This document shows, piece by piece, positions 1 through 64,000 of a DNA stretch of 64,000 nucleotides. The stretch comes from an uncultured Clostridia bacterium (GTDB lineage: Bacteria > Bacillota > Clostridia > Saccharofermentanales > Saccharofermentanaceae), in the NCBI GenBank assembly GCA_947304405.1, contig CAMZBB010000001.1, forward strand, positions 36,023 to 100,022, written 5' to 3'. Position numbers and translations under genes: made by a program. Below the pieces are notes generated by a model. The model was not told where the DNA came from, searched no databases, and saw nothing but the letters and a program-made list of their open reading frames with translations. The stretch's first letter is position 1. Each line of letters begins with the position of its first letter.

Positions 1-725
1 GCTATGTGCAGCGATTCGGGAAGGAGCGCGGTAAATGCTATAGCGAACTTGCCTGAAGGCATAATCCTTATCGCGTGGAAACCTGCAATGATATAGAAAA
101 CATTCAGGAAAAGCCTCGAGATATAAAGCGCCGGGACCGTGCCGAGCCTTAAGATCCGGGCCAGTGTAAAACCCATGACTTCAGGCAGATAGCAAAGGAT
201 CGAATAGAACTTCATCTTGTCTTCGTGCCTGACGATATCAACGAGCGTGTCATCCTTGATAAACCAAGATGAAGCCGTTATCAGAGACTGATATCCCTTT
301 GTGCCCGGAGCAGCGACATCAGGCCAGTATTCATTCATGAACTTGAGGTCATCGGAACGGGCAAGCCATTCTCCTTTGCCCATGATGAGATTCGAAAGCC
401 TGTAAACTGCAATGAAATGAGTCTTGTTGTCAACGAAACAGTTATGAGGAAACAAGATAAGGAAGATCGCGGACAAAGGTATCGCCGTAATGAGGAAGAA
501 TTCCGCCGCATCAGGTTCTTCAGTCTTTTTGAGCCATAGCGAGAATATCACCAGGTACACCGCCAGGACCGCCATGCAGGCGCCGCCTATGGCCTTGCCG
601 CTATCGGTTGAGATCCACGGGAAAAGATAGACAAACAGGAAAAACAGAACGGCTATTATCCCGACCAGCGATAATACCCTGTTCAAAAGGCGTCTTGTCT
701 TAAGTCTTGGTGCAAAGCTCTTCAT
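1..725 (-). CDS. DUF2142-like polytopic membrane protein (C-terminus beyond window edge)
   Basis: Open minus-strand frame from ATG at 725 (MKSFAPRLKTRRLLNRVLSLVGIIAVLFFLFVYLFPW...) through ...YLPEVMGFTLARILRLGTVPALYISRLFLNVFYIIAGFHAIRIMPSGKFAIAFTALLPES to the window edge; multiple TM stretches and DUF2142-like 'YLPxxxGxxLARxL...RLxN' pattern. Not in the ORF track because it runs off the edge. Confidence 0.65.
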   Translation of the reverse strand, partial: MKSFAPRLKTRRLLNRVLSLVGIIAVLFFLFVYLFPWISTDSGKAIGGACMAVLAVYLVIFSLWLKKTEEPDAAEFFLITAIPLSAIFLILFPHNCFVDNKTHFIAVYRLSNLIMGKGEWLARSDDLKFMNEYWPDVAAPGTKGYQSLITASSWFIKDDTLVDIVRHEDKMKFYSILCYLPEVMGFTLARILRLGTVPALYISRLFLNVFYIIAGFHAIRIMPSGKFAIAFTALLPESLHI

Positions 726-787
726 TTCAAAAGATTAACACAATAAACTCAGTTATTCCATTTTGAGATGAAGTAAGTTGAGGCGGC

Positions 788-1930
788 TTAAGAAAGCTTC
801 ATGTCTCCGTCTTTGATCCACTTGAGTTTTCTCATGATCTCGCTGAATACGAGCGAGAGGATTGCAGGAGCAATGATGCAGACGACCGCCATTCCGACCC
901 ATGCCATGGGAGAAAGCGTACCGGACTTTGTCATTGCGGAGAAGCATCCGATGGGGCCTACCATTCCGCAGGTTCCCATTCCGGCTGAGACTCCGGTGCA
1001 CTCAAGCTTGAATACGAGTGTGGATATAGGTCCTGTGATCGCGGCTGCGAGCGTTGCCGGGATCCAGATCTGAGGATGCTTAACGATATTGGGCATCTGG
1101 AGCATTGAAGTGCCAAGGCCCTGTGATACGATGCCGCCCCACTTGTTCTCCCTGTAGGAAGCAACGGCGAAGCCGATCATCTGTGCGCAGCATCCTGCAA
1201 GTGCAGCACCGCCTGCGATACCCGTAATTCCAATGGAGGCGCAGATAGCCGCGCTGGAGATCGGGAGTGTCAGGATAATGCCTACAACAACGGATACGAT
1301 TATGCCCATGATGAACGGATGGAGCTGTGTAGCGTTATTGATGAACGTTCCAAGCCAGTTCATCGCAACAGCGATTGCAGGGCATGTAAGGTAAGCTACA
1401 AGGTAACCTGCTCCCAGAGAAACGATCGGGGTGACAAGGATATCAACCTTGGTCTCCTTGGAGATCATCTTGCCGATCTCAACTGCGAAGATAACGGCAA
1501 CGAAAACGCCTAAAGGGCCTGCCGAAAACGCAGGATTCGGATTCTTGATATAGATAGCGGTCTTATCGAAGATGTATCCGGGATAACCGTTTGCGAAAGC
1601 GCCGACACAGGCAGCGCACGCAGTAACAAGCATTGGTGCTTTAAGTGCCGCTGCTATACCGACCGCGATAGCCGCACCGGTAACGGGTGAGTTTGCACTG
1701 GTTATGTATCCTACGACGTGCATGAAGTGGGCAAGTCTCTGAAAGAATGCCACATCGATCATCTCGATATAGTTGGCAGCAGTCGAAAGGATCGTGCCGA
1801 CAAGGAGCGAAGCGAAAAGGCCCTGGGCCATGCCGCTCATCGCATCAACGAAATATGTTTTCGCCGAGAAGTTGATATCCTTCTTCTTCAGGAATTCCTT
1901 AAAAGTGAGTTTCTCTTTTTTCTTACCCAT
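788..1930 (-). CDS. PTS transporter subunit IIC-like membrane protein (PTS_EIIC_2 type)
   Basis: 380 aa polytopic protein, MGKKKEKLTFKEFLKKKDINFSAKTYFVDAMSGMAQGLFASLLVGTI..., Gly/Ala-rich transporter repeats typical of the PTS IIC-like family. Confidence 0.75.
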   Translation of the reverse strand: MGKKKEKLTFKEFLKKKDINFSAKTYFVDAMSGMAQGLFASLLVGTILSTAANYIEMIDVAFFQRLAHFMHVVGYITSANSPVTGAAIAVGIAAALKAPMLVTACAACVGAFANGYPGYIFDKTAIYIKNPNPAFSAGPLGVFVAVIFAVEIGKMISKETKVDILVTPIVSLGAGYLVAYLTCPAIAVAMNWLGTFINNATQLHPFIMGIIVSVVVGIILTLPISSAAICASIGITGIAGGAALAGCCAQMIGFAVASYRENKWGGIVSQGLGTSMLQMPNIVKHPQIWIPATLAAAITGPISTLVFKLECTGVSAGMGTCGMVGPIGCFSAMTKSGTLSPMAWVGMAVVCIIAPAILSLVFSEIMRKLKWIKDGDMKLS

Positions 1931-2122
1931 TTTCGTCCCCTCCGCTTTTATAGCAATTCAGATTTTATTAAATCGTGATATCAACTTCAATGTGATAATC
2001 GTTTAAATATATAGGCCCGCAACCTCTTTTTTCTGTATTTTTTGTATCCGTTGAAATTATATAATTGTTGCAATTATTTTCAAATGGTGTAAAATTACAC
2101 TATAAATGTCAGGAGGCGCAAA

Positions 2123-2515
2123 ATGTCCGGAAAAAGATCACCGGCCCGCAAAGCCGTAAAGATAATCATCCTTGTTATTGCTTCATTGATCGTATTTGCC
2201 ATACTGATAATCGGCGGATTGGTGATCCGTGAGACAACTCCTCACACGATGCACTTCAACAAAGTCCGGCTTGTCTCAAATAACAAGTTTGACGGTCGTT
2301 ATCTTTATCACGGAAGCAACAACAGAGGAAAAGTCTTCATCCTCCGGACAGAAACAGATTTCCGCGGAAAATTAAGCACCATTGACGACAATGAATATGA
2401 TTTCGGCGAACAGGATCTGACGGTCAGGGCAACCGGGATCGAAATGTTCAGAGAAGACTTGAGCGGGATATTTATATCCTATCCGACCATAGTTTACGAA
2501 TACGTCAGCGAATAA
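2123..2515 (+). CDS. Small single-pass membrane-anchored hypothetical protein
   Basis: 130 aa, N-terminal TM (IIILVIASLIVFAILIIGGLVI), preceded by AGGAGG; convergent with the next gene. Confidence 0.6.
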   Translation: MSGKRSPARKAVKIIILVIASLIVFAILIIGGLVIRETTPHTMHFNKVRLVSNNKFDGRYLYHGSNNRGKVFILRTETDFRGKLSTIDDNEYDFGEQDLTVRATGIEMFREDLSGIFISYPTIVYEYVSE

Positions 2516-3284
2516 TGACCTGGTTTTCGATATAACCCGCGACGTCAAAATCGTAAACGGATTCAAGACATTCGGGAGTTATGACTTCCGAACTTTTCCC
2601 ATCCGCAACGATCTTTCCGTTCTTGAGGAATACCGTCCTGTTGCAGACGCTCCTCGCCTGAGCAAGGTCGTGGAAAACTGCCACTACAGTATTTCTGACA
2701 TCTCCATAAGGAGTAGATGTCTTGCCTTGCGCCCACTTGCAAAGATAATCACAAAGCTCTGCTCTGTATTTTATGTCGAGATTGCTTCCGGGCTCGTCAA
2801 GGAACAGGAAAGGCGTTCCCTGTGCGAAAGTCCTTGCAAGAAGTACGCGCTGAAGCTGTCCTCCCGACAGTTCGTTTAAGAGCCTGTCCCTGTATTCATA
2901 TACGCCGCACGTCTCCATCGCAGACTTTGCAGCCTCTTTGTCCTCCTGATCGAAGTTTCCGAAAAGGCTTTTCGATCCGGCAAACCTGCCGAGAAGGACA
3001 GTCTGGTAAGCAGTATACTGAAAATACGTCTCGCCGGTCTGCGGCATGAGCGCAATAAGCCTTGCTATGTTCCTGCGCTTCATTTTCGAGATGTTCTGAT
3101 CCGAGACGGTAACGCAGCCCTCACATTCCATAAGGCCTGACATGACGCGCAGGAGCGTAGTCTTGCCCGATCCATTGCGGCCTCCGATGAAGACCGTTTC
3201 TCCCTCACCTATCGTGAGGTTAACGTCTTTGAGGACTTCGTTGTTTCCATAGGAAGCGGATACGTTCTTTAGGATCAGTTCCAT
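2505..3284 (-). CDS. btuD: ABC transporter ATP-binding protein (FecE/BtuD type)
   Basis: Walker A GGRNGSGKTTLL, signature LSGGQLQRVLLAR, Walker B FLFLDEP; start overlaps permease stop. Substrate assignment to B12 is contextual. Confidence 0.8.
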   Translation of the reverse strand: MELILKNVSASYGNNEVLKDVNLTIGEGETVFIGGRNGSGKTTLLRVMSGLMECEGCVTVSDQNISKMKRRNIARLIALMPQTGETYFQYTAYQTVLLGRFAGSKSLFGNFDQEDKEAAKSAMETCGVYEYRDRLLNELSGGQLQRVLLARTFAQGTPFLFLDEPGSNLDIKYRAELCDYLCKWAQGKTSTPYGDVRNTVVAVFHDLAQARSVCNRTVFLKNGKIVADGKSSEVITPECLESVYDFDVAGYIENQVIIR

Positions 3285-4357
3285 CAGGCACTCCTCCTTC
3301 CTTTCGCAAAAAACACATACGCAAAGAAAGGCGCGCCGACAAGTGCGGTAACTGCGCCTACGGGGATCTCTCTCGGAGAAAGGACAGTTCTTGCCGCAAG
3401 ATCGCAGAGCGCCATAAACGCACCGCCGTATATGAAAGACATGGGGATAACGATCTTATGAGAAGGTCCGAATATCCTTCTTACGATATGGGGCGCCGCA
3501 AGATCGATAAAACCTATGACACCCGCAAACGCAACGGAAACACCGGTCAGAAGTGACGAGACAAGGATCGCTGCTATCTTGGTCTTTTTGACGTCAACTC
3601 CCATCGAACTCGCCTGAAGCTCGCCAAAAGTAAGGATGTCGAGCCTGCCCGAAAGCATCAGGAGGATGACAAGACCGGCAGCCCCGACAGCGGCAAGGAT
3701 CGCGCAGTGCATCCAGTTTCTTGCAGAAAACGAGCCGGTCATCCAAAGCCAGAGCTGCTTGCTCCGGTCACCGTAGAAGGTCATCATGAGGTTCATAATA
3801 CCCGTAACGAAAAGGGACAGGATCATGCCGATAAGGACTATGGTCTGATTGGAAACATTCCTGTCTATCCTTGATGCCAGAAGAATAGCAATCGCTACGG
3901 TTGCGAGCCCGAACACAAATCCGGCGGCAGGAAGCATGAAGCCTGAAAGGACAGGTATCGTTATTCCGCAAAGAAGAACGAAAGCCGCTCCCAATGAAGC
4001 TCCGGATGAGACCCCCAATGTATAGGAAGATGCCAGAGGATTCTGCAGGACTGCCTGCATGACCGCACCGCTTACGGAAAGACAGCCTCCGACCAGAAAT
4101 GCAGTGATCGCGCGGGGCATCCTTATCGACCAGAAGATGGAATCGGACATAGGATCCACTTCAGCAGGCAACGGACTGCCCGTAATGTGGCTCTTGATTA
4201 TCTTGAGCAGATCTGAAACCGAAATATATACGCTGCCCGATCTTATCGCGGCAAGCAATATAAACAGGCAGGCCGCCAGAGATAGCGCGATGCCAATCCC
4301 TGCGGCCTGTCTTTTTTTGGTTCTCTTTCTGATTTCAGGTACTGCCTGATTATCCAT
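3284..4357 (-). CDS. btuC: ABC transporter permease, FecCD/BtuC family
   Basis: 357 aa FecCD hallmark SIRMPRAITAFLVGGCLSVSGAVMQAVLQNPLASSYTLGVSSGASLGAA and PHIVRRIFGPSHKIVIP. Confidence 0.85.
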   Translation of the reverse strand: MDNQAVPEIRKRTKKRQAAGIGIALSLAACLFILLAAIRSGSVYISVSDLLKIIKSHITGSPLPAEVDPMSDSIFWSIRMPRAITAFLVGGCLSVSGAVMQAVLQNPLASSYTLGVSSGASLGAAFVLLCGITIPVLSGFMLPAAGFVFGLATVAIAILLASRIDRNVSNQTIVLIGMILSLFVTGIMNLMMTFYGDRSKQLWLWMTGSFSARNWMHCAILAAVGAAGLVILLMLSGRLDILTFGELQASSMGVDVKKTKIAAILVSSLLTGVSVAFAGVIGFIDLAAPHIVRRIFGPSHKIVIPMSFIYGGAFMALCDLAARTVLSPREIPVGAVTALVGAPFFAYVFFAKGRRSA

Positions 4358-4370
4358 CTGTCACTTCAAG

Positions 4371-5483
4371 TCATGCAGCAGACTTGCTCTCCTTGGTACC
4401 TGTTAAGTCCTTGATCTTATCGACGGCATCCTTAAGCGACTTTTCAAGTGACTTGGACATCTCAGTGAAAATGTCCGGATAGATGTCCTTGAGCCACTCC
4501 ATAGCAGCATCAACAACGTGATTGTTCGGCTGCATGCTCAGATTCGGATCGACCTTATAGACTGCGTTGTTCTTGACTGCTTTGACGTTCTCCCAACCCT
4601 TGAGAGTCTTGATATCCTTGACAGGATCCTCAACATAATCAACTGTTGTAAGGATAACGTCAGGATTCATGGCAATGGCATCTTCCACTGAAATGGAAAC
4701 CCAGCCCTGCTGTTTGCCGCAAGCGTTTTTCGCACCGCAGATGGTAAGCATCTCGTCAAGATATGTGCCCTGACCGAAAGAATAGATCGTGGGAGCCTCA
4801 GACGTCGGGATGCTCATCATGAAAAGAACGGTCTTGCGCTTTTCTTCAGATACGGTTCCGGAAGCTGTGGAAATAAGTTTAAAAGAAGCATTCATTGCAG
4901 TTGCGAGAGCAGTAGCCTCAATTCCCTTTCCCGTGCAGTTGCCTATAAACTTGATATCCTCTTCAATGGCCGAAATGGAAGCAGAAGACGGAATGTCCGC
5001 AACACAGATTCCTGCATCGATGAGGGATTTGAAAGGCGAAGATCCGCCCACGGAACTCATTCCCGAAGTAAAGACTATGTCGGGCTTAAGAGCGGCAATC
5101 GCTTCGTTGTCGGGGTTCATCATGTCAAATGACTTGACTCCCGAAGGCAGGTATTCCTTGTAAGAAAGCGAGTTGGTGTCAACTGCAACGATCTTGAGCG
5201 CAAGGCCGAGGTCGATGAGGACTCTGGTCGTCGAAGGCGCAAGCGATACTATTGATTTGACTTCTGAAGGCACTTTTATCTCATTGCCGGCACGGTCAGC
5301 TGTCGGAACGGTTCCGCCGCCTGTGATCTCCTTGACTATGTCTTTCTCGACAGACTCAAGGCCGCTGACATCGGTATTCTTGGCAAGATCTTTGATCTGC
5401 TGAGCCCTTTCGGCGCTGCAAGCCGTAAGACCGGTGAGCGCCATGGCGCCACAGATCAAAGCAGAAACTATCTTATTTCTCAT
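4371..5483 (-). CDS. btuF: ABC transporter substrate-binding lipoprotein (BtuF/FecB type)
   Basis: Lipobox ALTGLTAC; IVSLAPSTTRVLIDLGLALKIVAVDTNS..., LKPDIVFTSG; periplasmic-binding-protein fold of corrinoid/siderophore uptake. Confidence 0.8.
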   Translation of the reverse strand: MRNKIVSALICGAMALTGLTACSAERAQQIKDLAKNTDVSGLESVEKDIVKEITGGGTVPTADRAGNEIKVPSEVKSIVSLAPSTTRVLIDLGLALKIVAVDTNSLSYKEYLPSGVKSFDMMNPDNEAIAALKPDIVFTSGMSSVGGSSPFKSLIDAGICVADIPSSASISAIEEDIKFIGNCTGKGIEATALATAMNASFKLISTASGTVSEEKRKTVLFMMSIPTSEAPTIYSFGQGTYLDEMLTICGAKNACGKQQGWVSISVEDAIAMNPDVILTTVDYVEDPVKDIKTLKGWENVKAVKNNAVYKVDPNLSMQPNNHVVDAAMEWLKDIYPDIFTEMSKSLEKSLKDAVDKIKDLTGTKESKSAA

Positions 5484-5590
5484 GTTTTTTCTCCTTATCC
5501 TAGAAAATCACCGCAATTATAATACATATCGTCTTTTTGAGGTATACTTTAAAAGTTATCAATAAATCACCGTTCAAGAGGCAACTATCT

Positions 5591-6454
5591 ATGAAGATTA
5601 CCGATATATTGAAAGACCCCAAGCCCACGATCTCTTTCGAGGTCTTCCCTCCGAAGCAGGAAGCAGGTCTTGAGACCGTAAAGGCTGCTGCAGGAGCAAT
5701 TGCTGCCATGGGGCCCTCATTCATGTCCGTAACGTACGGTGCGGGCGGTTCGACCAGCAAGCTTACGATCGAAGTGGCTTCTGACATCAAGAATCTTCAT
5801 AACGTTCCGGTCATGCCTCATCTGACCTGCGTCGCTTCCACCAAGGAACACGTCAGGAACATGATCTCACAGATTCATGAAAACAACATAGACAACGTAA
5901 TGGCATTGAGGGGCGATCTGCCTAAGGACGGCATCATCTGCAATGACTATAAGCATGCATCTGATCTTATCGCCGACATCAGATCATTCGACAAAGAGAT
6001 ATGCATCGGCGGCGCATGCTATCCCGAAGGACATATCGAGTGCGAACACAAGGCGAATGACATTAACTATCTCAAACTCAAAGTCGATGCGGGTTGTGAT
6101 TTTCTTACCACCCAGATGTTCTTCGACAACAACATCTTCTACAACTTCCTGTACCGCATCAAGGACAAGGGGATCAACGTTCCTGTCCTCCCCGGCATCA
6201 TGCCTGTTACGACAGCAAAGCAGCTTTCACGTTCCGTTGCCCTTTCCGGCACAAACGTTCCCGAAAGATTCAGGGCGATCGTTGACCGTTTCGGTGATGA
6301 TCCAATATCCATGCGTCAGGCAGGCATCGTCTATGCCGCAGAGCAGATAATCGATCTTATTGCAAACGGCGTGACGCATATCCACGTATATTCAATGAAC
6401 AAGCCCGATGTCGCAAAAGAGATTCTCAAAATGTTAAGCGGCATCATCGGTTAA
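5591..6454 (+). CDS. metF: Methylenetetrahydrofolate reductase
   Basis: MKITDILKDPKPTISFEVFPPKQEAGLE... SFEVFPPK, GAGGST, ALRGDLP motifs; start moved to the internal ATG at 5591 from the ORF-track start. Confidence 0.9.
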   Translation: MKITDILKDPKPTISFEVFPPKQEAGLETVKAAAGAIAAMGPSFMSVTYGAGGSTSKLTIEVASDIKNLHNVPVMPHLTCVASTKEHVRNMISQIHENNIDNVMALRGDLPKDGIICNDYKHASDLIADIRSFDKEICIGGACYPEGHIECEHKANDINYLKLKVDAGCDFLTTQMFFDNNIFYNFLYRIKDKGINVPVLPGIMPVTTAKQLSRSVALSGTNVPERFRAIVDRFGDDPISMRQAGIVYAAEQIIDLIANGVTHIHVYSMNKPDVAKEILKMLSGIIG

Positions 6455-6463
6455 GAGGTTAAG

Positions 6464-7126
6464 ATGCCTTTAGAAGTAACGATCCCCGAAAATGAAGTCA
6501 GACGCTACATGGGCTTTAGAGGTCCTGTCGAAGGATCACCCGAGACGGATGCCATGATAAAAAAAGCGATAGCATCCCTCGAAAAGGATTGTTCCCCCAG
6601 ATACGTTTCCAAAGCATTTCCCGTAACCGTTGATGGTTACAAGGTGGAATTTGCTGATGTCGTAATCGAGAGCCGGGCTCTTGCCAGAAATCTGGCCGGC
6701 TGCACGGAATGCGTTCTTTTCGCTGCGACTGCAGGTCCTTCCTGCGACATGCTCGTTAAGCGCGCTGCCGTTACGTCTTCAGCGTATGCTTCCTGCTGTC
6801 AGGCGGCAGGAGCAGCTGCAATAGAAGCTTACTGCGACATGATCAATGATAAGATCAGGAATGAATATGAAGCGAAAGGCCTTTTCGCACGCCCGCGGTT
6901 CTCACCCGGCTACGGAGATCTTGCGCTCGCTCACCAAAAGGACTGGTTCAGGCTCCTTGACATTACAAAGAACACCGGAGTGGAACTTACTGATTCGCTC
7001 CTCATGGTGCCGACCAAATCGGTCACTGCGGTCATCGGGCTCTCGCCCAACAGACTCCCCTGCGTCAAGCAGGGATGTGAAGCCTGCACCATGGCTTCCA
7101 CATGCGCTTTTTCGAGAAAGGGATAA
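6464..7126 (+). CDS. MetH activation-domain-like protein (stand-alone)
   Basis: 220 aa with RFSPGYGDLAL motif and SLLMVPTKSVTAVIGLS typical of the B12-dependent methionine synthase activation domain; between metF and metH. Confidence 0.85.
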   Translation: MPLEVTIPENEVRRYMGFRGPVEGSPETDAMIKKAIASLEKDCSPRYVSKAFPVTVDGYKVEFADVVIESRALARNLAGCTECVLFAATAGPSCDMLVKRAAVTSSAYASCCQAAGAAAIEAYCDMINDKIRNEYEAKGLFARPRFSPGYGDLALAHQKDWFRLLDITKNTGVELTDSLLMVPTKSVTAVIGLSPNRLPCVKQGCEACTMASTCAFSRKG

Positions 7127-7129
7127 AGA

Positions 7130-9544
7130 ATGACGCTTAAAGAACGACTCGGTAAAGAATGGCTCTTCTGCGACGGCGGAACAGGAACGATACTTCAGGA
7201 AATGGGCCTCAAAGGCGGCGAACTGCCTGAGACATGGAATCTTTCAAGACCTGATGACATCAAGTCCGTAGCAAGATCGTATTTTGAAGCAGGCTGCAAC
7301 ATCGTCAACACCAACACTTTCGGCGCAAACTCTTTCAAATACAACAACTTGGCCGAGATCGTTACGGCTGCGGTAAAGATATGTCAGGAAGCAAGACATG
7401 AAGCTGGCAGAGATGATGACGCATATGTCGCGATCGACATCGGTCCGACGGGAAAACTTCTTGCGCCTATGGGAGACCTTCCGTTCAATGAAGCGGTAAA
7501 GGTCTTCTCTGAAACGATAAAGGCAGGCGTTGAAGCAGGCGGCGACCTTGTCCTCATCGAGACGATGAGCGACTCATATGAAGCAAAAGCCGCGGTAATA
7601 GCGGCACACGAGACATGCGATCTGCCCGTGATCGTTACCACCGTTTATGATGAAAGCGGAAAGCTCTTAACGGGCGGAAGCATAGAAGGAACCGTCGCAA
7701 TGCTCGAAGGCCTCAGGGTCGATGCTATCGGCGTCAACTGCGGATTCGGGCCCGACAAGATGATCCCCATCGTTGAGCGTCTTGCCAGGTGCTGTTCCCT
7801 TCCCATCGTAGTAAATCCCAATGCAGGACTCCCCAGGACCGAAGGCAACAAGACAGTATTTGATGTAGGTCCGGAGGAGTTCAGCAGGGTCATGAAAGAG
7901 ATTGCTGCGATGGGCGTCCAGGTAATGGGCGGCTGCTGCGGCACTACGCCTGCGCACATGAAGGCACTCATAGAAGCAGTATCTTCCCTGCCTTTCAAGG
8001 AGCCTGTCAGGAAGCATGGAACTTATGTCACAAGCTCTTCCGAATGCGTTGAGATCGGTCCCAAGCCCGTCATAATCGGCGAAAGGATCAATCCTACCGG
8101 CAAGAAGAGATTCAAGCAGGCACTGCGCGAGAACGACACTGATTACATACTTACCGAGGGACTTAAGCAGGAAGAGGCCGGCGCGCACATCCTTGACGTC
8201 AACGTAGGTCTTCCCGAGATCGACGAGCCTTCCATGATGGAGAACATCGTTTATAAGCTCCAGTCCGTAACAACTCTCCCTCTCCAGCTCGATTCAACCG
8301 ACATAGAAGCATTAGATCGCGGCATGCGCATCTACAACGGAAAGCCCATGATCAACTCCGTAAACGGCAAGCGCGAAACGATAGAGGCTGTTATGCCTCT
8401 CGTGGCTAAATACGGCGGCGTCCTCGTAGGCCTTCCTTTGGATGAGGAAGGAATCCCCGAGACTTCGGACGGAAGGATACGCGTCGCGAAAAAGATCTAC
8501 GAAGCCGCTGACGAATACGGCATCCCACGTGACGACATCGTGATCGACGGTCTCGCCATGACGATCTCGTCGGACTCTTCTTCTGCTGTCACGACACTTG
8601 ATACCGTAAGAAGGATCAGAGATGAATTCGGCGGGCATTCGATCCTTGGCGTTTCCAACATATCGTTCGGACTTCCGGCAAGAGAACTCATCAACTCGCA
8701 TTTCCTCACCATGGCAATGCAAAACGGACTTTCCTGCGCGATCATAAACCCAAACAATGACCACATGATGGCATCCTACCGCGCTTTCTGCGCTCTCATG
8801 GATAAGGACCCGCAGTGTCTCGGCTTCATCAATGCCTACGCGGAATACAAGTCTGACGGAACTTTCGGCGGAGCATCTTCGGGCATTGCAGGCACCGCTT
8901 CTTCATCTTCTGCCGGAACAGCCAAGCTCTCTCTTGCGGAAGCGATCGGACGCGGTGTCACGGGCCGTGCAGCGGAAGCAATGCAGGAAGGCATATCCGC
9001 AGGTAATGAACCGCTCGAACTGATAAATGCGGAACTCATTCCCGCGCTGGACAAAGTCGGAAAAGGCTTTGAAAAAGGCACGATCTTCCTCCCCCAGCTG
9101 CTGATGAGCGCGGATGCGGCAAAAGCGGCATTTGAAGTCGTCAAGAAATCGATGGAAGGCAAGCCCCGTCAGGTTAAGGGCAAGGTCATACTCGCCACCG
9201 TCAAGGGTGACATACACGACATCGGCAAGAACATCGTTAAGGTAATGCTCGAAAACTACGGCTACGATGTTATAGATCTCGGCAAGGACGTCGCTCCGGA
9301 GATCATCGTGGAAGCGGCGATAAAAGATGACGTCAAGGTCGTGGGATTGTCAGCGCTCATGACCACAACAGTTGTCTCAATGGAAGAGACGATAAAGCTC
9401 CTCCGTGAGAAAAAGCCTGATACAAAGGTAGTTGTCGGCGGAGCCGTCATGACGCAGGAATATGCCGACCAGATAGGTGCTGACGCTTATTCAAAGGATG
9501 CAATGCAGACAGTAAGATATTGTGACGAAGTATTTGGAGTATGA
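7130..9544 (+). CDS. metH: Cobalamin-dependent methionine synthase (homocysteine, pterin and B12-binding domains; no activation domain)
   Basis: DGGTGTILQEMG, GGCCGTTPAHM, IIGERINPTGKKRFK, GDIHDIGKNIVKVMLENYGYDVIDLGKDV; 804 aa ending after the B12 domain. Confidence 0.93.
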   Translation: MTLKERLGKEWLFCDGGTGTILQEMGLKGGELPETWNLSRPDDIKSVARSYFEAGCNIVNTNTFGANSFKYNNLAEIVTAAVKICQEARHEAGRDDDAYVAIDIGPTGKLLAPMGDLPFNEAVKVFSETIKAGVEAGGDLVLIETMSDSYEAKAAVIAAHETCDLPVIVTTVYDESGKLLTGGSIEGTVAMLEGLRVDAIGVNCGFGPDKMIPIVERLARCCSLPIVVNPNAGLPRTEGNKTVFDVGPEEFSRVMKEIAAMGVQVMGGCCGTTPAHMKALIEAVSSLPFKEPVRKHGTYVTSSSECVEIGPKPVIIGERINPTGKKRFKQALRENDTDYILTEGLKQEEAGAHILDVNVGLPEIDEPSMMENIVYKLQSVTTLPLQLDSTDIEALDRGMRIYNGKPMINSVNGKRETIEAVMPLVAKYGGVLVGLPLDEEGIPETSDGRIRVAKKIYEAADEYGIPRDDIVIDGLAMTISSDSSSAVTTLDTVRRIRDEFGGHSILGVSNISFGLPARELINSHFLTMAMQNGLSCAIINPNNDHMMASYRAFCALMDKDPQCLGFINAYAEYKSDGTFGGASSGIAGTASSSSAGTAKLSLAEAIGRGVTGRAAEAMQEGISAGNEPLELINAELIPALDKVGKGFEKGTIFLPQLLMSADAAKAAFEVVKKSMEGKPRQVKGKVILATVKGDIHDIGKNIVKVMLENYGYDVIDLGKDVAPEIIVEAAIKDDVKVVGLSALMTTTVVSMEETIKLLREKKPDTKVVVGGAVMTQEYADQIGADAYSKDAMQTVRYCDEVFGV

Positions 9545-10461
9545 GCATGGACGATGAAAAAACACTAAAGTTCAACAAAGCAGCAGGCATTATCAGCATA
9601 ATATCGGCATGCATTTTCGCCGTGACGTTTGTTTTGGGAACTTTCCTGGATTACCGGATCGCGCCCGCTCTTTTCTCGGATAAGAATTTCACCTGGCTGA
9701 TCGTAACCACCTTGGGAATCTATATCTTCTGCGCCTTTTACGCATTCTTTTTCGGAGCGCTCTTAAGTCAGGCCGTAAACGTTCCCAAATCGAAAAACAA
9801 ACGCACCGGATACATCATCGCAGTTACGGTCATCGGATTGATTGCCATGCTCATCTGCGGCGGTTCGGTACTGGATATCAATAACCTGGGAAGCATCATA
9901 CCCGGAGTGCAAAGGGACGTTCCCCAGATGATAATAATGCTCGTTGTCGGACTGCTGCCCATCTCTCTTTTGGGATACACAGCCTGCAAAAAGAGAAGTG
10001 ACGCCCTTCTTGCCAAACGCCTGATACTGGTGCTTTCGGCAATGACCGTCTCATTCCTTCTTTATGAAATGATAAAGATCGGTCTTCCCCGCCCGAGATA
10101 CCGACTTCTTGCAAAAGGATATGAAGGAATCGATTTTCACAGATGGTACGACCCTATCAAGAACAAAGCCGAACTGATTGCCAAGTACGGCATCAATAAA
10201 GATGATTTCAAATCATTTCCGAGCGGCCACACATCGAACAGCATCATGAACCTTGCGCTCTTCCCCGCACTCGGACTGGTGTATCCAAGCTTAAAGAGAA
10301 GATCCATGCTGCTCCTCGTTCTCGGAGTATTCGTGGGGATCACCGTGCTTATCTCGAGAATGGTGCTGGGCGCGCACTTCCTGAGCGACGTGTCATGCGG
10401 AGGCTTCACGGCTTCGGTCGTGTCTGCCGTGTATTACCGCGTCTATAACAAGATCCGCTGA
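9541..10461 (+). CDS. PAP2-type phosphatase membrane protein
   Basis: Multi-TM; KIGLPRPRYR, FPSGHTSNSIM, SRMVLGAHFLSDV match the three PAP2 motifs. ATGA overlap with the metH stop. Confidence 0.85.
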   Translation: MSMDDEKTLKFNKAAGIISIISACIFAVTFVLGTFLDYRIAPALFSDKNFTWLIVTTLGIYIFCAFYAFFFGALLSQAVNVPKSKNKRTGYIIAVTVIGLIAMLICGGSVLDINNLGSIIPGVQRDVPQMIIMLVVGLLPISLLGYTACKKRSDALLAKRLILVLSAMTVSFLLYEMIKIGLPRPRYRLLAKGYEGIDFHRWYDPIKNKAELIAKYGINKDDFKSFPSGHTSNSIMNLALFPALGLVYPSLKRRSMLLLVLGVFVGITVLISRMVLGAHFLSDVSCGGFTASVVSAVYYRVYNKIR

Positions 10462-12927
10462 TCAGCTGATCGATGTGACTTTGTAGTCCTTATCCTCAAC
10501 CGCTTTCTTGAGAACATCGTCACCGACATCGCCGGAGAGCGTTACGACTGCCGTTCCGTCCTTGTGAGATACTTCAGCTGACTCAACGCCTTCAACTGAT
10601 TCAAGAGCCTTCTTTACTGAAGCTTCGCAGTGTCCGCACATCATGCCTTCGATCTTCATCGTCTTTGTCATTTCTTTATCCTCCCTGCCGTTGCCGGTTT
10701 TGTTCTTTATCGCCCTGTCATGCCCCGTATCGTAAGGTTTGACAAGATTTAATCTCAATGCGTTCATACATACCGTAAAGCTCGAAATGCTCATCGCAGC
10801 AGCTCCCAGAACAGGAGACATTACAATGCCCATTGCCGAATAAGCGCCGGCAGCCACCGGTATCAGCAGGATATTGTAAAAGAAAGCCCAGAAAAGATTT
10901 TCGTGTATGTTCCTTATCGTTCTCCTCGATATCCTTACCGCTGCGCAGACATCCTTGAGAGTGGCCTTCATGAGCACTATATCAGAAGCATCGACCGCTA
11001 TGTCCGTTCCTGAACCTATGGACATGCCGATGTCCGCTCTTGTAAGCGCCGGAGCGTCGTTTATTCCGTCGCCTACCATAATGACTTTTCCATGCTTCTT
11101 AAGTTTTCTGATAACAGATTCCTTGCCGTCAGGAAGGACTCCCGCGATAACCTCATCAACTCCGGCGACCCTGCCAATGGCTTCAGCGGTACGGATATTG
11201 TCACCTGTGAGCATTATTACCTTTAATCCGAGTGCCTTAAGTTCGCTGACAGCTTCGGGAGAATTCTCCCTTACTGAATCAGCTGCAACCATCATGCCGA
11301 GATATCCGTCTTCAGAAGCAAAGAACATCGGCGTCTTTCCGTCTTCCTCAGCTTTCCGGACGGCTTCTTCCTGTTCGCCGGTCAGTTTTTCGCCTATAAG
11401 GTCCAAATTGCCGCCCATATAGTTCTTCCCGTTTATCTTTCCCGAAACGCCACGTCCCGCAGTTACCTTAAAATCTTCCGCAGGCAAGACATTACCAAAG
11501 CCTTTTTTTCTGCAATAATCAGCACACGCCTTGCCAAGAGGATGTTCGCTCCCCTGCTCGAGCGCGTAAACGACCTTAAGGAGATCATCTTCTGAGATGC
11601 CGTCTGCGGTCACTACGTCGGTTATCTCGGGAACGCCCTTGGTAAGAGTTCCTGTCTTGTCTATAACCGCAATATTCGCTTTTCCCGTTTCTTCAAGCGA
11701 TGAGGCCGCCTTGAAGAGAATGCCGTTTTTTGCTGAGAGTCCGCTGCCGACCATTATCGCGACGGGAGTTGCCAGACCAAGTGCACATGGACAACTGACG
11801 ACAAGTACGGCGATAGCTCTCGTAAGAGCCGTCTCGACAGGAGTTCGGGTAAGCATCCAAATAATGAAGACAACTGCTGCGATAATGATAACTGCAGTAA
11901 CGAAAACTCCCGCAACCTTGTCAGCGATCCTTGCGATGGGCGCTTTTGAAGAAGCGGCATCACTCACAAGCCTGATGATCTGAGATAGAGTAGTATCCTC
12001 ACCAACCTTTTCCGCCCTGCACTTGATGAATCCGGACCTGTTGATAGTCGCAGCGGAGACTAAGTCTCCTTCACCCTTGTCAACCGGAACTGATTCCCCG
12101 GTCAGCGCGGATTCGTCTATTGCGGCGCCGCCTTCGATTATCACGCCGTCAACCGGAATGGCTCCGCCGGGTCTCACCAGGAAGATATCGCCGACTCTGA
12201 CCTCATCTATTTGAACAGTGGTCTCTTTTCCGTCCTTAAGGAGAACGGCAGTCTTGGGAGCCAGTTTTATGAGTCCTTTAAGGGCATCGGTGGTCCGTCC
12301 TTTCGATATCGATTCGAGAAGTTTTCCGACTGTAATAAGAGTAACGATCATTGCAGCGGATTCGAAATACAGCCCGCCGTGAGCGCCTCCTTTAACAGCC
12401 ATTTGAACAAGAACCGCTACGCTGTAGACAAAAGAGACACCGGCTCCCATTGCCACCAGCGTGTCCATATTAGGTGCAAGATGCAAGGCAGCTTTGATCC
12501 CGCTGGTGAAGAATCTTCCGTTGATGACCAGACAGATCGCTGCAAGGATCATCTCTATGGTTCCCATGGCAACATGGTTGCCTGTAATTCCCGCCGGCGC
12601 GGGCCAGCCAAACATCATGACACCCATCGAAAAGTACATGAGCATCAAAAGGAAGGCCAAAGACAGGATGAGCCTTCTTCTCAAACGAGGAGTCTCATTA
12701 TCTTTCAGCAGGCTGCCATCATCGACCGCAGCACCGTAACCTGCTTTCTCAACGGCTTTGATCACGGAATCGGAAGGAGCCGATCCGGTAACCTTCATCG
12801 AATTCGTAAGGAGCGACACGTCACAAGATGATACGCCTTCAAGCGAAGACACGGCTTTCTCGACGTGTGATTGGCACGCCGCGCAGCTCATCCCGGTAAC
12901 TCTGTATTTTGTAGTTTTCTCTGCCAT
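10462..12927 (-). CDS. copA: Copper-translocating P1B-type ATPase with N-terminal and C-terminal HMA domains
   Basis: GMSCAACQSHVEKA, SCPCALGLATP, DKTGTLTKG, GDGINDAPAL; C-terminus carries a complete second HMA domain MTKTMKIEGMMCGHCEASVKKAL. Start set at MAEKTTKYRV. Confidence 0.92.
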   Translation of the reverse strand: MAEKTTKYRVTGMSCAACQSHVEKAVSSLEGVSSCDVSLLTNSMKVTGSAPSDSVIKAVEKAGYGAAVDDGSLLKDNETPRLRRRLILSLAFLLMLMYFSMGVMMFGWPAPAGITGNHVAMGTIEMILAAICLVINGRFFTSGIKAALHLAPNMDTLVAMGAGVSFVYSVAVLVQMAVKGGAHGGLYFESAAMIVTLITVGKLLESISKGRTTDALKGLIKLAPKTAVLLKDGKETTVQIDEVRVGDIFLVRPGGAIPVDGVIIEGGAAIDESALTGESVPVDKGEGDLVSAATINRSGFIKCRAEKVGEDTTLSQIIRLVSDAASSKAPIARIADKVAGVFVTAVIIIAAVVFIIWMLTRTPVETALTRAIAVLVVSCPCALGLATPVAIMVGSGLSAKNGILFKAASSLEETGKANIAVIDKTGTLTKGVPEITDVVTADGISEDDLLKVVYALEQGSEHPLGKACADYCRKKGFGNVLPAEDFKVTAGRGVSGKINGKNYMGGNLDLIGEKLTGEQEEAVRKAEEDGKTPMFFASEDGYLGMMVAADSVRENSPEAVSELKALGLKVIMLTGDNIRTAEAIGRVAGVDEVIAGVLPDGKESVIRKLKKHGKVIMVGDGINDAPALTRADIGMSIGSGTDIAVDASDIVLMKATLKDVCAAVRISRRTIRNIHENLFWAFFYNILLIPVAAGAYSAMGIVMSPVLGAAAMSISSFTVCMNALRLNLVKPYDTGHDRAIKNKTGNGREDKEMTKTMKIEGMMCGHCEASVKKALESVEGVESAEVSHKDGTAVVTLSGDVGDDVLKKAVEDKDYKVTSIS

Positions 12928-13078
12928 AATCCGTTTCGAGTTAGAATAGCCTAACCGGTGCCGTTTCGTCAAATAGTATTTTGTAGTTATTATTGCTTAT
13001 TTTCATTTTTGTTAACACAAATTTCTTTTATCTTTCGTAAGATTGAATTATAGATTCAATATTCAGGAGGATGCGGGT

Positions 13079-14158
13079 ATGGAAAACAATAATAATGTAG
13101 CCGATCAGGCAAATGTTGTTAACGCAACTAATGAGTCAGCACAGCCTCAGGCACAACAGGTCCAGCAGCCGGCAGAGCAGCCTAAGACCGACAGAACCAA
13201 GATCACTGTCAGAGGCAAGACGATCAAGATCACTACGGTGATCAAGTGGGCCGTCATCCTTCTTGTTTTCCTCATTGCCACAAATCCGGGAATCATACCG
13301 TTCCTTCCCGAGGACGTTAAGAAAACGATCATCGACTCCTGGAGCAAGGTGTTCGGTAACGTAGAAAGGATCTCCGGAACATTCATTTTCAACTGGGCAA
13401 CGATCTTCCAGGTCATCGCGATCATCATGATGATGATCCTTCTGACATCATTGATCCGTTTCATTATCCAGCACATTCATCCGAAGAGCAGCAAGGCCAA
13501 GTCAGCCCTCTCCCTGCTCAATTCCGCGATCAGCTACATTACTGCCCTCTTGTGCTTTTTCTGGTGCCTCGCAGCGATCGGCGTCAACATCACCGCCATT
13601 CTGGCCAGCGTCGGAATCGTTGCCCTGATCATCGGCTTCGGAGCACAGAGCCTCGTAGAAGACCTCGTAACGGGCATTTTCCTTGTTTTCGAGGACCAGT
13701 TCAATGTTGGTGACATAATCGAAGCAGGCGGCTTCAGAGGCGTTGTCGAATCGATCGGCATCCGCACCACATCGATCAAGGACATGGGCGGCAACATCAA
13801 GATCATCAACAATTCTGATCTTCGTAATGTCCTCAACCGTTCCAGTGCGGCAAGCTTTGCAACAACTCTCGTAAGCGTTGCTTATTCCACCGATCTCGAA
13901 GAACTCGAGCCCAAGCTCACCGCTTACCTTCCTTCCCTCAAGGCCAAGTATCCCGATCTCTTCCTCGAAGAGCCCTCATATCTCGGCGTCCAGGAGCTAT
14001 CTGACAGCGGCGTTATCCTTAAGATCGGCGCGCGCGTACACGAGAAGAACATCTATAAGGCACCCCGTATACTGAACCGTGAGATCAAGGTGTTCTTTGA
14101 CAAGAACAATGTCGAGATACCGTTCCCTCAGGTCGTAGTCCACAATTCAGACAAATGA
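13079..14158 (+). CDS. MscS-family mechanosensitive ion channel
   Basis: GFGAQSLVEDLVTGIFLVFEDQFNVGDIIEAGGFRGVVESIGIRTT; start at ATG 13079 after CAGGAGGATGCGGGT. Confidence 0.9.
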   Translation: MENNNNVADQANVVNATNESAQPQAQQVQQPAEQPKTDRTKITVRGKTIKITTVIKWAVILLVFLIATNPGIIPFLPEDVKKTIIDSWSKVFGNVERISGTFIFNWATIFQVIAIIMMMILLTSLIRFIIQHIHPKSSKAKSALSLLNSAISYITALLCFFWCLAAIGVNITAILASVGIVALIIGFGAQSLVEDLVTGIFLVFEDQFNVGDIIEAGGFRGVVESIGIRTTSIKDMGGNIKIINNSDLRNVLNRSSAASFATTLVSVAYSTDLEELEPKLTAYLPSLKAKYPDLFLEEPSYLGVQELSDSGVILKIGARVHEKNIYKAPRILNREIKVFFDKNNVEIPFPQVVVHNSDK

Positions 14159-14210
14159 TCTTTTATTCCTGATCTGACAGCAGAAAGAACGATCATGGAG
14201 ATCAAGAATT

Positions 14211-15338
14211 ATGGCTGAAGATAAATACAATGCGTTCGACTATTACAACGCGGAACCTCCGCGCGAAGGTGCTTCATTGCCCCCGGAAGAAGCCGCTTTT
14301 TCCGCACCTGAAGACGAGTTTAACGAAAAGGTTCACGGCTCTGATTCCGTCAAGCGGGCGGCATCTTCCGTGAGGTCCGTCGCTCTGGCGCTGGCCGTGG
14401 GCAGCATGGCCCTTTCTTTCGTGATCTCGTCAAGCAGATTGATCCCGAAAAACGGCTTTATTCCGAATGCAGGCACCGTCACAGAGACGTCTTCATCCGA
14501 GTCCGGCAACATCAAACCGGATCCTTCCGCAACCGAGCCAACAGCAGAACCCACATCCGCTCCCACGCCCATTCCTACTCCCACTCCCGTTCCGACGGAG
14601 GATCTGGGCTTAAGGCTCGACTCTTTCAAGGCTTATCCTCTTGATAAAGGATTCCTCGGTGAAGTAACGTTTACGCTTTCGACTAACTGCGGCATCGACA
14701 TTTCTTCAATATCCGGATCGGTAGATGCAAGACTGTTCGTCTACGACGGCTACAATTTCAAAAAAAACAAGATGAAGTATCACTATGAGAAACTTCACAA
14801 GGAGTTTTCCATGGATACCGCCAAAGCCGTTATCGGAAGCAGTCCGGAATCCACTGAAAATCAGTACGTTATCTATGTAAAACTCCCAAAGATCAGCAGC
14901 GAAGACAAGCTGAACGTAACTCTTACCGTTTCCAACACATTGAACGGAAAGGCTACTGAAGATAAGACTGTAACGCTGAAAAATGTTGCCACTTGGAATG
15001 AGAAGACAGACAGCTACTCCAACACCATGCTCAATGTATCGGTGGTCAAGGGTGCAAACAAGACCTTTATCGTGACCGTCACTCCTAATGACGGCAAGAC
15101 GGTAACCAACTTAAAGGTCACAAATATCAACTACTTTGGTAAGACAAAGTACCTCGTAAACAAAGACTTCAAGGTTACTTATGATGGAAATAAGATCACT
15201 ATCGCCTTTAAGAAACCTAAAAAAGCTCCTTCAAAAGGAAAACTGTCATTTGATGTTCTGGGAGATTTCGAGTTGACGGATTCCAATGGAACAAAGCATA
15301 CCGGCCGCAGTTATACTCACAAGATGAAGTCGCTTTGA
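14211..15338 (+). CDS. Membrane-anchored extracellular protein with P/T linker, function unknown
   Basis: 375 aa; one TM (VRSVALALAVGSMALSFVISS), low-complexity PTAEPTSAPTPIPTPTPVPTEDL linker, beta-rich remainder. Confidence 0.65.
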   Translation: MAEDKYNAFDYYNAEPPREGASLPPEEAAFSAPEDEFNEKVHGSDSVKRAASSVRSVALALAVGSMALSFVISSSRLIPKNGFIPNAGTVTETSSSESGNIKPDPSATEPTAEPTSAPTPIPTPTPVPTEDLGLRLDSFKAYPLDKGFLGEVTFTLSTNCGIDISSISGSVDARLFVYDGYNFKKNKMKYHYEKLHKEFSMDTAKAVIGSSPESTENQYVIYVKLPKISSEDKLNVTLTVSNTLNGKATEDKTVTLKNVATWNEKTDSYSNTMLNVSVVKGANKTFIVTVTPNDGKTVTNLKVTNINYFGKTKYLVNKDFKVTYDGNKITIAFKKPKKAPSKGKLSFDVLGDFELTDSNGTKHTGRSYTHKMKSL

Positions 15339-15358
15339 TTTGCTTGCGCAGCGACAAA

Positions 15359-15390
15359 AGAGAACCTCCGATCGGGAGGTTCTCTTTTTC
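15359..15390 (+). terminator. Rho-independent terminator
   Basis: AGAGAACCTCC-gatc-GGAGGTTCTCT stem followed by TTTTT. Confidence 0.9.
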
Positions 15391-15448
15391 GTTGCAAGCC
15401 TAATAAGATGCTATAATAAAATATGCTTAAATATGGGAGGAGATCGCT

Positions 15449-16402
15449 ATGTCCCAACAGATCACCTATCAGGAGAGGCCCGTCCCGTCAGTAGGCGGAA
15501 AGATCTTCCTTATCCTGGAAATGGTCTTCATGATACTCGCGCAGCTTGCGACTTTCTGCACGTTCCTCTTCACGAAACGTTACTCCATGTCCATGATCAA
15601 GTACGCCGGCGTTTTTCTCGTCTTTCTGGCAGCATACATCCTGCTTCTGATCGGCACTTCAAAGCGCAACAACATAGGCGTTCAGATTGCAGGGCTTTGC
15701 CTGTTCCTGTTACTTGAGTGGGAATCATACGTGCTGAGCTTCTCAAGCTTCCAAGGCGCTTTCAGGCGGTTCCTGACCATTCCGTGGAACTTGAACAATA
15801 TCGTTATCTATTCATTCTCATTCGTGTGGATCAGCATGATAGTCCTCGCCTGCATAAAGAAGGCTCCAAAAGCGCTGTGCATAATACCGGGAATAATCGG
15901 TATCCTTTCAGGTCTCCTGCTTTTGTATATCAGGGTCATCACCATTTCGAAGTGGTCGTCTTTAAACTTCCTTCCGAGAGGCTCTTCAGTTACTACCGGT
16001 GAGATCTTCTACAGGACCGGATATGTTATCCGTACGCTCGCAATGATCTTCCGTCCTTTCTGGATATTTATGGTTTCCCACTGGCTTACTCATCCGACGG
16101 CCAGAGTCGCGATACGTCCTCAGGCTGTACCCGTCTATAACGGGGCATACTACGGGGCTAATGCCATACCGAATTATCAGCAGGTTCCCCAGCCTCAGTA
16201 TCAGCCTCAATATCAGCCACAGTACCAGCCTCAGCCGCAGTATCAGCAGCCTCAATACCAGCCGCAGTACCAACAGCCTCAATATCAGCAGCCTCAGTAT
16301 CAGCCGGTTACACAGACAGGCTATCAGCAGGTCCCCCAACAGGCTCCATCACAGAGTTACCCGGCATACACCCCGCCGCAGCAACTCCCTCCCCCGCAGT
16401 AA
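15449..16402 (+). CDS. Multi-TM protein with Q/P/Y-rich repeat tail, function unknown
   Basis: 317 aa; several TM helices then PQYQPQYQPQYQPQPQYQQPQYQPQYQQPQYQQPQYQP. Confidence 0.7.
   Translation: MSQQITYQERPVPSVGGKIFLILEMVFMILAQLATFCTFLFTKRYSMSMIKYAGVFLVFLAAYILLLIGTSKRNNIGVQIAGLCLFLLLEWESYVLSFSSFQGAFRRFLTIPWNLNNIVIYSFSFVWISMIVLACIKKAPKALCIIPGIIGILSGLLLLYIRVITISKWSSLNFLPRGSSVTTGEIFYRTGYVIRTLAMIFRPFWIFMVSHWLTHPTARVAIRPQAVPVYNGAYYGANAIPNYQQVPQPQYQPQYQPQYQPQPQYQQPQYQPQYQQPQYQQPQYQPVTQTGYQQVPQQAPSQSYPAYTPPQQLPPPQ
16189..16306 (+). repeat. In-frame short tandem repeat encoding (P)QYQ(P/Q) units
   Basis: Repeated cag-cct-cag-tat-cag type units inside the 15449-16402 CDS. Confidence 0.85.
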
Positions 16403-16429
16403 AACTGCTTAAAGACTGATCGCAAGACA

Positions 16430-16465
16430 GGCCGGAATGAGTCATCTCTTATTCCGGCCGTTTTC
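16430..16465 (+). terminator. Rho-independent terminator
   Basis: GGCCGGAAT...ATTCCGGCC then gTTTTcTTT. Confidence 0.85.
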
Positions 16466-16546
16466 TTTGCCAATTACCGCCTTATATTATTATTTATTTT
16501 GTGATATCATTTCTCTCGGACTTTTTATTAAGCGGGAGGAATTGAA

Positions 16547-18184
16547 ATGCCTGTAATGGATTTACTGAGACGCAACGCCAAAGAACACGGCGACGAAGTT
16601 GCGCTCGTAGAACTCAACCCCACAATGGAAGACACGAGAAAGATCTCCTTCAAGGAGTTCGATCTTGTACAGCAAACAGTAGGCAGACCCTATCGTCATG
16701 AGATCACATGGCAGATCTTCGATGAGAAGTCAAACAGAGTAGCAAACATGCTCCTGGGTCGCGGCATCAAGAAGGGCGACAAAGTTGCCATTCTTATGTT
16801 CAACTGCCTCGAGTGGCTTCCCATCTATTTCGGAATCCTCAAGACGGGCGCTATTGCCGTCCCCTTCAATTTCAGATATACCGCAAACGAGATCTCATAC
16901 TGCGCTGACCTCGCTCAGGTCTCAGTAATGTTTTTCGGTCCCGAATTCGTTGACAGGATTTCAATCAACGCAGACGACATAGCAAACGGCAGGCTCCTTC
17001 TCTATGTTGGTGAAGGCCAGTCACCCGAATATGCAGAAAATTACTGGCAGCAGGTTGCCGATTACTCGAGCAGGGATCCTTATATCGAACTTACCGAAGA
17101 CGATCTTGCTGCGATCTATTTCTCATCAGGCACGACAGGATTCCCCAAGGCGATCCTGCACCCTCACAGAAGCCTTACACAGGCTGCCGAGATGGAGGCT
17201 GTCCATCACGAGACAGGCAAGGACGACTGCTTCCTCTGCATCCCGCCTCTCTATCACACGGGCGCAAAGTTCCATTGGATGGGTTCTTTATGGACGTGCA
17301 GCAAGGCAGTCCTTCTCAAGGGCACAAAGCCTGAGATCATCATGAAGGCCGTCTCCGACGAGCACTGCACGATCGTTTGGCTCCTTGTACCGTGGGCTCA
17401 GGATATCCTTGACGCATTGGACCGCGGAGAGATCAAGCTCTCAGACTATCAGCTCGATCAGTGGAGACTCATGCACATCGGCGCACAGCCCGTTCCGCCT
17501 TCGCTGATCCGTCACTGGAAGGAATACTTCCCCAAGCATCAGTACGACACCAACTACGGTCTTTCCGAGTCAACCGGTCCAGGCTGCGTTCACCTTGGTC
17601 TTGAGAACACTCACAAGGTCGGCGCCATCGGTGTTCCCGGCTACCGTTGGGAGTGCAAGATCGTTGACGATGACGGCAACATCGTCAAGCAGGGCGAGGT
17701 CGGCGAGCTTTGCGTTAAGGGCCCCGGCGTCATGATCGAATATTACAGGAACCCTGAAGCTACCGCCGCAACACTCAAAGACGGCTGGCTCTTCACGGGC
17801 GACATGGCACGTCAGGACGAGGACGGCTTCTACTTCCTCGTAGACCGTAAGAAGGACGTTATCGTATCCGGCGGTGAGAACATCTACCCTGTCGAGATCG
17901 AGAACTTCCTTCAGGAATATCCGAAGGTCAAGGACGTTGCAGTCATCGGTCTTCCCGACAAGCGTTTGGGCGAGATCACGGGCGCTATCGTTGAGATCGA
18001 ACCCGGCAGCAACTGCACCGTTGAGGAACTCGAGAAGTTCTGCAACCAGCTTCCCCGCTACAAGAGGCCGAAGCAGATCATCCTCGCAGACGTTCCGAGG
18101 AACGCTACCGGCAAGATCGAAAAGCCACTTCTCAGAAAGAGATACGGTGCCGAAAGACTTGTCGAACAGGAAAATCAGTCTTAA
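16547..18184 (+). CDS. AMP-dependent acyl-CoA synthetase/ligase
   Basis: YFSSGTTGFPKAILH, YGLSESTGPG, GWLFTGDMARQDEDGFYFLVDRKKDVIVSGGENIYPVEIE, NATGKIEK. Confidence 0.92.
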   Translation: MPVMDLLRRNAKEHGDEVALVELNPTMEDTRKISFKEFDLVQQTVGRPYRHEITWQIFDEKSNRVANMLLGRGIKKGDKVAILMFNCLEWLPIYFGILKTGAIAVPFNFRYTANEISYCADLAQVSVMFFGPEFVDRISINADDIANGRLLLYVGEGQSPEYAENYWQQVADYSSRDPYIELTEDDLAAIYFSSGTTGFPKAILHPHRSLTQAAEMEAVHHETGKDDCFLCIPPLYHTGAKFHWMGSLWTCSKAVLLKGTKPEIIMKAVSDEHCTIVWLLVPWAQDILDALDRGEIKLSDYQLDQWRLMHIGAQPVPPSLIRHWKEYFPKHQYDTNYGLSESTGPGCVHLGLENTHKVGAIGVPGYRWECKIVDDDGNIVKQGEVGELCVKGPGVMIEYYRNPEATAATLKDGWLFTGDMARQDEDGFYFLVDRKKDVIVSGGENIYPVEIENFLQEYPKVKDVAVIGLPDKRLGEITGAIVEIEPGSNCTVEELEKFCNQLPRYKRPKQIILADVPRNATGKIEKPLLRKRYGAERLVEQENQS

Positions 18185-18190
18185 AATATC

Positions 18191-18231
18191 GCCTTGCACT
18201 CAAAGGTTCTCTTAAGTGCAAGGCTTTTTTA
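18191..18231 (+). terminator. Rho-independent terminator
   Basis: GCCTTGCACT...AGTGCAAGGC followed by TTTTTT. Confidence 0.9.
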
Positions 18232-18241
18232 TGAAATAACC

Positions 18242-18268
18242 GCTTTTGCCTATAGAGGTGGCAAAAGC
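18242..18268 (+). other. 9 bp hairpin in the 5' leader of the SSS transporter gene
   Basis: GCTTTTGCC-tatagaggt-GGCAAAAGC immediately upstream of gtGAGGaacatttATG (18286). Confidence 0.5.
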
Positions 18269-18285
18269 AAAAGTGAGGAACATTT

Positions 18286-19857
18286 ATGGACATGGCAGTA
18301 AAGATCATCTTTTTGGTTGTCTTTTTCGCCGTAATGATCGCTATCGGATTACTTACGCGCAAAAAAGCAAACAGTGTTGAAGGCTTCGTTTTGGGCGGCA
18401 GAAATGCCGGACCCTGGCTCACCGCTTTCGGTTACGGAACCTCCTACTTCTCCGCAGTTGTATTCATCGGATATGCAGGACAGTTCGGCTGGAAGTACGG
18501 TGTCGCATCCACATGGATCGGTATCGGAAACGCAGTCATTGGTTCCCTTCTCGCATGGATCATTTTGGGAAGAAGAACAAGAGTCATGACAAAGCACCTG
18601 AGTTCTAAGACGATGCCTGACTTCTTCGGCAAGAGATTTGACAGCAAGGCTCTCAGGATAACGGCCGCACTGATCTCTTTCATTTTCCTCATTCCCTACA
18701 CTTCATCAGTCTATAACGGTCTTTCGAGACTCTTTGGAATGGCCTTCTCCATCGACTACAAGGTCTGCATCATCGTCATGGCAGCGCTCACATGCGTTTA
18801 CGTTATCCTGGGCGGTTACATGGCAACTGTCGTAAATGACCTCGTACAGGGCATCATAATGCTCTTCGGCATTACTGCGGTTATCGTTTCGGTTCTCAAC
18901 AACAACGGTGGCTTTATCGGCGCTCTCACAACGCTTTCACAGCAGCCTTCAGACCTCCCCGTCACACAGGGAATGCAGGGTGCTTTCGTTTCATTCTTCG
19001 GACCTGACCCGCTCAATCTCTTCGGTGTCATCATCCTCACTTCACTCGGTACATGGGGTCTTCCCCAGATGGTCGGCAAGTTCTATGCCATCAAGGATGA
19101 GAAATCCGTCAAGGCAGGAACTATCATCTCCACCATATTCGCATTCATCGTCGCAGGCGGCTGCTATTTCCTTGGCGGTTTCGCAAGGCTTTACAAGAAC
19201 GATCCCGAGATCTACAAGGCAGACGGCTCAGTTCTCTACGATTCCATAATCCCTGAGATGCTCAAGCCCCTCCCTTCCATCCTCATCGGTGTCGTAATCG
19301 TTCTCGTTCTTTCCGCATCAATGTCCACACTGTCTTCCCTCGTTCTCACATCGAGCTCTACAGTTACATTGGACCTCATTGAGCAGATCAAGCCCAAGAA
19401 GGAAGAAGATAAAAAGAAGAAAGAAAAGACCCAGCTCATTACAATGCGTCTCCTTCTCGTTTTCTTTATCGCAGTTTCAGTACTCCTCTCCCTTAACCCT
19501 CCGACGTTCATCGCTCAGCTCATGGGTTATTCATGGGGCGCTCTTGCAGGTTCTTTCCTTGCACCGTTCCTCTGGGGTCTCTACTGGAAAAAGACAACAA
19601 AACTCTCCGTATGGGTATGCTTCATCTTCGGTGTAGGCTTCACCGTTGCCAATATGTTCCTGAAGTTCATCGCATCTCCTATCAACGCCGGTGCCATCAC
19701 GATGGTCGCAGGACTTGTCATCATCCCTATCGTAAGCCTCATCACGCCCAAGCTCTCTGCCGAAAAGGTCGACGGCATCTTCTCATGCTACGATGAGAAG
19801 GTTACGATCGAGAAGAGATATTCACTTCCCGAGAACGCTCCTGCCGGCGAGGACTGA
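18286..19857 (+). CDS. Sodium:solute symporter family transporter
   Basis: 523 aa, ~13 TM; KKANSVEGFVLGGRNAGPWLTAFGYGTSYFSAVVFIGYAGQFGWKYG typical of SSS. Confidence 0.88.
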   Translation: MDMAVKIIFLVVFFAVMIAIGLLTRKKANSVEGFVLGGRNAGPWLTAFGYGTSYFSAVVFIGYAGQFGWKYGVASTWIGIGNAVIGSLLAWIILGRRTRVMTKHLSSKTMPDFFGKRFDSKALRITAALISFIFLIPYTSSVYNGLSRLFGMAFSIDYKVCIIVMAALTCVYVILGGYMATVVNDLVQGIIMLFGITAVIVSVLNNNGGFIGALTTLSQQPSDLPVTQGMQGAFVSFFGPDPLNLFGVIILTSLGTWGLPQMVGKFYAIKDEKSVKAGTIISTIFAFIVAGGCYFLGGFARLYKNDPEIYKADGSVLYDSIIPEMLKPLPSILIGVVIVLVLSASMSTLSSLVLTSSSTVTLDLIEQIKPKKEEDKKKKEKTQLITMRLLLVFFIAVSVLLSLNPPTFIAQLMGYSWGALAGSFLAPFLWGLYWKKTTKLSVWVCFIFGVGFTVANMFLKFIASPINAGAITMVAGLVIIPIVSLITPKLSAEKVDGIFSCYDEKVTIEKRYSLPENAPAGED

Positions 19858-19876
19858 TCGTAACAAATCAAACAGT

Positions 19877-19906
19877 AAAAGGGGTTGCATAAGCAACCCC
19901 TTTTTT
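19877..19906 (+). terminator. Rho-independent terminator
   Basis: AAAAGGGGTTGC-ataa-GCAACCCCTTTTTT. Confidence 0.92.
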
Positions 19907-19916
19907 GTTTTCCGGA

Positions 19917-20417
19917 TCATTTAAGATCTATTGCAAATATCTCTCTTTTCGGCTGAAATGCACACAGATGAAGCCTTGAGATCTTTCCAATAAGAGGAGT
20001 GAATGAATCAACCACCAACGGGACTGCTTCTGCTACGGTATCCGGTTCATCGATAAGTATGGTCACGTGCGGAGTCCATGGATGAGGCTGAGGTACGTCG
20101 AAACTTAATTCCTCATGAAAACGGTTCAATTCGCAGTCTCTTTCAGGAGCGGCGAAAAGCACTCTGCCGCCGGCAAACATTCCGATATGACTTAGATGGA
20201 CCGGAAACTTATAAAAATCTCCGGCTGCCTTCTTCATCGATGTTATCGCCTCTTCTTCCATTTCCAAAGGCAGGATAGCCATCGTAATGTGATAAGGAAG
20301 ATCCGGTGTCTGAACGCCCTTAAAACCCGCATCCGTTAACGACCGGTACCAACTGCTCATCTGATCCTGGATATTATCATCCAGGTCAGCCATCAGGGCT
20401 AAAAACTTCTCTGCCAT
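19917..20417 (-). CDS. 2'-5' RNA ligase/phosphoesterase-superfamily protein
   Basis: Two HxTx motifs: HITMAIL and HVTILID; start placed at MAEKFLALMADLDDNIQDQM (20417). Confidence 0.7.
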   Translation of the reverse strand: MAEKFLALMADLDDNIQDQMSSWYRSLTDAGFKGVQTPDLPYHITMAILPLEMEEEAITSMKKAAGDFYKFPVHLSHIGMFAGGRVLFAAPERDCELNRFHEELSFDVPQPHPWTPHVTILIDEPDTVAEAVPLVVDSFTPLIGKISRLHLCAFQPKREIFAIDLK

Positions 20418-20579
20418 AGAACAATCTGCTCCTTCAACACACGAATACATATCCGTTTTCAACAGACAGATATTATCACATGACAGTCCGGTTTCAAAAA
20501 CCCTTGACAATCCGCAAAACACCGCCAAACTATTGTAAGAAACATACAATATGGCCAACGGCTATAAAGGAGTAACGGG

Positions 20580-21131
20580 ATGTATCTCAATCATGCCAAG
20601 TTAGGCGCATATAAAACGGTCAACACCATCATCATAACCGCATGCGGAATATCGGCGTTCTTCAATCTTATATTCTTGATCTTCATCATGACATCCATCC
20701 ATATCGACCGGGGATTGACTGCGCTACTTCTTTGCATGATCATTTTCTCGCTCATGTCAGTAAAGATCGGGATAATCGTCTGGCGCGCGCTCCTTATGCA
20801 CAGGATCACGAAGTGCAGGATCTACAACTCGATCATCGAAGAAGATCATGACGGCATCATCGCATACAGTTCGTTCGCGAAAATGACCGGCCGCCCGGAA
20901 GTCAATGTCATCAAAGACATCATGTGGCTTGTAAGAGAACGCTATCTGATAAACGTAACTGTCGGAAGAACCGCCGTCAGAGTCGATCTCCTGTCCGACG
21001 AAAGAGAATTCGTACAGGTCATCTGCCCCACCTGCGGAGCGCATAACGTCATCCGTAAGAACGGAGGCGGACGATGTGACCACTGCGGAACCTTCATGAG
21101 ATTAAAGGAGAACTATAATGTATCTGAATAA
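20580..21131 (+). CDS. Two-TM protein with C-terminal zinc ribbon (paralog 1)
   Basis: 183 aa; TM helices then ICPTCGAHNVIRKNGGGRCDHCGTFMRL (CxxC...CxxC). Confidence 0.7.
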   Translation: MYLNHAKLGAYKTVNTIIITACGISAFFNLIFLIFIMTSIHIDRGLTALLLCMIIFSLMSVKIGIIVWRALLMHRITKCRIYNSIIEEDHDGIIAYSSFAKMTGRPEVNVIKDIMWLVRERYLINVTVGRTAVRVDLLSDEREFVQVICPTCGAHNVIRKNGGGRCDHCGTFMRLKENYNVSE

Positions 21132-21708
21132 AAGGCGGATGACCGTAAGTTACTATATCTGGTTTATAATCACTTTCATTAGCGTAATGCCTGCAGTGGT
21201 TTTCTGGGGCGTCTCATGTGATGGAAAGACCTATGAAAAGGTTGATGATCCGGTTCCGATGAGGATCACTTTCCTGGTCCTTGCAATTGTTTTCACCGCG
21301 CCTTTTGTCGTCATGTGGATCAAAGGCGGACAGGCCTTTTTCGTAAGACGCATAAGTGATCTTTTCACGGCCGATGCCGACGGCTTCGTGCCGGTGTCCG
21401 AACTTGCAACAGCAATGGGTATGACCGAAGACAAGATCATAAGCAAGGTCACGTCACACATGCGCCGGGGTCATATCATCAACTGCAACTACAGCGCACA
21501 TCAGAAAGCATTTCTTTTGTCTGATAAGATAGGCACGCCCACAACGATGTATCAGGGAGCTCCCGTCAATCATCCTTTCATAGGCGTACACTGCCCAGGC
21601 TGCGGTGCAAGCCTCAAGATCAGGGCGAACACGCAGGGCACGTGCCCTTACTGCGGAAGGCTGATAATCGCGCCGTCCTTTGATCCGAATACGAACAAGT
21701 TCAAATAA
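21118..21708 (+). CDS. Two-TM protein with C-terminal zinc ribbon (paralog 2)
   Basis: 196 aa, same architecture; HCPGCGASLKIRANTQGTCPYCGRLI; start overlaps paralog 1 by 14 nt. Confidence 0.7.
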   Translation: MYLNKRRMTVSYYIWFIITFISVMPAVVFWGVSCDGKTYEKVDDPVPMRITFLVLAIVFTAPFVVMWIKGGQAFFVRRISDLFTADADGFVPVSELATAMGMTEDKIISKVTSHMRRGHIINCNYSAHQKAFLLSDKIGTPTTMYQGAPVNHPFIGVHCPGCGASLKIRANTQGTCPYCGRLIIAPSFDPNTNKFK

Positions 21709-21711
21709 GAA

Positions 21712-21745
21712 AAGGGGTTCACTTTCAAAGTGAACCCCTTATTGT
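21712..21745 (+). terminator. Rho-independent terminator
   Basis: AAGGGGTTCACTTT-c-AAAGTGAACCCCTT; may serve both convergent genes. Confidence 0.85.
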
Positions 21746-21762
21746 TTTGCTTTGGAAATATC

Positions 21763-22185
21763 TTACTGCAGATCTTCCATGCCCATTGTCTTTACGCCAG
21801 CTGCGTTAAGGAGAGCTTCAACCTTTGCATTGTCATTGGTCTTAATCGCGATGGGAGCGCCCTCACCGTCAAGCGAGAGACCGTAGATATAACTGATGTT
21901 GACTCCTGCTTCGTGGATCATTGAAACGACCTTTGCAAGGCTTCCTACGGCGTCAGGAACGACAACTGCGATAACTTCATCGATACGTGCGGCAAAGCCT
22001 GCATCCTTGAGGATCTGCTTTGCATTGTCCGGATCTTTGGTAATCAGACGGAGCACACCGTATTCCATCGTATCCGCAAGGCTTGCAGAGAGAATGTCGA
22101 TACCGCCCTGTGCAAGGATCTTCAAGACCTGGTCAAGTCTTCCTTCTGTGTTCTCCAAGAAAACCGATAACTGCTTTACGAACAT
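21763..22185 (-). CDS. Tandem ACT-domain protein
   Basis: 140 aa; QLSVFLENTEGRLDQVLKILAQGGIDILSASLADTMEYGVLRLI and VVVPDAVGSLAKVVSMIHEAGVNISYIYG. Confidence 0.85.
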   Translation of the reverse strand: MFVKQLSVFLENTEGRLDQVLKILAQGGIDILSASLADTMEYGVLRLITKDPDNAKQILKDAGFAARIDEVIAVVVPDAVGSLAKVVSMIHEAGVNISYIYGLSLDGEGAPIAIKTNDNAKVEALLNAAGVKTMGMEDLQ

Positions 22186-22203
22186 AGTGGTACCTCCCCC
22201 GGA

Positions 22204-23505
22204 TTATTGATAAAGCTTACGCTTGTCTGTAACATGCTTGCTCTTGCCGTCGAAATGCTCAAGGCCGTTAGGCTCAACGAGCTTGACCTTAGCATTGAGA
22301 CCTATAGCCTGCTTTAACTTGTCGTGAACTGCCTTGGAGAGCTTCTCCAAAGACTTGATCTCGTCTGTGAAGGCATTCTCAGCAACCTCGACCTGAACCT
22401 CAAGAGTGTCGTTGTTGTCGATACGGTCAACAACGAGCATGTAGTGAGGCGTGAGACCGTCTACCGTAAGAAGAGCTGCCTCTACCTGTGAAGGGAAAAC
22501 GTTTACGCCGCGGATGATGAGCATGTCGTCGGATCTTCCTCTGAAGCGCTGGATCCTTGCCATCGTACGTCCGCACTCACACTTGTCGTACTCGATGGAT
22601 GTGAGGTCCTTGGTCCTGTAACGGATAAGAGGCATGCCTTCCTTGGTAAGGTTTGTGATAACGAGCTCACCGTCGGAGCCCTTGGGAAGCTGCTTTTGTG
22701 TAGCAGGATCGATGATCTCGGGAAGGAAATGATCTTCCCAGATATGAAGACCCTTATGGTATTCGCAGTCACATGCAACGCCCGGGCCCATCATCTCGGT
22801 AAGGCCGTAGATATCATATGCCTTGATGTGAAGTCTGGATTCCATCTGGTCGCGCATTTCGTTTGTCCAGGGCTCAGCTCCGCAGATGGCGCACTTAAGC
22901 TTGATTTTGTCGATAAGGCCTGCCTTCTCAAGATCCTCAGCCACATGCAGCAGATATGAAGGTGTGCATGCGATAGAAGTTACGTCGCAGTCGATCATCA
23001 TGTCGATGAGTTTCTGCGTATTGCCTGTGGACATAGGGAGAACAAGTGCTCCAAGATACTCAGCACCGTAATGTGCGCCAAGACCGCCGGTGAAAAGGCC
23101 GTAGCCGTAGCCGACCTGGATAATGTCATCTCTAGTGATGCCTGCCATGGAAAGGCATCTTGCTACGCACTCAGCCCAGATGTCGATATCGCGTCTTGTA
23201 TAGACGGCGATCTTCGGCTTTCCCGTTGTACCGGATGAAGCATGAACACGTACCATCTCTGATCTCGGAACTGCCGCAAGGCCAAAAGGATAAGTATCTC
23301 TCAGATCCTGATAAGTAGTGTAAGGCAGTTTATCGAGGTCTTCGATACCCTTGATGTCACCGGGCTCCAAACCTACAGCCTGCATCTTCTTGCGGTAATA
23401 CTCAACGTTGTGATAAACGCGGTTTACCTGCTTGACGAGTCTTGCACTCTGAAGTGCTTCAATCTCGTCACGCGACATGCACTCCTTTGCTTCATTCCAG
23501 ATCAT
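22204..23505 (-). CDS. paaK: Phenylacetate/aryl-acid CoA ligase
   Basis: MIWNEAKECMSRDEIEALQSARL, HASSGTTGKPKIAVYTRRDIDIW, YGLTEMMGPGVACDC; PaaK family. Confidence 0.92.
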   Translation of the reverse strand: MIWNEAKECMSRDEIEALQSARLVKQVNRVYHNVEYYRKKMQAVGLEPGDIKGIEDLDKLPYTTYQDLRDTYPFGLAAVPRSEMVRVHASSGTTGKPKIAVYTRRDIDIWAECVARCLSMAGITRDDIIQVGYGYGLFTGGLGAHYGAEYLGALVLPMSTGNTQKLIDMMIDCDVTSIACTPSYLLHVAEDLEKAGLIDKIKLKCAICGAEPWTNEMRDQMESRLHIKAYDIYGLTEMMGPGVACDCEYHKGLHIWEDHFLPEIIDPATQKQLPKGSDGELVITNLTKEGMPLIRYRTKDLTSIEYDKCECGRTMARIQRFRGRSDDMLIIRGVNVFPSQVEAALLTVDGLTPHYMLVVDRIDNNDTLEVQVEVAENAFTDEIKSLEKLSKAVHDKLKQAIGLNAKVKLVEPNGLEHFDGKSKHVTDKRKLYQ

Positions 23506-23531
23506 AGACGTGTCCCTCCTTAAGCGGGATG

Positions 23532-23942
23532 TTATTTCCGTGCGGTCTTAAAACCGTTGACGATTATTAAAGCGAGCTCTTTGCCTTCCTTATCAAAGGC
23601 TTTGACCTCATAAAGGCAGATGAACCTTCCGTCTTTGACGATGTCGGCCGTGCAAGTCACCTTGCCGCCGTGCCAGGACCTCAAAAAGTTCATCTGCGTG
23701 GCCTGTGTAACAGTTATAGTGTCAGAATCGAGTACGCAGTTCTCCGCAACGGCAAATGCAAAATCAGCCATCGTGTAATAAACTGCGCCCATAAGGCCTC
23801 CGACGGCATTCAGATGTCTTCCGTCGGGTTCAAGGCTGACAACGCTGTGGCCCTTCTCGGCTTTCTCTATAACTATTCCGGTAGCTTCCGTGGCGTACTT
23901 GTCGCCTTCGAAAAACTTCCTGACTTCTTCCAATGTTGCCAT
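23532..23942 (-). CDS. PaaI-type hotdog thioesterase
   Basis: 136 aa; GRHLNAVGGLMGAVYYTMADFAFAVAEN, VTQATQMNFLRSWHGGKVTCTADIV. Confidence 0.85.
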   Translation of the reverse strand: MATLEEVRKFFEGDKYATEATGIVIEKAEKGHSVVSLEPDGRHLNAVGGLMGAVYYTMADFAFAVAENCVLDSDTITVTQATQMNFLRSWHGGKVTCTADIVKDGRFICLYEVKAFDKEGKELALIIVNGFKTARK

Positions 23943-23944
23943 GC

Positions 23945-24520
23945 TTACTTAGCCTCAAGGCCCATCTCAAAAGCCTTCATGTTGAGTTCGAGGAACTTGG
24001 CAGGAACCGAAGCTTCAACTGCCTTGATCCACTCTTCCTTGCTGATCTCAGAGATGTACTTGGAGAAGACGCCCATGAGAACGATGTTTGTAGCCTTGGA
24101 TGAACCTGCCTGTTCTGCGATCGTGAGAGCGTCGATGGCATCGACTTTAGCGCCTGATGCTTCCATCTTGGAGATGAGCTCAGACGGATACTCTGCAGTA
24201 CCTGCGATTACGGGCATCGGATCGATCTGCTGTGAATTGGTTACGATCTGTCCGCCGGGTTTGAGGAACTGAACGTATCTTGCAGCTTCGAGAAGCTCGA
24301 ATGAGATGATGTAATCAGCCTCACCCTTGTCGATGATCGGTGAGTTGACCTTGTCACCGAACTTAACGTAGGTTACAACGCTTCCACCTCTCTGGCTCAT
24401 TCCGTGAACCTCGGAGACCTTAACGTCATAACCCTTGTCCATAGCGGCTCTGCCCAATAACTTACTGGCGAGGAGCGAACCCTGTCCGCCTACGCCTACT
24501 ATCATTATGCTTGTTACCAT
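23945..24520 (-). CDS. iorB: Indolepyruvate:ferredoxin oxidoreductase beta subunit
   Basis: MIVGVGGQGSLLASKLLGRAAMDKGYDVKVSEVHGMSQRGGSVVTYVKFG. Confidence 0.92.
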   Translation of the reverse strand: MVTSIMIVGVGGQGSLLASKLLGRAAMDKGYDVKVSEVHGMSQRGGSVVTYVKFGDKVNSPIIDKGEADYIISFELLEAARYVQFLKPGGQIVTNSQQIDPMPVIAGTAEYPSELISKMEASGAKVDAIDALTIAEQAGSSKATNIVLMGVFSKYISEISKEEWIKAVEASVPAKFLELNMKAFEMGLEAK

Positions 24521-26277
24521 GTGATTGCCTCCCCGTTCAATGTCTCAAAAGCTCCGAACTTGCAGAGCTCGCTGCATACCTTGCAGCCGAAGCACTGCGT
24601 TACGTCAACCTTTGCGTGTCCGTCCTTGAAGGAGATTGCAGGGCATCCGAGCTTCATGCAGGCCTTGCAGGACTTGCACTTGTCGGGATTGACCTGGATA
24701 GGCTCGCCGCGCTTAACTTTCTTGAGGAGTGCGCAGGGTCTTCTGGAAATGATGACCGAAGGCTCTTCTGCCTCAAGTTCTTCCTTAACGGTCTGCTCAG
24801 ATTCTGCGAGATTATAAGGATCGACTACTCTTACCCTGTTGATGCCCATTGCACGTACAAGAGCTTCGAGATCGATCTTGCCTGCCGGGTCGCCTCTGAG
24901 GTTAAATCCGGTCGTAGGATTCTGCTGATGGCCTGTCATGCCCGTAATGGAGTTGTCTAAGATGATGACCGTAGAATTGGTCTGGTTGTAAGCGATATTT
25001 GCAAGACCTGTCATGCCTGAATGCATGAAAGTGGAGTCGCCGATAACAGCAACGGTCTTCTTCTCGGCTTCAGCGCCCAAAGCTTTGTTAAAGCCATGCA
25101 GAGAGCTGATGGATGCACCCATGCACTCTGTCGTGTCGATCGCGCAGAGCGGAGGCGTAGCGCCAAGCGTGTAGCATCCGATGTCGCCCAGAACAGTGAG
25201 CTTGAGCTTGGAAAGAACATAGAACATGCCTCTGTGAGGGCATCCTGCGCACATGGCCGGAGGTCTTCCGGGAAGTCCTTCGATAGGCTTGCAAGAGGGC
25301 TTTTCGGGGAGTCCCAGTTTTGTTGCGATAAGTCCCTGAGAGAACTCGTCGATGAGAGGGAACGTATCTTTGCCGGTAACTTCAAGGCCTAAAGTCTTGC
25401 AGTGCGTCTCGATGATCGGATCAAGCTCTTCAACTACTACGAGCTTATCTACCTTTGCTGCGAAGTCCTTGATCTTCTTAACGGGCAGCGGATTGATAAG
25501 ACCGATCTTAAGCACGGGATACTTATCTCCGAAGACTTCCTTAACATACTGATATGAAGTGGAAGACGTGATGATACCCATCGATGTATCAGAACCTTCT
25601 TCAATGCGGTTGAGCTTTGAAGTCTCTGCAAATTCGATGAGCTTTAACGTCCTCTCCTCAACGATGGGATGACGTTTCTTGGCATTGGCGGGAACCATTA
25701 CGTACTTGCCCGCATCCTTAACGTAAGGCTTTACGGGAATGTCAGTTCTCTCGCCGAGCTCAACAACAGACTGGGAATGTGCAACTCTCGTGCACATCTT
25801 GATAAGAACGGGTGTATCGAACTGCTCGGAAATATCGTAAGCCTCGATAACGAAGTCCTTTGCTTCCTGTGAATCAGAGGGTTCCAGCATAGGCATCTTT
25901 GCAGCGATCGCGTAGTGCCTTGAATCCTGCTCATTCTGTGAAGAATGCATACCCGGATCGTCAGCCACGAGAATGACCATACCCGCATTGACACCGGTAT
26001 AACTCATCGTAAAGAGCGGATCCGCAGCCACATTGAGTCCGACGTGCTTCATTGCGCAGTAAGACCTCTTGCCTGCCCTTGATGCGCCGAAAGCCGTCTC
26101 CATGGCAACTTTCTCATTAGGCGCCCATTCGCAGTAGATCTCGTTGAACTTTGCGGCTTCTTCCGTCGTCTCTGTCGACGGGGTTCCGGGATAAGAACTC
26201 GCGACGGCGACACCCGCCTCGTAAAGGCCTCTTGCGACAGCCTTATTACCCAGCATTAGTTCTTTCATAGTGGACAT
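24514..26277 (-). CDS. iorA: Indolepyruvate:ferredoxin oxidoreductase alpha subunit
   Basis: 587 aa; GNKAVARGLYEAGVAVASSYPGTPSTE, CAGCPHRGMFYVL, TPP-binding GDIGCYTLG, C-terminal 4Fe-4S CKSCKACMKLGCP / CFGCKVCSELC. Confidence 0.93.
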   Translation of the reverse strand: MSTMKELMLGNKAVARGLYEAGVAVASSYPGTPSTETTEEAAKFNEIYCEWAPNEKVAMETAFGASRAGKRSYCAMKHVGLNVAADPLFTMSYTGVNAGMVILVADDPGMHSSQNEQDSRHYAIAAKMPMLEPSDSQEAKDFVIEAYDISEQFDTPVLIKMCTRVAHSQSVVELGERTDIPVKPYVKDAGKYVMVPANAKKRHPIVEERTLKLIEFAETSKLNRIEEGSDTSMGIITSSTSYQYVKEVFGDKYPVLKIGLINPLPVKKIKDFAAKVDKLVVVEELDPIIETHCKTLGLEVTGKDTFPLIDEFSQGLIATKLGLPEKPSCKPIEGLPGRPPAMCAGCPHRGMFYVLSKLKLTVLGDIGCYTLGATPPLCAIDTTECMGASISSLHGFNKALGAEAEKKTVAVIGDSTFMHSGMTGLANIAYNQTNSTVIILDNSITGMTGHQQNPTTGFNLRGDPAGKIDLEALVRAMGINRVRVVDPYNLAESEQTVKEELEAEEPSVIISRRPCALLKKVKRGEPIQVNPDKCKSCKACMKLGCPAISFKDGHAKVDVTQCFGCKVCSELCKFGAFETLNGEAITW

Positions 26278-26350
26278 CTCCTAAAAACAATAGTTCAATA
26301 ATGATACTACAAAGCACAATATTATTAAATAATAAGAGGAAAACTTAAAA

Positions 26351-27406
26351 TCAACTTAAAAGACCCGGCAGTTCATTGAGGTTTTCAAGAACAATGATGT
26401 CGTCAGGATTCTTATAACTCTTGATCAGCTTGTCCAAAAGCTGCAAAAAGGTATCATCGACTGGGAAATCCAATGCCTTGAAGAGGAATATCAGACGCGG
26501 TTCCTGATCGAAAAACAGTTTCGGCGAGATCATTGCCGTGGAGGCTGTCCCGATCAAAGTATATCCGCTGTCTATGGTCTTCATGCAGACCTGTTCCCAT
26601 AAGCACCCGGAATTATCGATTACCGCATTGCCTGCCGGTTTGACAGTCTCTCTGGGATGCGGCCTTCTCAATACATTCAAAGAGGACAACATCTCGAGGA
26701 GCTCGTCTTTTTTACGCTCCTGCTCTGCTCTGACCGACTCGTCACGCATCTCTACAGGATTCGTTAAGAGTATCGTCTTATGGTCGCTGTAGATCTCCGG
26801 AACAGTTCCGAAAACACGGCTCATAGCCGCATAGCGCTCTTCGGAAGCGCCTGACAGCGGCGGCAGCTGTACAAGAGGAACATTCCAGCCATCGATGAAC
26901 ATCGAAGCATTATTCAAATAAAGCTTTTTGGGATAAAAACGCTCCACGTTGATCCTGTAGAACTTAAACAGGAGCCTCTTTTTGCCTGTCAGATAGTTGG
27001 GACCGATCTTATACGTGTAACTGGCGATACCGTCATCGTAATAGTAGACTTCGGCATCCGGATTGGCCAGGACCATGGCCATCATAAAAGTCGTCAGATT
27101 ACTCGTGAAGATCACGTTGTAAGACTGCTGCTTTAAGTCCGTATCACACAATCTCGATACGTATTTGGCAGGCGACGAGATGAAATTAAGCCTGTTAGCT
27201 GCAGATCCCGCGCGCGAATAATCGTAGATATACACATTATCGAAAATGCCTTCTTTGCTGACATTTCCGGCTACGGTCAAATACGTTTTGAACTTGCTGC
27301 CGACAAACAGATCGATCTTATAGTCAAGGAATTCTTCCCTGGCCGTCGCATAATTCATCATGGACATGACCTGATACGGCGTTTCACATAAAGCACAGAT
27401 CCTCAT
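26351..27406 (-). CDS. GT52-like (sialyltransferase-type) glycosyltransferase candidate
   Basis: N-terminus MRICALCETPYQVMSMMNYA, YYYDDGIASY, LRRPHPRE motifs resembling family GT52; adjacent to nonulosonate synthesis genes. Confidence 0.65.
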   Translation of the reverse strand: MRICALCETPYQVMSMMNYATAREEFLDYKIDLFVGSKFKTYLTVAGNVSKEGIFDNVYIYDYSRAGSAANRLNFISSPAKYVSRLCDTDLKQQSYNVIFTSNLTTFMMAMVLANPDAEVYYYDDGIASYTYKIGPNYLTGKKRLLFKFYRINVERFYPKKLYLNNASMFIDGWNVPLVQLPPLSGASEERYAAMSRVFGTVPEIYSDHKTILLTNPVEMRDESVRAEQERKKDELLEMLSSLNVLRRPHPRETVKPAGNAVIDNSGCLWEQVCMKTIDSGYTLIGTASTAMISPKLFFDQEPRLIFLFKALDFPVDDTFLQLLDKLIKSYKNPDDIIVLENLNELPGLLS

Positions 27407-28860
27407 TCTGACACCCCGCTTTCCGCCTTGTTCTCAGGCTTCTTGCCCTTATTGCGCAGCTTATCGATATAAGCTTTGATAAATCTCCTGAAAACGATCA
27501 GCATCGAGATAAAGCCGGCTGCGGCAATGCCGTAACGAAGCAGGTTGTGCTGGTATGTATAGATCAGCGGAGCCGCGATGGAACCTGTGATCAAGACAGC
27601 CGCAAACATAAAAAAGTCATTATAAAGCTTGACTTTGAGAACGAATCTCGTGATGAAGAAATGGATAAACAGCAGGCAGACATAACTGAAGCATGTTGTA
27701 TATGCGGCTGCCACAAAGCCATACTGCGGTATGAAGATCGCGTTGAGTATGATGTTGACAGCTGCAGCGATGACAGTTCCGATCGAGACATATTTTGTCT
27801 TCTTGAGATGCAGCTCGATGTTAACGTAATGGGTATAGACATACTGGCACAGTATTCCCATAACGATGGGCGGAACACAGTATACGCCGGACATATACTT
27901 TTCTCCGCCGAGGATCATGACCGCTTCCGGAGCAAACGCTATACATGCCAGCCCTACATAACATCCCAGCACGATGACGTATTTGACGTTTTTGCGGATC
28001 TCCGCAAAGCTCTTAGCAAAATACTTGTCGTGGAACCACGGAAGCCATCCGTCAGCCACCGCGTTGGTTACGACTGAGATCAGGATTCCGTAATTGTACA
28101 CGAGACTGTAGATGCCGACATCGGCATCAGAACAGATCTTTGCGATAAAGATCCTGTCAGACTGTGCAAGGATGTTAAGCGAGACTGTATGGAGTACCAG
28201 AGGAAGCGACAGTTTTAAGCCGTAAGCCCAGTATTCCTTGTTTGCTTTGATATTTTTCCTTTTGATCGATACGATCCAGAAACAGATCGATAGGACCACG
28301 ATAGGTGCCGTGACACCGAGCATCCTCATGTGAGCCTTATCGTTGCTGAAAGCAAGCATCAGCACAAGGGAAAGGATAACAGAGGATAAGGATATGAACC
28401 AGGCGATCGCAACGTTCTCTTTATAGTGGTACCGGTATCTGAACCCGTTCTGGAAAAAGGTTATCGACGGGAAAAACAGAAGATATAAAACAAGCAGGAC
28501 GACCGCGAACTTGCTTAATTCGAGCATGGATGCGACAGGCCCTAAAAATATCAGAGCAACGGCAGAAAGACAGCCGGTAACGATCAGCGACAAAAGCTGC
28601 ATGGAACCGATGTAATCGTCAAGCTTGTCGGGATAATCCAGCTTAGCCCTTCCGATGCTGAATGTAAGATTTAATGTGCAAAACGTGATAAGGAGCGTAT
28701 GCCAGGACGTAAATGTATGCGTAACGCCAAATTCCGCCGTGGTCATCATCCTTGAAAAAATCGGAGTGGTGATCGTAGCGACCGCTTTGACCATTACGGA
28801 GGAAATGACATACCAGGCTCCCGCCTTTAATGCTACATTCGTGCCCTTGTTTTCGCTCAA
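27403..28860 (-). CDS. Polysaccharide flippase (Wzx-like, MATE/MOP superfamily)
   Basis: 485 aa, 12+ TM; KAGAWYVISSVMVKAVATITTPIFSRMMTTAEFGVTHTF. Confidence 0.85.
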   Translation of the reverse strand: MSENKGTNVALKAGAWYVISSVMVKAVATITTPIFSRMMTTAEFGVTHTFTSWHTLLITFCTLNLTFSIGRAKLDYPDKLDDYIGSMQLLSLIVTGCLSAVALIFLGPVASMLELSKFAVVLLVLYLLFFPSITFFQNGFRYRYHYKENVAIAWFISLSSVILSLVLMLAFSNDKAHMRMLGVTAPIVVLSICFWIVSIKRKNIKANKEYWAYGLKLSLPLVLHTVSLNILAQSDRIFIAKICSDADVGIYSLVYNYGILISVVTNAVADGWLPWFHDKYFAKSFAEIRKNVKYVIVLGCYVGLACIAFAPEAVMILGGEKYMSGVYCVPPIVMGILCQYVYTHYVNIELHLKKTKYVSIGTVIAAAVNIILNAIFIPQYGFVAAAYTTCFSYVCLLFIHFFITRFVLKVKLYNDFFMFAAVLITGSIAAPLIYTYQHNLLRYGIAAAGFISMLIVFRRFIKAYIDKLRNKGKKPENKAESGVSE

Positions 28861-30035
28861 GATAACTTACCGTCCATTATCTGTTCGACAACTTCTCTTA
28901 TGACGCCTTCGCCGCCTTTGGCTTTGGTAACGTAATCAGCGGCCTGTCTTGCCTCAGAACAGGCATCAGCAGGAGCACAACCGTAACCGGCAAGCTTAAG
29001 GAGCTCGACATCGTTGACATCATCGCCGATGTAGCAAACGTTACCGATGTCTATGTTATGTTCAGAGCAGATCTTCTTGACTGCAGAGACTTTGTCCTTG
29101 CATCCTGATTCAAGGATATCGAGCTTGAGCTTCTCAGCGCGTCTGCGGTTTAAGTCCACGCTTTCACTCGTGATTATTCCGGTGATGATCCCTTCCTTCC
29201 TCAGGAATGAAAAGCCCATGCCGTCTCTTGTATTGAATTTCTTGAGTTCGTCTCCGTGTTCGGAATAATACATTCCGCCGTCAGTCAGACAGCCGTCGCA
29301 GTCTGTCAGGAACATCTTGATCTCGGGGATCTCAAAGCTTCCTTCACAACCGTTCTTTTTCATCAGGGCTTCGATGATAAGCCAGTCGCTGGGCTCATCG
29401 ATCTCAAAGAATGTATCCTCATTCATCTCAACTGCTTTGATATTTCCGGACACGCGGTTCTGCGCCTTGATCAGATCAGCCTTCGACGTGATATAGAAAG
29501 CACCGTTCTCAACAAGGTAACCGGAGAATTCCTGTCTTCTGGGGCGATGGAAAACATCGTAATTAGTAGGATGCGCATAACCGTTCTCATCGTTTTCCCA
29601 GTTGAAGCGCTTCTGTCTGACGACTGAAATGACGGAATCCGTTCCATTCTCATTGAATGCTTCAAATCCCCTGTCGAGGTCTCCCGAGCTGAGGAGCGGA
29701 GATGTGGCCTGTACAAGAACAATATTGTCAAAATCGTAATTGCCGGCAAACTCCAACATTGCGGATTCCGTAGAAGCGGTATCGGAAGCGGATTCGGCCG
29801 AGCGTCCGATAACGACTGCTTTGGAAAACAGACCGGATTCCGGACCGTTCTTGAAGCTTTCAACGGTCTGCTTGATCTTGTCGCTGTCTGTCGCGATATA
29901 AACAGTATCAATGTATCTGCATCCGCACGCGGCCTTAACAGTCCAGTACACAAGCGGTTTGCCGCAGATCGGCTTTATGTTTTTCAAAGGGATCGATTTA
30001 CTTCCGCCCCTTACAGGAATAAAAGCAACATTCAT
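28857..30035 (-). CDS. neuA: CMP-nonulosonate (acylneuraminate) cytidylyltransferase fused to KdsC-type HAD phosphatase
   Basis: N-domain MNVAFIPVRGGSKSIPLKNIKPICGKPLVYWTVKAA; C-domain MFLTDCDGCLTDGGMYYS...FNTRDGMGFSFLRKEGI...CYIGDDVNDVELL with intact DxDxxxTD and GDDxND. Confidence 0.88.
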   Translation of the reverse strand: MNVAFIPVRGGSKSIPLKNIKPICGKPLVYWTVKAACGCRYIDTVYIATDSDKIKQTVESFKNGPESGLFSKAVVIGRSAESASDTASTESAMLEFAGNYDFDNIVLVQATSPLLSSGDLDRGFEAFNENGTDSVISVVRQKRFNWENDENGYAHPTNYDVFHRPRRQEFSGYLVENGAFYITSKADLIKAQNRVSGNIKAVEMNEDTFFEIDEPSDWLIIEALMKKNGCEGSFEIPEIKMFLTDCDGCLTDGGMYYSEHGDELKKFNTRDGMGFSFLRKEGIITGIITSESVDLNRRRAEKLKLDILESGCKDKVSAVKKICSEHNIDIGNVCYIGDDVNDVELLKLAGYGCAPADACSEARQAADYVTKAKGGEGVIREVVEQIMDGKLS

Positions 30036-30053
30036 AAACTATGCCTCCGGTAT

Positions 30054-30830
30054 TCAGATCCTTCCGTAGATATCTTCATAACGTTTGATGTCATCTTCGC
30101 CGAAATAGTCGCCGATCTGTACTTCCGTTATGATGAGGTTCTCCGTCTCATCTGTATTCTTCAGACGGTGTTTGCAGCCCTTCGGGATATATACGGTGCT
30201 GCCGCATGTTACAGTCGAGACGGAATCATCAAGCTGAACGGTTCCCGTACCATGAACAACGATCCAGTATTCTTCCCTGTGTTCATGTGACTGGAGACTA
30301 AGCTGTCCTCCGGGTTTGATGCAGATGATCTTTCCCTGGAAGTAGTCATTCAAAACGGTCGTCTTGTAATAACCCCAAGGTCTTTGGAAGATCTCGTGAT
30401 CAACGATGCTGGTATCAAGCGACAGGAAATCATAAGTAAGGTCTGCATGGATGTCCTGCAGGAGCAGTGCATGCATCTGTTCTTTGGTGATTATGTTTAT
30501 CAGCTTTCCGGTCTCATCGATTACCGGAAGGAACTTGATCGACTGGTTCTTGAACAGTTCCGTAACCGTCTCGAATCCGTCTGATACCAAAACGGTCTTT
30601 GCGTTCCTTGTATAAACAGCTTCGACCGACTCGTCAATGTTGATGCCTCTGATGTATGCCCTTCTGATATCGCCGTCCGTAAGGACACCGATAACGTGGT
30701 CTTCCTGATCGACCACGATCACAAAGCCCTGTTTGTTCGAATCGATCTTTTTCAGAGCTTCTATAACCGTTTCTTTCCCGAGTACCGTGAATTTTATGAA
30801 TTTCTCAACCACATCCGTCCTCGCTTTCAT
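30054..30830 (-). CDS. CBS-pair domain fused to type II mannose-6-phosphate isomerase-like cupin
   Basis: Two CBS repeats (GFVIVVDQEDHVIGVLTDGDIRRA; KFLPVIDETGKLINIITKEQ) then RPWGYYKTTVL...KPGGQLSLQSHEHREEYWIVVHGTG...STVYIPKGCKHRLKN...VQIGDYFGEDDIKRYEDIYGR. Confidence 0.88.
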   Translation of the reverse strand: MKARTDVVEKFIKFTVLGKETVIEALKKIDSNKQGFVIVVDQEDHVIGVLTDGDIRRAYIRGINIDESVEAVYTRNAKTVLVSDGFETVTELFKNQSIKFLPVIDETGKLINIITKEQMHALLLQDIHADLTYDFLSLDTSIVDHEIFQRPWGYYKTTVLNDYFQGKIICIKPGGQLSLQSHEHREEYWIVVHGTGTVQLDDSVSTVTCGSTVYIPKGCKHRLKNTDETENLIITEVQIGDYFGEDDIKRYEDIYGRI

Positions 30831-30858
30831 TGACCGGGCATGACATCAACATTCAATA

Positions 30859-31734
30859 TCAGTGCTTTCTGTACTTAAGCTTGTCGCGCTGGACCTGTTC
30901 GATAGGAAGGATCTCAGTTGACTTATAAGTAAGCGCTTCGTGTACGGCGTTAAGATTCCTGACCAGATCTCTGATACCTTCGGGTTCAAGAGAAGCTGCG
31001 TGGTCTGTTCCCTTCCATGTGCGGTCAATAGTGTAATGGCGTTCGATATATTCAGCACCTAATGTATAAGCAGCTATATCCACGGATATGCCAAGGTGGT
31101 GGCCCGAGAAGCCGATCGCCTTAACGCGGCCTTCATACTGCTCTCTCATTCTCGTAAGCTCGAGCAGGCAGATATCCTTATAAGGAACAGGATAACCGGA
31201 AGTGCAGTTATAAAGGATAAGATCCTTTGCCCTTCCGTTCTTCTCAAAAAGCTGAACGACCTGTTCTTCCTCTTCTTTGGTGGTCATGCCAAATGAGAGC
31301 TGGATCTCGCCCTCGTAATTATCGCAGAGCCACTGGAGCATCTCGAAATGAGTATTGCATGCAGAAGGGATCTTTATGAACTTAGGATTGAGAGACGTGA
31401 TCTCCTTTGCGCTGGTCAGATCCCAGACTGAAGTGGAATATACGATGCCCGCTTCCTCACACCACTTCTTGAGCTGTGCGTGCTGGTCAACGTCAAATTC
31501 AAGGAATTCACGGTGAGCACCATATGTGTCACCATATGAATTGGCGGGATTCGGGTGCGGAGCGTTGTACTGCTCGGGAGTGAGCAGTTCCTTCGGGCAG
31601 CGCTTTTGGAACTTGATAGCGTCTGCCTTGCAGTAATAAGCTGCAGTCATGATGAGATCCTTGGCGATCTCCATCTGTCCCATATGATTGCATCCTGCTT
31701 CAGCGATCACAAAAGGCTTCTTGTAAGTTGTCAT
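30859..31734 (-). CDS. neuB: NeuB-family nonulosonate synthase lacking C-terminal SAF domain
   Basis: FVIAEAGCNHMGQMEIAKDLI, AIKFQKR, KIPSACNTHFEML, GFSGHHLGISVDIAAYTLGAEYIERHYTIDRTWKGTDHAASLEPEGI; only 291 aa. Confidence 0.88.
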   Translation of the reverse strand: MTTYKKPFVIAEAGCNHMGQMEIAKDLIMTAAYYCKADAIKFQKRCPKELLTPEQYNAPHPNPANSYGDTYGAHREFLEFDVDQHAQLKKWCEEAGIVYSTSVWDLTSAKEITSLNPKFIKIPSACNTHFEMLQWLCDNYEGEIQLSFGMTTKEEEEQVVQLFEKNGRAKDLILYNCTSGYPVPYKDICLLELTRMREQYEGRVKAIGFSGHHLGISVDIAAYTLGAEYIERHYTIDRTWKGTDHAASLEPEGIRDLVRNLNAVHEALTYKSTEILPIEQVQRDKLKYRKH

Positions 31735-33002
31735 AGTCTTTCCTCACTTTCAAACTCGATATCACTGTTTTGCGATATTGTTTTCAGATTATTAAGCGTG
31801 ATATCCCACAACCTGTCCTGCTGCGAGATCAAGCGTTTTACCGTATCTTCCCTGTTCTTCTCATGAATGGTCTCGAATTTTCCGACAATGGTATCTTTAA
31901 GCTTTTCGGGCTCGCTGTTCAGTTCAACATACCAGTCAGTTGCATCGATATCTTCCAAAAACCACTTCATCTTATCATGTGAACCGAGAGAAATAATCTC
32001 ACAATTGAGGCCAAACGGGATCATTTGTGCGTGACCGCGCATTCCGAGTACCACATCCATCTGATTGTAGAAGGACAGGATCTTATCGGGATAGTAAACC
32101 GACATGTCAACAGCCTTAAACTTCGCTTTTGCCTGCTTCAGATAAGGAATGAAAGCGTTGTCAACGCCGCAGTGCGCGGCGAAATATACCTCATACCCCT
32201 TGTCGGCGATCGCTTTTGCGGCCTGGGCAATCTGACCCAGGATCAGGTCTTTATTCTCTCCGAAACGGTTTTCGGGCCTGTCCAGAGCAATATTAAAAGC
32301 AACCTTGCCGGTCGTCTTTTTGGCGGGCAATGTATCGGCATACAGTTTCCTGATAAGAGTCGTCGTGCACGGCTGGAAAACGATGCGGTCATGGAGAGTC
32401 TCAGGCACTATCTCTTTGATGGCTTTAATGCTTCCCGTGTTCCTAAGGCCGAAAAAGCTGCTCTTTTCGAGAAGCTTAATGAGATTGCTCTCAAACAGCT
32501 CTGACGACTTCTGGCCCCTGAAATAGTTGTATCCGACGGAATATACGCAGATCGGACATGAGATATGGTCAAGCTGCTCGGGGGATATCGCCCACTGCCA
32601 GCCGCTGATCGTGTTCTTGTTCGTATCGGGAAGGAACAGTCCGCCGCCGCCGATGACAAGCAAACGGCCTGCATTTATGGAATCGACCGTGGCATCAGTT
32701 ACCTCTTCGTTGACGGGAATGATATTCCAGCGCTCATTTTTGGCCGAGTGATTAATCGTCTTTCTGACACACTGCGAGAGCATCGTGTCTCCGGCATTGC
32801 CGATCGCATAATATGTGACCTGCGAAAAGACCCCGCTTCCCCCGTTGCCTTTACTCTCAACAGCAAGGAATGCCTCTTTCTTCTTTTTGAAGGCCTTTAC
32901 CTTGAAATGCCGTCTGGCTCTGTATATTAAGTTGCTGCCCATCAATAGTTCCTTTATGAATTCATAAAAACGAAGCTTCCCGGTCTGGAAACTCTTGAAC
33001 AT
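31731..33002 (-). CDS. Polysaccharide pyruvyl transferase family protein
   Basis: AIGNAGDTMLSQCVRKTI, LLVIGGGGLFLPDTNKN, VLGMRGHAQMIPFGLNCEIISLGSHDKMKWFLED. Confidence 0.8.
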   Translation of the reverse strand: MFKSFQTGKLRFYEFIKELLMGSNLIYRARRHFKVKAFKKKKEAFLAVESKGNGGSGVFSQVTYYAIGNAGDTMLSQCVRKTINHSAKNERWNIIPVNEEVTDATVDSINAGRLLVIGGGGLFLPDTNKNTISGWQWAISPEQLDHISCPICVYSVGYNYFRGQKSSELFESNLIKLLEKSSFFGLRNTGSIKAIKEIVPETLHDRIVFQPCTTTLIRKLYADTLPAKKTTGKVAFNIALDRPENRFGENKDLILGQIAQAAKAIADKGYEVYFAAHCGVDNAFIPYLKQAKAKFKAVDMSVYYPDKILSFYNQMDVVLGMRGHAQMIPFGLNCEIISLGSHDKMKWFLEDIDATDWYVELNSEPEKLKDTIVGKFETIHEKNREDTVKRLISQQDRLWDITLNNLKTISQNSDIEFESEERL

Positions 33003-33069
33003 TTTACCATACCTTCTTTAAGAAGATACATATAGGTTCGGGAAATATCAGGATGTTGGGCTATAGTCC

Positions 33070-34131
33070 TTATTTGTAGGTCGTCACGCCCTGTTTGCTC
33101 TGGAACTTGGTCTTTGACCGCTCCATCAGCCCGTAGAGCTTCAATTTCATAAGGATATACTTGATCTTGTTATTCCTGTTCAGGCTCGAAAACGGTATAT
33201 GGCGGAAAACGTCGCAGAAAGGCTTTGATGTCATGTATGCCTTGCATTCTTTCCAGCGCTTATTGCCCTTTACGGGGTTATTCGGGTTATAGAACTTCTG
33301 GGTGATGCATCTTTGCATGGCAATGAAGACCCTGTAATACAACACGCCAGTAAACTCCTCGGACTTGTTGTAAGTCTTGGCAAACTTAAAGATCTCATCA
33401 CAATATATCCTCTGATCCTTGTCTGCATTGCCGCGGTATCCTCTGACGAGCCCGCCTTCCGTATCTCTGTAGTGATAGATGGTCTTGGCTACATACTCGA
33501 CGCAAGAAGCTTTCTCGACTGAATAAAGGAAGAATATGCTGTCTTCGCCGTATGGAACGATGGGGAACATGAGCTCTTGCTCCTTCAGATATTCCGTCCT
33601 GAAGATCTTGGCCCAGCCCGAACCTATAAACAGCGCAGACGTGCCTTTCTTCGTCGGTACAAGGCAGCACTCCTTCTGGAGTCCTTCACGCTCCTCATAG
33701 CTGACAAATCTGGTGCCGTCAGGGAATGCGGCAGAGCATTTCATTTCTCTGGAAGGATAATTCCTGTAACCGGTGTAAATGTATATATCCGCCTTCTCCT
33801 GCTGCTCTCTGATCCGTTCAAAGAAAGACTCCGCGAAGTCTTCATCAACCCAGTCATCACCGTCGACAAAAGTGACCCACTCGGTACTGCACTCAAGAAG
33901 TCCGCTGTTGCGGGCAGCTGACAGGCCGCCGTTCTTTTTGTGGATCACCCGGACCCTGGAGTCTTTTTCCGCATTGGCATCACAGATCGCTCCGCAGTCG
34001 TCAGGCGAACCGTCGTCGACAAGGATCAACTCAATATCCTTACAGCTCTGACCTAAAATGCTGTCGATGCAAAGCTGCAGAAAATCGTATTTGACCTTAT
34101 AGACAGGGACAACAAACGTCAGTTTAGTCAT
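33070..34131 (-). CDS. GT2-family glycosyltransferase
   Basis: KLTFVVPVYKVKYDFLQLCIDSILGQSCKDIELILVDDGSPDDCGAICD, GGLSAARNSGL, FVDGDDWV. Confidence 0.92.
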   Translation of the reverse strand: MTKLTFVVPVYKVKYDFLQLCIDSILGQSCKDIELILVDDGSPDDCGAICDANAEKDSRVRVIHKKNGGLSAARNSGLLECSTEWVTFVDGDDWVDEDFAESFFERIREQQEKADIYIYTGYRNYPSREMKCSAAFPDGTRFVSYEEREGLQKECCLVPTKKGTSALFIGSGWAKIFRTEYLKEQELMFPIVPYGEDSIFFLYSVEKASCVEYVAKTIYHYRDTEGGLVRGYRGNADKDQRIYCDEIFKFAKTYNKSEEFTGVLYYRVFIAMQRCITQKFYNPNNPVKGNKRWKECKAYMTSKPFCDVFRHIPFSSLNRNNKIKYILMKLKLYGLMERSKTKFQSKQGVTTYK

Positions 34132-34985
34132 TTTTCCTCCGAAGGATCAGGTACATATGCGTGATCCAGATCGAACTTCAAAACCTTGGATACCGGGAAT
34201 CTCTTATCTTCCGGCGGCAGGCTCATATAGTCCTTATACATCATGGTGAGGAACTCGTCATACTTATTCGGAACGGAATACATCCTGCCCTCAAATTCAA
34301 GCTTCTTTACAGGCAGGAAAAGGTCCTTGTCATATACCGCTCCATAGTTCCATTTCACGTAAGACGCGTTTGCTATGTCGTACTTCTTGACCTTTCTTTC
34401 AGCCTTGCTGAAAACCTTGTAGCAGAAATGCTTATGCTTGAAGACCGGAAGAACCATCTTCGCAACGAGTTTCTTCCAACCCGGCTGGTTATGTAGAGGG
34501 ACTCTCTGTGCTGCGAACAGCCCGTACAGATTTGCGTTGAAATCCTGTCTGAACCTGGCAAATCTGCCCTTCGGGGCACCGTCAAGGGGCTCGACGTCTA
34601 TCTTTATGCCCTGGCAGATGTCGTATTTCTCGGAATAAGCATAAACGCATGTGGTCGAAGCATCCTTGATCTGCGTTATGTGGACTCCCGTAAGCTCGTT
34701 TTCGCCGGGCCTGCAGAGCACAAAACGTCCGTCGGGATGTTCCTTGTTCCAAAGCAAAGTCAGCTTCTCATAGTCAGGCCTTGGCAGGCATACGTCAAGG
34801 TCGTCATCCCAAGGGATGAAACCCTTGTGGCGCACTGCTCCCAGACACGTGCCGGCTGACAGGAAATATGTAAGCCCGTGTTTCTCGCAGAAATCGGCAA
34901 ACTCAGAGAGGATCCCCGTGAGCTTCAACTGCAGCTTCCTCAATTCTTCGCTGCTCAAATCCTTAAAGCAGATCTCGTTTTGCAT
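34128..34985 (-). CDS. LicD-family phosphotransferase (1)
   Basis: TYFLSAGTCLGAVRHKGFIPWDDDLDVCLPRPDYEKL. Confidence 0.92.
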   Translation of the reverse strand: MQNEICFKDLSSEELRKLQLKLTGILSEFADFCEKHGLTYFLSAGTCLGAVRHKGFIPWDDDLDVCLPRPDYEKLTLLWNKEHPDGRFVLCRPGENELTGVHITQIKDASTTCVYAYSEKYDICQGIKIDVEPLDGAPKGRFARFRQDFNANLYGLFAAQRVPLHNQPGWKKLVAKMVLPVFKHKHFCYKVFSKAERKVKKYDIANASYVKWNYGAVYDKDLFLPVKKLEFEGRMYSVPNKYDEFLTMMYKDYMSLPPEDKRFPVSKVLKFDLDHAYVPDPSEEK

Positions 34986-34997
34986 CTTTTTACCCCG

Positions 34998-35864
34998 TTA
35001 ATTACCCCTGGTTTTCTTTTGGACAAGCTTTTTCACATAGATCCGCTTGAAATATGTAAGCATGTACAAAGGATACTGGAATATTATCAATATCCCGTCA
35101 AATCTCTTGGCAATAAGATTTACACTCACTCCGGCAGCCTTAAGCTTGCCGTTCTTCGTGTTGAATTTGGTTCTCGAGAAGACCGTTATCCCGGCAGATG
35201 AATACTTTTCGATCTCGCCTTTGAACATGTTCTCGTACTTCCACGGATATGAGACAAATCTGATGTTTCTTTCAAGCAGCCAATCAGGTGATACAAAGCC
35301 GTCCTCTTTGTCGTTATACTCGTATCTTGCGCAGTATATGATATTTCCTTCAGGCGCGCCGGAAGCAAGGCCTTCGCTCATTTCCCCGTTATATGCTTCA
35401 AGAAGGATACGGTTCCAGAGTTCGTTATCGTCTCCTGCGAACCCCTTCATTTTTTGTGCAAAATCAAAGCATTCATCCTTAGTGAAAAATCCGAAAAGAT
35501 CGAACACGAAAATGCAGTCCTTATTTGCTCTTGCCGTCTCAACGCAGGTCTTCAGCGACAGCGGCGTGAGGCCTTTCGTAGATATCGAAAACAGCTTTTG
35601 GGACATGAACCATTCTTCCGTACGCTGCTCCACAGGCGGAAGATCTATTATTTCCAGCCTTCTTAAAGATTTATCTTCAACGGTATGCGCGACGGCAACA
35701 TAATTCCCGTCAGCAGTCCTTGCAAAATCTATCTCGAATATCTTTATCCCTTTTCCATGCCAATACGAAAAAGCCTCCATGGTGTTAGTCTGCCTGAGGC
35801 CTTTAAACGCACCGTTTCCGTGCATGGCGTAGTTATAGGATCCTTTGAGTTCATTGATATTCAT
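34998..35864 (-). CDS. Glycerophosphodiester phosphodiesterase-like protein, divergent
   Basis: MHGNGAFKGLRQTNTMEAFSYWHGKGIKIFEIDFARTADGNYVAVAH matches the GDPD N-terminal pattern, but HRG is replaced by HGN; no visible signal peptide. Confidence 0.7.
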   Translation of the reverse strand: MNINELKGSYNYAMHGNGAFKGLRQTNTMEAFSYWHGKGIKIFEIDFARTADGNYVAVAHTVEDKSLRRLEIIDLPPVEQRTEEWFMSQKLFSISTKGLTPLSLKTCVETARANKDCIFVFDLFGFFTKDECFDFAQKMKGFAGDDNELWNRILLEAYNGEMSEGLASGAPEGNIIYCARYEYNDKEDGFVSPDWLLERNIRFVSYPWKYENMFKGEIEKYSSAGITVFSRTKFNTKNGKLKAAGVSVNLIAKRFDGILIIFQYPLYMLTYFKRIYVKKLVQKKTRGN

Positions 35865-35884
35865 CTATGGTTCTTACGCTCTCA

Positions 35885-36760
35885 TCAGTTGAAATATTTG
35901 AAATACGAATCCGGTATCTTGACTTCAAATTCCACGGAATGTTCAGGGACTCTCTTCTCTTCGGGCGGAAGATTCGAGAAGTCGCCGTACATCTCATTCA
36001 GAAAAACATCAGCATTCTTGAGGACCATAAGTCTTGTGCCTCTGAAATCCGCATAAGTATAACCCTCGTCATACTTCTGCTTGTTGAAACGCCTCTTAGT
36101 CTCGTACATCCTTGACGTAAACCTCGTATATATCCCGGAACCTTTTGCATTGCCGAGGCGGACGATGGAATCGTTCAGATCCCATACATCCCTTTTCCCG
36201 ATATAGATGTTTGCAATGAATTTTCCGATCCCGCCAAGGACATATCGCAATGTTCTCTTTGCGCCGGAGTACTCTGTCCTTCTGTGGTTTTTTGTTCCCT
36301 GATTCGCGAAATGGCATCTGAGCATGTAAGTCATGTTCTTCTTATGCTTGAAGAGGAACTTGCTCTTCGGCATCTCGTCGTTGATAAACAGATCGATGAA
36401 CTTGTCCGTGCCTGCGTATTTGGGAATAGTTACCCTGTCGAGGAAAGACAGCTTGAACATCTTTATTTCCGTGGTATGACCGATACATGCGCGGATCTTG
36501 TCATATTCCTCTCTCGTAACCATTACGTCGGCGTCATCGTCCCAGGGAATGAAGTCTCCGTGCCTTAACACGCCGAGAAGCGTACCGTCTCCAAGCGAAT
36601 ATGATATGCCTTTTTCGGAACAGAACTTGTCAAAAGCGACAAGTATCTCCAGAAGAGCGTCATGGTTTTCCTTAAGGCCATACTTCTCTTCATAGTGCCC
36701 GACTTCACTGTAAGGATAGGGAACTTCCATTTTATCCGTTTCCTCCGTTTTATCCCTCAA
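35885..36760 (-). CDS. LicD-family phosphotransferase (2)
   Basis: ISYSLGDGTLLGVLRHGDFIPWDDDADVMVTREEYDKI. Confidence 0.92.
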   Translation of the reverse strand: MRDKTEETDKMEVPYPYSEVGHYEEKYGLKENHDALLEILVAFDKFCSEKGISYSLGDGTLLGVLRHGDFIPWDDDADVMVTREEYDKIRACIGHTTEIKMFKLSFLDRVTIPKYAGTDKFIDLFINDEMPKSKFLFKHKKNMTYMLRCHFANQGTKNHRRTEYSGAKRTLRYVLGGIGKFIANIYIGKRDVWDLNDSIVRLGNAKGSGIYTRFTSRMYETKRRFNKQKYDEGYTYADFRGTRLMVLKNADVFLNEMYGDFSNLPPEEKRVPEHSVEFEVKIPDSYFKYFN

Positions 36761-36761
36761 C

Positions 36762-37532
36762 TTAAATGTATTCGCCCGCCGTGATCCTGAATGTGCTTCC
36801 TGTCATCATGGAAGAAGCATCAGACATCAGATAGACAAGTGCTTCCGTAAAGTCAGAATATTCACACATGCGCCCCATCGGGAGTATGCCGGCGGCACGC
36901 TTTTTCAGATCTTCAACGCTCTCGCCCTGGCTTATCCTGAGGCTGACTTCACCTTCAGTGGCAGTCCAGCCCAGAGTCAGATAGTTACAGCGTATATGTT
37001 CATCCGCATACTGATGCGCAATGTGTTCGTTAAGTATCCTCAATACGCCTTTCGTCATCGCATAAGCCGCCCTGTCCTTCTGACCGCCCCATGCGTGCGC
37101 AGAACCCGTGAGGACAATGCTTCCGCCGCCGTTCTTCCTCATGTAATTGACGGCAGACTGACAGCAGAAAAAAGCCGCCTTGTAATTCACGGAAGTAACA
37201 AGATCGAATGTCTCCTCGTCACATGTGTCAAGCGGACTTACCGGCGTGATTCCGGCATAGTTAAAAAATCCGTCGATCTTCCCGAACTTCTCGTAAGCGA
37301 CGTCGAACAGATGCTTGCAATCTTCAACCTTGAGCAGATCCGTATGAACGAAAACGGCATCAGATCCATTGTCCCGGATAAATGCAGCCGTCTCTTCGCC
37401 GGCTGATTCATCGCGGCCGCCTATGACGACCTTGGCGCCTTCCTGTCCTGCAACTTTTGCGAAAGCATTTCCAACGCCTTTTGTTCCGCCTGAAATAACG
37501 ATCACTTTATCTTTCAAACGCTTGTTTTCCAT
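36762..37532 (-). CDS. Short-chain dehydrogenase/reductase
   Basis: VIVISGGTKGVGNAFAK, NYAGITPV, YAMTKG; start set at MENKRLKDKV. Confidence 0.9.
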   Translation of the reverse strand: MENKRLKDKVIVISGGTKGVGNAFAKVAGQEGAKVVIGGRDESAGEETAAFIRDNGSDAVFVHTDLLKVEDCKHLFDVAYEKFGKIDGFFNYAGITPVSPLDTCDEETFDLVTSVNYKAAFFCCQSAVNYMRKNGGGSIVLTGSAHAWGGQKDRAAYAMTKGVLRILNEHIAHQYADEHIRCNYLTLGWTATEGEVSLRISQGESVEDLKKRAAGILPMGRMCEYSDFTEALVYLMSDASSMMTGSTFRITAGEYI

Positions 37533-37573
37533 CTGCAAGACCTCTCTTTCAAACGATTTGCTCTTTTGCCCCG

Positions 37574-38866
37574 TCACGAAAGCTCCAATGCCTTATCGAC
37601 ATCAAATCCTTTAAGGAGCAGGTTGTTGCCGTTCTCATCAAGTACCTTGACGGTATCCATGTAATGCTTAAGAGCTTCAGCCAATCCGGCCTTGCTGTCG
37701 CAAACGAGATACATGCGTGTAAGCACCTGCTTTTCGTTGCCTATCCATTCAGGCAGTACGGTATCTCCTTCATGGAGCCTTACGATATTTGCGACGACAC
37801 GCTCATCCTTGTCCAGTTCATCAAGACCTTCTATCTTCGCGATCTTGCCCTGCTTTAACAGGAACCAGAGAGTAGCAGCCCACTTTCCGCGGAGTTTTGT
37901 ATCGTCTTCCTTTTCGAGATCGATATCGCCCTCCGAACCCGTAAGAGCGAAACGGATAAGCATCTCACGCTGATCAAAGCCGTGGATGGCCTTCATGAGA
38001 AGATGAGGTGCCTCGCCCTGGAGTCTGAAGCCTGTATCATACACATAGAACTCGCCGTTCTCATAGAATCCCGAAAGCATGAGAACGCCGTTCTCTATTC
38101 CGATCTCCTTGAAAAGCTTCAGCGCATTCGGATGCATCTTCTCGAAATACTCATCAAGATGCTTGGAAGGATAAGTGCCGCCGAGGCAGACGCGTGAAAG
38201 GCCAGGCTGCTCATCAGTCGTGTAACGGTCATAGATGCAGGATGCGGAGCAGTATCCGTCCTTGAACGTGTAGTACATTCCCATGTCATCGCACTGCATG
38301 TAACGCTCAACGATAAAACGCTTTGAATGGCTGTGTTCAAGCGCGACCTCAACGCCTTTCCTCAATTCATCCTCGTTGTATGCCACGGTCATGCCGACAC
38401 CGCCGCCGTTATCGACCGGCTTTACCATGACGGGATACTTTATCGCCGCCAGATCTTCAGCTTTCATATCAGCGTCAAGCTTGTACTCCGGGATGCCGTG
38501 GACTCCGTAACGCTCGCATGTGGCCTTGAAAACATCCTTAAAGGAAAAGACGTCAACGATCTTCTGCGTTGCATAGCAAGGGAGTCCGAGCGTGTCACAG
38601 ACCTTGCAGTACATGGGGACCAGAATATCCGCAACACCGACAAGCACGCCATCAACATTTTCATCTTTTGCTATCTTGATGACCGCATCGGTATCAAGAC
38701 CTTCAAAAGTATATTTCTTCCATGCATATGCCTTGGCAGCATCATTCTCTCGCGCGGATGCAACGATAGTCTTGATGCCCCAGCTGTTTGCTATCTCAAC
38801 AAGCGGGATAGTCTCGGGATTGCCGCCCAGGATCAGAAGTTTCTTTCCTTCAAATTCGCTCTTCAT
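37574..38866 (-). CDS. ATP-grasp domain ligase
   Basis: LLILGGNPETIPLVEIANSWGIKTIVAS, YPVMVKPVDNGGGVGMTVAYNEDEL, FIVERYMQ, YVYDTGFRLQGEAPHLLM. Confidence 0.88.
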   Translation of the reverse strand: MKSEFEGKKLLILGGNPETIPLVEIANSWGIKTIVASARENDAAKAYAWKKYTFEGLDTDAVIKIAKDENVDGVLVGVADILVPMYCKVCDTLGLPCYATQKIVDVFSFKDVFKATCERYGVHGIPEYKLDADMKAEDLAAIKYPVMVKPVDNGGGVGMTVAYNEDELRKGVEVALEHSHSKRFIVERYMQCDDMGMYYTFKDGYCSASCIYDRYTTDEQPGLSRVCLGGTYPSKHLDEYFEKMHPNALKLFKEIGIENGVLMLSGFYENGEFYVYDTGFRLQGEAPHLLMKAIHGFDQREMLIRFALTGSEGDIDLEKEDDTKLRGKWAATLWFLLKQGKIAKIEGLDELDKDERVVANIVRLHEGDTVLPEWIGNEKQVLTRMYLVCDSKAGLAEALKHYMDTVKVLDENGNNLLLKGFDVDKALELS

Positions 38867-38894
38867 TTTTCGTCCTTTCCAACGCTTCTTTGCG

Positions 38895-39665
38895 TCATCC
38901 TTTTACACCGGATAATCTGAATTCCTCACCCTGCCTCATAAGCAGGACAGGAAGTTTTTTCTCGCACATAAGATCATAAAACTGTTTTAAGTCACCGCCG
39001 TGCGAAGCACACATGCCGTAATGACAGGGGATCGTGATCCCGGGATTCAGTTTTTCCGCCAGCTTGGCCGTGTCTTCGCCGTCCATATTCCCGTACATTC
39101 CGTTGATCGGACTGATAAGAACATCGAGAGGCTGAGGTATCTCACCTGTCCTGTCGAGCCTTAAGCAGCTGTCACCGACCTCATAGATGGTCTTTCCGTC
39201 GACTTTCACGACAACACCGACAGCATCTGGCGCTCCCTCTCCGTGATCGCAATTAACGAAGGTGATATCAAAGTCGCCTGCGATCTTTCTGTCGCCGGGT
39301 CTCACATAAGTTACGGAAGAAGCGAAATGGTCAATGTTAGTCTGTTTGACCAGTTTCTCGCAATCAACCGAACAGTAAAGTTCTGCGCCGTTACTGACGA
39401 TCTCGGGAACTGCTTCGATATCGAAATGATCCAGATGAGGATGAGTACATATAACCACGTCAAACGTAAGATCGGAAGGCTCCAATATCTGAGGAAGGAG
39501 TCTCTTGAATCCGATGTGGCCCTCAAACGGTTCAACGCAATTGGACAGATAAAGATCGATGGCCAGGAGCTGTCCGGAGCTGCTCTTGATGATAAAGCCG
39601 GACTGTCCCAAACTAAAAACAGAAGGGCCGGTTGACGTCAGAACTCTTGTTGCGAAATCAAGCAT
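38895..39665 (-). CDS. MBL-fold metallohydrolase, UlaG-like
   Basis: SVFSLGQSGFIIKSSSGQLLAIDLYLSN, CTHPHLDHFD, IYEVGDS, ITIPCHYGM. Confidence 0.85.
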   Translation of the reverse strand: MLDFATRVLTSTGPSVFSLGQSGFIIKSSSGQLLAIDLYLSNCVEPFEGHIGFKRLLPQILEPSDLTFDVVICTHPHLDHFDIEAVPEIVSNGAELYCSVDCEKLVKQTNIDHFASSVTYVRPGDRKIAGDFDITFVNCDHGEGAPDAVGVVVKVDGKTIYEVGDSCLRLDRTGEIPQPLDVLISPINGMYGNMDGEDTAKLAEKLNPGITIPCHYGMCASHGGDLKQFYDLMCEKKLPVLLMRQGEEFRLSGVKG

Positions 39666-39677
39666 TTTCAGTACTCC

Positions 39678-40901
39678 TTATCTGTTTTTCTCCTCAGCCG
39701 CAATGGCATCAACATCGAGGAAACGGTTTAACAGGTCTTCCCTGTCCTCAGGTACGGCGACAGTAAGTATCTTCGCGCCGTCTGCCCCTAAGCCGGTCAG
39801 TCTGTCTTTTATCTTACCCGCGACCAGACTGTCAACGGTCGCGATGAGAATGTAATCGTATGAAAGGTCCGAAATGCTTTCGACCGGATCAACGTCAAGG
39901 CAGCATCTCCTGTATTCCCAATAGTCGTCATCGATCCAGGAAACTACCCTGCAATGATTCAATTCACCGAATCTTTTCACAAGCTGCTGACCGAATGTGC
40001 CGGCACTATATACGACGACGTCTTTGCCGTAATACGAAGGATCGAAAGGCGAATAATCTTCATGAGGCAGCCTTCCGCCGGAACGCATTATCGCAATGGA
40101 AAGGATGTAATCTATAACCTGCTTTTTGATACCCAGTTCCCTGTCCGTCCTGTCACTCCACTTCGTCAGGTAATCGAAAAGATACTTCAGTTTCTGGGCC
40201 TCGTTGCTGTATCCGCTGCTCTGTTTGAGCATGGAGTCTTCGCGCTGGCGGTAGTGGTAAGAGGTGTTATCGATGACCGCAACGCGTGAACAGTTAAGAA
40301 GCGCAGGATAAGTAACAGCAGCATCTTCACCGATCCCTATCCTGTCATCAACGCCAAGCTGGGGTTCTGTGAGTATCCCGCGTTTGAACAGTTTGTTCCA
40401 TACGTAGGTCGAAATGCCGGGACGGTAATAGGTCCCGAATGAAGCCATGGACTTCCACAGATCCTTAAGCTTTTCGCCTTCGTATATCCCGGAAGGAAGA
40501 TAATTGGTAAAGGTTGCGGACTTGGAAAACAATTCACGCGTGAATCCGGCACAGACCATATCCGCATCATTGTCCACTGCTGCCTTATAGAGTTCCCCGA
40601 TAAGATCCGGTCCTATCCAATCATCACCGTCAACATAAGTGATGTACTCGCCTTTGGATTCCTTAAGGCCGGATTTGCGTGCAGACACCAGGCCGCCGTT
40701 GGTCTTGTGGATAACCTTGATCCTGGGATCTTTTGAACTGTATAGATCGCATATCTCAGCGCATCTGTCTTTCCCGCCGTCATCCACTAAGATGATCTCG
40801 AGATTCTTATATGTCTGGTTAATGATGCTTTCAATGCATAGACCGACATACCTGTCGATCATGTAGATCGGAACGATAACGCTTATCAACGGCTGATCCA
40901 T
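39678..40901 (-). CDS. GT2-family glycosyltransferase with C-terminal Rossmann-like domain
   Basis: ISVIVPIYMIDRYVGLCIESIINQTYKNLEIILVDDGGKDRC...; C-term YGKDVVVYSAGTFGQQLVKRF...WIDDDYWEYRRCCLDVDP...YDYILIAT. Confidence 0.9.
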   Translation of the reverse strand: MDQPLISVIVPIYMIDRYVGLCIESIINQTYKNLEIILVDDGGKDRCAEICDLYSSKDPRIKVIHKTNGGLVSARKSGLKESKGEYITYVDGDDWIGPDLIGELYKAAVDNDADMVCAGFTRELFSKSATFTNYLPSGIYEGEKLKDLWKSMASFGTYYRPGISTYVWNKLFKRGILTEPQLGVDDRIGIGEDAAVTYPALLNCSRVAVIDNTSYHYRQREDSMLKQSSGYSNEAQKLKYLFDYLTKWSDRTDRELGIKKQVIDYILSIAIMRSGGRLPHEDYSPFDPSYYGKDVVVYSAGTFGQQLVKRFGELNHCRVVSWIDDDYWEYRRCCLDVDPVESISDLSYDYILIATVDSLVAGKIKDRLTGLGADGAKILTVAVPEDREDLLNRFLDVDAIAAEEKNR

Positions 40902-40918
40902 CACAATCTCCTTCCGAT

Positions 40919-41602
40919 TCACTCTCTCGGCGTTCTGCCTTTGCTCCTGCAGTAATCACGGAAATCCTCCATGGTCGCTGCTGTCTCTGAACTGATGCCT
41001 TCATGTTTGAAGACCGTTTTCACGGTATCAAGAATAATTCGACAGTCGCCGAGGAAAGTAATGCGGGATGCATAATCAACATCCATCTGAAACTTATCAT
41101 CCCAATCCACGGTGTTTCTTCCGTGAGCCTGTGCATAACCCGTAAGGCCCGGTCTGACGTCGTGGCGCTTACGCTGGTCTTCCGTGTACCACGGCAGATA
41201 GTACACATGAAGCGGTCTGGGGCCTACGATCGACATGTCACCTTTGATTATGTTGATCAGCTCTGGGAGTTCATCAAGGGACGTCGCGCGAAGCTTCTTG
41301 CCAAACCCTGTAAGTCTGACCTCATCGGGAAGAAGATTGCCGTCACTGTCACGTGCATCGGTCATGGTGCGGAACTTATAGACTTTGAAAGGCTTCTCGT
41401 TTCTTCCTGCTCTCGTTTGGCAGAAGATTATCGGAGAACCGAGTTTGATCCTGACAAGAATGGCAGTTACCAGAAGGACCGGCGATAAGACGATAAATGC
41501 AAGTGTCGACAAAAACGCGTCCAAAGCCCTTTTGACAAGACGCTCATAAGGTCCGTATGACTTATGTTTTGCTCTAACCTCTGTCTCCATCACTAAATCC
41601 AT
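40919..41602 (-). CDS. Initiating undecaprenyl-phosphate sugar phosphotransferase (WcaJ/PglC type)
   Basis: VKRALDAFLSTLAFIVLSPVLLVTAILVRIKLGSPIIFCQTRAGRNEKPFKVYKFRTM, SLDELPELINIIKGDMSIVGPRPL, RHDVRPGLTGYAQ. Confidence 0.93.
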   Translation of the reverse strand: MDLVMETEVRAKHKSYGPYERLVKRALDAFLSTLAFIVLSPVLLVTAILVRIKLGSPIIFCQTRAGRNEKPFKVYKFRTMTDARDSDGNLLPDEVRLTGFGKKLRATSLDELPELINIIKGDMSIVGPRPLHVYYLPWYTEDQRKRHDVRPGLTGYAQAHGRNTVDWDDKFQMDVDYASRITFLGDCRIILDTVKTVFKHEGISSETAATMEDFRDYCRSKGRTPRE

Positions 41603-41612
41603 CTGCGGAAAA

Positions 41613-42908
41613 TCAACCGAAACATCTCTTGATTATCTCGATGATCCTGTCCTGCTGTTCTTCAGTCATCTTGTTGTCGCTCGGCAGACAAAGACCGCGT
41701 CTGAAAATATCAGAACCCGTATCTGAAGTCATAACGCCGTCTTTACTTGCCAAACCGGCTCTCGTGATAAAGTCGTGGGACCTGTAGATCGGCTGCATGT
41801 GCATGGGTTTCCAGATCGGACGTCCTTCGGCATTGAAGGCAGCCAAAGCACCGAGGATCTCACCCGGGCAACTCTTACCCGCTTCGCTCGTCCAATGCTC
41901 ATCAAGATCACCGCGCTCAACATATTCCATGGCTTCGGGATCGATGGTGAGACAGCTCAGCCAGAAATTAGGAATGCTCTTTTCCCTGTCCCACGGATTC
42001 ATCTTAACCGGAAGACCCGCAAGGCCACGCTCATAGCGCTCCCAGATCTTTCTTTTCTGGCTGATGTGTTCATCAAGATAAGGAAGCTGGCCTCTGACGA
42101 CGCCTGCCACGATATTGCTCATCCTGTAGTTATAACCAAGCTCTTCATGCTGGTACCATGCTGCGGGCTCGCGGCTCTGCGTGGACCATTTACGGACTTT
42201 GTCCGCATCTTCCTTGCTGTTGGTAAGGAACATTCCTCCGGCAGATCCGGTGATTATCTTGTTTCCGTTAAATGATATGCAGCTGTACTGGCCAAGCGTG
42301 CCTGTCTCGACCCACTTGCCGTCAAGTTTGTATTTCGCTCCGAGAGACTCGGCCGCGTCTTCGACGATCAAGGCTCCGTGAGCATCTGCGATACGCCTGA
42401 TCTCTTCCATCTTTCCGGGTGTTCCGTATAGATGCGCAAGAACGATAAGCTTAACGTCAGGATAGATCTCAAAGGCTTTCTCCAGGGATACGGGATCCAT
42501 GTTCCACGTATCAGGCTCAGTATCAATGAAAACGGCCTCGCCGTCCTCATAAGCGACCGGGTTTACCGTAGCGTCAAAAGTCATGTCAGAACAGAAGACT
42601 TTTCTGCCTTCCAGGACTCCGTGGTGTGCCTGCGGTATTCCATAAAGTTTTTCTCCGGCCAGTCTGACAGCCAGGTGCAGCGCAGCTGTTCCTGCTGAAA
42701 GACCTACAACGTAAGATATTCCGAGATAGGATGCTATGCCCTTCTCGACTTCGTTAATGTTCTGGCCTACTGTAGATACCCAGTTCGTCAGGATCGCGTC
42801 ATCGACCCATTTCTGCTCGTCTCCGTGCATGGTGGGAGATGACAGCCATACCTTTCCTTCAAACTTCTCGATACCCGCAAACCTCGGGTCTGTTAGAAAA
42901 TCGTGCAT
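41613..42908 (-). CDS. DegT/DnrJ/EryC1/StrS-family sugar aminotransferase
   Basis: YVVGLSAGTAALHLAVRL, FCSDMTFDATVNPVAYEDGEAVFIDTEPDTWNMDP, VEDAAESLGAKY, SFNGNKIITGSAGGMFLT. Confidence 0.9.
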   Translation of the reverse strand: MHDFLTDPRFAGIEKFEGKVWLSSPTMHGDEQKWVDDAILTNWVSTVGQNINEVEKGIASYLGISYVVGLSAGTAALHLAVRLAGEKLYGIPQAHHGVLEGRKVFCSDMTFDATVNPVAYEDGEAVFIDTEPDTWNMDPVSLEKAFEIYPDVKLIVLAHLYGTPGKMEEIRRIADAHGALIVEDAAESLGAKYKLDGKWVETGTLGQYSCISFNGNKIITGSAGGMFLTNSKEDADKVRKWSTQSREPAAWYQHEELGYNYRMSNIVAGVVRGQLPYLDEHISQKRKIWERYERGLAGLPVKMNPWDREKSIPNFWLSCLTIDPEAMEYVERGDLDEHWTSEAGKSCPGEILGALAAFNAEGRPIWKPMHMQPIYRSHDFITRAGLASKDGVMTSDTGSDIFRRGLCLPSDNKMTEEQQDRIIEIIKRCFG

Positions 42909-42941
42909 TGTTGTTCTTTGTCCTCAGACTCCGAACCGGCA

Positions 42942-44855
42942 TCAATATGTGCCGGCCTTATATGTCGGGACAACCTCCTGAACGTATTTCTTGATATTCT
43001 CGTCGTCTTCTTTACTGTCACGGTCGAGTTCATCGAGTTTTTTCTTAAACCACTCGTCATCCATATCGATCGGCTTTCCGATGAAGATGAGCTTGTTTGC
43101 AGTCGTCTGCATGCCTTCCTCTTCCATGAGCTTCTCTTCGTAAAGCTTCTCACCCGGACGAAGGCCCGTGTACTCGACCTTGATGTCAACATCGGGTCTG
43201 AGACCGGACAGTTTGATGAGGTTCCTGGCCATGTCATCGATCTTTACGGGCTCACCCATATCGAGAACGAATATCTCTCCGCCCTTCGCATAATAAGAGG
43301 CCTGAAGCACGAGAGAAACGGCTTCGGGGATCGTCATGAAGAATCTGGTAATGTCTTTATGGGTAACCGTAACAGGTCCGCCCTCGGCTATCTGCTTCTC
43401 GAAAAGAGGTATAACGGAACCGTTTGATCCCAGAACATTACCGAACCTGACGGCCACGAACGAAGTGCCGGGCGTCTCACGGTCCATCATCTGGATGATC
43501 ATCTCGCATATACGCTTTGTGGCGCCCATGATATTCGTAGGGTTAACGGCCTTGTCGGTCGAGATCAGAACGAACTTCTTTACGCCTGCTTCAGCAGCGG
43601 CCTTTGCGGTCTTGTATGTTCCCATTACGTTATTCTTGATGGCTTCGTTAGGGCTTTCCTCCATGAGAGGCACATGCTTATGTGCTGCCGCATGGAAAAC
43701 GATGTCGGGCTTATAGTCCTGCATTACCTTGGTGATCCTGTGGGTGTTGCGGACTGAACCGATAAGGGTGACAAGGTTCAGCTTCTTGCCCCTGTACTCT
43801 CTGAGGAGATCCTGCTGGATCTCGTAGGCATTGTTCTCATAGATGTCGAAAATGATGAGCATCTTAGGGTCATGTGATGCGATCTGACGGCAAAGCTCCG
43901 AACCGATAGAACCACCGCCGCCGGTGACCAGGACGGTCTTCCCCTTGATCATGTTGAATACTTCTTCGTTGTCGACCGTTATGGGGTCTCTTCCCAAAAG
44001 GTCCGTAAGATCAACGTTTCTGACTCCGGAAACGCTGACTTCGCCTTTTGCGAGCTGGTACACGCCCGGGATCGTTCTCAGTTTGCATCCCGTTTCCTTT
44101 GCAATGTTAAGGATCTGCTTACGGTTTGCGCCCGAAGCGGTAGGAATGGCGAAGATGATCGTGCCAATGTTGTATTCTGCGGCTTTTGAGATAATGTCGT
44201 TTCTTCCGCCTACGATGGGAACGCCAAACAGGGATCGGCCCTGCTTATTGATGTTGTCGTCAATGACGCAGACAGGCACGAGGGTTGTCTTTGTGGAATG
44301 CTGCAGTTCCTTGATAAGCACGGAACCGGCATCGCCGCCTCCGATGATCATGACTCTGTCAACATTGCTGTTCTTGTCTTTGGAGCCCATGCCCATGTCA
44401 TTGTTGACCTGCCTCATCAATCTGTAGGCAAATCTTATGAATGCATGGCCCACAGCCGAACCGACGGTGCCGACCATGTAGAACGAGATCGGCATTCTCT
44501 TCTGCAGTATCAGCGAAGAGATAACGATGAGCGGCGCAACTATCAGATATGCTTTAAGTATCAGGACGGCTTCTTCCATACTGACAAAACGCCAGATGCT
44601 GTGGTACAGGCGCACCACGTAGAAAGTCACCACAAGGAACACGCTCCATATCGGGAGCAGCAACAGATAACCGTTCAAAAACCTTTCGGGAATCTCCCTG
44701 AAAGAAAAATCAAATCTGAGCAGGAGAGCCAAAAAGAACGCTCCATACATAACGACTATGTCAAGCAGCATCACAACGATGGCGTTGCGGACCCATTTCT
44801 TGCCGGCAGCAAAATGGTGCGTCATAGCCGCATCTTTTTCATTATTCTTGGTCAC
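42942..44855 (-). CDS. Membrane-bound CapD/PglF-type nucleoside-diphosphate-sugar 4,6-dehydratase/epimerase
   Basis: 637 aa; N-terminal TMs, VMIIGGGDAGSVLIKEL, GKTVLVTGGGGSIGSELCRQIASHDPKMLIIFDIYENNAYEIQ, VFHAAAHKHVPLMEESPNEAIKNNV. Confidence 0.92.
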   Translation of the reverse strand: MTKNNEKDAAMTHHFAAGKKWVRNAIVVMLLDIVVMYGAFFLALLLRFDFSFREIPERFLNGYLLLLPIWSVFLVVTFYVVRLYHSIWRFVSMEEAVLILKAYLIVAPLIVISSLILQKRMPISFYMVGTVGSAVGHAFIRFAYRLMRQVNNDMGMGSKDKNSNVDRVMIIGGGDAGSVLIKELQHSTKTTLVPVCVIDDNINKQGRSLFGVPIVGGRNDIISKAAEYNIGTIIFAIPTASGANRKQILNIAKETGCKLRTIPGVYQLAKGEVSVSGVRNVDLTDLLGRDPITVDNEEVFNMIKGKTVLVTGGGGSIGSELCRQIASHDPKMLIIFDIYENNAYEIQQDLLREYRGKKLNLVTLIGSVRNTHRITKVMQDYKPDIVFHAAAHKHVPLMEESPNEAIKNNVMGTYKTAKAAAEAGVKKFVLISTDKAVNPTNIMGATKRICEMIIQMMDRETPGTSFVAVRFGNVLGSNGSVIPLFEKQIAEGGPVTVTHKDITRFFMTIPEAVSLVLQASYYAKGGEIFVLDMGEPVKIDDMARNLIKLSGLRPDVDIKVEYTGLRPGEKLYEEKLMEEEGMQTTANKLIFIGKPIDMDDEWFKKKLDELDRDSKEDDENIKKYVQEVVPTYKAGTY

Positions 44856-44971
44856 GAATCTTTCCTCATATTGTGTTTATCGTAATCCGGACCACTACAT
44901 GGTGGCCCTGACTATAAATAATACTACAAAGAGGCAAAATTTAATAATATAAATTAAAAAATGAATCGAAC

Positions 44972-46546
44972 TCAGACGGGTTCGCCTGCCATTACCTTCT
45001 TCATCTTGGAAACTGCTTCGGCTACGGACTTATCATCCGGCAGCATAACATAAGACTTGTTGTTCGGCGAACTGTATGTTTTCTCGGAACCGTTCCTTCC
45101 GGTTACGGCATAGGATTTGATCTTCCACTCGGCCATGTCGCCTAACTGCATCTTGACCAGCTTTTCGATATCAGATGACGGCATGCTGGTCCTGAACATG
45201 CCGGAAAGCGCGTTCATTATTCCGTTGTAATTCTTAAGGATCTTGGACTTGGATGAGGTGATCTTGTTGATCATGGCCGTCAAAACACGCATCTGGTTCT
45301 GGCCGCGCATATTATCGCCCGTAGTAAACGCATACCGCTCTCTCGTGTACGCAAGAGCCTGCTGTCCGTTCAGCGTTATCGTGCCTTTCTTGAACTTGAT
45401 CCCGTTTTTGGCCGTAAACGCCTGCGGATTATCGATGGTGATCCCGCCGATCTGATCCACAAGAGTCTCAAGACCGGTGAAATTGATCTGCGCAGAGTAA
45501 TTGACCGTACAGCCATAGAGGTCTCCCAGGCCCTTCATGGAGCACCCGACACCGTAAAGTCCCAGATGAGTCAGCTTATCCTTTTCTCCGGTCGCGCTTT
45601 TCGGATTCGGGATATAGTAGTCACGGGGAGTGTTCAGGAGCAGTATCTGCTTTGATTTTGGATTGACGACCATAAGGATGTTGACGTCGCTCCTCGATGT
45701 CTTGAACTGCTTGTTTCTGGTGTCAGAACCGCTTATATAGACAATGAAAGGCGTTGTCGTGATCCCTTCCTCGACGGCGTTATTATCAGCGATCAGGGAT
45801 TCCTCGCTCTCCGACTCGCCCTCTTTTGAGGGGATGAAAGCAAGATCGCTGCCCGACACGTCGTATTCGCGGATCAGCCTCATGCCTTCGATCATGTCCT
45901 TATATTCTTCAGTCTCGGAAAGGATATCAAGTTGATTCGAATCGATCAGGACCGCTTGGACCTCTTCGTTGTAAAGCGCATCCAGGAGGTCGCCTTCGGA
46001 ATCGTATTCCTTGGAACGGACAGCCGTTCCCGTCTCTGCCGACATCTTGTTAAGAGCAGCCTTCGCATATCTGCCTTTGGCACCTGAGACAATGCCGGTC
46101 AGATAGCTTCTGCAGTCCGCAGCCGTTTTTGCGGTATCTTCGTCAAACACATAAAGATTCATAGTGCAGATAGTCGTCTCATCAGTAACGGTCTTAGTTG
46201 AAGTTACTTCTCTGATCGCCGTTTTGACGCTGTCCATGGCCTTGTAACCTGTCAGGCTCACATAGCAAATGAGTCCCGCAAGCAAAACGGCGAATAAACG
46301 TCTGAACATTCTTGATACAGAAAACGGGCGCTTTGTTCCCACGAAGAGCATCAAGCAGCTGACCATGAGAAGAAGCCAAAGCGTGATTCCGATAAGGCAC
46401 AGGTATTTTTCAGGGAAAATCCCCAGCAAAAGCGCCTTCAGAAAAAGGATCGCCGAAGCAAACGCCTGTAATGCAAAGACCACTATGGCAAAGCACTTCC
46501 AAAGCACTATGGATACTGAATTAGGGGCTTTCTCGTTATTGCTCAT
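44972..46546 (-). CDS. LytR-CpsA-Psr (LCP) family protein
   Basis: SRSDVNILMVVNPKSKQILLLNTPRDYYIPNP, GGITIDNPQAF, ALAYTRERYAF, GDNMRGQNQMRVLTAMINKI. Confidence 0.92.
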   Translation of the reverse strand: MSNNEKAPNSVSIVLWKCFAIVVFALQAFASAILFLKALLLGIFPEKYLCLIGITLWLLLMVSCLMLFVGTKRPFSVSRMFRRLFAVLLAGLICYVSLTGYKAMDSVKTAIREVTSTKTVTDETTICTMNLYVFDEDTAKTAADCRSYLTGIVSGAKGRYAKAALNKMSAETGTAVRSKEYDSEGDLLDALYNEEVQAVLIDSNQLDILSETEEYKDMIEGMRLIREYDVSGSDLAFIPSKEGESESEESLIADNNAVEEGITTTPFIVYISGSDTRNKQFKTSRSDVNILMVVNPKSKQILLLNTPRDYYIPNPKSATGEKDKLTHLGLYGVGCSMKGLGDLYGCTVNYSAQINFTGLETLVDQIGGITIDNPQAFTAKNGIKFKKGTITLNGQQALAYTRERYAFTTGDNMRGQNQMRVLTAMINKITSSKSKILKNYNGIMNALSGMFRTSMPSSDIEKLVKMQLGDMAEWKIKSYAVTGRNGSEKTYSSPNNKSYVMLPDDKSVAEAVSKMKKVMAGEPV

Positions 46547-46556
46547 GAAAACACTT

Positions 46557-47126
46557 TTACTGGCGGCTTGACTCAGAGCTTCGTACCTTTTTTACGATCA
46601 GCACTACAAGAAGGATAAATCCGTAACCGATCAGCGCACCGAAAGTATTGCAAAGGATATCATCAAGCGTAAAAACGCCGACTTTGAGATAAAGCTGCAA
46701 ACCTTCGATAACGCAGGTGAAAAGGGCTGCGAATGCCATACTTACGATAAATCTTACCAGCCGGTACACTTTCTCGTTTTTCCATGGATTTACAGGCTTC
46801 GTTTTAAGATCGATACCGCAAAGCAGCATACCGAGAGGCGTGAACAGCAAAACGTTCTCGACCATCTCACGTCTGTTACTCGAGAACAGCTCAAACGAAT
46901 ATTTCCTTTCATCAAACACAGTTCTCGAAAGCACGTTGGAGGTCAATATCAGATAGATATAACATATGACAAGGAACATCAGCAGTCTGTCGGCTGCCTT
47001 GCGTCCCGGGGTAATGATAACAAAAATGAGAAGCATGAAGACGAGAAGCGTGGCGGCAGGATCCATCAGTGCGCACCTGATCGCCTCATCAATATAGTTA
47101 AAAACGTCTTCAATCAATCTTTCCAT
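46557..47126 (-). CDS. VanZ-like family protein
   Basis: NVLLFTPLGMLL, ACVIEGLQLYLKVGVFTLDDILCNTFGALIGYG-type VanZ motifs (sequence reads FTCVIEGLQLYLKVGVFTLDDILCNTFGALIGYG). Confidence 0.88.
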   Translation of the reverse strand: MERLIEDVFNYIDEAIRCALMDPAATLLVFMLLIFVIITPGRKAADRLLMFLVICYIYLILTSNVLSRTVFDERKYSFELFSSNRREMVENVLLFTPLGMLLCGIDLKTKPVNPWKNEKVYRLVRFIVSMAFAALFTCVIEGLQLYLKVGVFTLDDILCNTFGALIGYGFILLVVLIVKKVRSSESSRQ

Positions 47127-47252
47127 GAGCCGATTATATATTAAAAAACTTAAACAAAACCAAAACAGATTGGCAAAACCGTGGCATGAGAATAAATAAA
47201 TACCGTCAACTTGCTGTATTATATTATCAGAAAAGCGACGGAGGGTAAGACT

Positions 47253-48554
47253 ATGGCGGTTCTTACGGTAAACGAATTTGAATTCTTAAGAAAGCTCATA
47301 TCAATTGAAAGCACCGGCGGCACTCCCGTTCCCGGAAAACCTTACGGAGAAGGCCCTTATGCGGCACTTGAATTCTTTCTTGACGTTGCCCGTGAATCCG
47401 GCATGAGGACCGGCATGCTTGACGGCCGCGTGGGTTGGTGTGAGTTCGGTCCCGAATCATCGCCGACACTGTTCGGCATCGTTTGCCATCTTGATGTCGT
47501 TCCCAGTGGTGACGGCTGGCAGACAGATCCTTTTGATCTGACGTTCGACGGGAAGCGTTTCAAAGGCCGCGGCATCGTCGACGACAAAGGTCCGGCTGCA
47601 GCTGCCTTTTTCGCCATGAGAAGACTGATGAATTCAGATTACGAACCGCCCTGCAGGATAAGGCTGATCTTAGGAACAGACGAAGAGCGCACCTGTTCAT
47701 GCGTGGAATACTATGCCGAGCATGGGGAGATCCCCACATTCGCAATAACGCCTGATGCAGAATTTCCCGTCATATATGCCGAGAAAGGCATCATGAATAT
47801 CAAAGTGTCAGGACCGGCCTCGATAGTCTCTGCCGAAGCGGGAAGCGCTGCAAACATGGTTCCCGCTTCAGCCTGGATGACAACAGGAAACGGCAAAACC
47901 AAGGCCGAAGGCAGGACTGCTCATGCATCAAAACCCGAGCTTGGCATAAATGCGATCTTCGAACTGTGCAACAAACTCTCATCAAAGGGATTCGATTTCA
48001 AGAAATCCCCGCTCCTGAACTTCATCAACAATGAGATAGTTCCCTGCAAGCAATACGAATACACGGGATGCAATATCGAAGACGAATCAGGCAGAGTTAC
48101 CGCCAATCCGTCGATCCTTAAATGCAGCCGAGATCTCGAGTCGCTGATAATCGATGTCAGATGCCCGATCACTTACAAGATGGAAGACATAACCTCGCAT
48201 CTGGCTTCCCTTGCAAAACCATATGGCCTGAACTGCAGTACGATCAGTTCGATGGCTCCCGTCTGCAAGGACAAAAACGCCACCGAGATCAAAATACTGA
48301 CAGACATCTGGAACGAGAACATGTCCAAGTACTACGGATTCGAGGAATCATTCAGGGAAAAGTATTCACAGCCCCTGGCAATCGGCGGCGGAACTTACGC
48401 ACGCCACATTCCCAATACAATTGCTTTCGGACTCCAGGCGCCTTGGCAGGAAGACGTTTGCCACCAGGCAAATGAATCACGCCGGCTGTCTGATTTCGAA
48501 GCTGATATCGACGTCCTTACCGAGGCCGTTAAACGCTTGTCTTCTGCGATCTGA
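47253..48554 (+). CDS. M20-family metallopeptidase (dipeptidase-like)
   Basis: FGIVCHLDVVPSGDGWQTDPFDLTFDGKRFKGRGIVDDKGPAAAAFFAMR, LILGTDEERTCSCVEYY; start at ATG 47253 after GGAGGG. Confidence 0.9.
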   Translation: MAVLTVNEFEFLRKLISIESTGGTPVPGKPYGEGPYAALEFFLDVARESGMRTGMLDGRVGWCEFGPESSPTLFGIVCHLDVVPSGDGWQTDPFDLTFDGKRFKGRGIVDDKGPAAAAFFAMRRLMNSDYEPPCRIRLILGTDEERTCSCVEYYAEHGEIPTFAITPDAEFPVIYAEKGIMNIKVSGPASIVSAEAGSAANMVPASAWMTTGNGKTKAEGRTAHASKPELGINAIFELCNKLSSKGFDFKKSPLLNFINNEIVPCKQYEYTGCNIEDESGRVTANPSILKCSRDLESLIIDVRCPITYKMEDITSHLASLAKPYGLNCSTISSMAPVCKDKNATEIKILTDIWNENMSKYYGFEESFREKYSQPLAIGGGTYARHIPNTIAFGLQAPWQEDVCHQANESRRLSDFEADIDVLTEAVKRLSSAI

Positions 48555-48572
48555 ACTATTTATATACGCGCA

Positions 48573-49805
48573 TCAGATATAGCGGCGCGCGGCTATTACG
48601 TCATTCTTGGTTGACAAGGATACCTTTATAACACCGGTTCTCTTATTCGATGCATGGACCAGCTTGCCGCCGCCGACGTAGATGCCAACGTGGTCAGCCT
48701 TTCCGTTATGGTCGTGATCGAAGAATATGAGGTCACCTGTCTGAAGCTTGCTAAGGCTAACTTTCCTGCCTCTGTGCATCTGCATATTCGCACCGTGAGG
48801 AAGGCTGATGTTGTAATATTTGTAGTAGCAGTACATAGTAAAGCCGGAGCAGTCAAATCCGGAAGGAGAAGAACCTCCATACACATAACGGCATCCGACA
48901 TAACCGCTGACATATCTGGCAAAGCCGGAAAGTCTCATATACCTGAGCTGTGCTGCTGTAGGCTTAGGAGTAGGCGTAGGAGTTGCCTTCTTACCGGTAG
49001 CTGTCAGAGGATAATCAACGCAAAGATCCGCTTTAACATACCAACCCTTGTCTGACTTGATCCAGCCCTTTTCCTTTGAAGCTACTACTATCTCGGTTCC
49101 CGTTCTAAGAGTTGATATCTTGGAATAAGTGATTCCCGGACCGGAACGCGTGTTGAGCGAGCATGTTGCATAAACGCAGTTCTTTTTAGGCTTCGGATAA
49201 TAATATCTTGACGGCTTGGGCGTGGGAGTAGGCGTACTTACATGCTTTGATGAAAGAGTCTTGGAGATCGCATATCCCTTCTTGCCGCTTGCAAGTCTGA
49301 TATAAGACCATTCACCGGAATATGAGATCCTGACAAACTTGGTTCCTTTTCTGAACTGTCCGATAACTTTGGAAGTCGTGCTGGGAAGCACATAGAGTTT
49401 CGTCTTGGAATCGCTGACCCATACGTACTTACCGTCATAATTCTCCTGATTGTCATCATCGCCGCCATCTTCTCCACGGAGTTTATCGGCGATCTCTTCA
49501 TAATTAGCAGGAGCGGTTATCGTGTAGTCATCAAGGTTGAACACTTCAGGATTATCAAGTCTGACGATATCCGCCTCTTCCTCGGTGTCAGCCTCCTCGG
49601 CTTTACGTTCGAACTCTTCCTCTTCTTCTCTCGTCATTACATCTGCATTTGAGTATCTGTTCGAAACGCTTGCATAAACAAGTGATGGACACTGAAGATG
49701 TATCTCATTTTCAGGCCCGTTCCTGCCGCTGCCGAAATCAAGCAGGACCAGTGTGGTGACTGCCGTAAGTATGCTTGTAATAACCTTAAGAGTACGTGTG
49801 TTCAA
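48573..49805 (-). CDS. SH3-domain NlpC/P60 endopeptidase-like secreted protein (paralog A)
   Basis: Two SH3_3-like modules (KLYVLPSTTSKVIGQFRKG; YATCSLNTRSGPGITYSKISTLRTG) and GSSPSGFDCSGFTMYC...DHVGIYVGGGKLVHAS. Confidence 0.92.
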   Translation of the reverse strand: MNTRTLKVITSILTAVTTLVLLDFGSGRNGPENEIHLQCPSLVYASVSNRYSNADVMTREEEEEFERKAEEADTEEEADIVRLDNPEVFNLDDYTITAPANYEEIADKLRGEDGGDDDNQENYDGKYVWVSDSKTKLYVLPSTTSKVIGQFRKGTKFVRISYSGEWSYIRLASGKKGYAISKTLSSKHVSTPTPTPKPSRYYYPKPKKNCVYATCSLNTRSGPGITYSKISTLRTGTEIVVASKEKGWIKSDKGWYVKADLCVDYPLTATGKKATPTPTPKPTAAQLRYMRLSGFARYVSGYVGCRYVYGGSSPSGFDCSGFTMYCYYKYYNISLPHGANMQMHRGRKVSLSKLQTGDLIFFDHDHNGKADHVGIYVGGGKLVHASNKRTGVIKVSLSTKNDVIAARRYI

Positions 49806-51074
49806 TTATCTGATCCTTCTTACCATAAAAACATCTTTCAGCTTGCTGACGGCTACACATTTAACGCCGGTCTTGACTCCGGACGCATGGACCATCTCGC
49901 CGTTTCCGACGTATAATCCGACGTGATCCGCCTTCCCGTTATGGTCGTGGTCGAAATATATAATGTCGCCGACCTGCATGCTGTTGAAACTGACCCTTGT
50001 ACCATACTTGGTCTGCATGTTAGCGCCATGCGGGAGCTTGATATTGTAATAAGTCTTGTAGCAGTACATGGTGAATCCCGAACAGTCAAAGCCTGACGGA
50101 GAAGCTCCTCCGGATACATATCTGCATCCGACAAAGCTCCTGATAAATTTTGCAAATCCGCCGGACTTATCGCCTCTCTTAACAGTAGTCTTCGGCTTAG
50201 GTGTAGGAGTATTCTTTTTCGCGGAAGGAGCCTTGCTCGAAGTAAGCGAGGCCAATATGTACCAGCCCTTCTCGGACTTATACCAACCGTTGCTGGTCTT
50301 ACCCACTACCTTGATCGCAGTTCCGGATTTGACTGTCGTTACCTTGGAATATGAAATGCCGGGGCCGCTGCGCGTGTTAACGGTGCTCAACGCGTAAACG
50401 GTCTTTTTCTCTGATTTCAGTGTTATCTTCGGCTTCGGCTTCGGCTTGGGTGTCGGATCCTTCTTTTTCTTCGGCTTCGGCTTGGGTGTCGGAGTCGGAG
50501 AAGGAGTCGGCGTGGCAATTTTAGATGCGGAGATCTCAGATGAAAGCACATAGCCTTTCAAACCGCTGCCAAGTCTGACATATGACCACTCGTCCGTAAA
50601 AGAGATCCTGATAAATCTCGCGCCCTTGCTAACGTTGGCGATCACTTTTGATGAAGTATCAGCCTTGGAATATACCTTTGCTGTACCCTTTACCCAGACA
50701 GAATTACCGTCGTAGTTCTCCTTGTCCTCATCGTCTTGTTCGTCTTTCCTTAAATTGTCGGCGATCTCCTCGTAATCGGCGGGGGCCACGATGGTGTAGT
50801 TGTCAAGACTGAAGAACTCAGAGTTATATATACGGGCAGCCTCTGCTTCCTCCTCGGTATCAGCTTCCTCTGCGAGGCGGTCGGCTTCTTCCTGCTTTGC
50901 GATCACATCGGCGTTCAGATATCTTCCGGCCACGCTGACATAAACAAGCGACGGACTCTGAAGATTGATCTTCTCATCTTCAGGATTCCGCTCGTCTATG
51001 TTGAGGAAGCCCAGCGTGCATGTCGCGCTGAGAACTCCGCATAAGAATTTGGCGAAAGACCTAGACAAATCCAA
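49806..51074 (-). CDS. SH3-domain NlpC/P60 endopeptidase-like secreted protein (paralog B)
   Basis: Same architecture; K/P-rich spacer PTPSPTPTPKPKPKKKKDPTPKPKPKPK; GASPSGFDCSGFTMYC...DHVGLYVGNGEMVHAS. Confidence 0.92.
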   Translation of the reverse strand: MDLSRSFAKFLCGVLSATCTLGFLNIDERNPEDEKINLQSPSLVYVSVAGRYLNADVIAKQEEADRLAEEADTEEEAEAARIYNSEFFSLDNYTIVAPADYEEIADNLRKDEQDDEDKENYDGNSVWVKGTAKVYSKADTSSKVIANVSKGARFIRISFTDEWSYVRLGSGLKGYVLSSEISASKIATPTPSPTPTPKPKPKKKKDPTPKPKPKPKITLKSEKKTVYALSTVNTRSGPGISYSKVTTVKSGTAIKVVGKTSNGWYKSEKGWYILASLTSSKAPSAKKNTPTPKPKTTVKRGDKSGGFAKFIRSFVGCRYVSGGASPSGFDCSGFTMYCYKTYYNIKLPHGANMQTKYGTRVSFNSMQVGDIIYFDHDHNGKADHVGLYVGNGEMVHASGVKTGVKCVAVSKLKDVFMVRRIR

Positions 51075-51250
51075 ACCTCCGTTAATCAGACATAGTCGAT
51101 TTTATTTTAGCATTTGAGTTTTGGATTTTACCGTAAAAGTGAGGCATATAAGGGTTTTGTAACCTTTTTGACATTAAAATGCCTCAATTTCAAGGCATCT
51201 CAAAGAATAGATGCGCAGGAAATCAATAAAACAAGAGGTTTAAGCCGGGT

Positions 51251-52375
51251 TTATTTCATCCTCACCAATTCGTAATCACGCGTTCCTATTCCGATCTTCT
51301 CGGCATGCATGAGAGTCTCGGCCCAGGAAACGTTGGGATTGCTGTTATGCCAGTGATCACCGTGATCGTGGAAATCCGGCCTTGCCATATTGTCGCCGAG
51401 CTGGCTGTTCCTTATAGGTTCGGCTTGAGAACAAAGATCCACGCACGCCTGATCCAAAGCGACCGGATCAAACGAAGCGAGCATTCCGATATCAGGCAGG
51501 ATCGGCGCGTCATTCTCGCCATGGCAATCGCAGTTGGGTGAGACATCAGTGATCAGACTTATATGGAAGTTAGTCCTGCCGCTGATCACTGCCGCGGTGT
51601 ACTCGGCCATCTTGCATCCCAATATCGATGCGGCATTCCAATTGTCATTCTCGATGGCGTCAAAAGCGCAAGCTCCGATGCAACGTCCGCAGCCCTTACA
51701 CTTATCAGGATCGATCCATGCTTTGCCTTCTTCATAGTAGATCGCATCAGAACCGCACTCTTTAGAGCACCTTCTGCAGCCTCTGCACCTGTCGTAGATC
51801 ACATGCGGATGACCGCTCTGATGCTGCTGCATCTTGCCGGCGCGAGACCCGCATCCCATTCCGATATTTTTGATCGTTCCTCCGAATCCTGCCTGCTCGT
51901 GGCCTTTGAAGTGCGTCAGCGAAACAAATATATCCGCATCCATCACGGCACGGCCGATATAAGCCTCTTTGCAGTACTCGCCGTTCGGCACCGGAACGAT
52001 TATGTCATCAGTTCCGCGGAGTCCGTCTGCAATGATTATCTGGCAGCCGGTAGTAACGGTATTAAACCCGTTGATATTGGCACAATCCATGTGTTCCAAT
52101 GCGTGCTTGCGGCTTCCGGGATATAGAGTGTTGCAGTCCGTAAGGAACGGCATTCCGCCTTTTTCCTTTATCACATCCGCCACCGCCTTAGCGTAATTAG
52201 GCCTGAGGTATGCAAGATTCCCTAACTCACCGAAATGCATCTTGATGGCAACGAACTTGCCTTCAAAGTCAATGGAATCAATGCCAGCAAGCTTTATCAA
52301 CTTTTGAAGCTTAACGGTAAGGGGCGTCCCCAGGCCGGTCCTAAAGTCCGTAAAATACACCTTTGACTTTTCCAT
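51251..52375 (-). CDS. DUF362-type 4Fe-4S protein
   Basis: DFEGKFVAIKMHFGELGNLAYLRPNYAKAV, VSLTHFKGHEQAGFGGTIKNIGMGCGSRAGK, CRGCRRCSKECGSDAI, CKGCGRCIGACAFDAI. Confidence 0.9.
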   Translation of the reverse strand: MEKSKVYFTDFRTGLGTPLTVKLQKLIKLAGIDSIDFEGKFVAIKMHFGELGNLAYLRPNYAKAVADVIKEKGGMPFLTDCNTLYPGSRKHALEHMDCANINGFNTVTTGCQIIIADGLRGTDDIIVPVPNGEYCKEAYIGRAVMDADIFVSLTHFKGHEQAGFGGTIKNIGMGCGSRAGKMQQHQSGHPHVIYDRCRGCRRCSKECGSDAIYYEEGKAWIDPDKCKGCGRCIGACAFDAIENDNWNAASILGCKMAEYTAAVISGRTNFHISLITDVSPNCDCHGENDAPILPDIGMLASFDPVALDQACVDLCSQAEPIRNSQLGDNMARPDFHDHGDHWHNSNPNVSWAETLMHAEKIGIGTRDYELVRMK

Positions 52376-52496
52376 TGATGCATACCCCGCTTTCAGATAT
52401 TTCTGTTAGTGTAACATATACATCTTTTTGCATATTTATGCTTTACGACATCTATATTGAAAATCGAATCGGGTTTTACGGCCGTCTCCTGCAGAG

Positions 52497-52612
52497 TGTT
52501 ACCTAAAAGTGTAACTGTTTTGCTCATTTTCCTGATACGCTTCAGCAAATCCCAGTCAATTTGCATTTATGTGTCAGTATTTTAGCTCTTTCGCTGACAC
52601 TTTTAGGGAACA
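52497..52612. mobile_element. Short TIR-bounded element (MITE-like or IS remnant)
   Basis: TGTTACCTAAAAGTGTAAC (52497-52515) versus reverse complement of the right end, TGTTCCCTAAAAGTGTCAGC (52593-52612); TG...CA ends; no ORF inside. Confidence 0.5.
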
Positions 52613-52672
52613 TAATAAAAGGCCTGCGATTCTCATTTTACGCACAGAGTTTTATGCAGTCCATTTTTCAGG

Positions 52673-53182
52673 TTACTTATTCTTTCCGATCAGCCTCATC
52701 TTGAAATCTCTGATATTCTTTGCATATTTGCTTGTCATGACCGCTCCGACCACTGTCATGCCGAATCCTGTTCCCATGCTCATTCCCTGGATGAGATACA
52801 AGAGATGACCGTCAATCACGTCAATAAACTGTACCACCATCAGAATGGCCATAAACATCGCTGCCACAACAAATACCACATGCAGTCTCTTCACAACAAC
52901 CGCCTTCTCTTCGTTTGAAAATTCCGCAACCTTCAAAACGGTTTCCTTCATTTCTTCGTCCATGTGATTTTCCTTTCTTTCTCCGTCCAGGATCTCACGA
53001 AGATCCACCTCATAGAAATCGGAAATATCAATCAGGATGTCCATGTCGGGCATATTGGATCCTGTCTCCCATCTCGAAACGGTCCTTCTGGAGACTCCCA
53101 TTTTGTCTGCGAGTTCTTCCTGAGTGATATTTTTCTCTTTTCTCAGTTCCTTAAGAAATGCTCCGATTTTCACAAGATCCAT
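52673..53182 (-). CDS. XRE-family HTH regulator with C-terminal TM helices
   Basis: IGAFLKELRKEKNITQEELADKMGVSRRTVSRWETGSNMPDMDILIDISDFYEVDLREILDGER then two TM segments. Confidence 0.9.
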   Translation of the reverse strand: MDLVKIGAFLKELRKEKNITQEELADKMGVSRRTVSRWETGSNMPDMDILIDISDFYEVDLREILDGERKENHMDEEMKETVLKVAEFSNEEKAVVVKRLHVVFVVAAMFMAILMVVQFIDVIDGHLLYLIQGMSMGTGFGMTVVGAVMTSKYAKNIRDFKMRLIGKNK

Positions 53183-53375
53183 CTTTTAAAACTCTCTTTC
53201 TATTGTAAATGCACCCGAATATATTAGCAGATGCTGATAATCCAAGGCTGATCGCCAGATAAGGCGTAACCTTGTCCGTCACCATCGAAATGATGACAAA
53301 GACGATAGCAGCCAAGCCCATCAGTGCCATGATAACACGGACTGCGAATAATATTGCTTTTTCGTTTTTTCTCAT
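53151..53375 (-). CDS. Small two-TM membrane protein
   Basis: MRKNEKAILFAVRVIMALMGLAAIVFVIISMVTDKVTPYLAISLGLSASANIFGCIYNRKR; overlaps the start of the XRE gene by 32 nt. Confidence 0.6.
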   Translation of the reverse strand: MRKNEKAILFAVRVIMALMGLAAIVFVIISMVTDKVTPYLAISLGLSASANIFGCIYNRKRVLKDGSCENRSIS

Positions 53376-53529
53376 TTTTTGTCCTCCAAACTCTCCGCGT
53401 TCACGGTTTTCGCGTGACCTGATTGATGTCCACATGGTAGGCTCAGCCGGATCGTTTTTAAAGGACACAAAACGAGCAAACGCCCTGTTTTGCTGAATGA
53501 GACACAGTATGTCCCGCGGGATTAATTGT

Positions 53530-53907
53530 TCAATACTCGCTGAAAAATTCGAGCTGTTCGCCGAGAGGGCCGAAACAGAAAGCCATTCTGATCTTATATT
53601 CGGGGGCGGAATCGATTACCTTATCGCCCGGCTCGACAAAGACCTCATAACCGGCGCTTTTGACTTTTCGAACGGTCTCATCGACATCATCCGTGAGCAG
53701 AGCCAGATGGCGGATAGCGCCGAGTCGGTGTTCTCCGTCAGCATTGGTAAAAATCTCGATAAAACCGTTGCCTGTGTCGATCATCAAGCCGTCAGACCAA
53801 GTGCGGCAGATCTTAAGTCCCAAAATGTCTATGTAAAACTCTTTAACTCTGCGGAGCTCATCTTCAGTTCCGCATTTCATGGATATGTGATGAATTCCTT
53901 GGATCAT
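53530..53907 (-). CDS. VOC/glyoxalase-family protein
   Basis: IQGIHHISMKCGTEDELRRVKEFYIDILGLKICRTW, AIRHLALLTDDVDETVRKVKSAGYEV, FFCFGPLGEQLEFF-like end. Confidence 0.88.
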   Translation of the reverse strand: MIQGIHHISMKCGTEDELRRVKEFYIDILGLKICRTWSDGLMIDTGNGFIEIFTNADGEHRLGAIRHLALLTDDVDETVRKVKSAGYEVFVEPGDKVIDSAPEYKIRMAFCFGPLGEQLEFFSEY

Positions 53908-53914
53908 AATGACG

Positions 53915-54931
53915 TCAGAGTATCCTTCTGACCATCAGAAAATCTTTTACGTTCTTAACGCTTACACAGATTACGCCCACACCGACACCGGAAGCGTGGA
54001 CCATCTGGCCGCCTCCGACATAAAGACCGACGTGATCTGCTTTTCCGTTATGGTCATGGTCAACAAAGATAATATCTCCGACTCTCATGCTGCTCTTACT
54101 GACTCTTCTTCCGTAAGAACTCTGCATGTTTGAACCGTGCGGAAGCCTGATTCCGTAATAAGCCCTGTAGCAGTACATAGTAAAACCGGAACAATCGAAA
54201 CCCGAAGGAGACGAACCTCCCGGACGGTATTTACAACCGACGAAACGCCTGATAAAGCTGCCGAAGCCACCCGATTTCTTTGATCCGGACTTTGATGTGG
54301 ATTTCTTGGACGTATTCGAACTGTAATGCCTTGAAGGCTTGGGAGTAGGTGTAGGCAGATTGACCTTTTTGGAAGAGATGCTCTTTGTAAGGACGTATCC
54401 CTTCTTGCTATTTGAGAACCTGATATAAGACCATTCTCCCGAAAATGAGATCCTTATCGCCTTTGAAGCTTTCTTTAACTGGCCGACAACCTTTGAAGAG
54501 GTGCTGGGATTCTCGTAAACCTTGACACTGCCGCTCTTGGCCCAAACGAACTTGCCGTCATAGCTCTCCTGGTCTTCATCTTCGCCGTCTTCCCCGCGGA
54601 GCTTGTCGGCGATCTCCTCATAATCGGCAGGAGCAACTATCGTGTAATCTTCAAGATCGATAGAGTTTGAAATACCGTCTTTTACAGAATCGGTAAACCT
54701 CTCGCTGTCAGCCTCTTCCGCCTCGCGTTCATCTTCATCGTCATCGGGAACAACAGCCGCATTCAAGTAGCGGTTGTCCATGCTGGCATAGATAAGCGAC
54801 GGACACTGGAGGTCAACGCTATCAGCGTCAAGATCACGGACATTTATGTTAAGAGTGGCCAGTGTAAAAGCGGCACTGACAACACAACAAATCGTTCTGA
54901 CAATCTTTCTGGACAAATCCGAACCTCCCAA
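53915..54931 (-). CDS. SH3-domain NlpC/P60 endopeptidase-like secreted protein (paralog C, one SH3)
   Basis: CPSLIYASMDNRYLNAAV N-terminal block shared with A and B; GSSPSGFDCSGFTMYC...DHVGLYVGGGQMVHAS. Confidence 0.92.
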   Translation of the reverse strand: MGGSDLSRKIVRTICCVVSAAFTLATLNINVRDLDADSVDLQCPSLIYASMDNRYLNAAVVPDDDEDEREAEEADSERFTDSVKDGISNSIDLEDYTIVAPADYEEIADKLRGEDGEDEDQESYDGKFVWAKSGSVKVYENPSTSSKVVGQLKKASKAIRISFSGEWSYIRFSNSKKGYVLTKSISSKKVNLPTPTPKPSRHYSSNTSKKSTSKSGSKKSGGFGSFIRRFVGCKYRPGGSSPSGFDCSGFTMYCYRAYYGIRLPHGSNMQSSYGRRVSKSSMRVGDIIFVDHDHNGKADHVGLYVGGGQMVHASGVGVGVICVSVKNVKDFLMVRRIL

Positions 54932-55020
54932 ATTTAATCCATAGATTATTGACTATAACATCTATCGCCCTTGTTGGCAATTAAACTGACACATATCTGA
55001 AATCTTCTTGACATATTAAA

Positions 55021-55055
55021 AGCGCCGAAGCCCTGATTTCTTGGGGTTCGGCGCT
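55021..55055 (-). terminator. Rho-independent terminator
   Basis: Minus strand AGCGCCGAACCCC-...-GGGCTTCGGCGCT (one mismatch) followed by TTTT; downstream of the 55081-55665 gene. Confidence 0.8.
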
Positions 55056-55080
55056 AAATATCAATTATCTTTAATGTTGG

Positions 55081-55665
55081 TCAAGTCTTAATTCCGTAAT
55101 TCATTATTGAAATTGAATCGATGGAATTGTCGACAATAATAAATTGTAATTGAGTTTTTCCATATACATAGTTTAAAAAGCCATCATCTTCACTTGTAGG
55201 CTTGCCAAAAGCACTCTTCACCGCATCAATAGTATCTCCTGTTTTGATCTTTCCACCGAGAATAATTGAAGACGTATTGCCATTTGAACTGTCAAAAAAG
55301 ATCGTAATGATCTTATCTTGTGACGTAGTGATCTGTAATCCCCCATATTGATATGTAATTTCGACAGTATCACTAGAACAAGACGTTGCTTGGAATTCTT
55401 GATCCGGCGAGCCTAAAGCCTTACTTACTTCCGAAAATTTCATGCCTACTCTTATATCCGTTCCTTTAACAGTCACGTATAGTTTTTGCGGTTCGGCAGG
55501 ATCAGCTACCGAACTTGTTGCCTCAGTCTCGGTAGTTGTTTGCTTCGTTGTCGTTTCGCTTGGTTGCGCAGATTTGCAGCCGGCTAAAGCGGCACATCCG
55601 ATAATGGAAATCATCGTTATCAATGCCAGAACAGACACAGATCTTCTTTTGCTGATCATAAACAC
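55081..55665 (-). CDS. Lipoprotein, possible BamE/SmpA-like fold
   Basis: Lipobox AALAGC, Thr-rich linker, then IRVGMKFSEVSKALGSPDQEF and IKTGDTIDAVKSAFGKPTSED repeats. Confidence 0.65.
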   Translation of the reverse strand: MFMISKRRSVSVLALITMISIIGCAALAGCKSAQPSETTTKQTTTETEATSSVADPAEPQKLYVTVKGTDIRVGMKFSEVSKALGSPDQEFQATSCSSDTVEITYQYGGLQITTSQDKIITIFFDSSNGNTSSIILGGKIKTGDTIDAVKSAFGKPTSEDDGFLNYVYGKTQLQFIIVDNSIDSISIMNYGIKT

Positions 55666-55885
55666 AAATCCTCCTTAGTTTGTTCTAGAATTTAGTCTAT
55701 TACATACATTTCTCAGTTCCATTAACACCGTTTTATATAAATGTGAACATTACGCAGTCTCTTTTCCGCGCAACCAGCTCAATGAAAAGCCCTTTGTTTG
55801 CTGACTTCCGGACAAAGAAAGAGCAGAAAAACCCGGTGAGTGGTAAAATCCTAATGCCTAAACATGCGTAATGGAGACAGACAAG

Positions 55886-57244
55886 ATGAGTTTTATGAAA
55901 GCCAAAGTAATTTCGTTCCTTTTGATCCTTGCATTTTCACTGCAGTTCACCGGCTGCCTCGGGATCGACAACGGCATTCCTTACAAGCCGGATTACACCC
56001 TTACATCACTCACAAACTCCGTCCGCAATTTAAAGAAGGACGAGTTCCTGAATATTCTCATGATCGATAAAGGTTCCTCTGTCTACAAGGAATATGACAA
56101 GCTCCTTGACCTCGACTCCTACACCTCCGACGCCGCCAAATGCTATAAGGCCGTAGCTTCCGGCATCGAAATCAAATATGACGAGTCCTCCGTTGAATCA
56201 GACTCTGATATCATCAAGATCAAGGTAACCTTCCTGATCCCCGCCTGGAAAGATCTCTTCGATGATGATTCCTTAACAGGCCACCATGCCCTCATCGAGA
56301 AACTCGAAAAAGCCGAAAAGAACAAGACCGAAATGACCCTCAGGCTTATCAAAACAAAGGACGGCTACAAGATAAAGAATCACGAAGCCCTCATGGAGAT
56401 CTTTGACTTCATAGGCAAAGATATCAAGGCCGTTATTAAGGCTTCAGCTCCCACCACCGCTGCAGAATCGACCGAACCCACCGAGTCTTCCAATCACCCG
56501 ACCGAGCCTTCGGAGTCCTCTTCCGAGACAAATGAGCCTAAGCCGACGTCCGGTGGAAACGCCAAAGAAGGCAACGTCGCACAGGCTTATGCCGGCTACG
56601 CAAAGCTCCTCCAGAGAAACAAGGAAGGCATCGAGTGGTACCAGAAGAACGTAAACTCCAATGCTTGCGGCCTCGTTGACATAACAGGAGACGATATCCC
56701 GGATCTGTACTTCTTTACTAAAAACGCTTCTGAAAGCACCCATGTTGCTTTATATGTTTATTCTTACGATCCCGACATGCAAAAGACTTCATTGATCCTT
56801 CTTGAGACCCTGACCGATGCCGAAAGCAATATCACCGAGTTCTTCGTGCTCAGAACCAAGGCCGGTCAGATCATCTCATACAAGGGCTATCTTGATGAAA
56901 GCGGCTCCATCACGGAGTATGGCATCTATTCAAGCAAGGGCACAGGCCATTTCATGGAATACACAGGCAAAATGTTCCTGACTCTCGGTCCCGAAGTCAA
57001 AGATAAAAACGGCAACGACCTTCAGCTCAAGGTCTGCACTGTCTCAGGAGTAGATAAGTACACCAATTCCACAAGTGTCGAGATCGACGAGTTCCGCCGC
57101 ATAGAGAAATCTCTCCTCTGCGACAACGATTCGATCTTCTCCGCCAGATATCAGACGAGCTTCAACTCTGTGCCTTATCAGCTCATCGGAGGCACGAAGT
57201 CATCAGGCATCTCCTACGACGACCTGCTCAAAAAGCTTGCTTGA
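55886..57244 (+). CDS. Lipoprotein with S/T/E/P-rich linker, function unknown
   Basis: Lipobox LQFTGC; linker ESTEPTESSNHPTEPSESSSETNEPKPTSGG separates two domains. Confidence 0.7.
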   Translation: MSFMKAKVISFLLILAFSLQFTGCLGIDNGIPYKPDYTLTSLTNSVRNLKKDEFLNILMIDKGSSVYKEYDKLLDLDSYTSDAAKCYKAVASGIEIKYDESSVESDSDIIKIKVTFLIPAWKDLFDDDSLTGHHALIEKLEKAEKNKTEMTLRLIKTKDGYKIKNHEALMEIFDFIGKDIKAVIKASAPTTAAESTEPTESSNHPTEPSESSSETNEPKPTSGGNAKEGNVAQAYAGYAKLLQRNKEGIEWYQKNVNSNACGLVDITGDDIPDLYFFTKNASESTHVALYVYSYDPDMQKTSLILLETLTDAESNITEFFVLRTKAGQIISYKGYLDESGSITEYGIYSSKGTGHFMEYTGKMFLTLGPEVKDKNGNDLQLKVCTVSGVDKYTNSTSVEIDEFRRIEKSLLCDNDSIFSARYQTSFNSVPYQLIGGTKSSGISYDDLLKKLA

Positions 57245-57431
57245 GAATTAATCTTTCGCGATCAATAGTTTTCTTTGACTCCGGAGCTGCCAGAAGCCAA
57301 AAAATATGCATGTTACCAATGTGGTGCGTCAAAAACCGCAGGTGGTGCTTGTTTTTATCGTGGAAAATGACACACTGAAGACAGTAAGTCGATGCGAAAT
57401 GATTTCATGGTCATTGAATGGGGTGAAGCTT

Positions 57432-57824
57432 ATGTTTAACGAAAGCGAAAATAAGAATCCGTTTTTCTTACCGGCGTTGATCATGACATTTTTCCCGAAC
57501 CTGTTTTTTATCTTTCATTTTGACCCCGGTTATCTGATCTTATTGGTCATTCCGACTGTAACTATAATTCTTTCGCTTGCCGGATTAGTTACCGCAATAA
57601 ATAAGCAAAAGCGCTTCATAGGTTGTTTTCTCTGTCTCGTCTTATCTATCATTCAAGTTATATTTTTCTATAAATACATGTCATTCAACATACATCATGA
57701 GTGCCCGACGATAATGACTCACAGCCTCAGTCCCGAAGAGAGCGCTTCAATAGAAAGCATCAACGAAGAGATAGACCGTGCTGTGAACGGTGACACTATC
57801 ATAAGGACTACAAAATTCCCCTAA
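57432..57824 (+). CDS. Small multi-TM hypothetical protein
   Basis: MFNESENKNPFFLPALIMTFFPNLFFIFHFDPGYLILLVIPTVTIILSLAGLVTAINK; start re-assigned to 57432. Confidence 0.55.
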   Translation: MFNESENKNPFFLPALIMTFFPNLFFIFHFDPGYLILLVIPTVTIILSLAGLVTAINKQKRFIGCFLCLVLSIIQVIFFYKYMSFNIHHECPTIMTHSLSPEESASIESINEEIDRAVNGDTIIRTTKFP

Positions 57825-57829
57825 AGCCG

Positions 57830-58279
57830 CTAAATATCTATCTTTTCCATTGATTTTTGACCGGTATGCTTTTCACCCAGAAGATTTGCCCAATTCTCCG
57901 CATAGAAAGAAAAGTATGACTTGCCAGGTTTCTTTACCAATCCCCAAATAACGCTCGGCAAACCGACTACGAGAAAATACAATGGTCCCAGAATCAGAGA
58001 CTGATAAGTGTGCCCAAACTCGTGAACCAACAGCCTGCTTTTTATCTCATCATCGCTGAGATGATATTTTTCAGAATTATAAAACCGTGCTTGGGGAGGA
58101 ATAAATATGAACAAACCCAAAGATATTCCAAACGGTTTGTTCCAAAATGTTGCGACTGCCCCGTTATACCAGGCATGTCTGCTACCGGCACTTGTCAAAA
58201 ACATGACAAACCCGGCAACAGTCTGGATAATGCCCCATGTGCATTGTAAAAAGATGTACGGTATATATTTCAGTTTCAA
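57830..58279 (-). CDS. Small membrane protein with HEFGH metalloprotease-like motif
   Basis: 149 aa, TMs flanking LLVHEFGHTYQSLILGPLYFLVVGLPSVIWG. Confidence 0.65.
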   Translation of the reverse strand: MKLKYIPYIFLQCTWGIIQTVAGFVMFLTSAGSRHAWYNGAVATFWNKPFGISLGLFIFIPPQARFYNSEKYHLSDDEIKSRLLVHEFGHTYQSLILGPLYFLVVGLPSVIWGLVKKPGKSYFSFYAENWANLLGEKHTGQKSMEKIDI

Positions 58280-58378
58280 TTATCCATCACAATATTAAAA
58301 AGTTTACCGTCTAAGGCAACTGCCTCTGTCCTCATTATTATATCATCGCAACAAATCCGATCCCGTGATTTCTCGCAT

Positions 58379-59011
58379 CTATTGTTGGCTTTCAAGCGTT
58401 TTGCAATTATTCGTACTCAACAGTTCTATTGCATCTGAGAACGTTTCCGCTTTACCGGCCACGAGGAGCCGCCTCAGCATCTCTATCTTCCCGCCTTCCC
58501 GGAGACTCTCCGGGATAATGTCATTGTACTTTTGAAGCGACTCCGACTTCGCATTCTTTTGCATCCTGAGCTCATCTGTCTGACGCATCAGTTCGTCCTT
58601 GCGTTTTTTGTTATAAGCGGCTTTCTCCGCATCCTTTAAGTTAAGATCCATCATCTTCCGCTTCGCTTTTCTGTATCCGCAGACAATGATCACCGCGGGA
58701 ACTGCAACATTAATGAGTAATAAGATCGCAATGGCAGCCTTCGGATAAACAGCTGGGAGATTACTTTCAAACGCTATGAAAAATATCACAAACGAAATCA
58801 CAAATGTCGGGATGAGCATTACCAGAAATATGATTCCGGCAATCAGCAGATACCGCCAAAAGAATGAGATTAATCTTCTGTGCTCAGGCTTTGCTTCATT
58901 AAACTCACTGAGCAGCGTCTCGTTCTCGTCGATCTTCTTCTGTATTTCTTTGACGGCTCTATATTCCAAACAGAGCTCATTTGCCAAAGCTATGCTTTCT
59001 CCTCTGTTCAT
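58379..59011 (-). CDS. Two-TM protein with coiled-coil-like flanks, unknown
   Basis: 210 aa; YLLIAGIIFLVMLIPTFVISFVIFF and AAIAILLLINVAVPAVIIVCGY, charged helical flanks. Confidence 0.6.
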   Translation of the reverse strand: MNRGESIALANELCLEYRAVKEIQKKIDENETLLSEFNEAKPEHRRLISFFWRYLLIAGIIFLVMLIPTFVISFVIFFIAFESNLPAVYPKAAIAILLLINVAVPAVIIVCGYRKAKRKMMDLNLKDAEKAAYNKKRKDELMRQTDELRMQKNAKSESLQKYNDIIPESLREGGKIEMLRRLLVAGKAETFSDAIELLSTNNCKTLESQQ

Positions 59012-59166
59012 AATGCCCCTAAATTATGAGTTTATCGCCCACGCCTTCATTCCGCGATATAGTTTGAAAAACCTGAAAAAATCATAGTCTTTTCATTACC
59101 ATTCTGACTATTGAGATAAGAAACAAATCTGCTATCTCCCACGATAGACATCTCCAATACCGATTA

Positions 59167-59619
59167 CTATTTCAGGTTGATTATCCAGTTATCTCCTTCA
59201 ACAATGTACTGAAACTCGTTCAGTTCAGGATCATTAAACACTTTCATAAGATCATGGAAGTCGCTGACTGTATTAATCTCAGATAGTCTGTCAGTCTCGA
59301 TCCATTCCACCGTACCTTCGTCAGATGACGTGATGCTGCCCGTAAAATCTTCAACTTTGAACAGTAGAACTATGTATCTTCCGTTCTGAATAGGGAATTG
59401 TTTGATACCAACCAGTTTTGGACTAATAATGTCAAGACCGGTTTCTTCTTTCATTTCCCTTACAACTGCATCAACAAATGATTCTCCGGGCTCGACATGA
59501 CCGCCGGGAAGAGTGTACCCCTTCCAGTCTTCTTTAATTCGGTTCTGAAGAAGAATCTTGCTGCCATCCTGTATTAAACACAAAACAGTCAGTTCAACGT
59601 TTTCAGTCTTATGTTCCAT
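59167..59619 (-). CDS. NUDIX hydrolase
   Basis: Nudix box GGHVEPGESFVDAVVREMKEETGLDI. Confidence 0.93.
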   Translation of the reverse strand: MEHKTENVELTVLCLIQDGSKILLQNRIKEDWKGYTLPGGHVEPGESFVDAVVREMKEETGLDIISPKLVGIKQFPIQNGRYIVLLFKVEDFTGSITSSDEGTVEWIETDRLSEINTVSDFHDLMKVFNDPELNEFQYIVEGDNWIINLK

Positions 59620-59688
59620 AGATAATCAAATCGTTTCCTGTTTCCCCAAATAGTCCATTTTGTTAAAAGTTTATGTTCTATCAAAATA

Positions 59689-59711
59689 CAGTCCGGATTC
59701 TCTCCGGACTG
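59689..59711 (-). terminator. Stem-loop terminator candidate downstream of the 59727-60386 gene
   Basis: CAGTCCGGA-ttctc-TCCGGACTG; on the minus strand followed by tATTTTgat. Confidence 0.6.
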
Positions 59712-59726
59712 CAAAAAACAACAGTT

Positions 59727-60386
59727 TTAGAAACTCTTCATTAAGCCTTTAAGCTCATCGTCAGACTTTCCATTAAGCTCTTCCTCCTTGAAGAGCTTGA
59801 TCTGCATCATGGCTACCGCCTTGCCGTCTTTGGTAAAGACAAGATCATAATACCCTGCTGCTACTTCCTCGGGATGTAAATAATACTCACCCCAACTTCC
59901 GTTTGCTTCTTCGGGCTTGTTCAGATCCCAGCTTGCAACAGCGCCTTCACCGTTATGAGTCTTATCTACATAAACATTCGCATCTTCAGCGTGCTTATAT
60001 ACCAAGACCTTAAGTCCGGAAGTTTCGGCTGTATCAAGATAGAACCCGAGATATTCGTTCTGCTCAAAAATGCATCTCAGGCCGCTAACACCGGGAGCTT
60101 GGGAATTAAATTCCCCAGAACCGGCTCTGTTGCCGGATACAAAAACGCCCTTGATTACAGGACCGTTATCTCCGGTATTTACTATCTCAAGTTTTCCGGG
60201 AAGCAGGACCAATGCATCAGCAGAAGGTGCTTTAGTAGTCTCACCGCCGCCATTATTGTTATTATCCGTTGCCTGTGCCTTTGTCGTACCCTGTGAAGAA
60301 GCTCCGCCGGCCTGCCCTTTCTGTCTGCATGCGGAAAGCGAAAAGATCATCGCGCCTGCAAGAACCAAAGCTACTATCTTTTTCAT
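59727..60386 (-). CDS. Lipoprotein, function unknown
   Basis: MKKIVALVLAGAMIFSLSACRQ lipobox, Asn/Gly/Thr linker, 219 aa. Confidence 0.7.
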   Translation of the reverse strand: MKKIVALVLAGAMIFSLSACRQKGQAGGASSQGTTKAQATDNNNNGGGETTKAPSADALVLLPGKLEIVNTGDNGPVIKGVFVSGNRAGSGEFNSQAPGVSGLRCIFEQNEYLGFYLDTAETSGLKVLVYKHAEDANVYVDKTHNGEGAVASWDLNKPEEANGSWGEYYLHPEEVAAGYYDLVFTKDGKAVAMMQIKLFKEEELNGKSDDELKGLMKSF

Positions 60387-60495
60387 TAGATCATCCTCCC
60401 GTATAAGTGTTTTCGATATATGTTTTCTTTATCAAAAAACATAGTCGACAAAGATACTCTCTGCCGACTACTATTATACATCATACTATTCCGGT

Positions 60496-61125
60496 TTAGC
60501 CTTTATTCTGATGTGCAAGTAACCATTGCTCATGTTCTTTCATTTCTTCCGCATTAGCTTCCCAAATAATCTTTCCGTCATTTGTGGAAAGCTTTGTGAT
60601 CTTACCGGCTTCACAAAACCACATTGTATCTTCGTTGTTGTGGTATAAAGGCCAGATTATACGGTCAAAAGCCGTTTGACGAAAACTGATATACAATTCA
60701 CTGCCTTCGACATCTCCGCTCGCAGTATATAGGATGGCGCCTTTACCATGGTACACGATGTAATAACCGGCTTCGCGTCTTTCCAACGTTACGTTGCTCC
60801 CGTCATAGGGAATATCGTATTCAATCTGACACATGATCAACACTGTGGATACCATGATCCCGATCACTGCGATCACACCGAACAATATCGCCAGTCCTTT
60901 GTAGCGCGTAATTATCTTTTTCAATCCCTTGAGATGCTTCGTATCATCCATCCTCAGCTCGGGACTGACAGGGATGCTGACTTTGCCGGACATGTTTTCA
61001 AACGTCTTCTTGCAGCTTTCACATTCTCCGATATGTTCTTCAACCAGTTCCCTGGACTCTTTAGAAAGAACATCATCAACATATAACGGCAGCAGGTCAT
61101 TTATTACTTCACATTTAATCTTCAT
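60496..61125 (-). CDS. Zinc-finger (zf-HC2) anti-sigma factor-like membrane protein
   Basis: MKIKCEVINDLLPLYVDDVLSKESRELVEEHIGECESCKKTFE + single TM; overlaps the sigma factor stop. Confidence 0.85.
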   Translation of the reverse strand: MKIKCEVINDLLPLYVDDVLSKESRELVEEHIGECESCKKTFENMSGKVSIPVSPELRMDDTKHLKGLKKIITRYKGLAILFGVIAVIGIMVSTVLIMCQIEYDIPYDGSNVTLERREAGYYIVYHGKGAILYTASGDVEGSELYISFRQTAFDRIIWPLYHNNEDTMWFCEAGKITKLSTNDGKIIWEANAEEMKEHEQWLLAHQNKG

Positions 61126-61126
61126 G

Positions 61127-61618
61127 TTATATCTCTCCATTCTCTGACATGTATTTCTTTATATCGTTTTTGGCTCTATAAAAGGTAACTCTAGCCCAGC
61201 TGGCACTCTTTCCAAAGATGTCACCTATCTGTTCAAAATCCAATTCACCAAAAACCCTCAGGTGGAATACTTCCTTATATGGCTCTTTCATTTCGTGAAG
61301 ATACTTATGTATCAGCACCGCGCTCTCCTTGTCTGAGATAACCTCCAAGAAGTCTTGATCAGTTGACGGGGTATCTTCCGGAACCTCAACATCAGCTATC
61401 CATTTCCTCTTGCGGCACTCGCTTAAAAAGGTGTTTTTTGAAATAGTAAAAAGCCATGCTCTAATGTCTTTCGAACCATCAAAAGTGTCTATCGCGGTCA
61501 GGGCCTTTACAAAAGTCTCTTGCGCCAGGTCTTCTGCGGTTTCTTCGTTTTTCGTAAGGCTCAGGCACAGTCGGAAGACATCTTTGAAATAGTTCTCATA
61601 AATCTCTTCGAAACGCAT
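61127..61618 (-). CDS. ECF RNA polymerase sigma factor
   Basis: LAQETFVKALTAIDTFDGSKDIRAWLFTISKNTFLSECRKRK, HLRVFGELDFEQIGDIFGKSASWARVTFYRAKNDIKKYM. Confidence 0.92.
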   Translation of the reverse strand: MRFEEIYENYFKDVFRLCLSLTKNEETAEDLAQETFVKALTAIDTFDGSKDIRAWLFTISKNTFLSECRKRKWIADVEVPEDTPSTDQDFLEVISDKESAVLIHKYLHEMKEPYKEVFHLRVFGELDFEQIGDIFGKSASWARVTFYRAKNDIKKYMSENGEI

Positions 61619-61908
61619 TTCTTTCCTCCTTTCACCTTATTAACGCGCGAGTTTGGAAAACGTTACAGACTTTTTTCGCAATTCGAAAGATATGATATCA
61701 AATATAAAGCGAGATTCTTAAGTGAACCTCGCCTAAATATTTCAAACCCTCTGATACGAGCCGCTTCTAACTTAAATATTTCGTCTAACGCCTTCATTGT
61801 ACTAAAATTGCTAACTAATCGTATATCGAAGGCTTGAAAGCCAAAAGCTTTCTGGCGGCAAATTGGCTACAAAAACTCGAAAAATCAAATGAATTATACA
61901 AACCAAAA

Positions 61909-61938
61909 GCCCGTCAAACGCAATGTTGACGGGCCTTT
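61909..61938. terminator. Stem-loop terminator adjacent to tRNA fragment
   Basis: GCCCGTCAA-acgcaatg-TTGACGGGC with T-rich sequence on both sides. Confidence 0.75.
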
Positions 61939-61944
61939 TCTTCT

Positions 61945-61990
61945 TGGTGGCTCACTGGAGGCTCGAACTCCAGACCCCTTGATTAAAAGC
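61945..61990 (-). pseudogene. 3' fragment of tRNA-Lys(UUU) (anticodon loop through CCA)
   Basis: Minus strand GCTTTTAATCAAGGGGTCTGGAGTTCGAGCCTCCAGTGAGCCACCA; T-arm intact, CCA encoded, but no matching TGGCTCA 5' acceptor strand or D-arm upstream. Confidence 0.7.
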
Positions 61991-62323
61991 CAGCCCTCCC
62001 GCCGCTCGCAGCTCTACAAACTTCTTCGAAATCGCCTTATTTTATTGGGCTTTCCGGGTTTCATTGCTTCACAACTCTTCGCAAAAAATCATAGGTTTTC
62101 GAGCTTAGTGGCTACATTTTGTCTACATTCTTTCGCCGTCAGGTCTGAAAACTCGACAGTTCTTTGCCATTGAATAATTATTCAAATTGGTTCTCAGAGG
62201 CTCCTGTTGAATAAATATACATTTTGTAAAATATTTAGCCATTACCGTTTATTAGCTGTATTGCCACTCAACAGAAAAAGCGGGACATTCGTATTATAAT
62301 TCTAAAAAACAGAGGTGTTCATC

Positions 62324-62881
62324 ATGGCTGTCAGAACCAAACAACATATTTGTGATGCTTTCATATCTTTATTGGAAAATGAACCTGTCAAAAAGATAAC
62401 CGTTCAAAATATAGTTGATCAGTGCAATATCAACCGGAATACTTTTTACTACCATTTCGAAGACATTCCGGCTCTTATAGAATACATAGTAGAACAGAAG
62501 GCAGATGAACTCATCGCCAGGTACCCTTCAGTCGATTCCATAAATTCAGCCATGCTCGCTGTCATGGAATTTGCAGAACAGAACAGAAAGATAATCCGGC
62601 ATGTCTGCAGTTCGGCAGACAGAGCTCTTTTTGAACTGCATCTGTGGCGCATATGCGAATACGTGATCACGGAATATGGGAAAGTGATCTTCAAAACTGA
62701 TGCCATATCAGAAGAAGACCGCCTGATAATCCTTCATGCTTACGAAGACGAATGCTTTGGCAAAGTTATGGGATGGATCAACCGCGGCATGAAAACGGAT
62801 GAGCGCGAAAGGCTCATCCGGTTTTTGGAACTCCGTTCGGGGGTTGCAGAAATGATGCTCAACAGAGCCAAAAACACCTGA
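62324..62881 (+). CDS. TetR/AcrR-family regulator
   Basis: MAVRTKQHICDAFISLLENEPVKKITVQNIVDQCNINRNTFYYHFEDIPALIEYI; start at 62324 after GAGGTG. Confidence 0.9.
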   Translation: MAVRTKQHICDAFISLLENEPVKKITVQNIVDQCNINRNTFYYHFEDIPALIEYIVEQKADELIARYPSVDSINSAMLAVMEFAEQNRKIIRHVCSSADRALFELHLWRICEYVITEYGKVIFKTDAISEEDRLIILHAYEDECFGKVMGWINRGMKTDERERLIRFLELRSGVAEMMLNRAKNT

Positions 62882-62888
62882 TATCAGA

Positions 62889-63149
62889 TCATGCTTTCCA
62901 GTTCTCGGTGATAAGTGTCACCTTATCATTTGTAATGTTAAGCATGCCGGCTCCGATCTCCGCTTCCGTATCATCGGATGAATCATCATAAACAATGGTG
63001 CACTTGCCTTCCCTGACGGCTGTTACAAAAGGCACGTGTCCCGCAAATATTGCAAGATCACCTTCACTGCCGCGCAGATAAAGACCTGACACCGGTTTAT
63101 CGATAACAGCACCCTTGGGCGTTATGACTTTAAGAGCAAAGGTTTTCAT
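62889..63149 (-). CDS. atpC: F-type ATP synthase epsilon subunit
   Basis: MKTFALKVITPKGAVIDKPVSGLYLRGSEGDLAIFAGHVPFVTAVREG; directly downstream of atpD. Confidence 0.9.
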   Translation of the reverse strand: MKTFALKVITPKGAVIDKPVSGLYLRGSEGDLAIFAGHVPFVTAVREGKCTIVYDDSSDDTEAEIGAGMLNITNDKVTLITENWKA

Positions 63150-63155
63150 GATCAC

Positions 63156-64000
<845 letters not shown>

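Follow-up and report, generated by a model that had tools for sequence, protein, structure and literature searches.

The copA locus and its product

The gene copA occupies positions 10462..12927 on the minus strand of the window (that is, the whole stretch of 64,000 nucleotides that was analysed) and, according to its open reading frame and to its Pfam and NCBIfam matches, encodes a Cu(I)-type P1B ATPase of 821 amino acids with an HMA domain at each end. In the product, Pfam matches place the following elements in order: (i) an N-terminal HMA domain (residues 8-64; 12736..12906, minus strand; PF00403); (ii) the P-type ATPase core; and (iii) a C-terminal HMA domain. Assignment to CopA is borne out by matches to PF00403, PF00122 and PF00702, by a score of 571 bits against the TIGR01511 copper-ATPase subfamily model, whose cut-off is 397, and by the presence of the signature motifs SCPCALGLATP (with the CPC in TM6), DKTGT and NALR.

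The last TM helix is joined to the C-terminal HMA domain by a flexible linker (about residues 729-752; 10672..10743, minus strand), inside which lies the Shine-Dalgarno (SD) sequence discussed below. In the AlphaFold2 model of CopA (mean pLDDT 72), residues 729-752 are coil and form the block of lowest confidence (pLDDT 38). The C-terminal HMA domain opens with a strand whose first residue is exactly 753, an internal Met; hence, initiation at this residue would free the complete domain and nothing else. The domain has the metal site MMCGHC and a predicted fold over residues 753-820, and it matches solved CopZ structures, among them 6ff2, 2qif and 1k0v. The His in this metal site (MxCxHC) fits the CopZ2-like subgroup described in PMC7558416.

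Upstream of copA, a promoter scan gave a candidate promoter, TTGACG-18-TATTCT (12941..12972, minus strand), with the palindrome TTAGGCTATTCTAA over its -10; as a class, such promoter-like sites are not above chance (5 vs 2.7 +/- 1.8 in shuffles). The palindrome itself (12941-12954) occurs only once in the whole home genome, i.e., the genome to which the window belongs, and its conserved counterparts precede copA in the two closest relatives (L005, 1404-1417; L006, 1408-1421). By eye, it resembles a metalloregulator (DtxR-like) operator, and no match to the CsoR family was found in the home genome. Some 16 nt separate the copA ATG (12927), which has essentially no SD, from the putative -10; the leader of copA may thus be very short. 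At the other end of the gene, a PAP2-like ORF (9541-10461; named by eye) lies tail to tail with copA, their stop codons being adjacent (10459-10464), and no terminator is detectable between the two in the window.

The internal start site

Read on the minus strand, the end of the linker is ...CGGC AGGGAGG ATAAAGAA ATG ACA AAG..., the A of the ATG being position 10671. This ATG (10669..10671) is preceded, at a distance of 8 nt, by the internal SD AGGGAGG (10680..10686), which is described below in terms of its energy, its conservation, synonymous-codon tests and the predicted fold of the RNA. Its strength is -10.9 kcal/mol vs about 0 (dG 0.1) at the copA ATG. From ATG 10671, 69 codons lead to the TGA at 10462-10464, and this internal in-frame ORF (10462..10671, minus strand) encodes a candidate free CopZ-like chaperone of 69 aa, 7.3 kDa and pI 5.0 (MTKTMKIEGMMCGHC...), with HMA and CopZ matches and with a start that is conserved in its orthologs. 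The initial annotation had described a C-terminal HMA domain starting at an in-frame ATG behind an SD with 8-nt spacing, and a 69-aa product amounting to a complete CopZ-like domain: the minus-strand sequence confirms the former, while the latter is upheld by the match to Pfam HMA (PF00403; E 1.1e-15) and by the strand that begins at Met 753. The 69-aa product also matches the NCBIfam CopZ models (E 1e-18 to 1e-14), yet under their curated cut-offs (NF047957, 67 bits vs 85; NF033795, 54 vs 91); the assignment to the HMA family stands and the CopZ equivalog label is withheld.

Both the SD and the ATG of the window are unpaired in the predicted RNA fold, in which no special structure is found at the internal site: it is simply open. 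Shuffling leads one to expect 0.74 patterns of the type AGGGAGG-N4-10-ATG per window, which is chance level for a single sequence; in consequence, the case rests on comparative data. As to the possibility of an assembly error hiding a stop codon, it was ruled out: the comparison of orthologs proposed in the initial annotation revealed no stop between the ATPase and HMA domains in the window, nor in a single one of the 179 relatives with the fusion (the TAA flagged in genome G007 is the normal terminal stop).

Conservation of the site among fused relatives

These relatives were gathered in two stages: (i) a first pass, in which a scan of the collection gave 80 loci with the fused architecture, all from Clostridia and relatives; and (ii) searches at class and phylum level, whose additional genomes brought the set to 179 distinct loci coding for a fused CopA, in Clostridia and other Bacillota. 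The SD was in none of the queries. An ATG is present at the homologous codon in the window and in all of the 80 first-pass relatives, a count that includes a mild bias toward Met at this position because the search profile begins with Met, and the linker before it is otherwise unalignable. In this same set (80 plus the window), a dG of -8 kcal/mol or lower was obtained at 86% of the homologous ATGs vs 2.7% of 2047 other in-frame ATGs of the same genes.

In the larger set, a site was counted when an ATG, GTG or TTG was accompanied by an SD of -5.5 kcal/mol or stronger. Such a start codon with its SD, located 8-9 codons before the C-terminal GMxCxxC, occurs in 169 of the 179 loci vs 2.6% when anchors are chosen at random in these genes. 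A start codon as such is found at the site in 170 of the 179 relatives (167 ATG, 2 GTG and 1 TTG), and there is a strong SD both at the GTG of L118 and L119 and at the TTG of L164. On average, the internal SDs are stronger than those of copA's own starts (-9.5 vs -8.0), and the mean unpaired probability is 0.68 at the internal site vs 0.42 at other internal ATGs. In Ruminococcus albus 7, for instance, the copA locus (L241; AATAAGGAGGATAATACAATG) has the internal site AAGGAGG-ATAATACA-ATG.

Two of the CopA proteins have C-terminal HMA domains in tandem (L160, of 923 aa, and L232, in a frame of 978 aa). In both, the start codon and the SD are found on the last HMA domain only, which makes them a natural internal control.

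A convincing site is missing from about four to six of the 179 loci: the start or the SD is not convincing in L131, L137, L155 and L165, and the SD is weakened in L077. Judging from their position on single tips of the tree, these exceptions look like scattered losses. In the genome of L137 (G121), a free CopZ-like gene (L202) is located immediately upstream of copA; among the exception loci, this is the only obvious case of a replacement copZ offsetting the lost site.

It has been suggested, though this is contested, that ribosomes are slowed down by SD-like stretches, and the internal SD could be regarded as a programmed elongation pause that aids membrane insertion or C-terminal folding with no initiation at all. 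The position of the SD-like sequence after the last transmembrane helix fits this explanation. But a pause needs neither a start codon at a fixed 8-nt spacing, nor the interchange of ATG, GTG and TTG, nor low structure; furthermore, the distance to the transmembrane helix varies with the length of the linker (an estimated 15-157 aa), while that to the start codon is constant. This explanation is thus considered very unlikely.

Selection on nucleotides at the SD

The linkers provide a second line of evidence. Among 167 distinct linkers, Lys at codon -5 is encoded by AAG in 71 of 72 cases, vs 51% AAG in the same genes, and Glu at codon -4 by GAG in 114 of 120, vs 46% GAG in the same genes; the codons adjoining these two favour AAA and GAA. 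In the nominal p values, related sequences count as independent; the AAG/GAG bias survives thinning to 106, 55 and 30 sequences (less than 75, 65 and 60% identity, respectively). Per-sequence synonymous shuffles are individually weak (median p 0.25), since Lys and Glu already favour SD-like DNA; only the pooled tests and those on specific codons are strong. Nor is the SD tied to one reading of the codons: GGAG is found in codon phases 2, 0 and 1 in 117, 22 and 1 loci, respectively, and the residues encoded by the SD vary (KE, ME, TE, QE, KGE, TGG, GG or ER).

These data bear directly on the idea that selection acts on the protein, with the Met and the preceding Lys/Glu being kept for the fold or for processing by a protease that releases the domain. 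It is true that the Met opens the first strand of the domain in the AlphaFold2 model and that Lys and Glu are frequent at -5 and -4. Nevertheless, protein-level selection does not account for the nearly invariant synonymous choice at these two codons next to Lys and Glu codons of the opposite preference, nor for an SD that is also encoded as KGE, GG, ER or ME, partly in other phases, nor for the fact that Val and Leu at the site are specified by GTG and TTG. Such an explanation is highly improbable: as judged from codon usage, selection at the internal site is on nucleotides and not on residues.

Age and origin of the fusion

In unfused relatives, a separate copZ with its own RBS is found about 20-180 nt downstream of the copA stop, in most cases at 20-110 nt. 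A recent loss of this stop could have fused both genes, and the fusion could then have kept the RBS of copZ passively, as an unused leftover. The distribution of the fusion argues against this scenario: it is spread over dozens of families, and on a quick, unrooted tree of 129 ATPase cores, from which the polarity (fusion or fission first) cannot be read, the fused/unfused label changes only twice, compared with a mean of 14.4 changes after shuffling, which indicates that the fusion is old and stable. Besides, linkers have diverged beyond alignment, yet the start codon and the SD persist in 169 of the 179 loci, and an unused remnant would have decayed instead of showing synonymous-codon selection at the SD. 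The initial annotation had offered a fresh copA-copZ fusion with a retained RBS as one of its two readings. That reading is rejected because the site survives while the surrounding linker has been randomised, and there is scarcely any probability left for an idle relic.

Search for a separate copZ

Three HMA matches were obtained in the home genome (2.16 Mb, 91% complete): CopA accounts for two of them, and the third lies in an operon with an ArsR regulator and a Zn/Cd-type ATPase. A separate free copZ was not found in this 91% complete assembly, from which it could be missing. The only HMA ORF besides copA (C63) was considered as a free copZ and rejected, as it is the detached HMA domain of the ArsR/Zn-Cd ATPase operon. 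In eight other genomes with a fused CopA (G040, G052, G221, G225, G264, G265, G280 and G285), no HMA domain was found beyond the two of CopA, which makes the C-terminal domain the sole CopZ candidate there. Regarding annotation, copA of R. albus 7 (RUMAL_RS18915) and that of Roseburia sp. 831b each appear in RefSeq as one ATPase CDS located behind a metal-sensing repressor; in neither of them is a copZ annotated beside copA.

Internal initiation as the probable source of free CopZ

Taken together, the internal site has a conserved start codon, an SD at the proper spacing, selection at the nucleotide level and an accessible position in the RNA. On these comparative grounds, the probability that copA yields free CopZ through conserved internal initiation is put at roughly 0.9. 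The proposal of the initial annotation that a single gene, by internal initiation, may supply free CopZ along with the fusion thereby gains strong support from the conservation of SD and start in 169 of 179 relatives and, as far as sequences can tell, further backing from the synonymous-codon selection, the GTG/TTG swaps, the accessibility and the lack of a separate copZ.

The two products would arise as follows: (i) translation from the copA start would give the 821-aa pump, with the CopZ-like domain tethered at its C terminus by the flexible linker; and (ii) 30S subunits would bind the internal SD on the copA mRNA between elongating ribosomes, and initiation at ATG 10671 would release the same domain as a free, soluble, cytosolic chaperone of 69 aa. 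This product would presumably be stable and bind Cu(I), in which case it would collect Cu(I) and hand it to the pump. The strong internal SD may lead to an excess of chaperone over pump, an outcome made plausible in the window by a copA ATG that is almost devoid of an SD (dG 0.1). A point against internal initiation is that elongating ribosomes could mask the internal site. More speculatively, the tethered copy may serve as a donor to the pump at high local concentration.

A separate short transcript could also act as copZ mRNA, with the internal start being read mainly from a promoter within the 3' end of copA, where a weak promoter-like site does lie (10758-10729, minus strand). Sites of this kind are no more frequent in the window than in shuffles (5 vs 2.7 +/- 1.8), and this origin of the message appears unlikely; in any case, it is compatible with internal initiation and not exclusive of it.

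Comparison with known systems

In Escherichia coli, -1 frameshifting in copA gives the pump and a free HMA copper chaperone of about 70 aa (PMC7558416; PMC5009743). As in E. coli copA (CopA(Z)), a single copper-ATPase gene is here predicted to provide pump and free HMA chaperone with no separate copZ. But while the E. coli chaperone is the N-terminal HMA domain, produced by frameshifting and termination at a slippery site with a pseudoknot, in Clostridia it is the C-terminal HMA domain that would be released, by means of an SD and a start codon, and a conserved slippery site is absent from the junction. A programmed frameshift of the E. coli type at this junction was rejected, with a slippery heptamer near the internal site in 8 of 170 loci (4.7%) vs a background of 2.4%. 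The separate copA-copZ operons of Bacillota share with the window the order copA then copZ, the homologous HMA domain and its own RBS; unlike in those operons, the copZ of the window is in frame inside copA, with no stop in between.

Internal in-frame starts that give a C-terminal product are known from other proteins: (i) Cas11, for which an internal start of cas8/cas10 gives the C-terminal domain as a separate product, as shown experimentally (PMC11899642); (ii) two-polypeptide phage endolysins, whose C-terminal isoforms were predicted bioinformatically and confirmed by experiment (PMC9430671); and (iii) the Rpn toxin/RpnS antitoxin pair, in which the C-terminal isoform is experimentally known (PMC10327210). 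The principle is the same as that proposed for copA, but Cas11 is a CRISPR effector subunit, unrelated in protein and function, and endolysins and Rpn/RpnS serve in phage lysis or defence and not in metal homeostasis. No report of internal initiation for copA/copZ was found in the open-licence literature.

On the whole, copA is probably a conserved two-product gene in much of Clostridia: it would code for a pump with a tethered chaperone and, via the internal SD, for the only free CopZ of the cell. The outcome would be the one reached in E. coli, attained convergently by another translational mechanism, and the strong internal SD, together with the weaker copA start, would set the excess of chaperone. 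At present, annotations show clostridial copA as a gene for a single protein, and many such genomes (from gut and rumen) appear to have no copZ. Should ribosomes indeed use the internal start, the copA genes of many genomes would conceal a chaperone family, and one-gene/two-protein copper handling would have evolved independently in two distant bacterial groups, with different translational tricks. Moreover, copA offers a clean, testable system for a pump:chaperone ratio set from one mRNA, and the signatures of synonymous codons and start-codon substitution make in-frame internal starts findable.

Other HMA proteins in these genomes

The ArsR operon of the home genome (L004, 760-3235; G000:C63) comprises an ArsR regulator, a detached HMA protein of about 72 aa (DLDCANC) and a Zn/Cd-type ATPase without its N-terminal HMA domain; it parallels, in split form, the fused copper system of this genome. 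The same arrangement of ArsR, detached HMA and Zn/Cd-type ATPase is seen in L195, L197, L208 and L209.

Several of these Clostridia also have a recurrent small HMA protein, distinct from CopZ, with an MMCGMCEAHI/MMCKMCEKH-like motif (L196, 906-1217; L198, 1294-1551; L200, 1272-1550; L204, 1475-1774; L206, 549-947), which often ends in a C-terminal tail of the KKGLF/KRGL type. Finally, the small proteins encoded by L205 (1442-1867) and L207 (1601-1972) combine an HMA domain with a Cys cluster of the CCGGG type and what appears to be an N-terminal TM helix.
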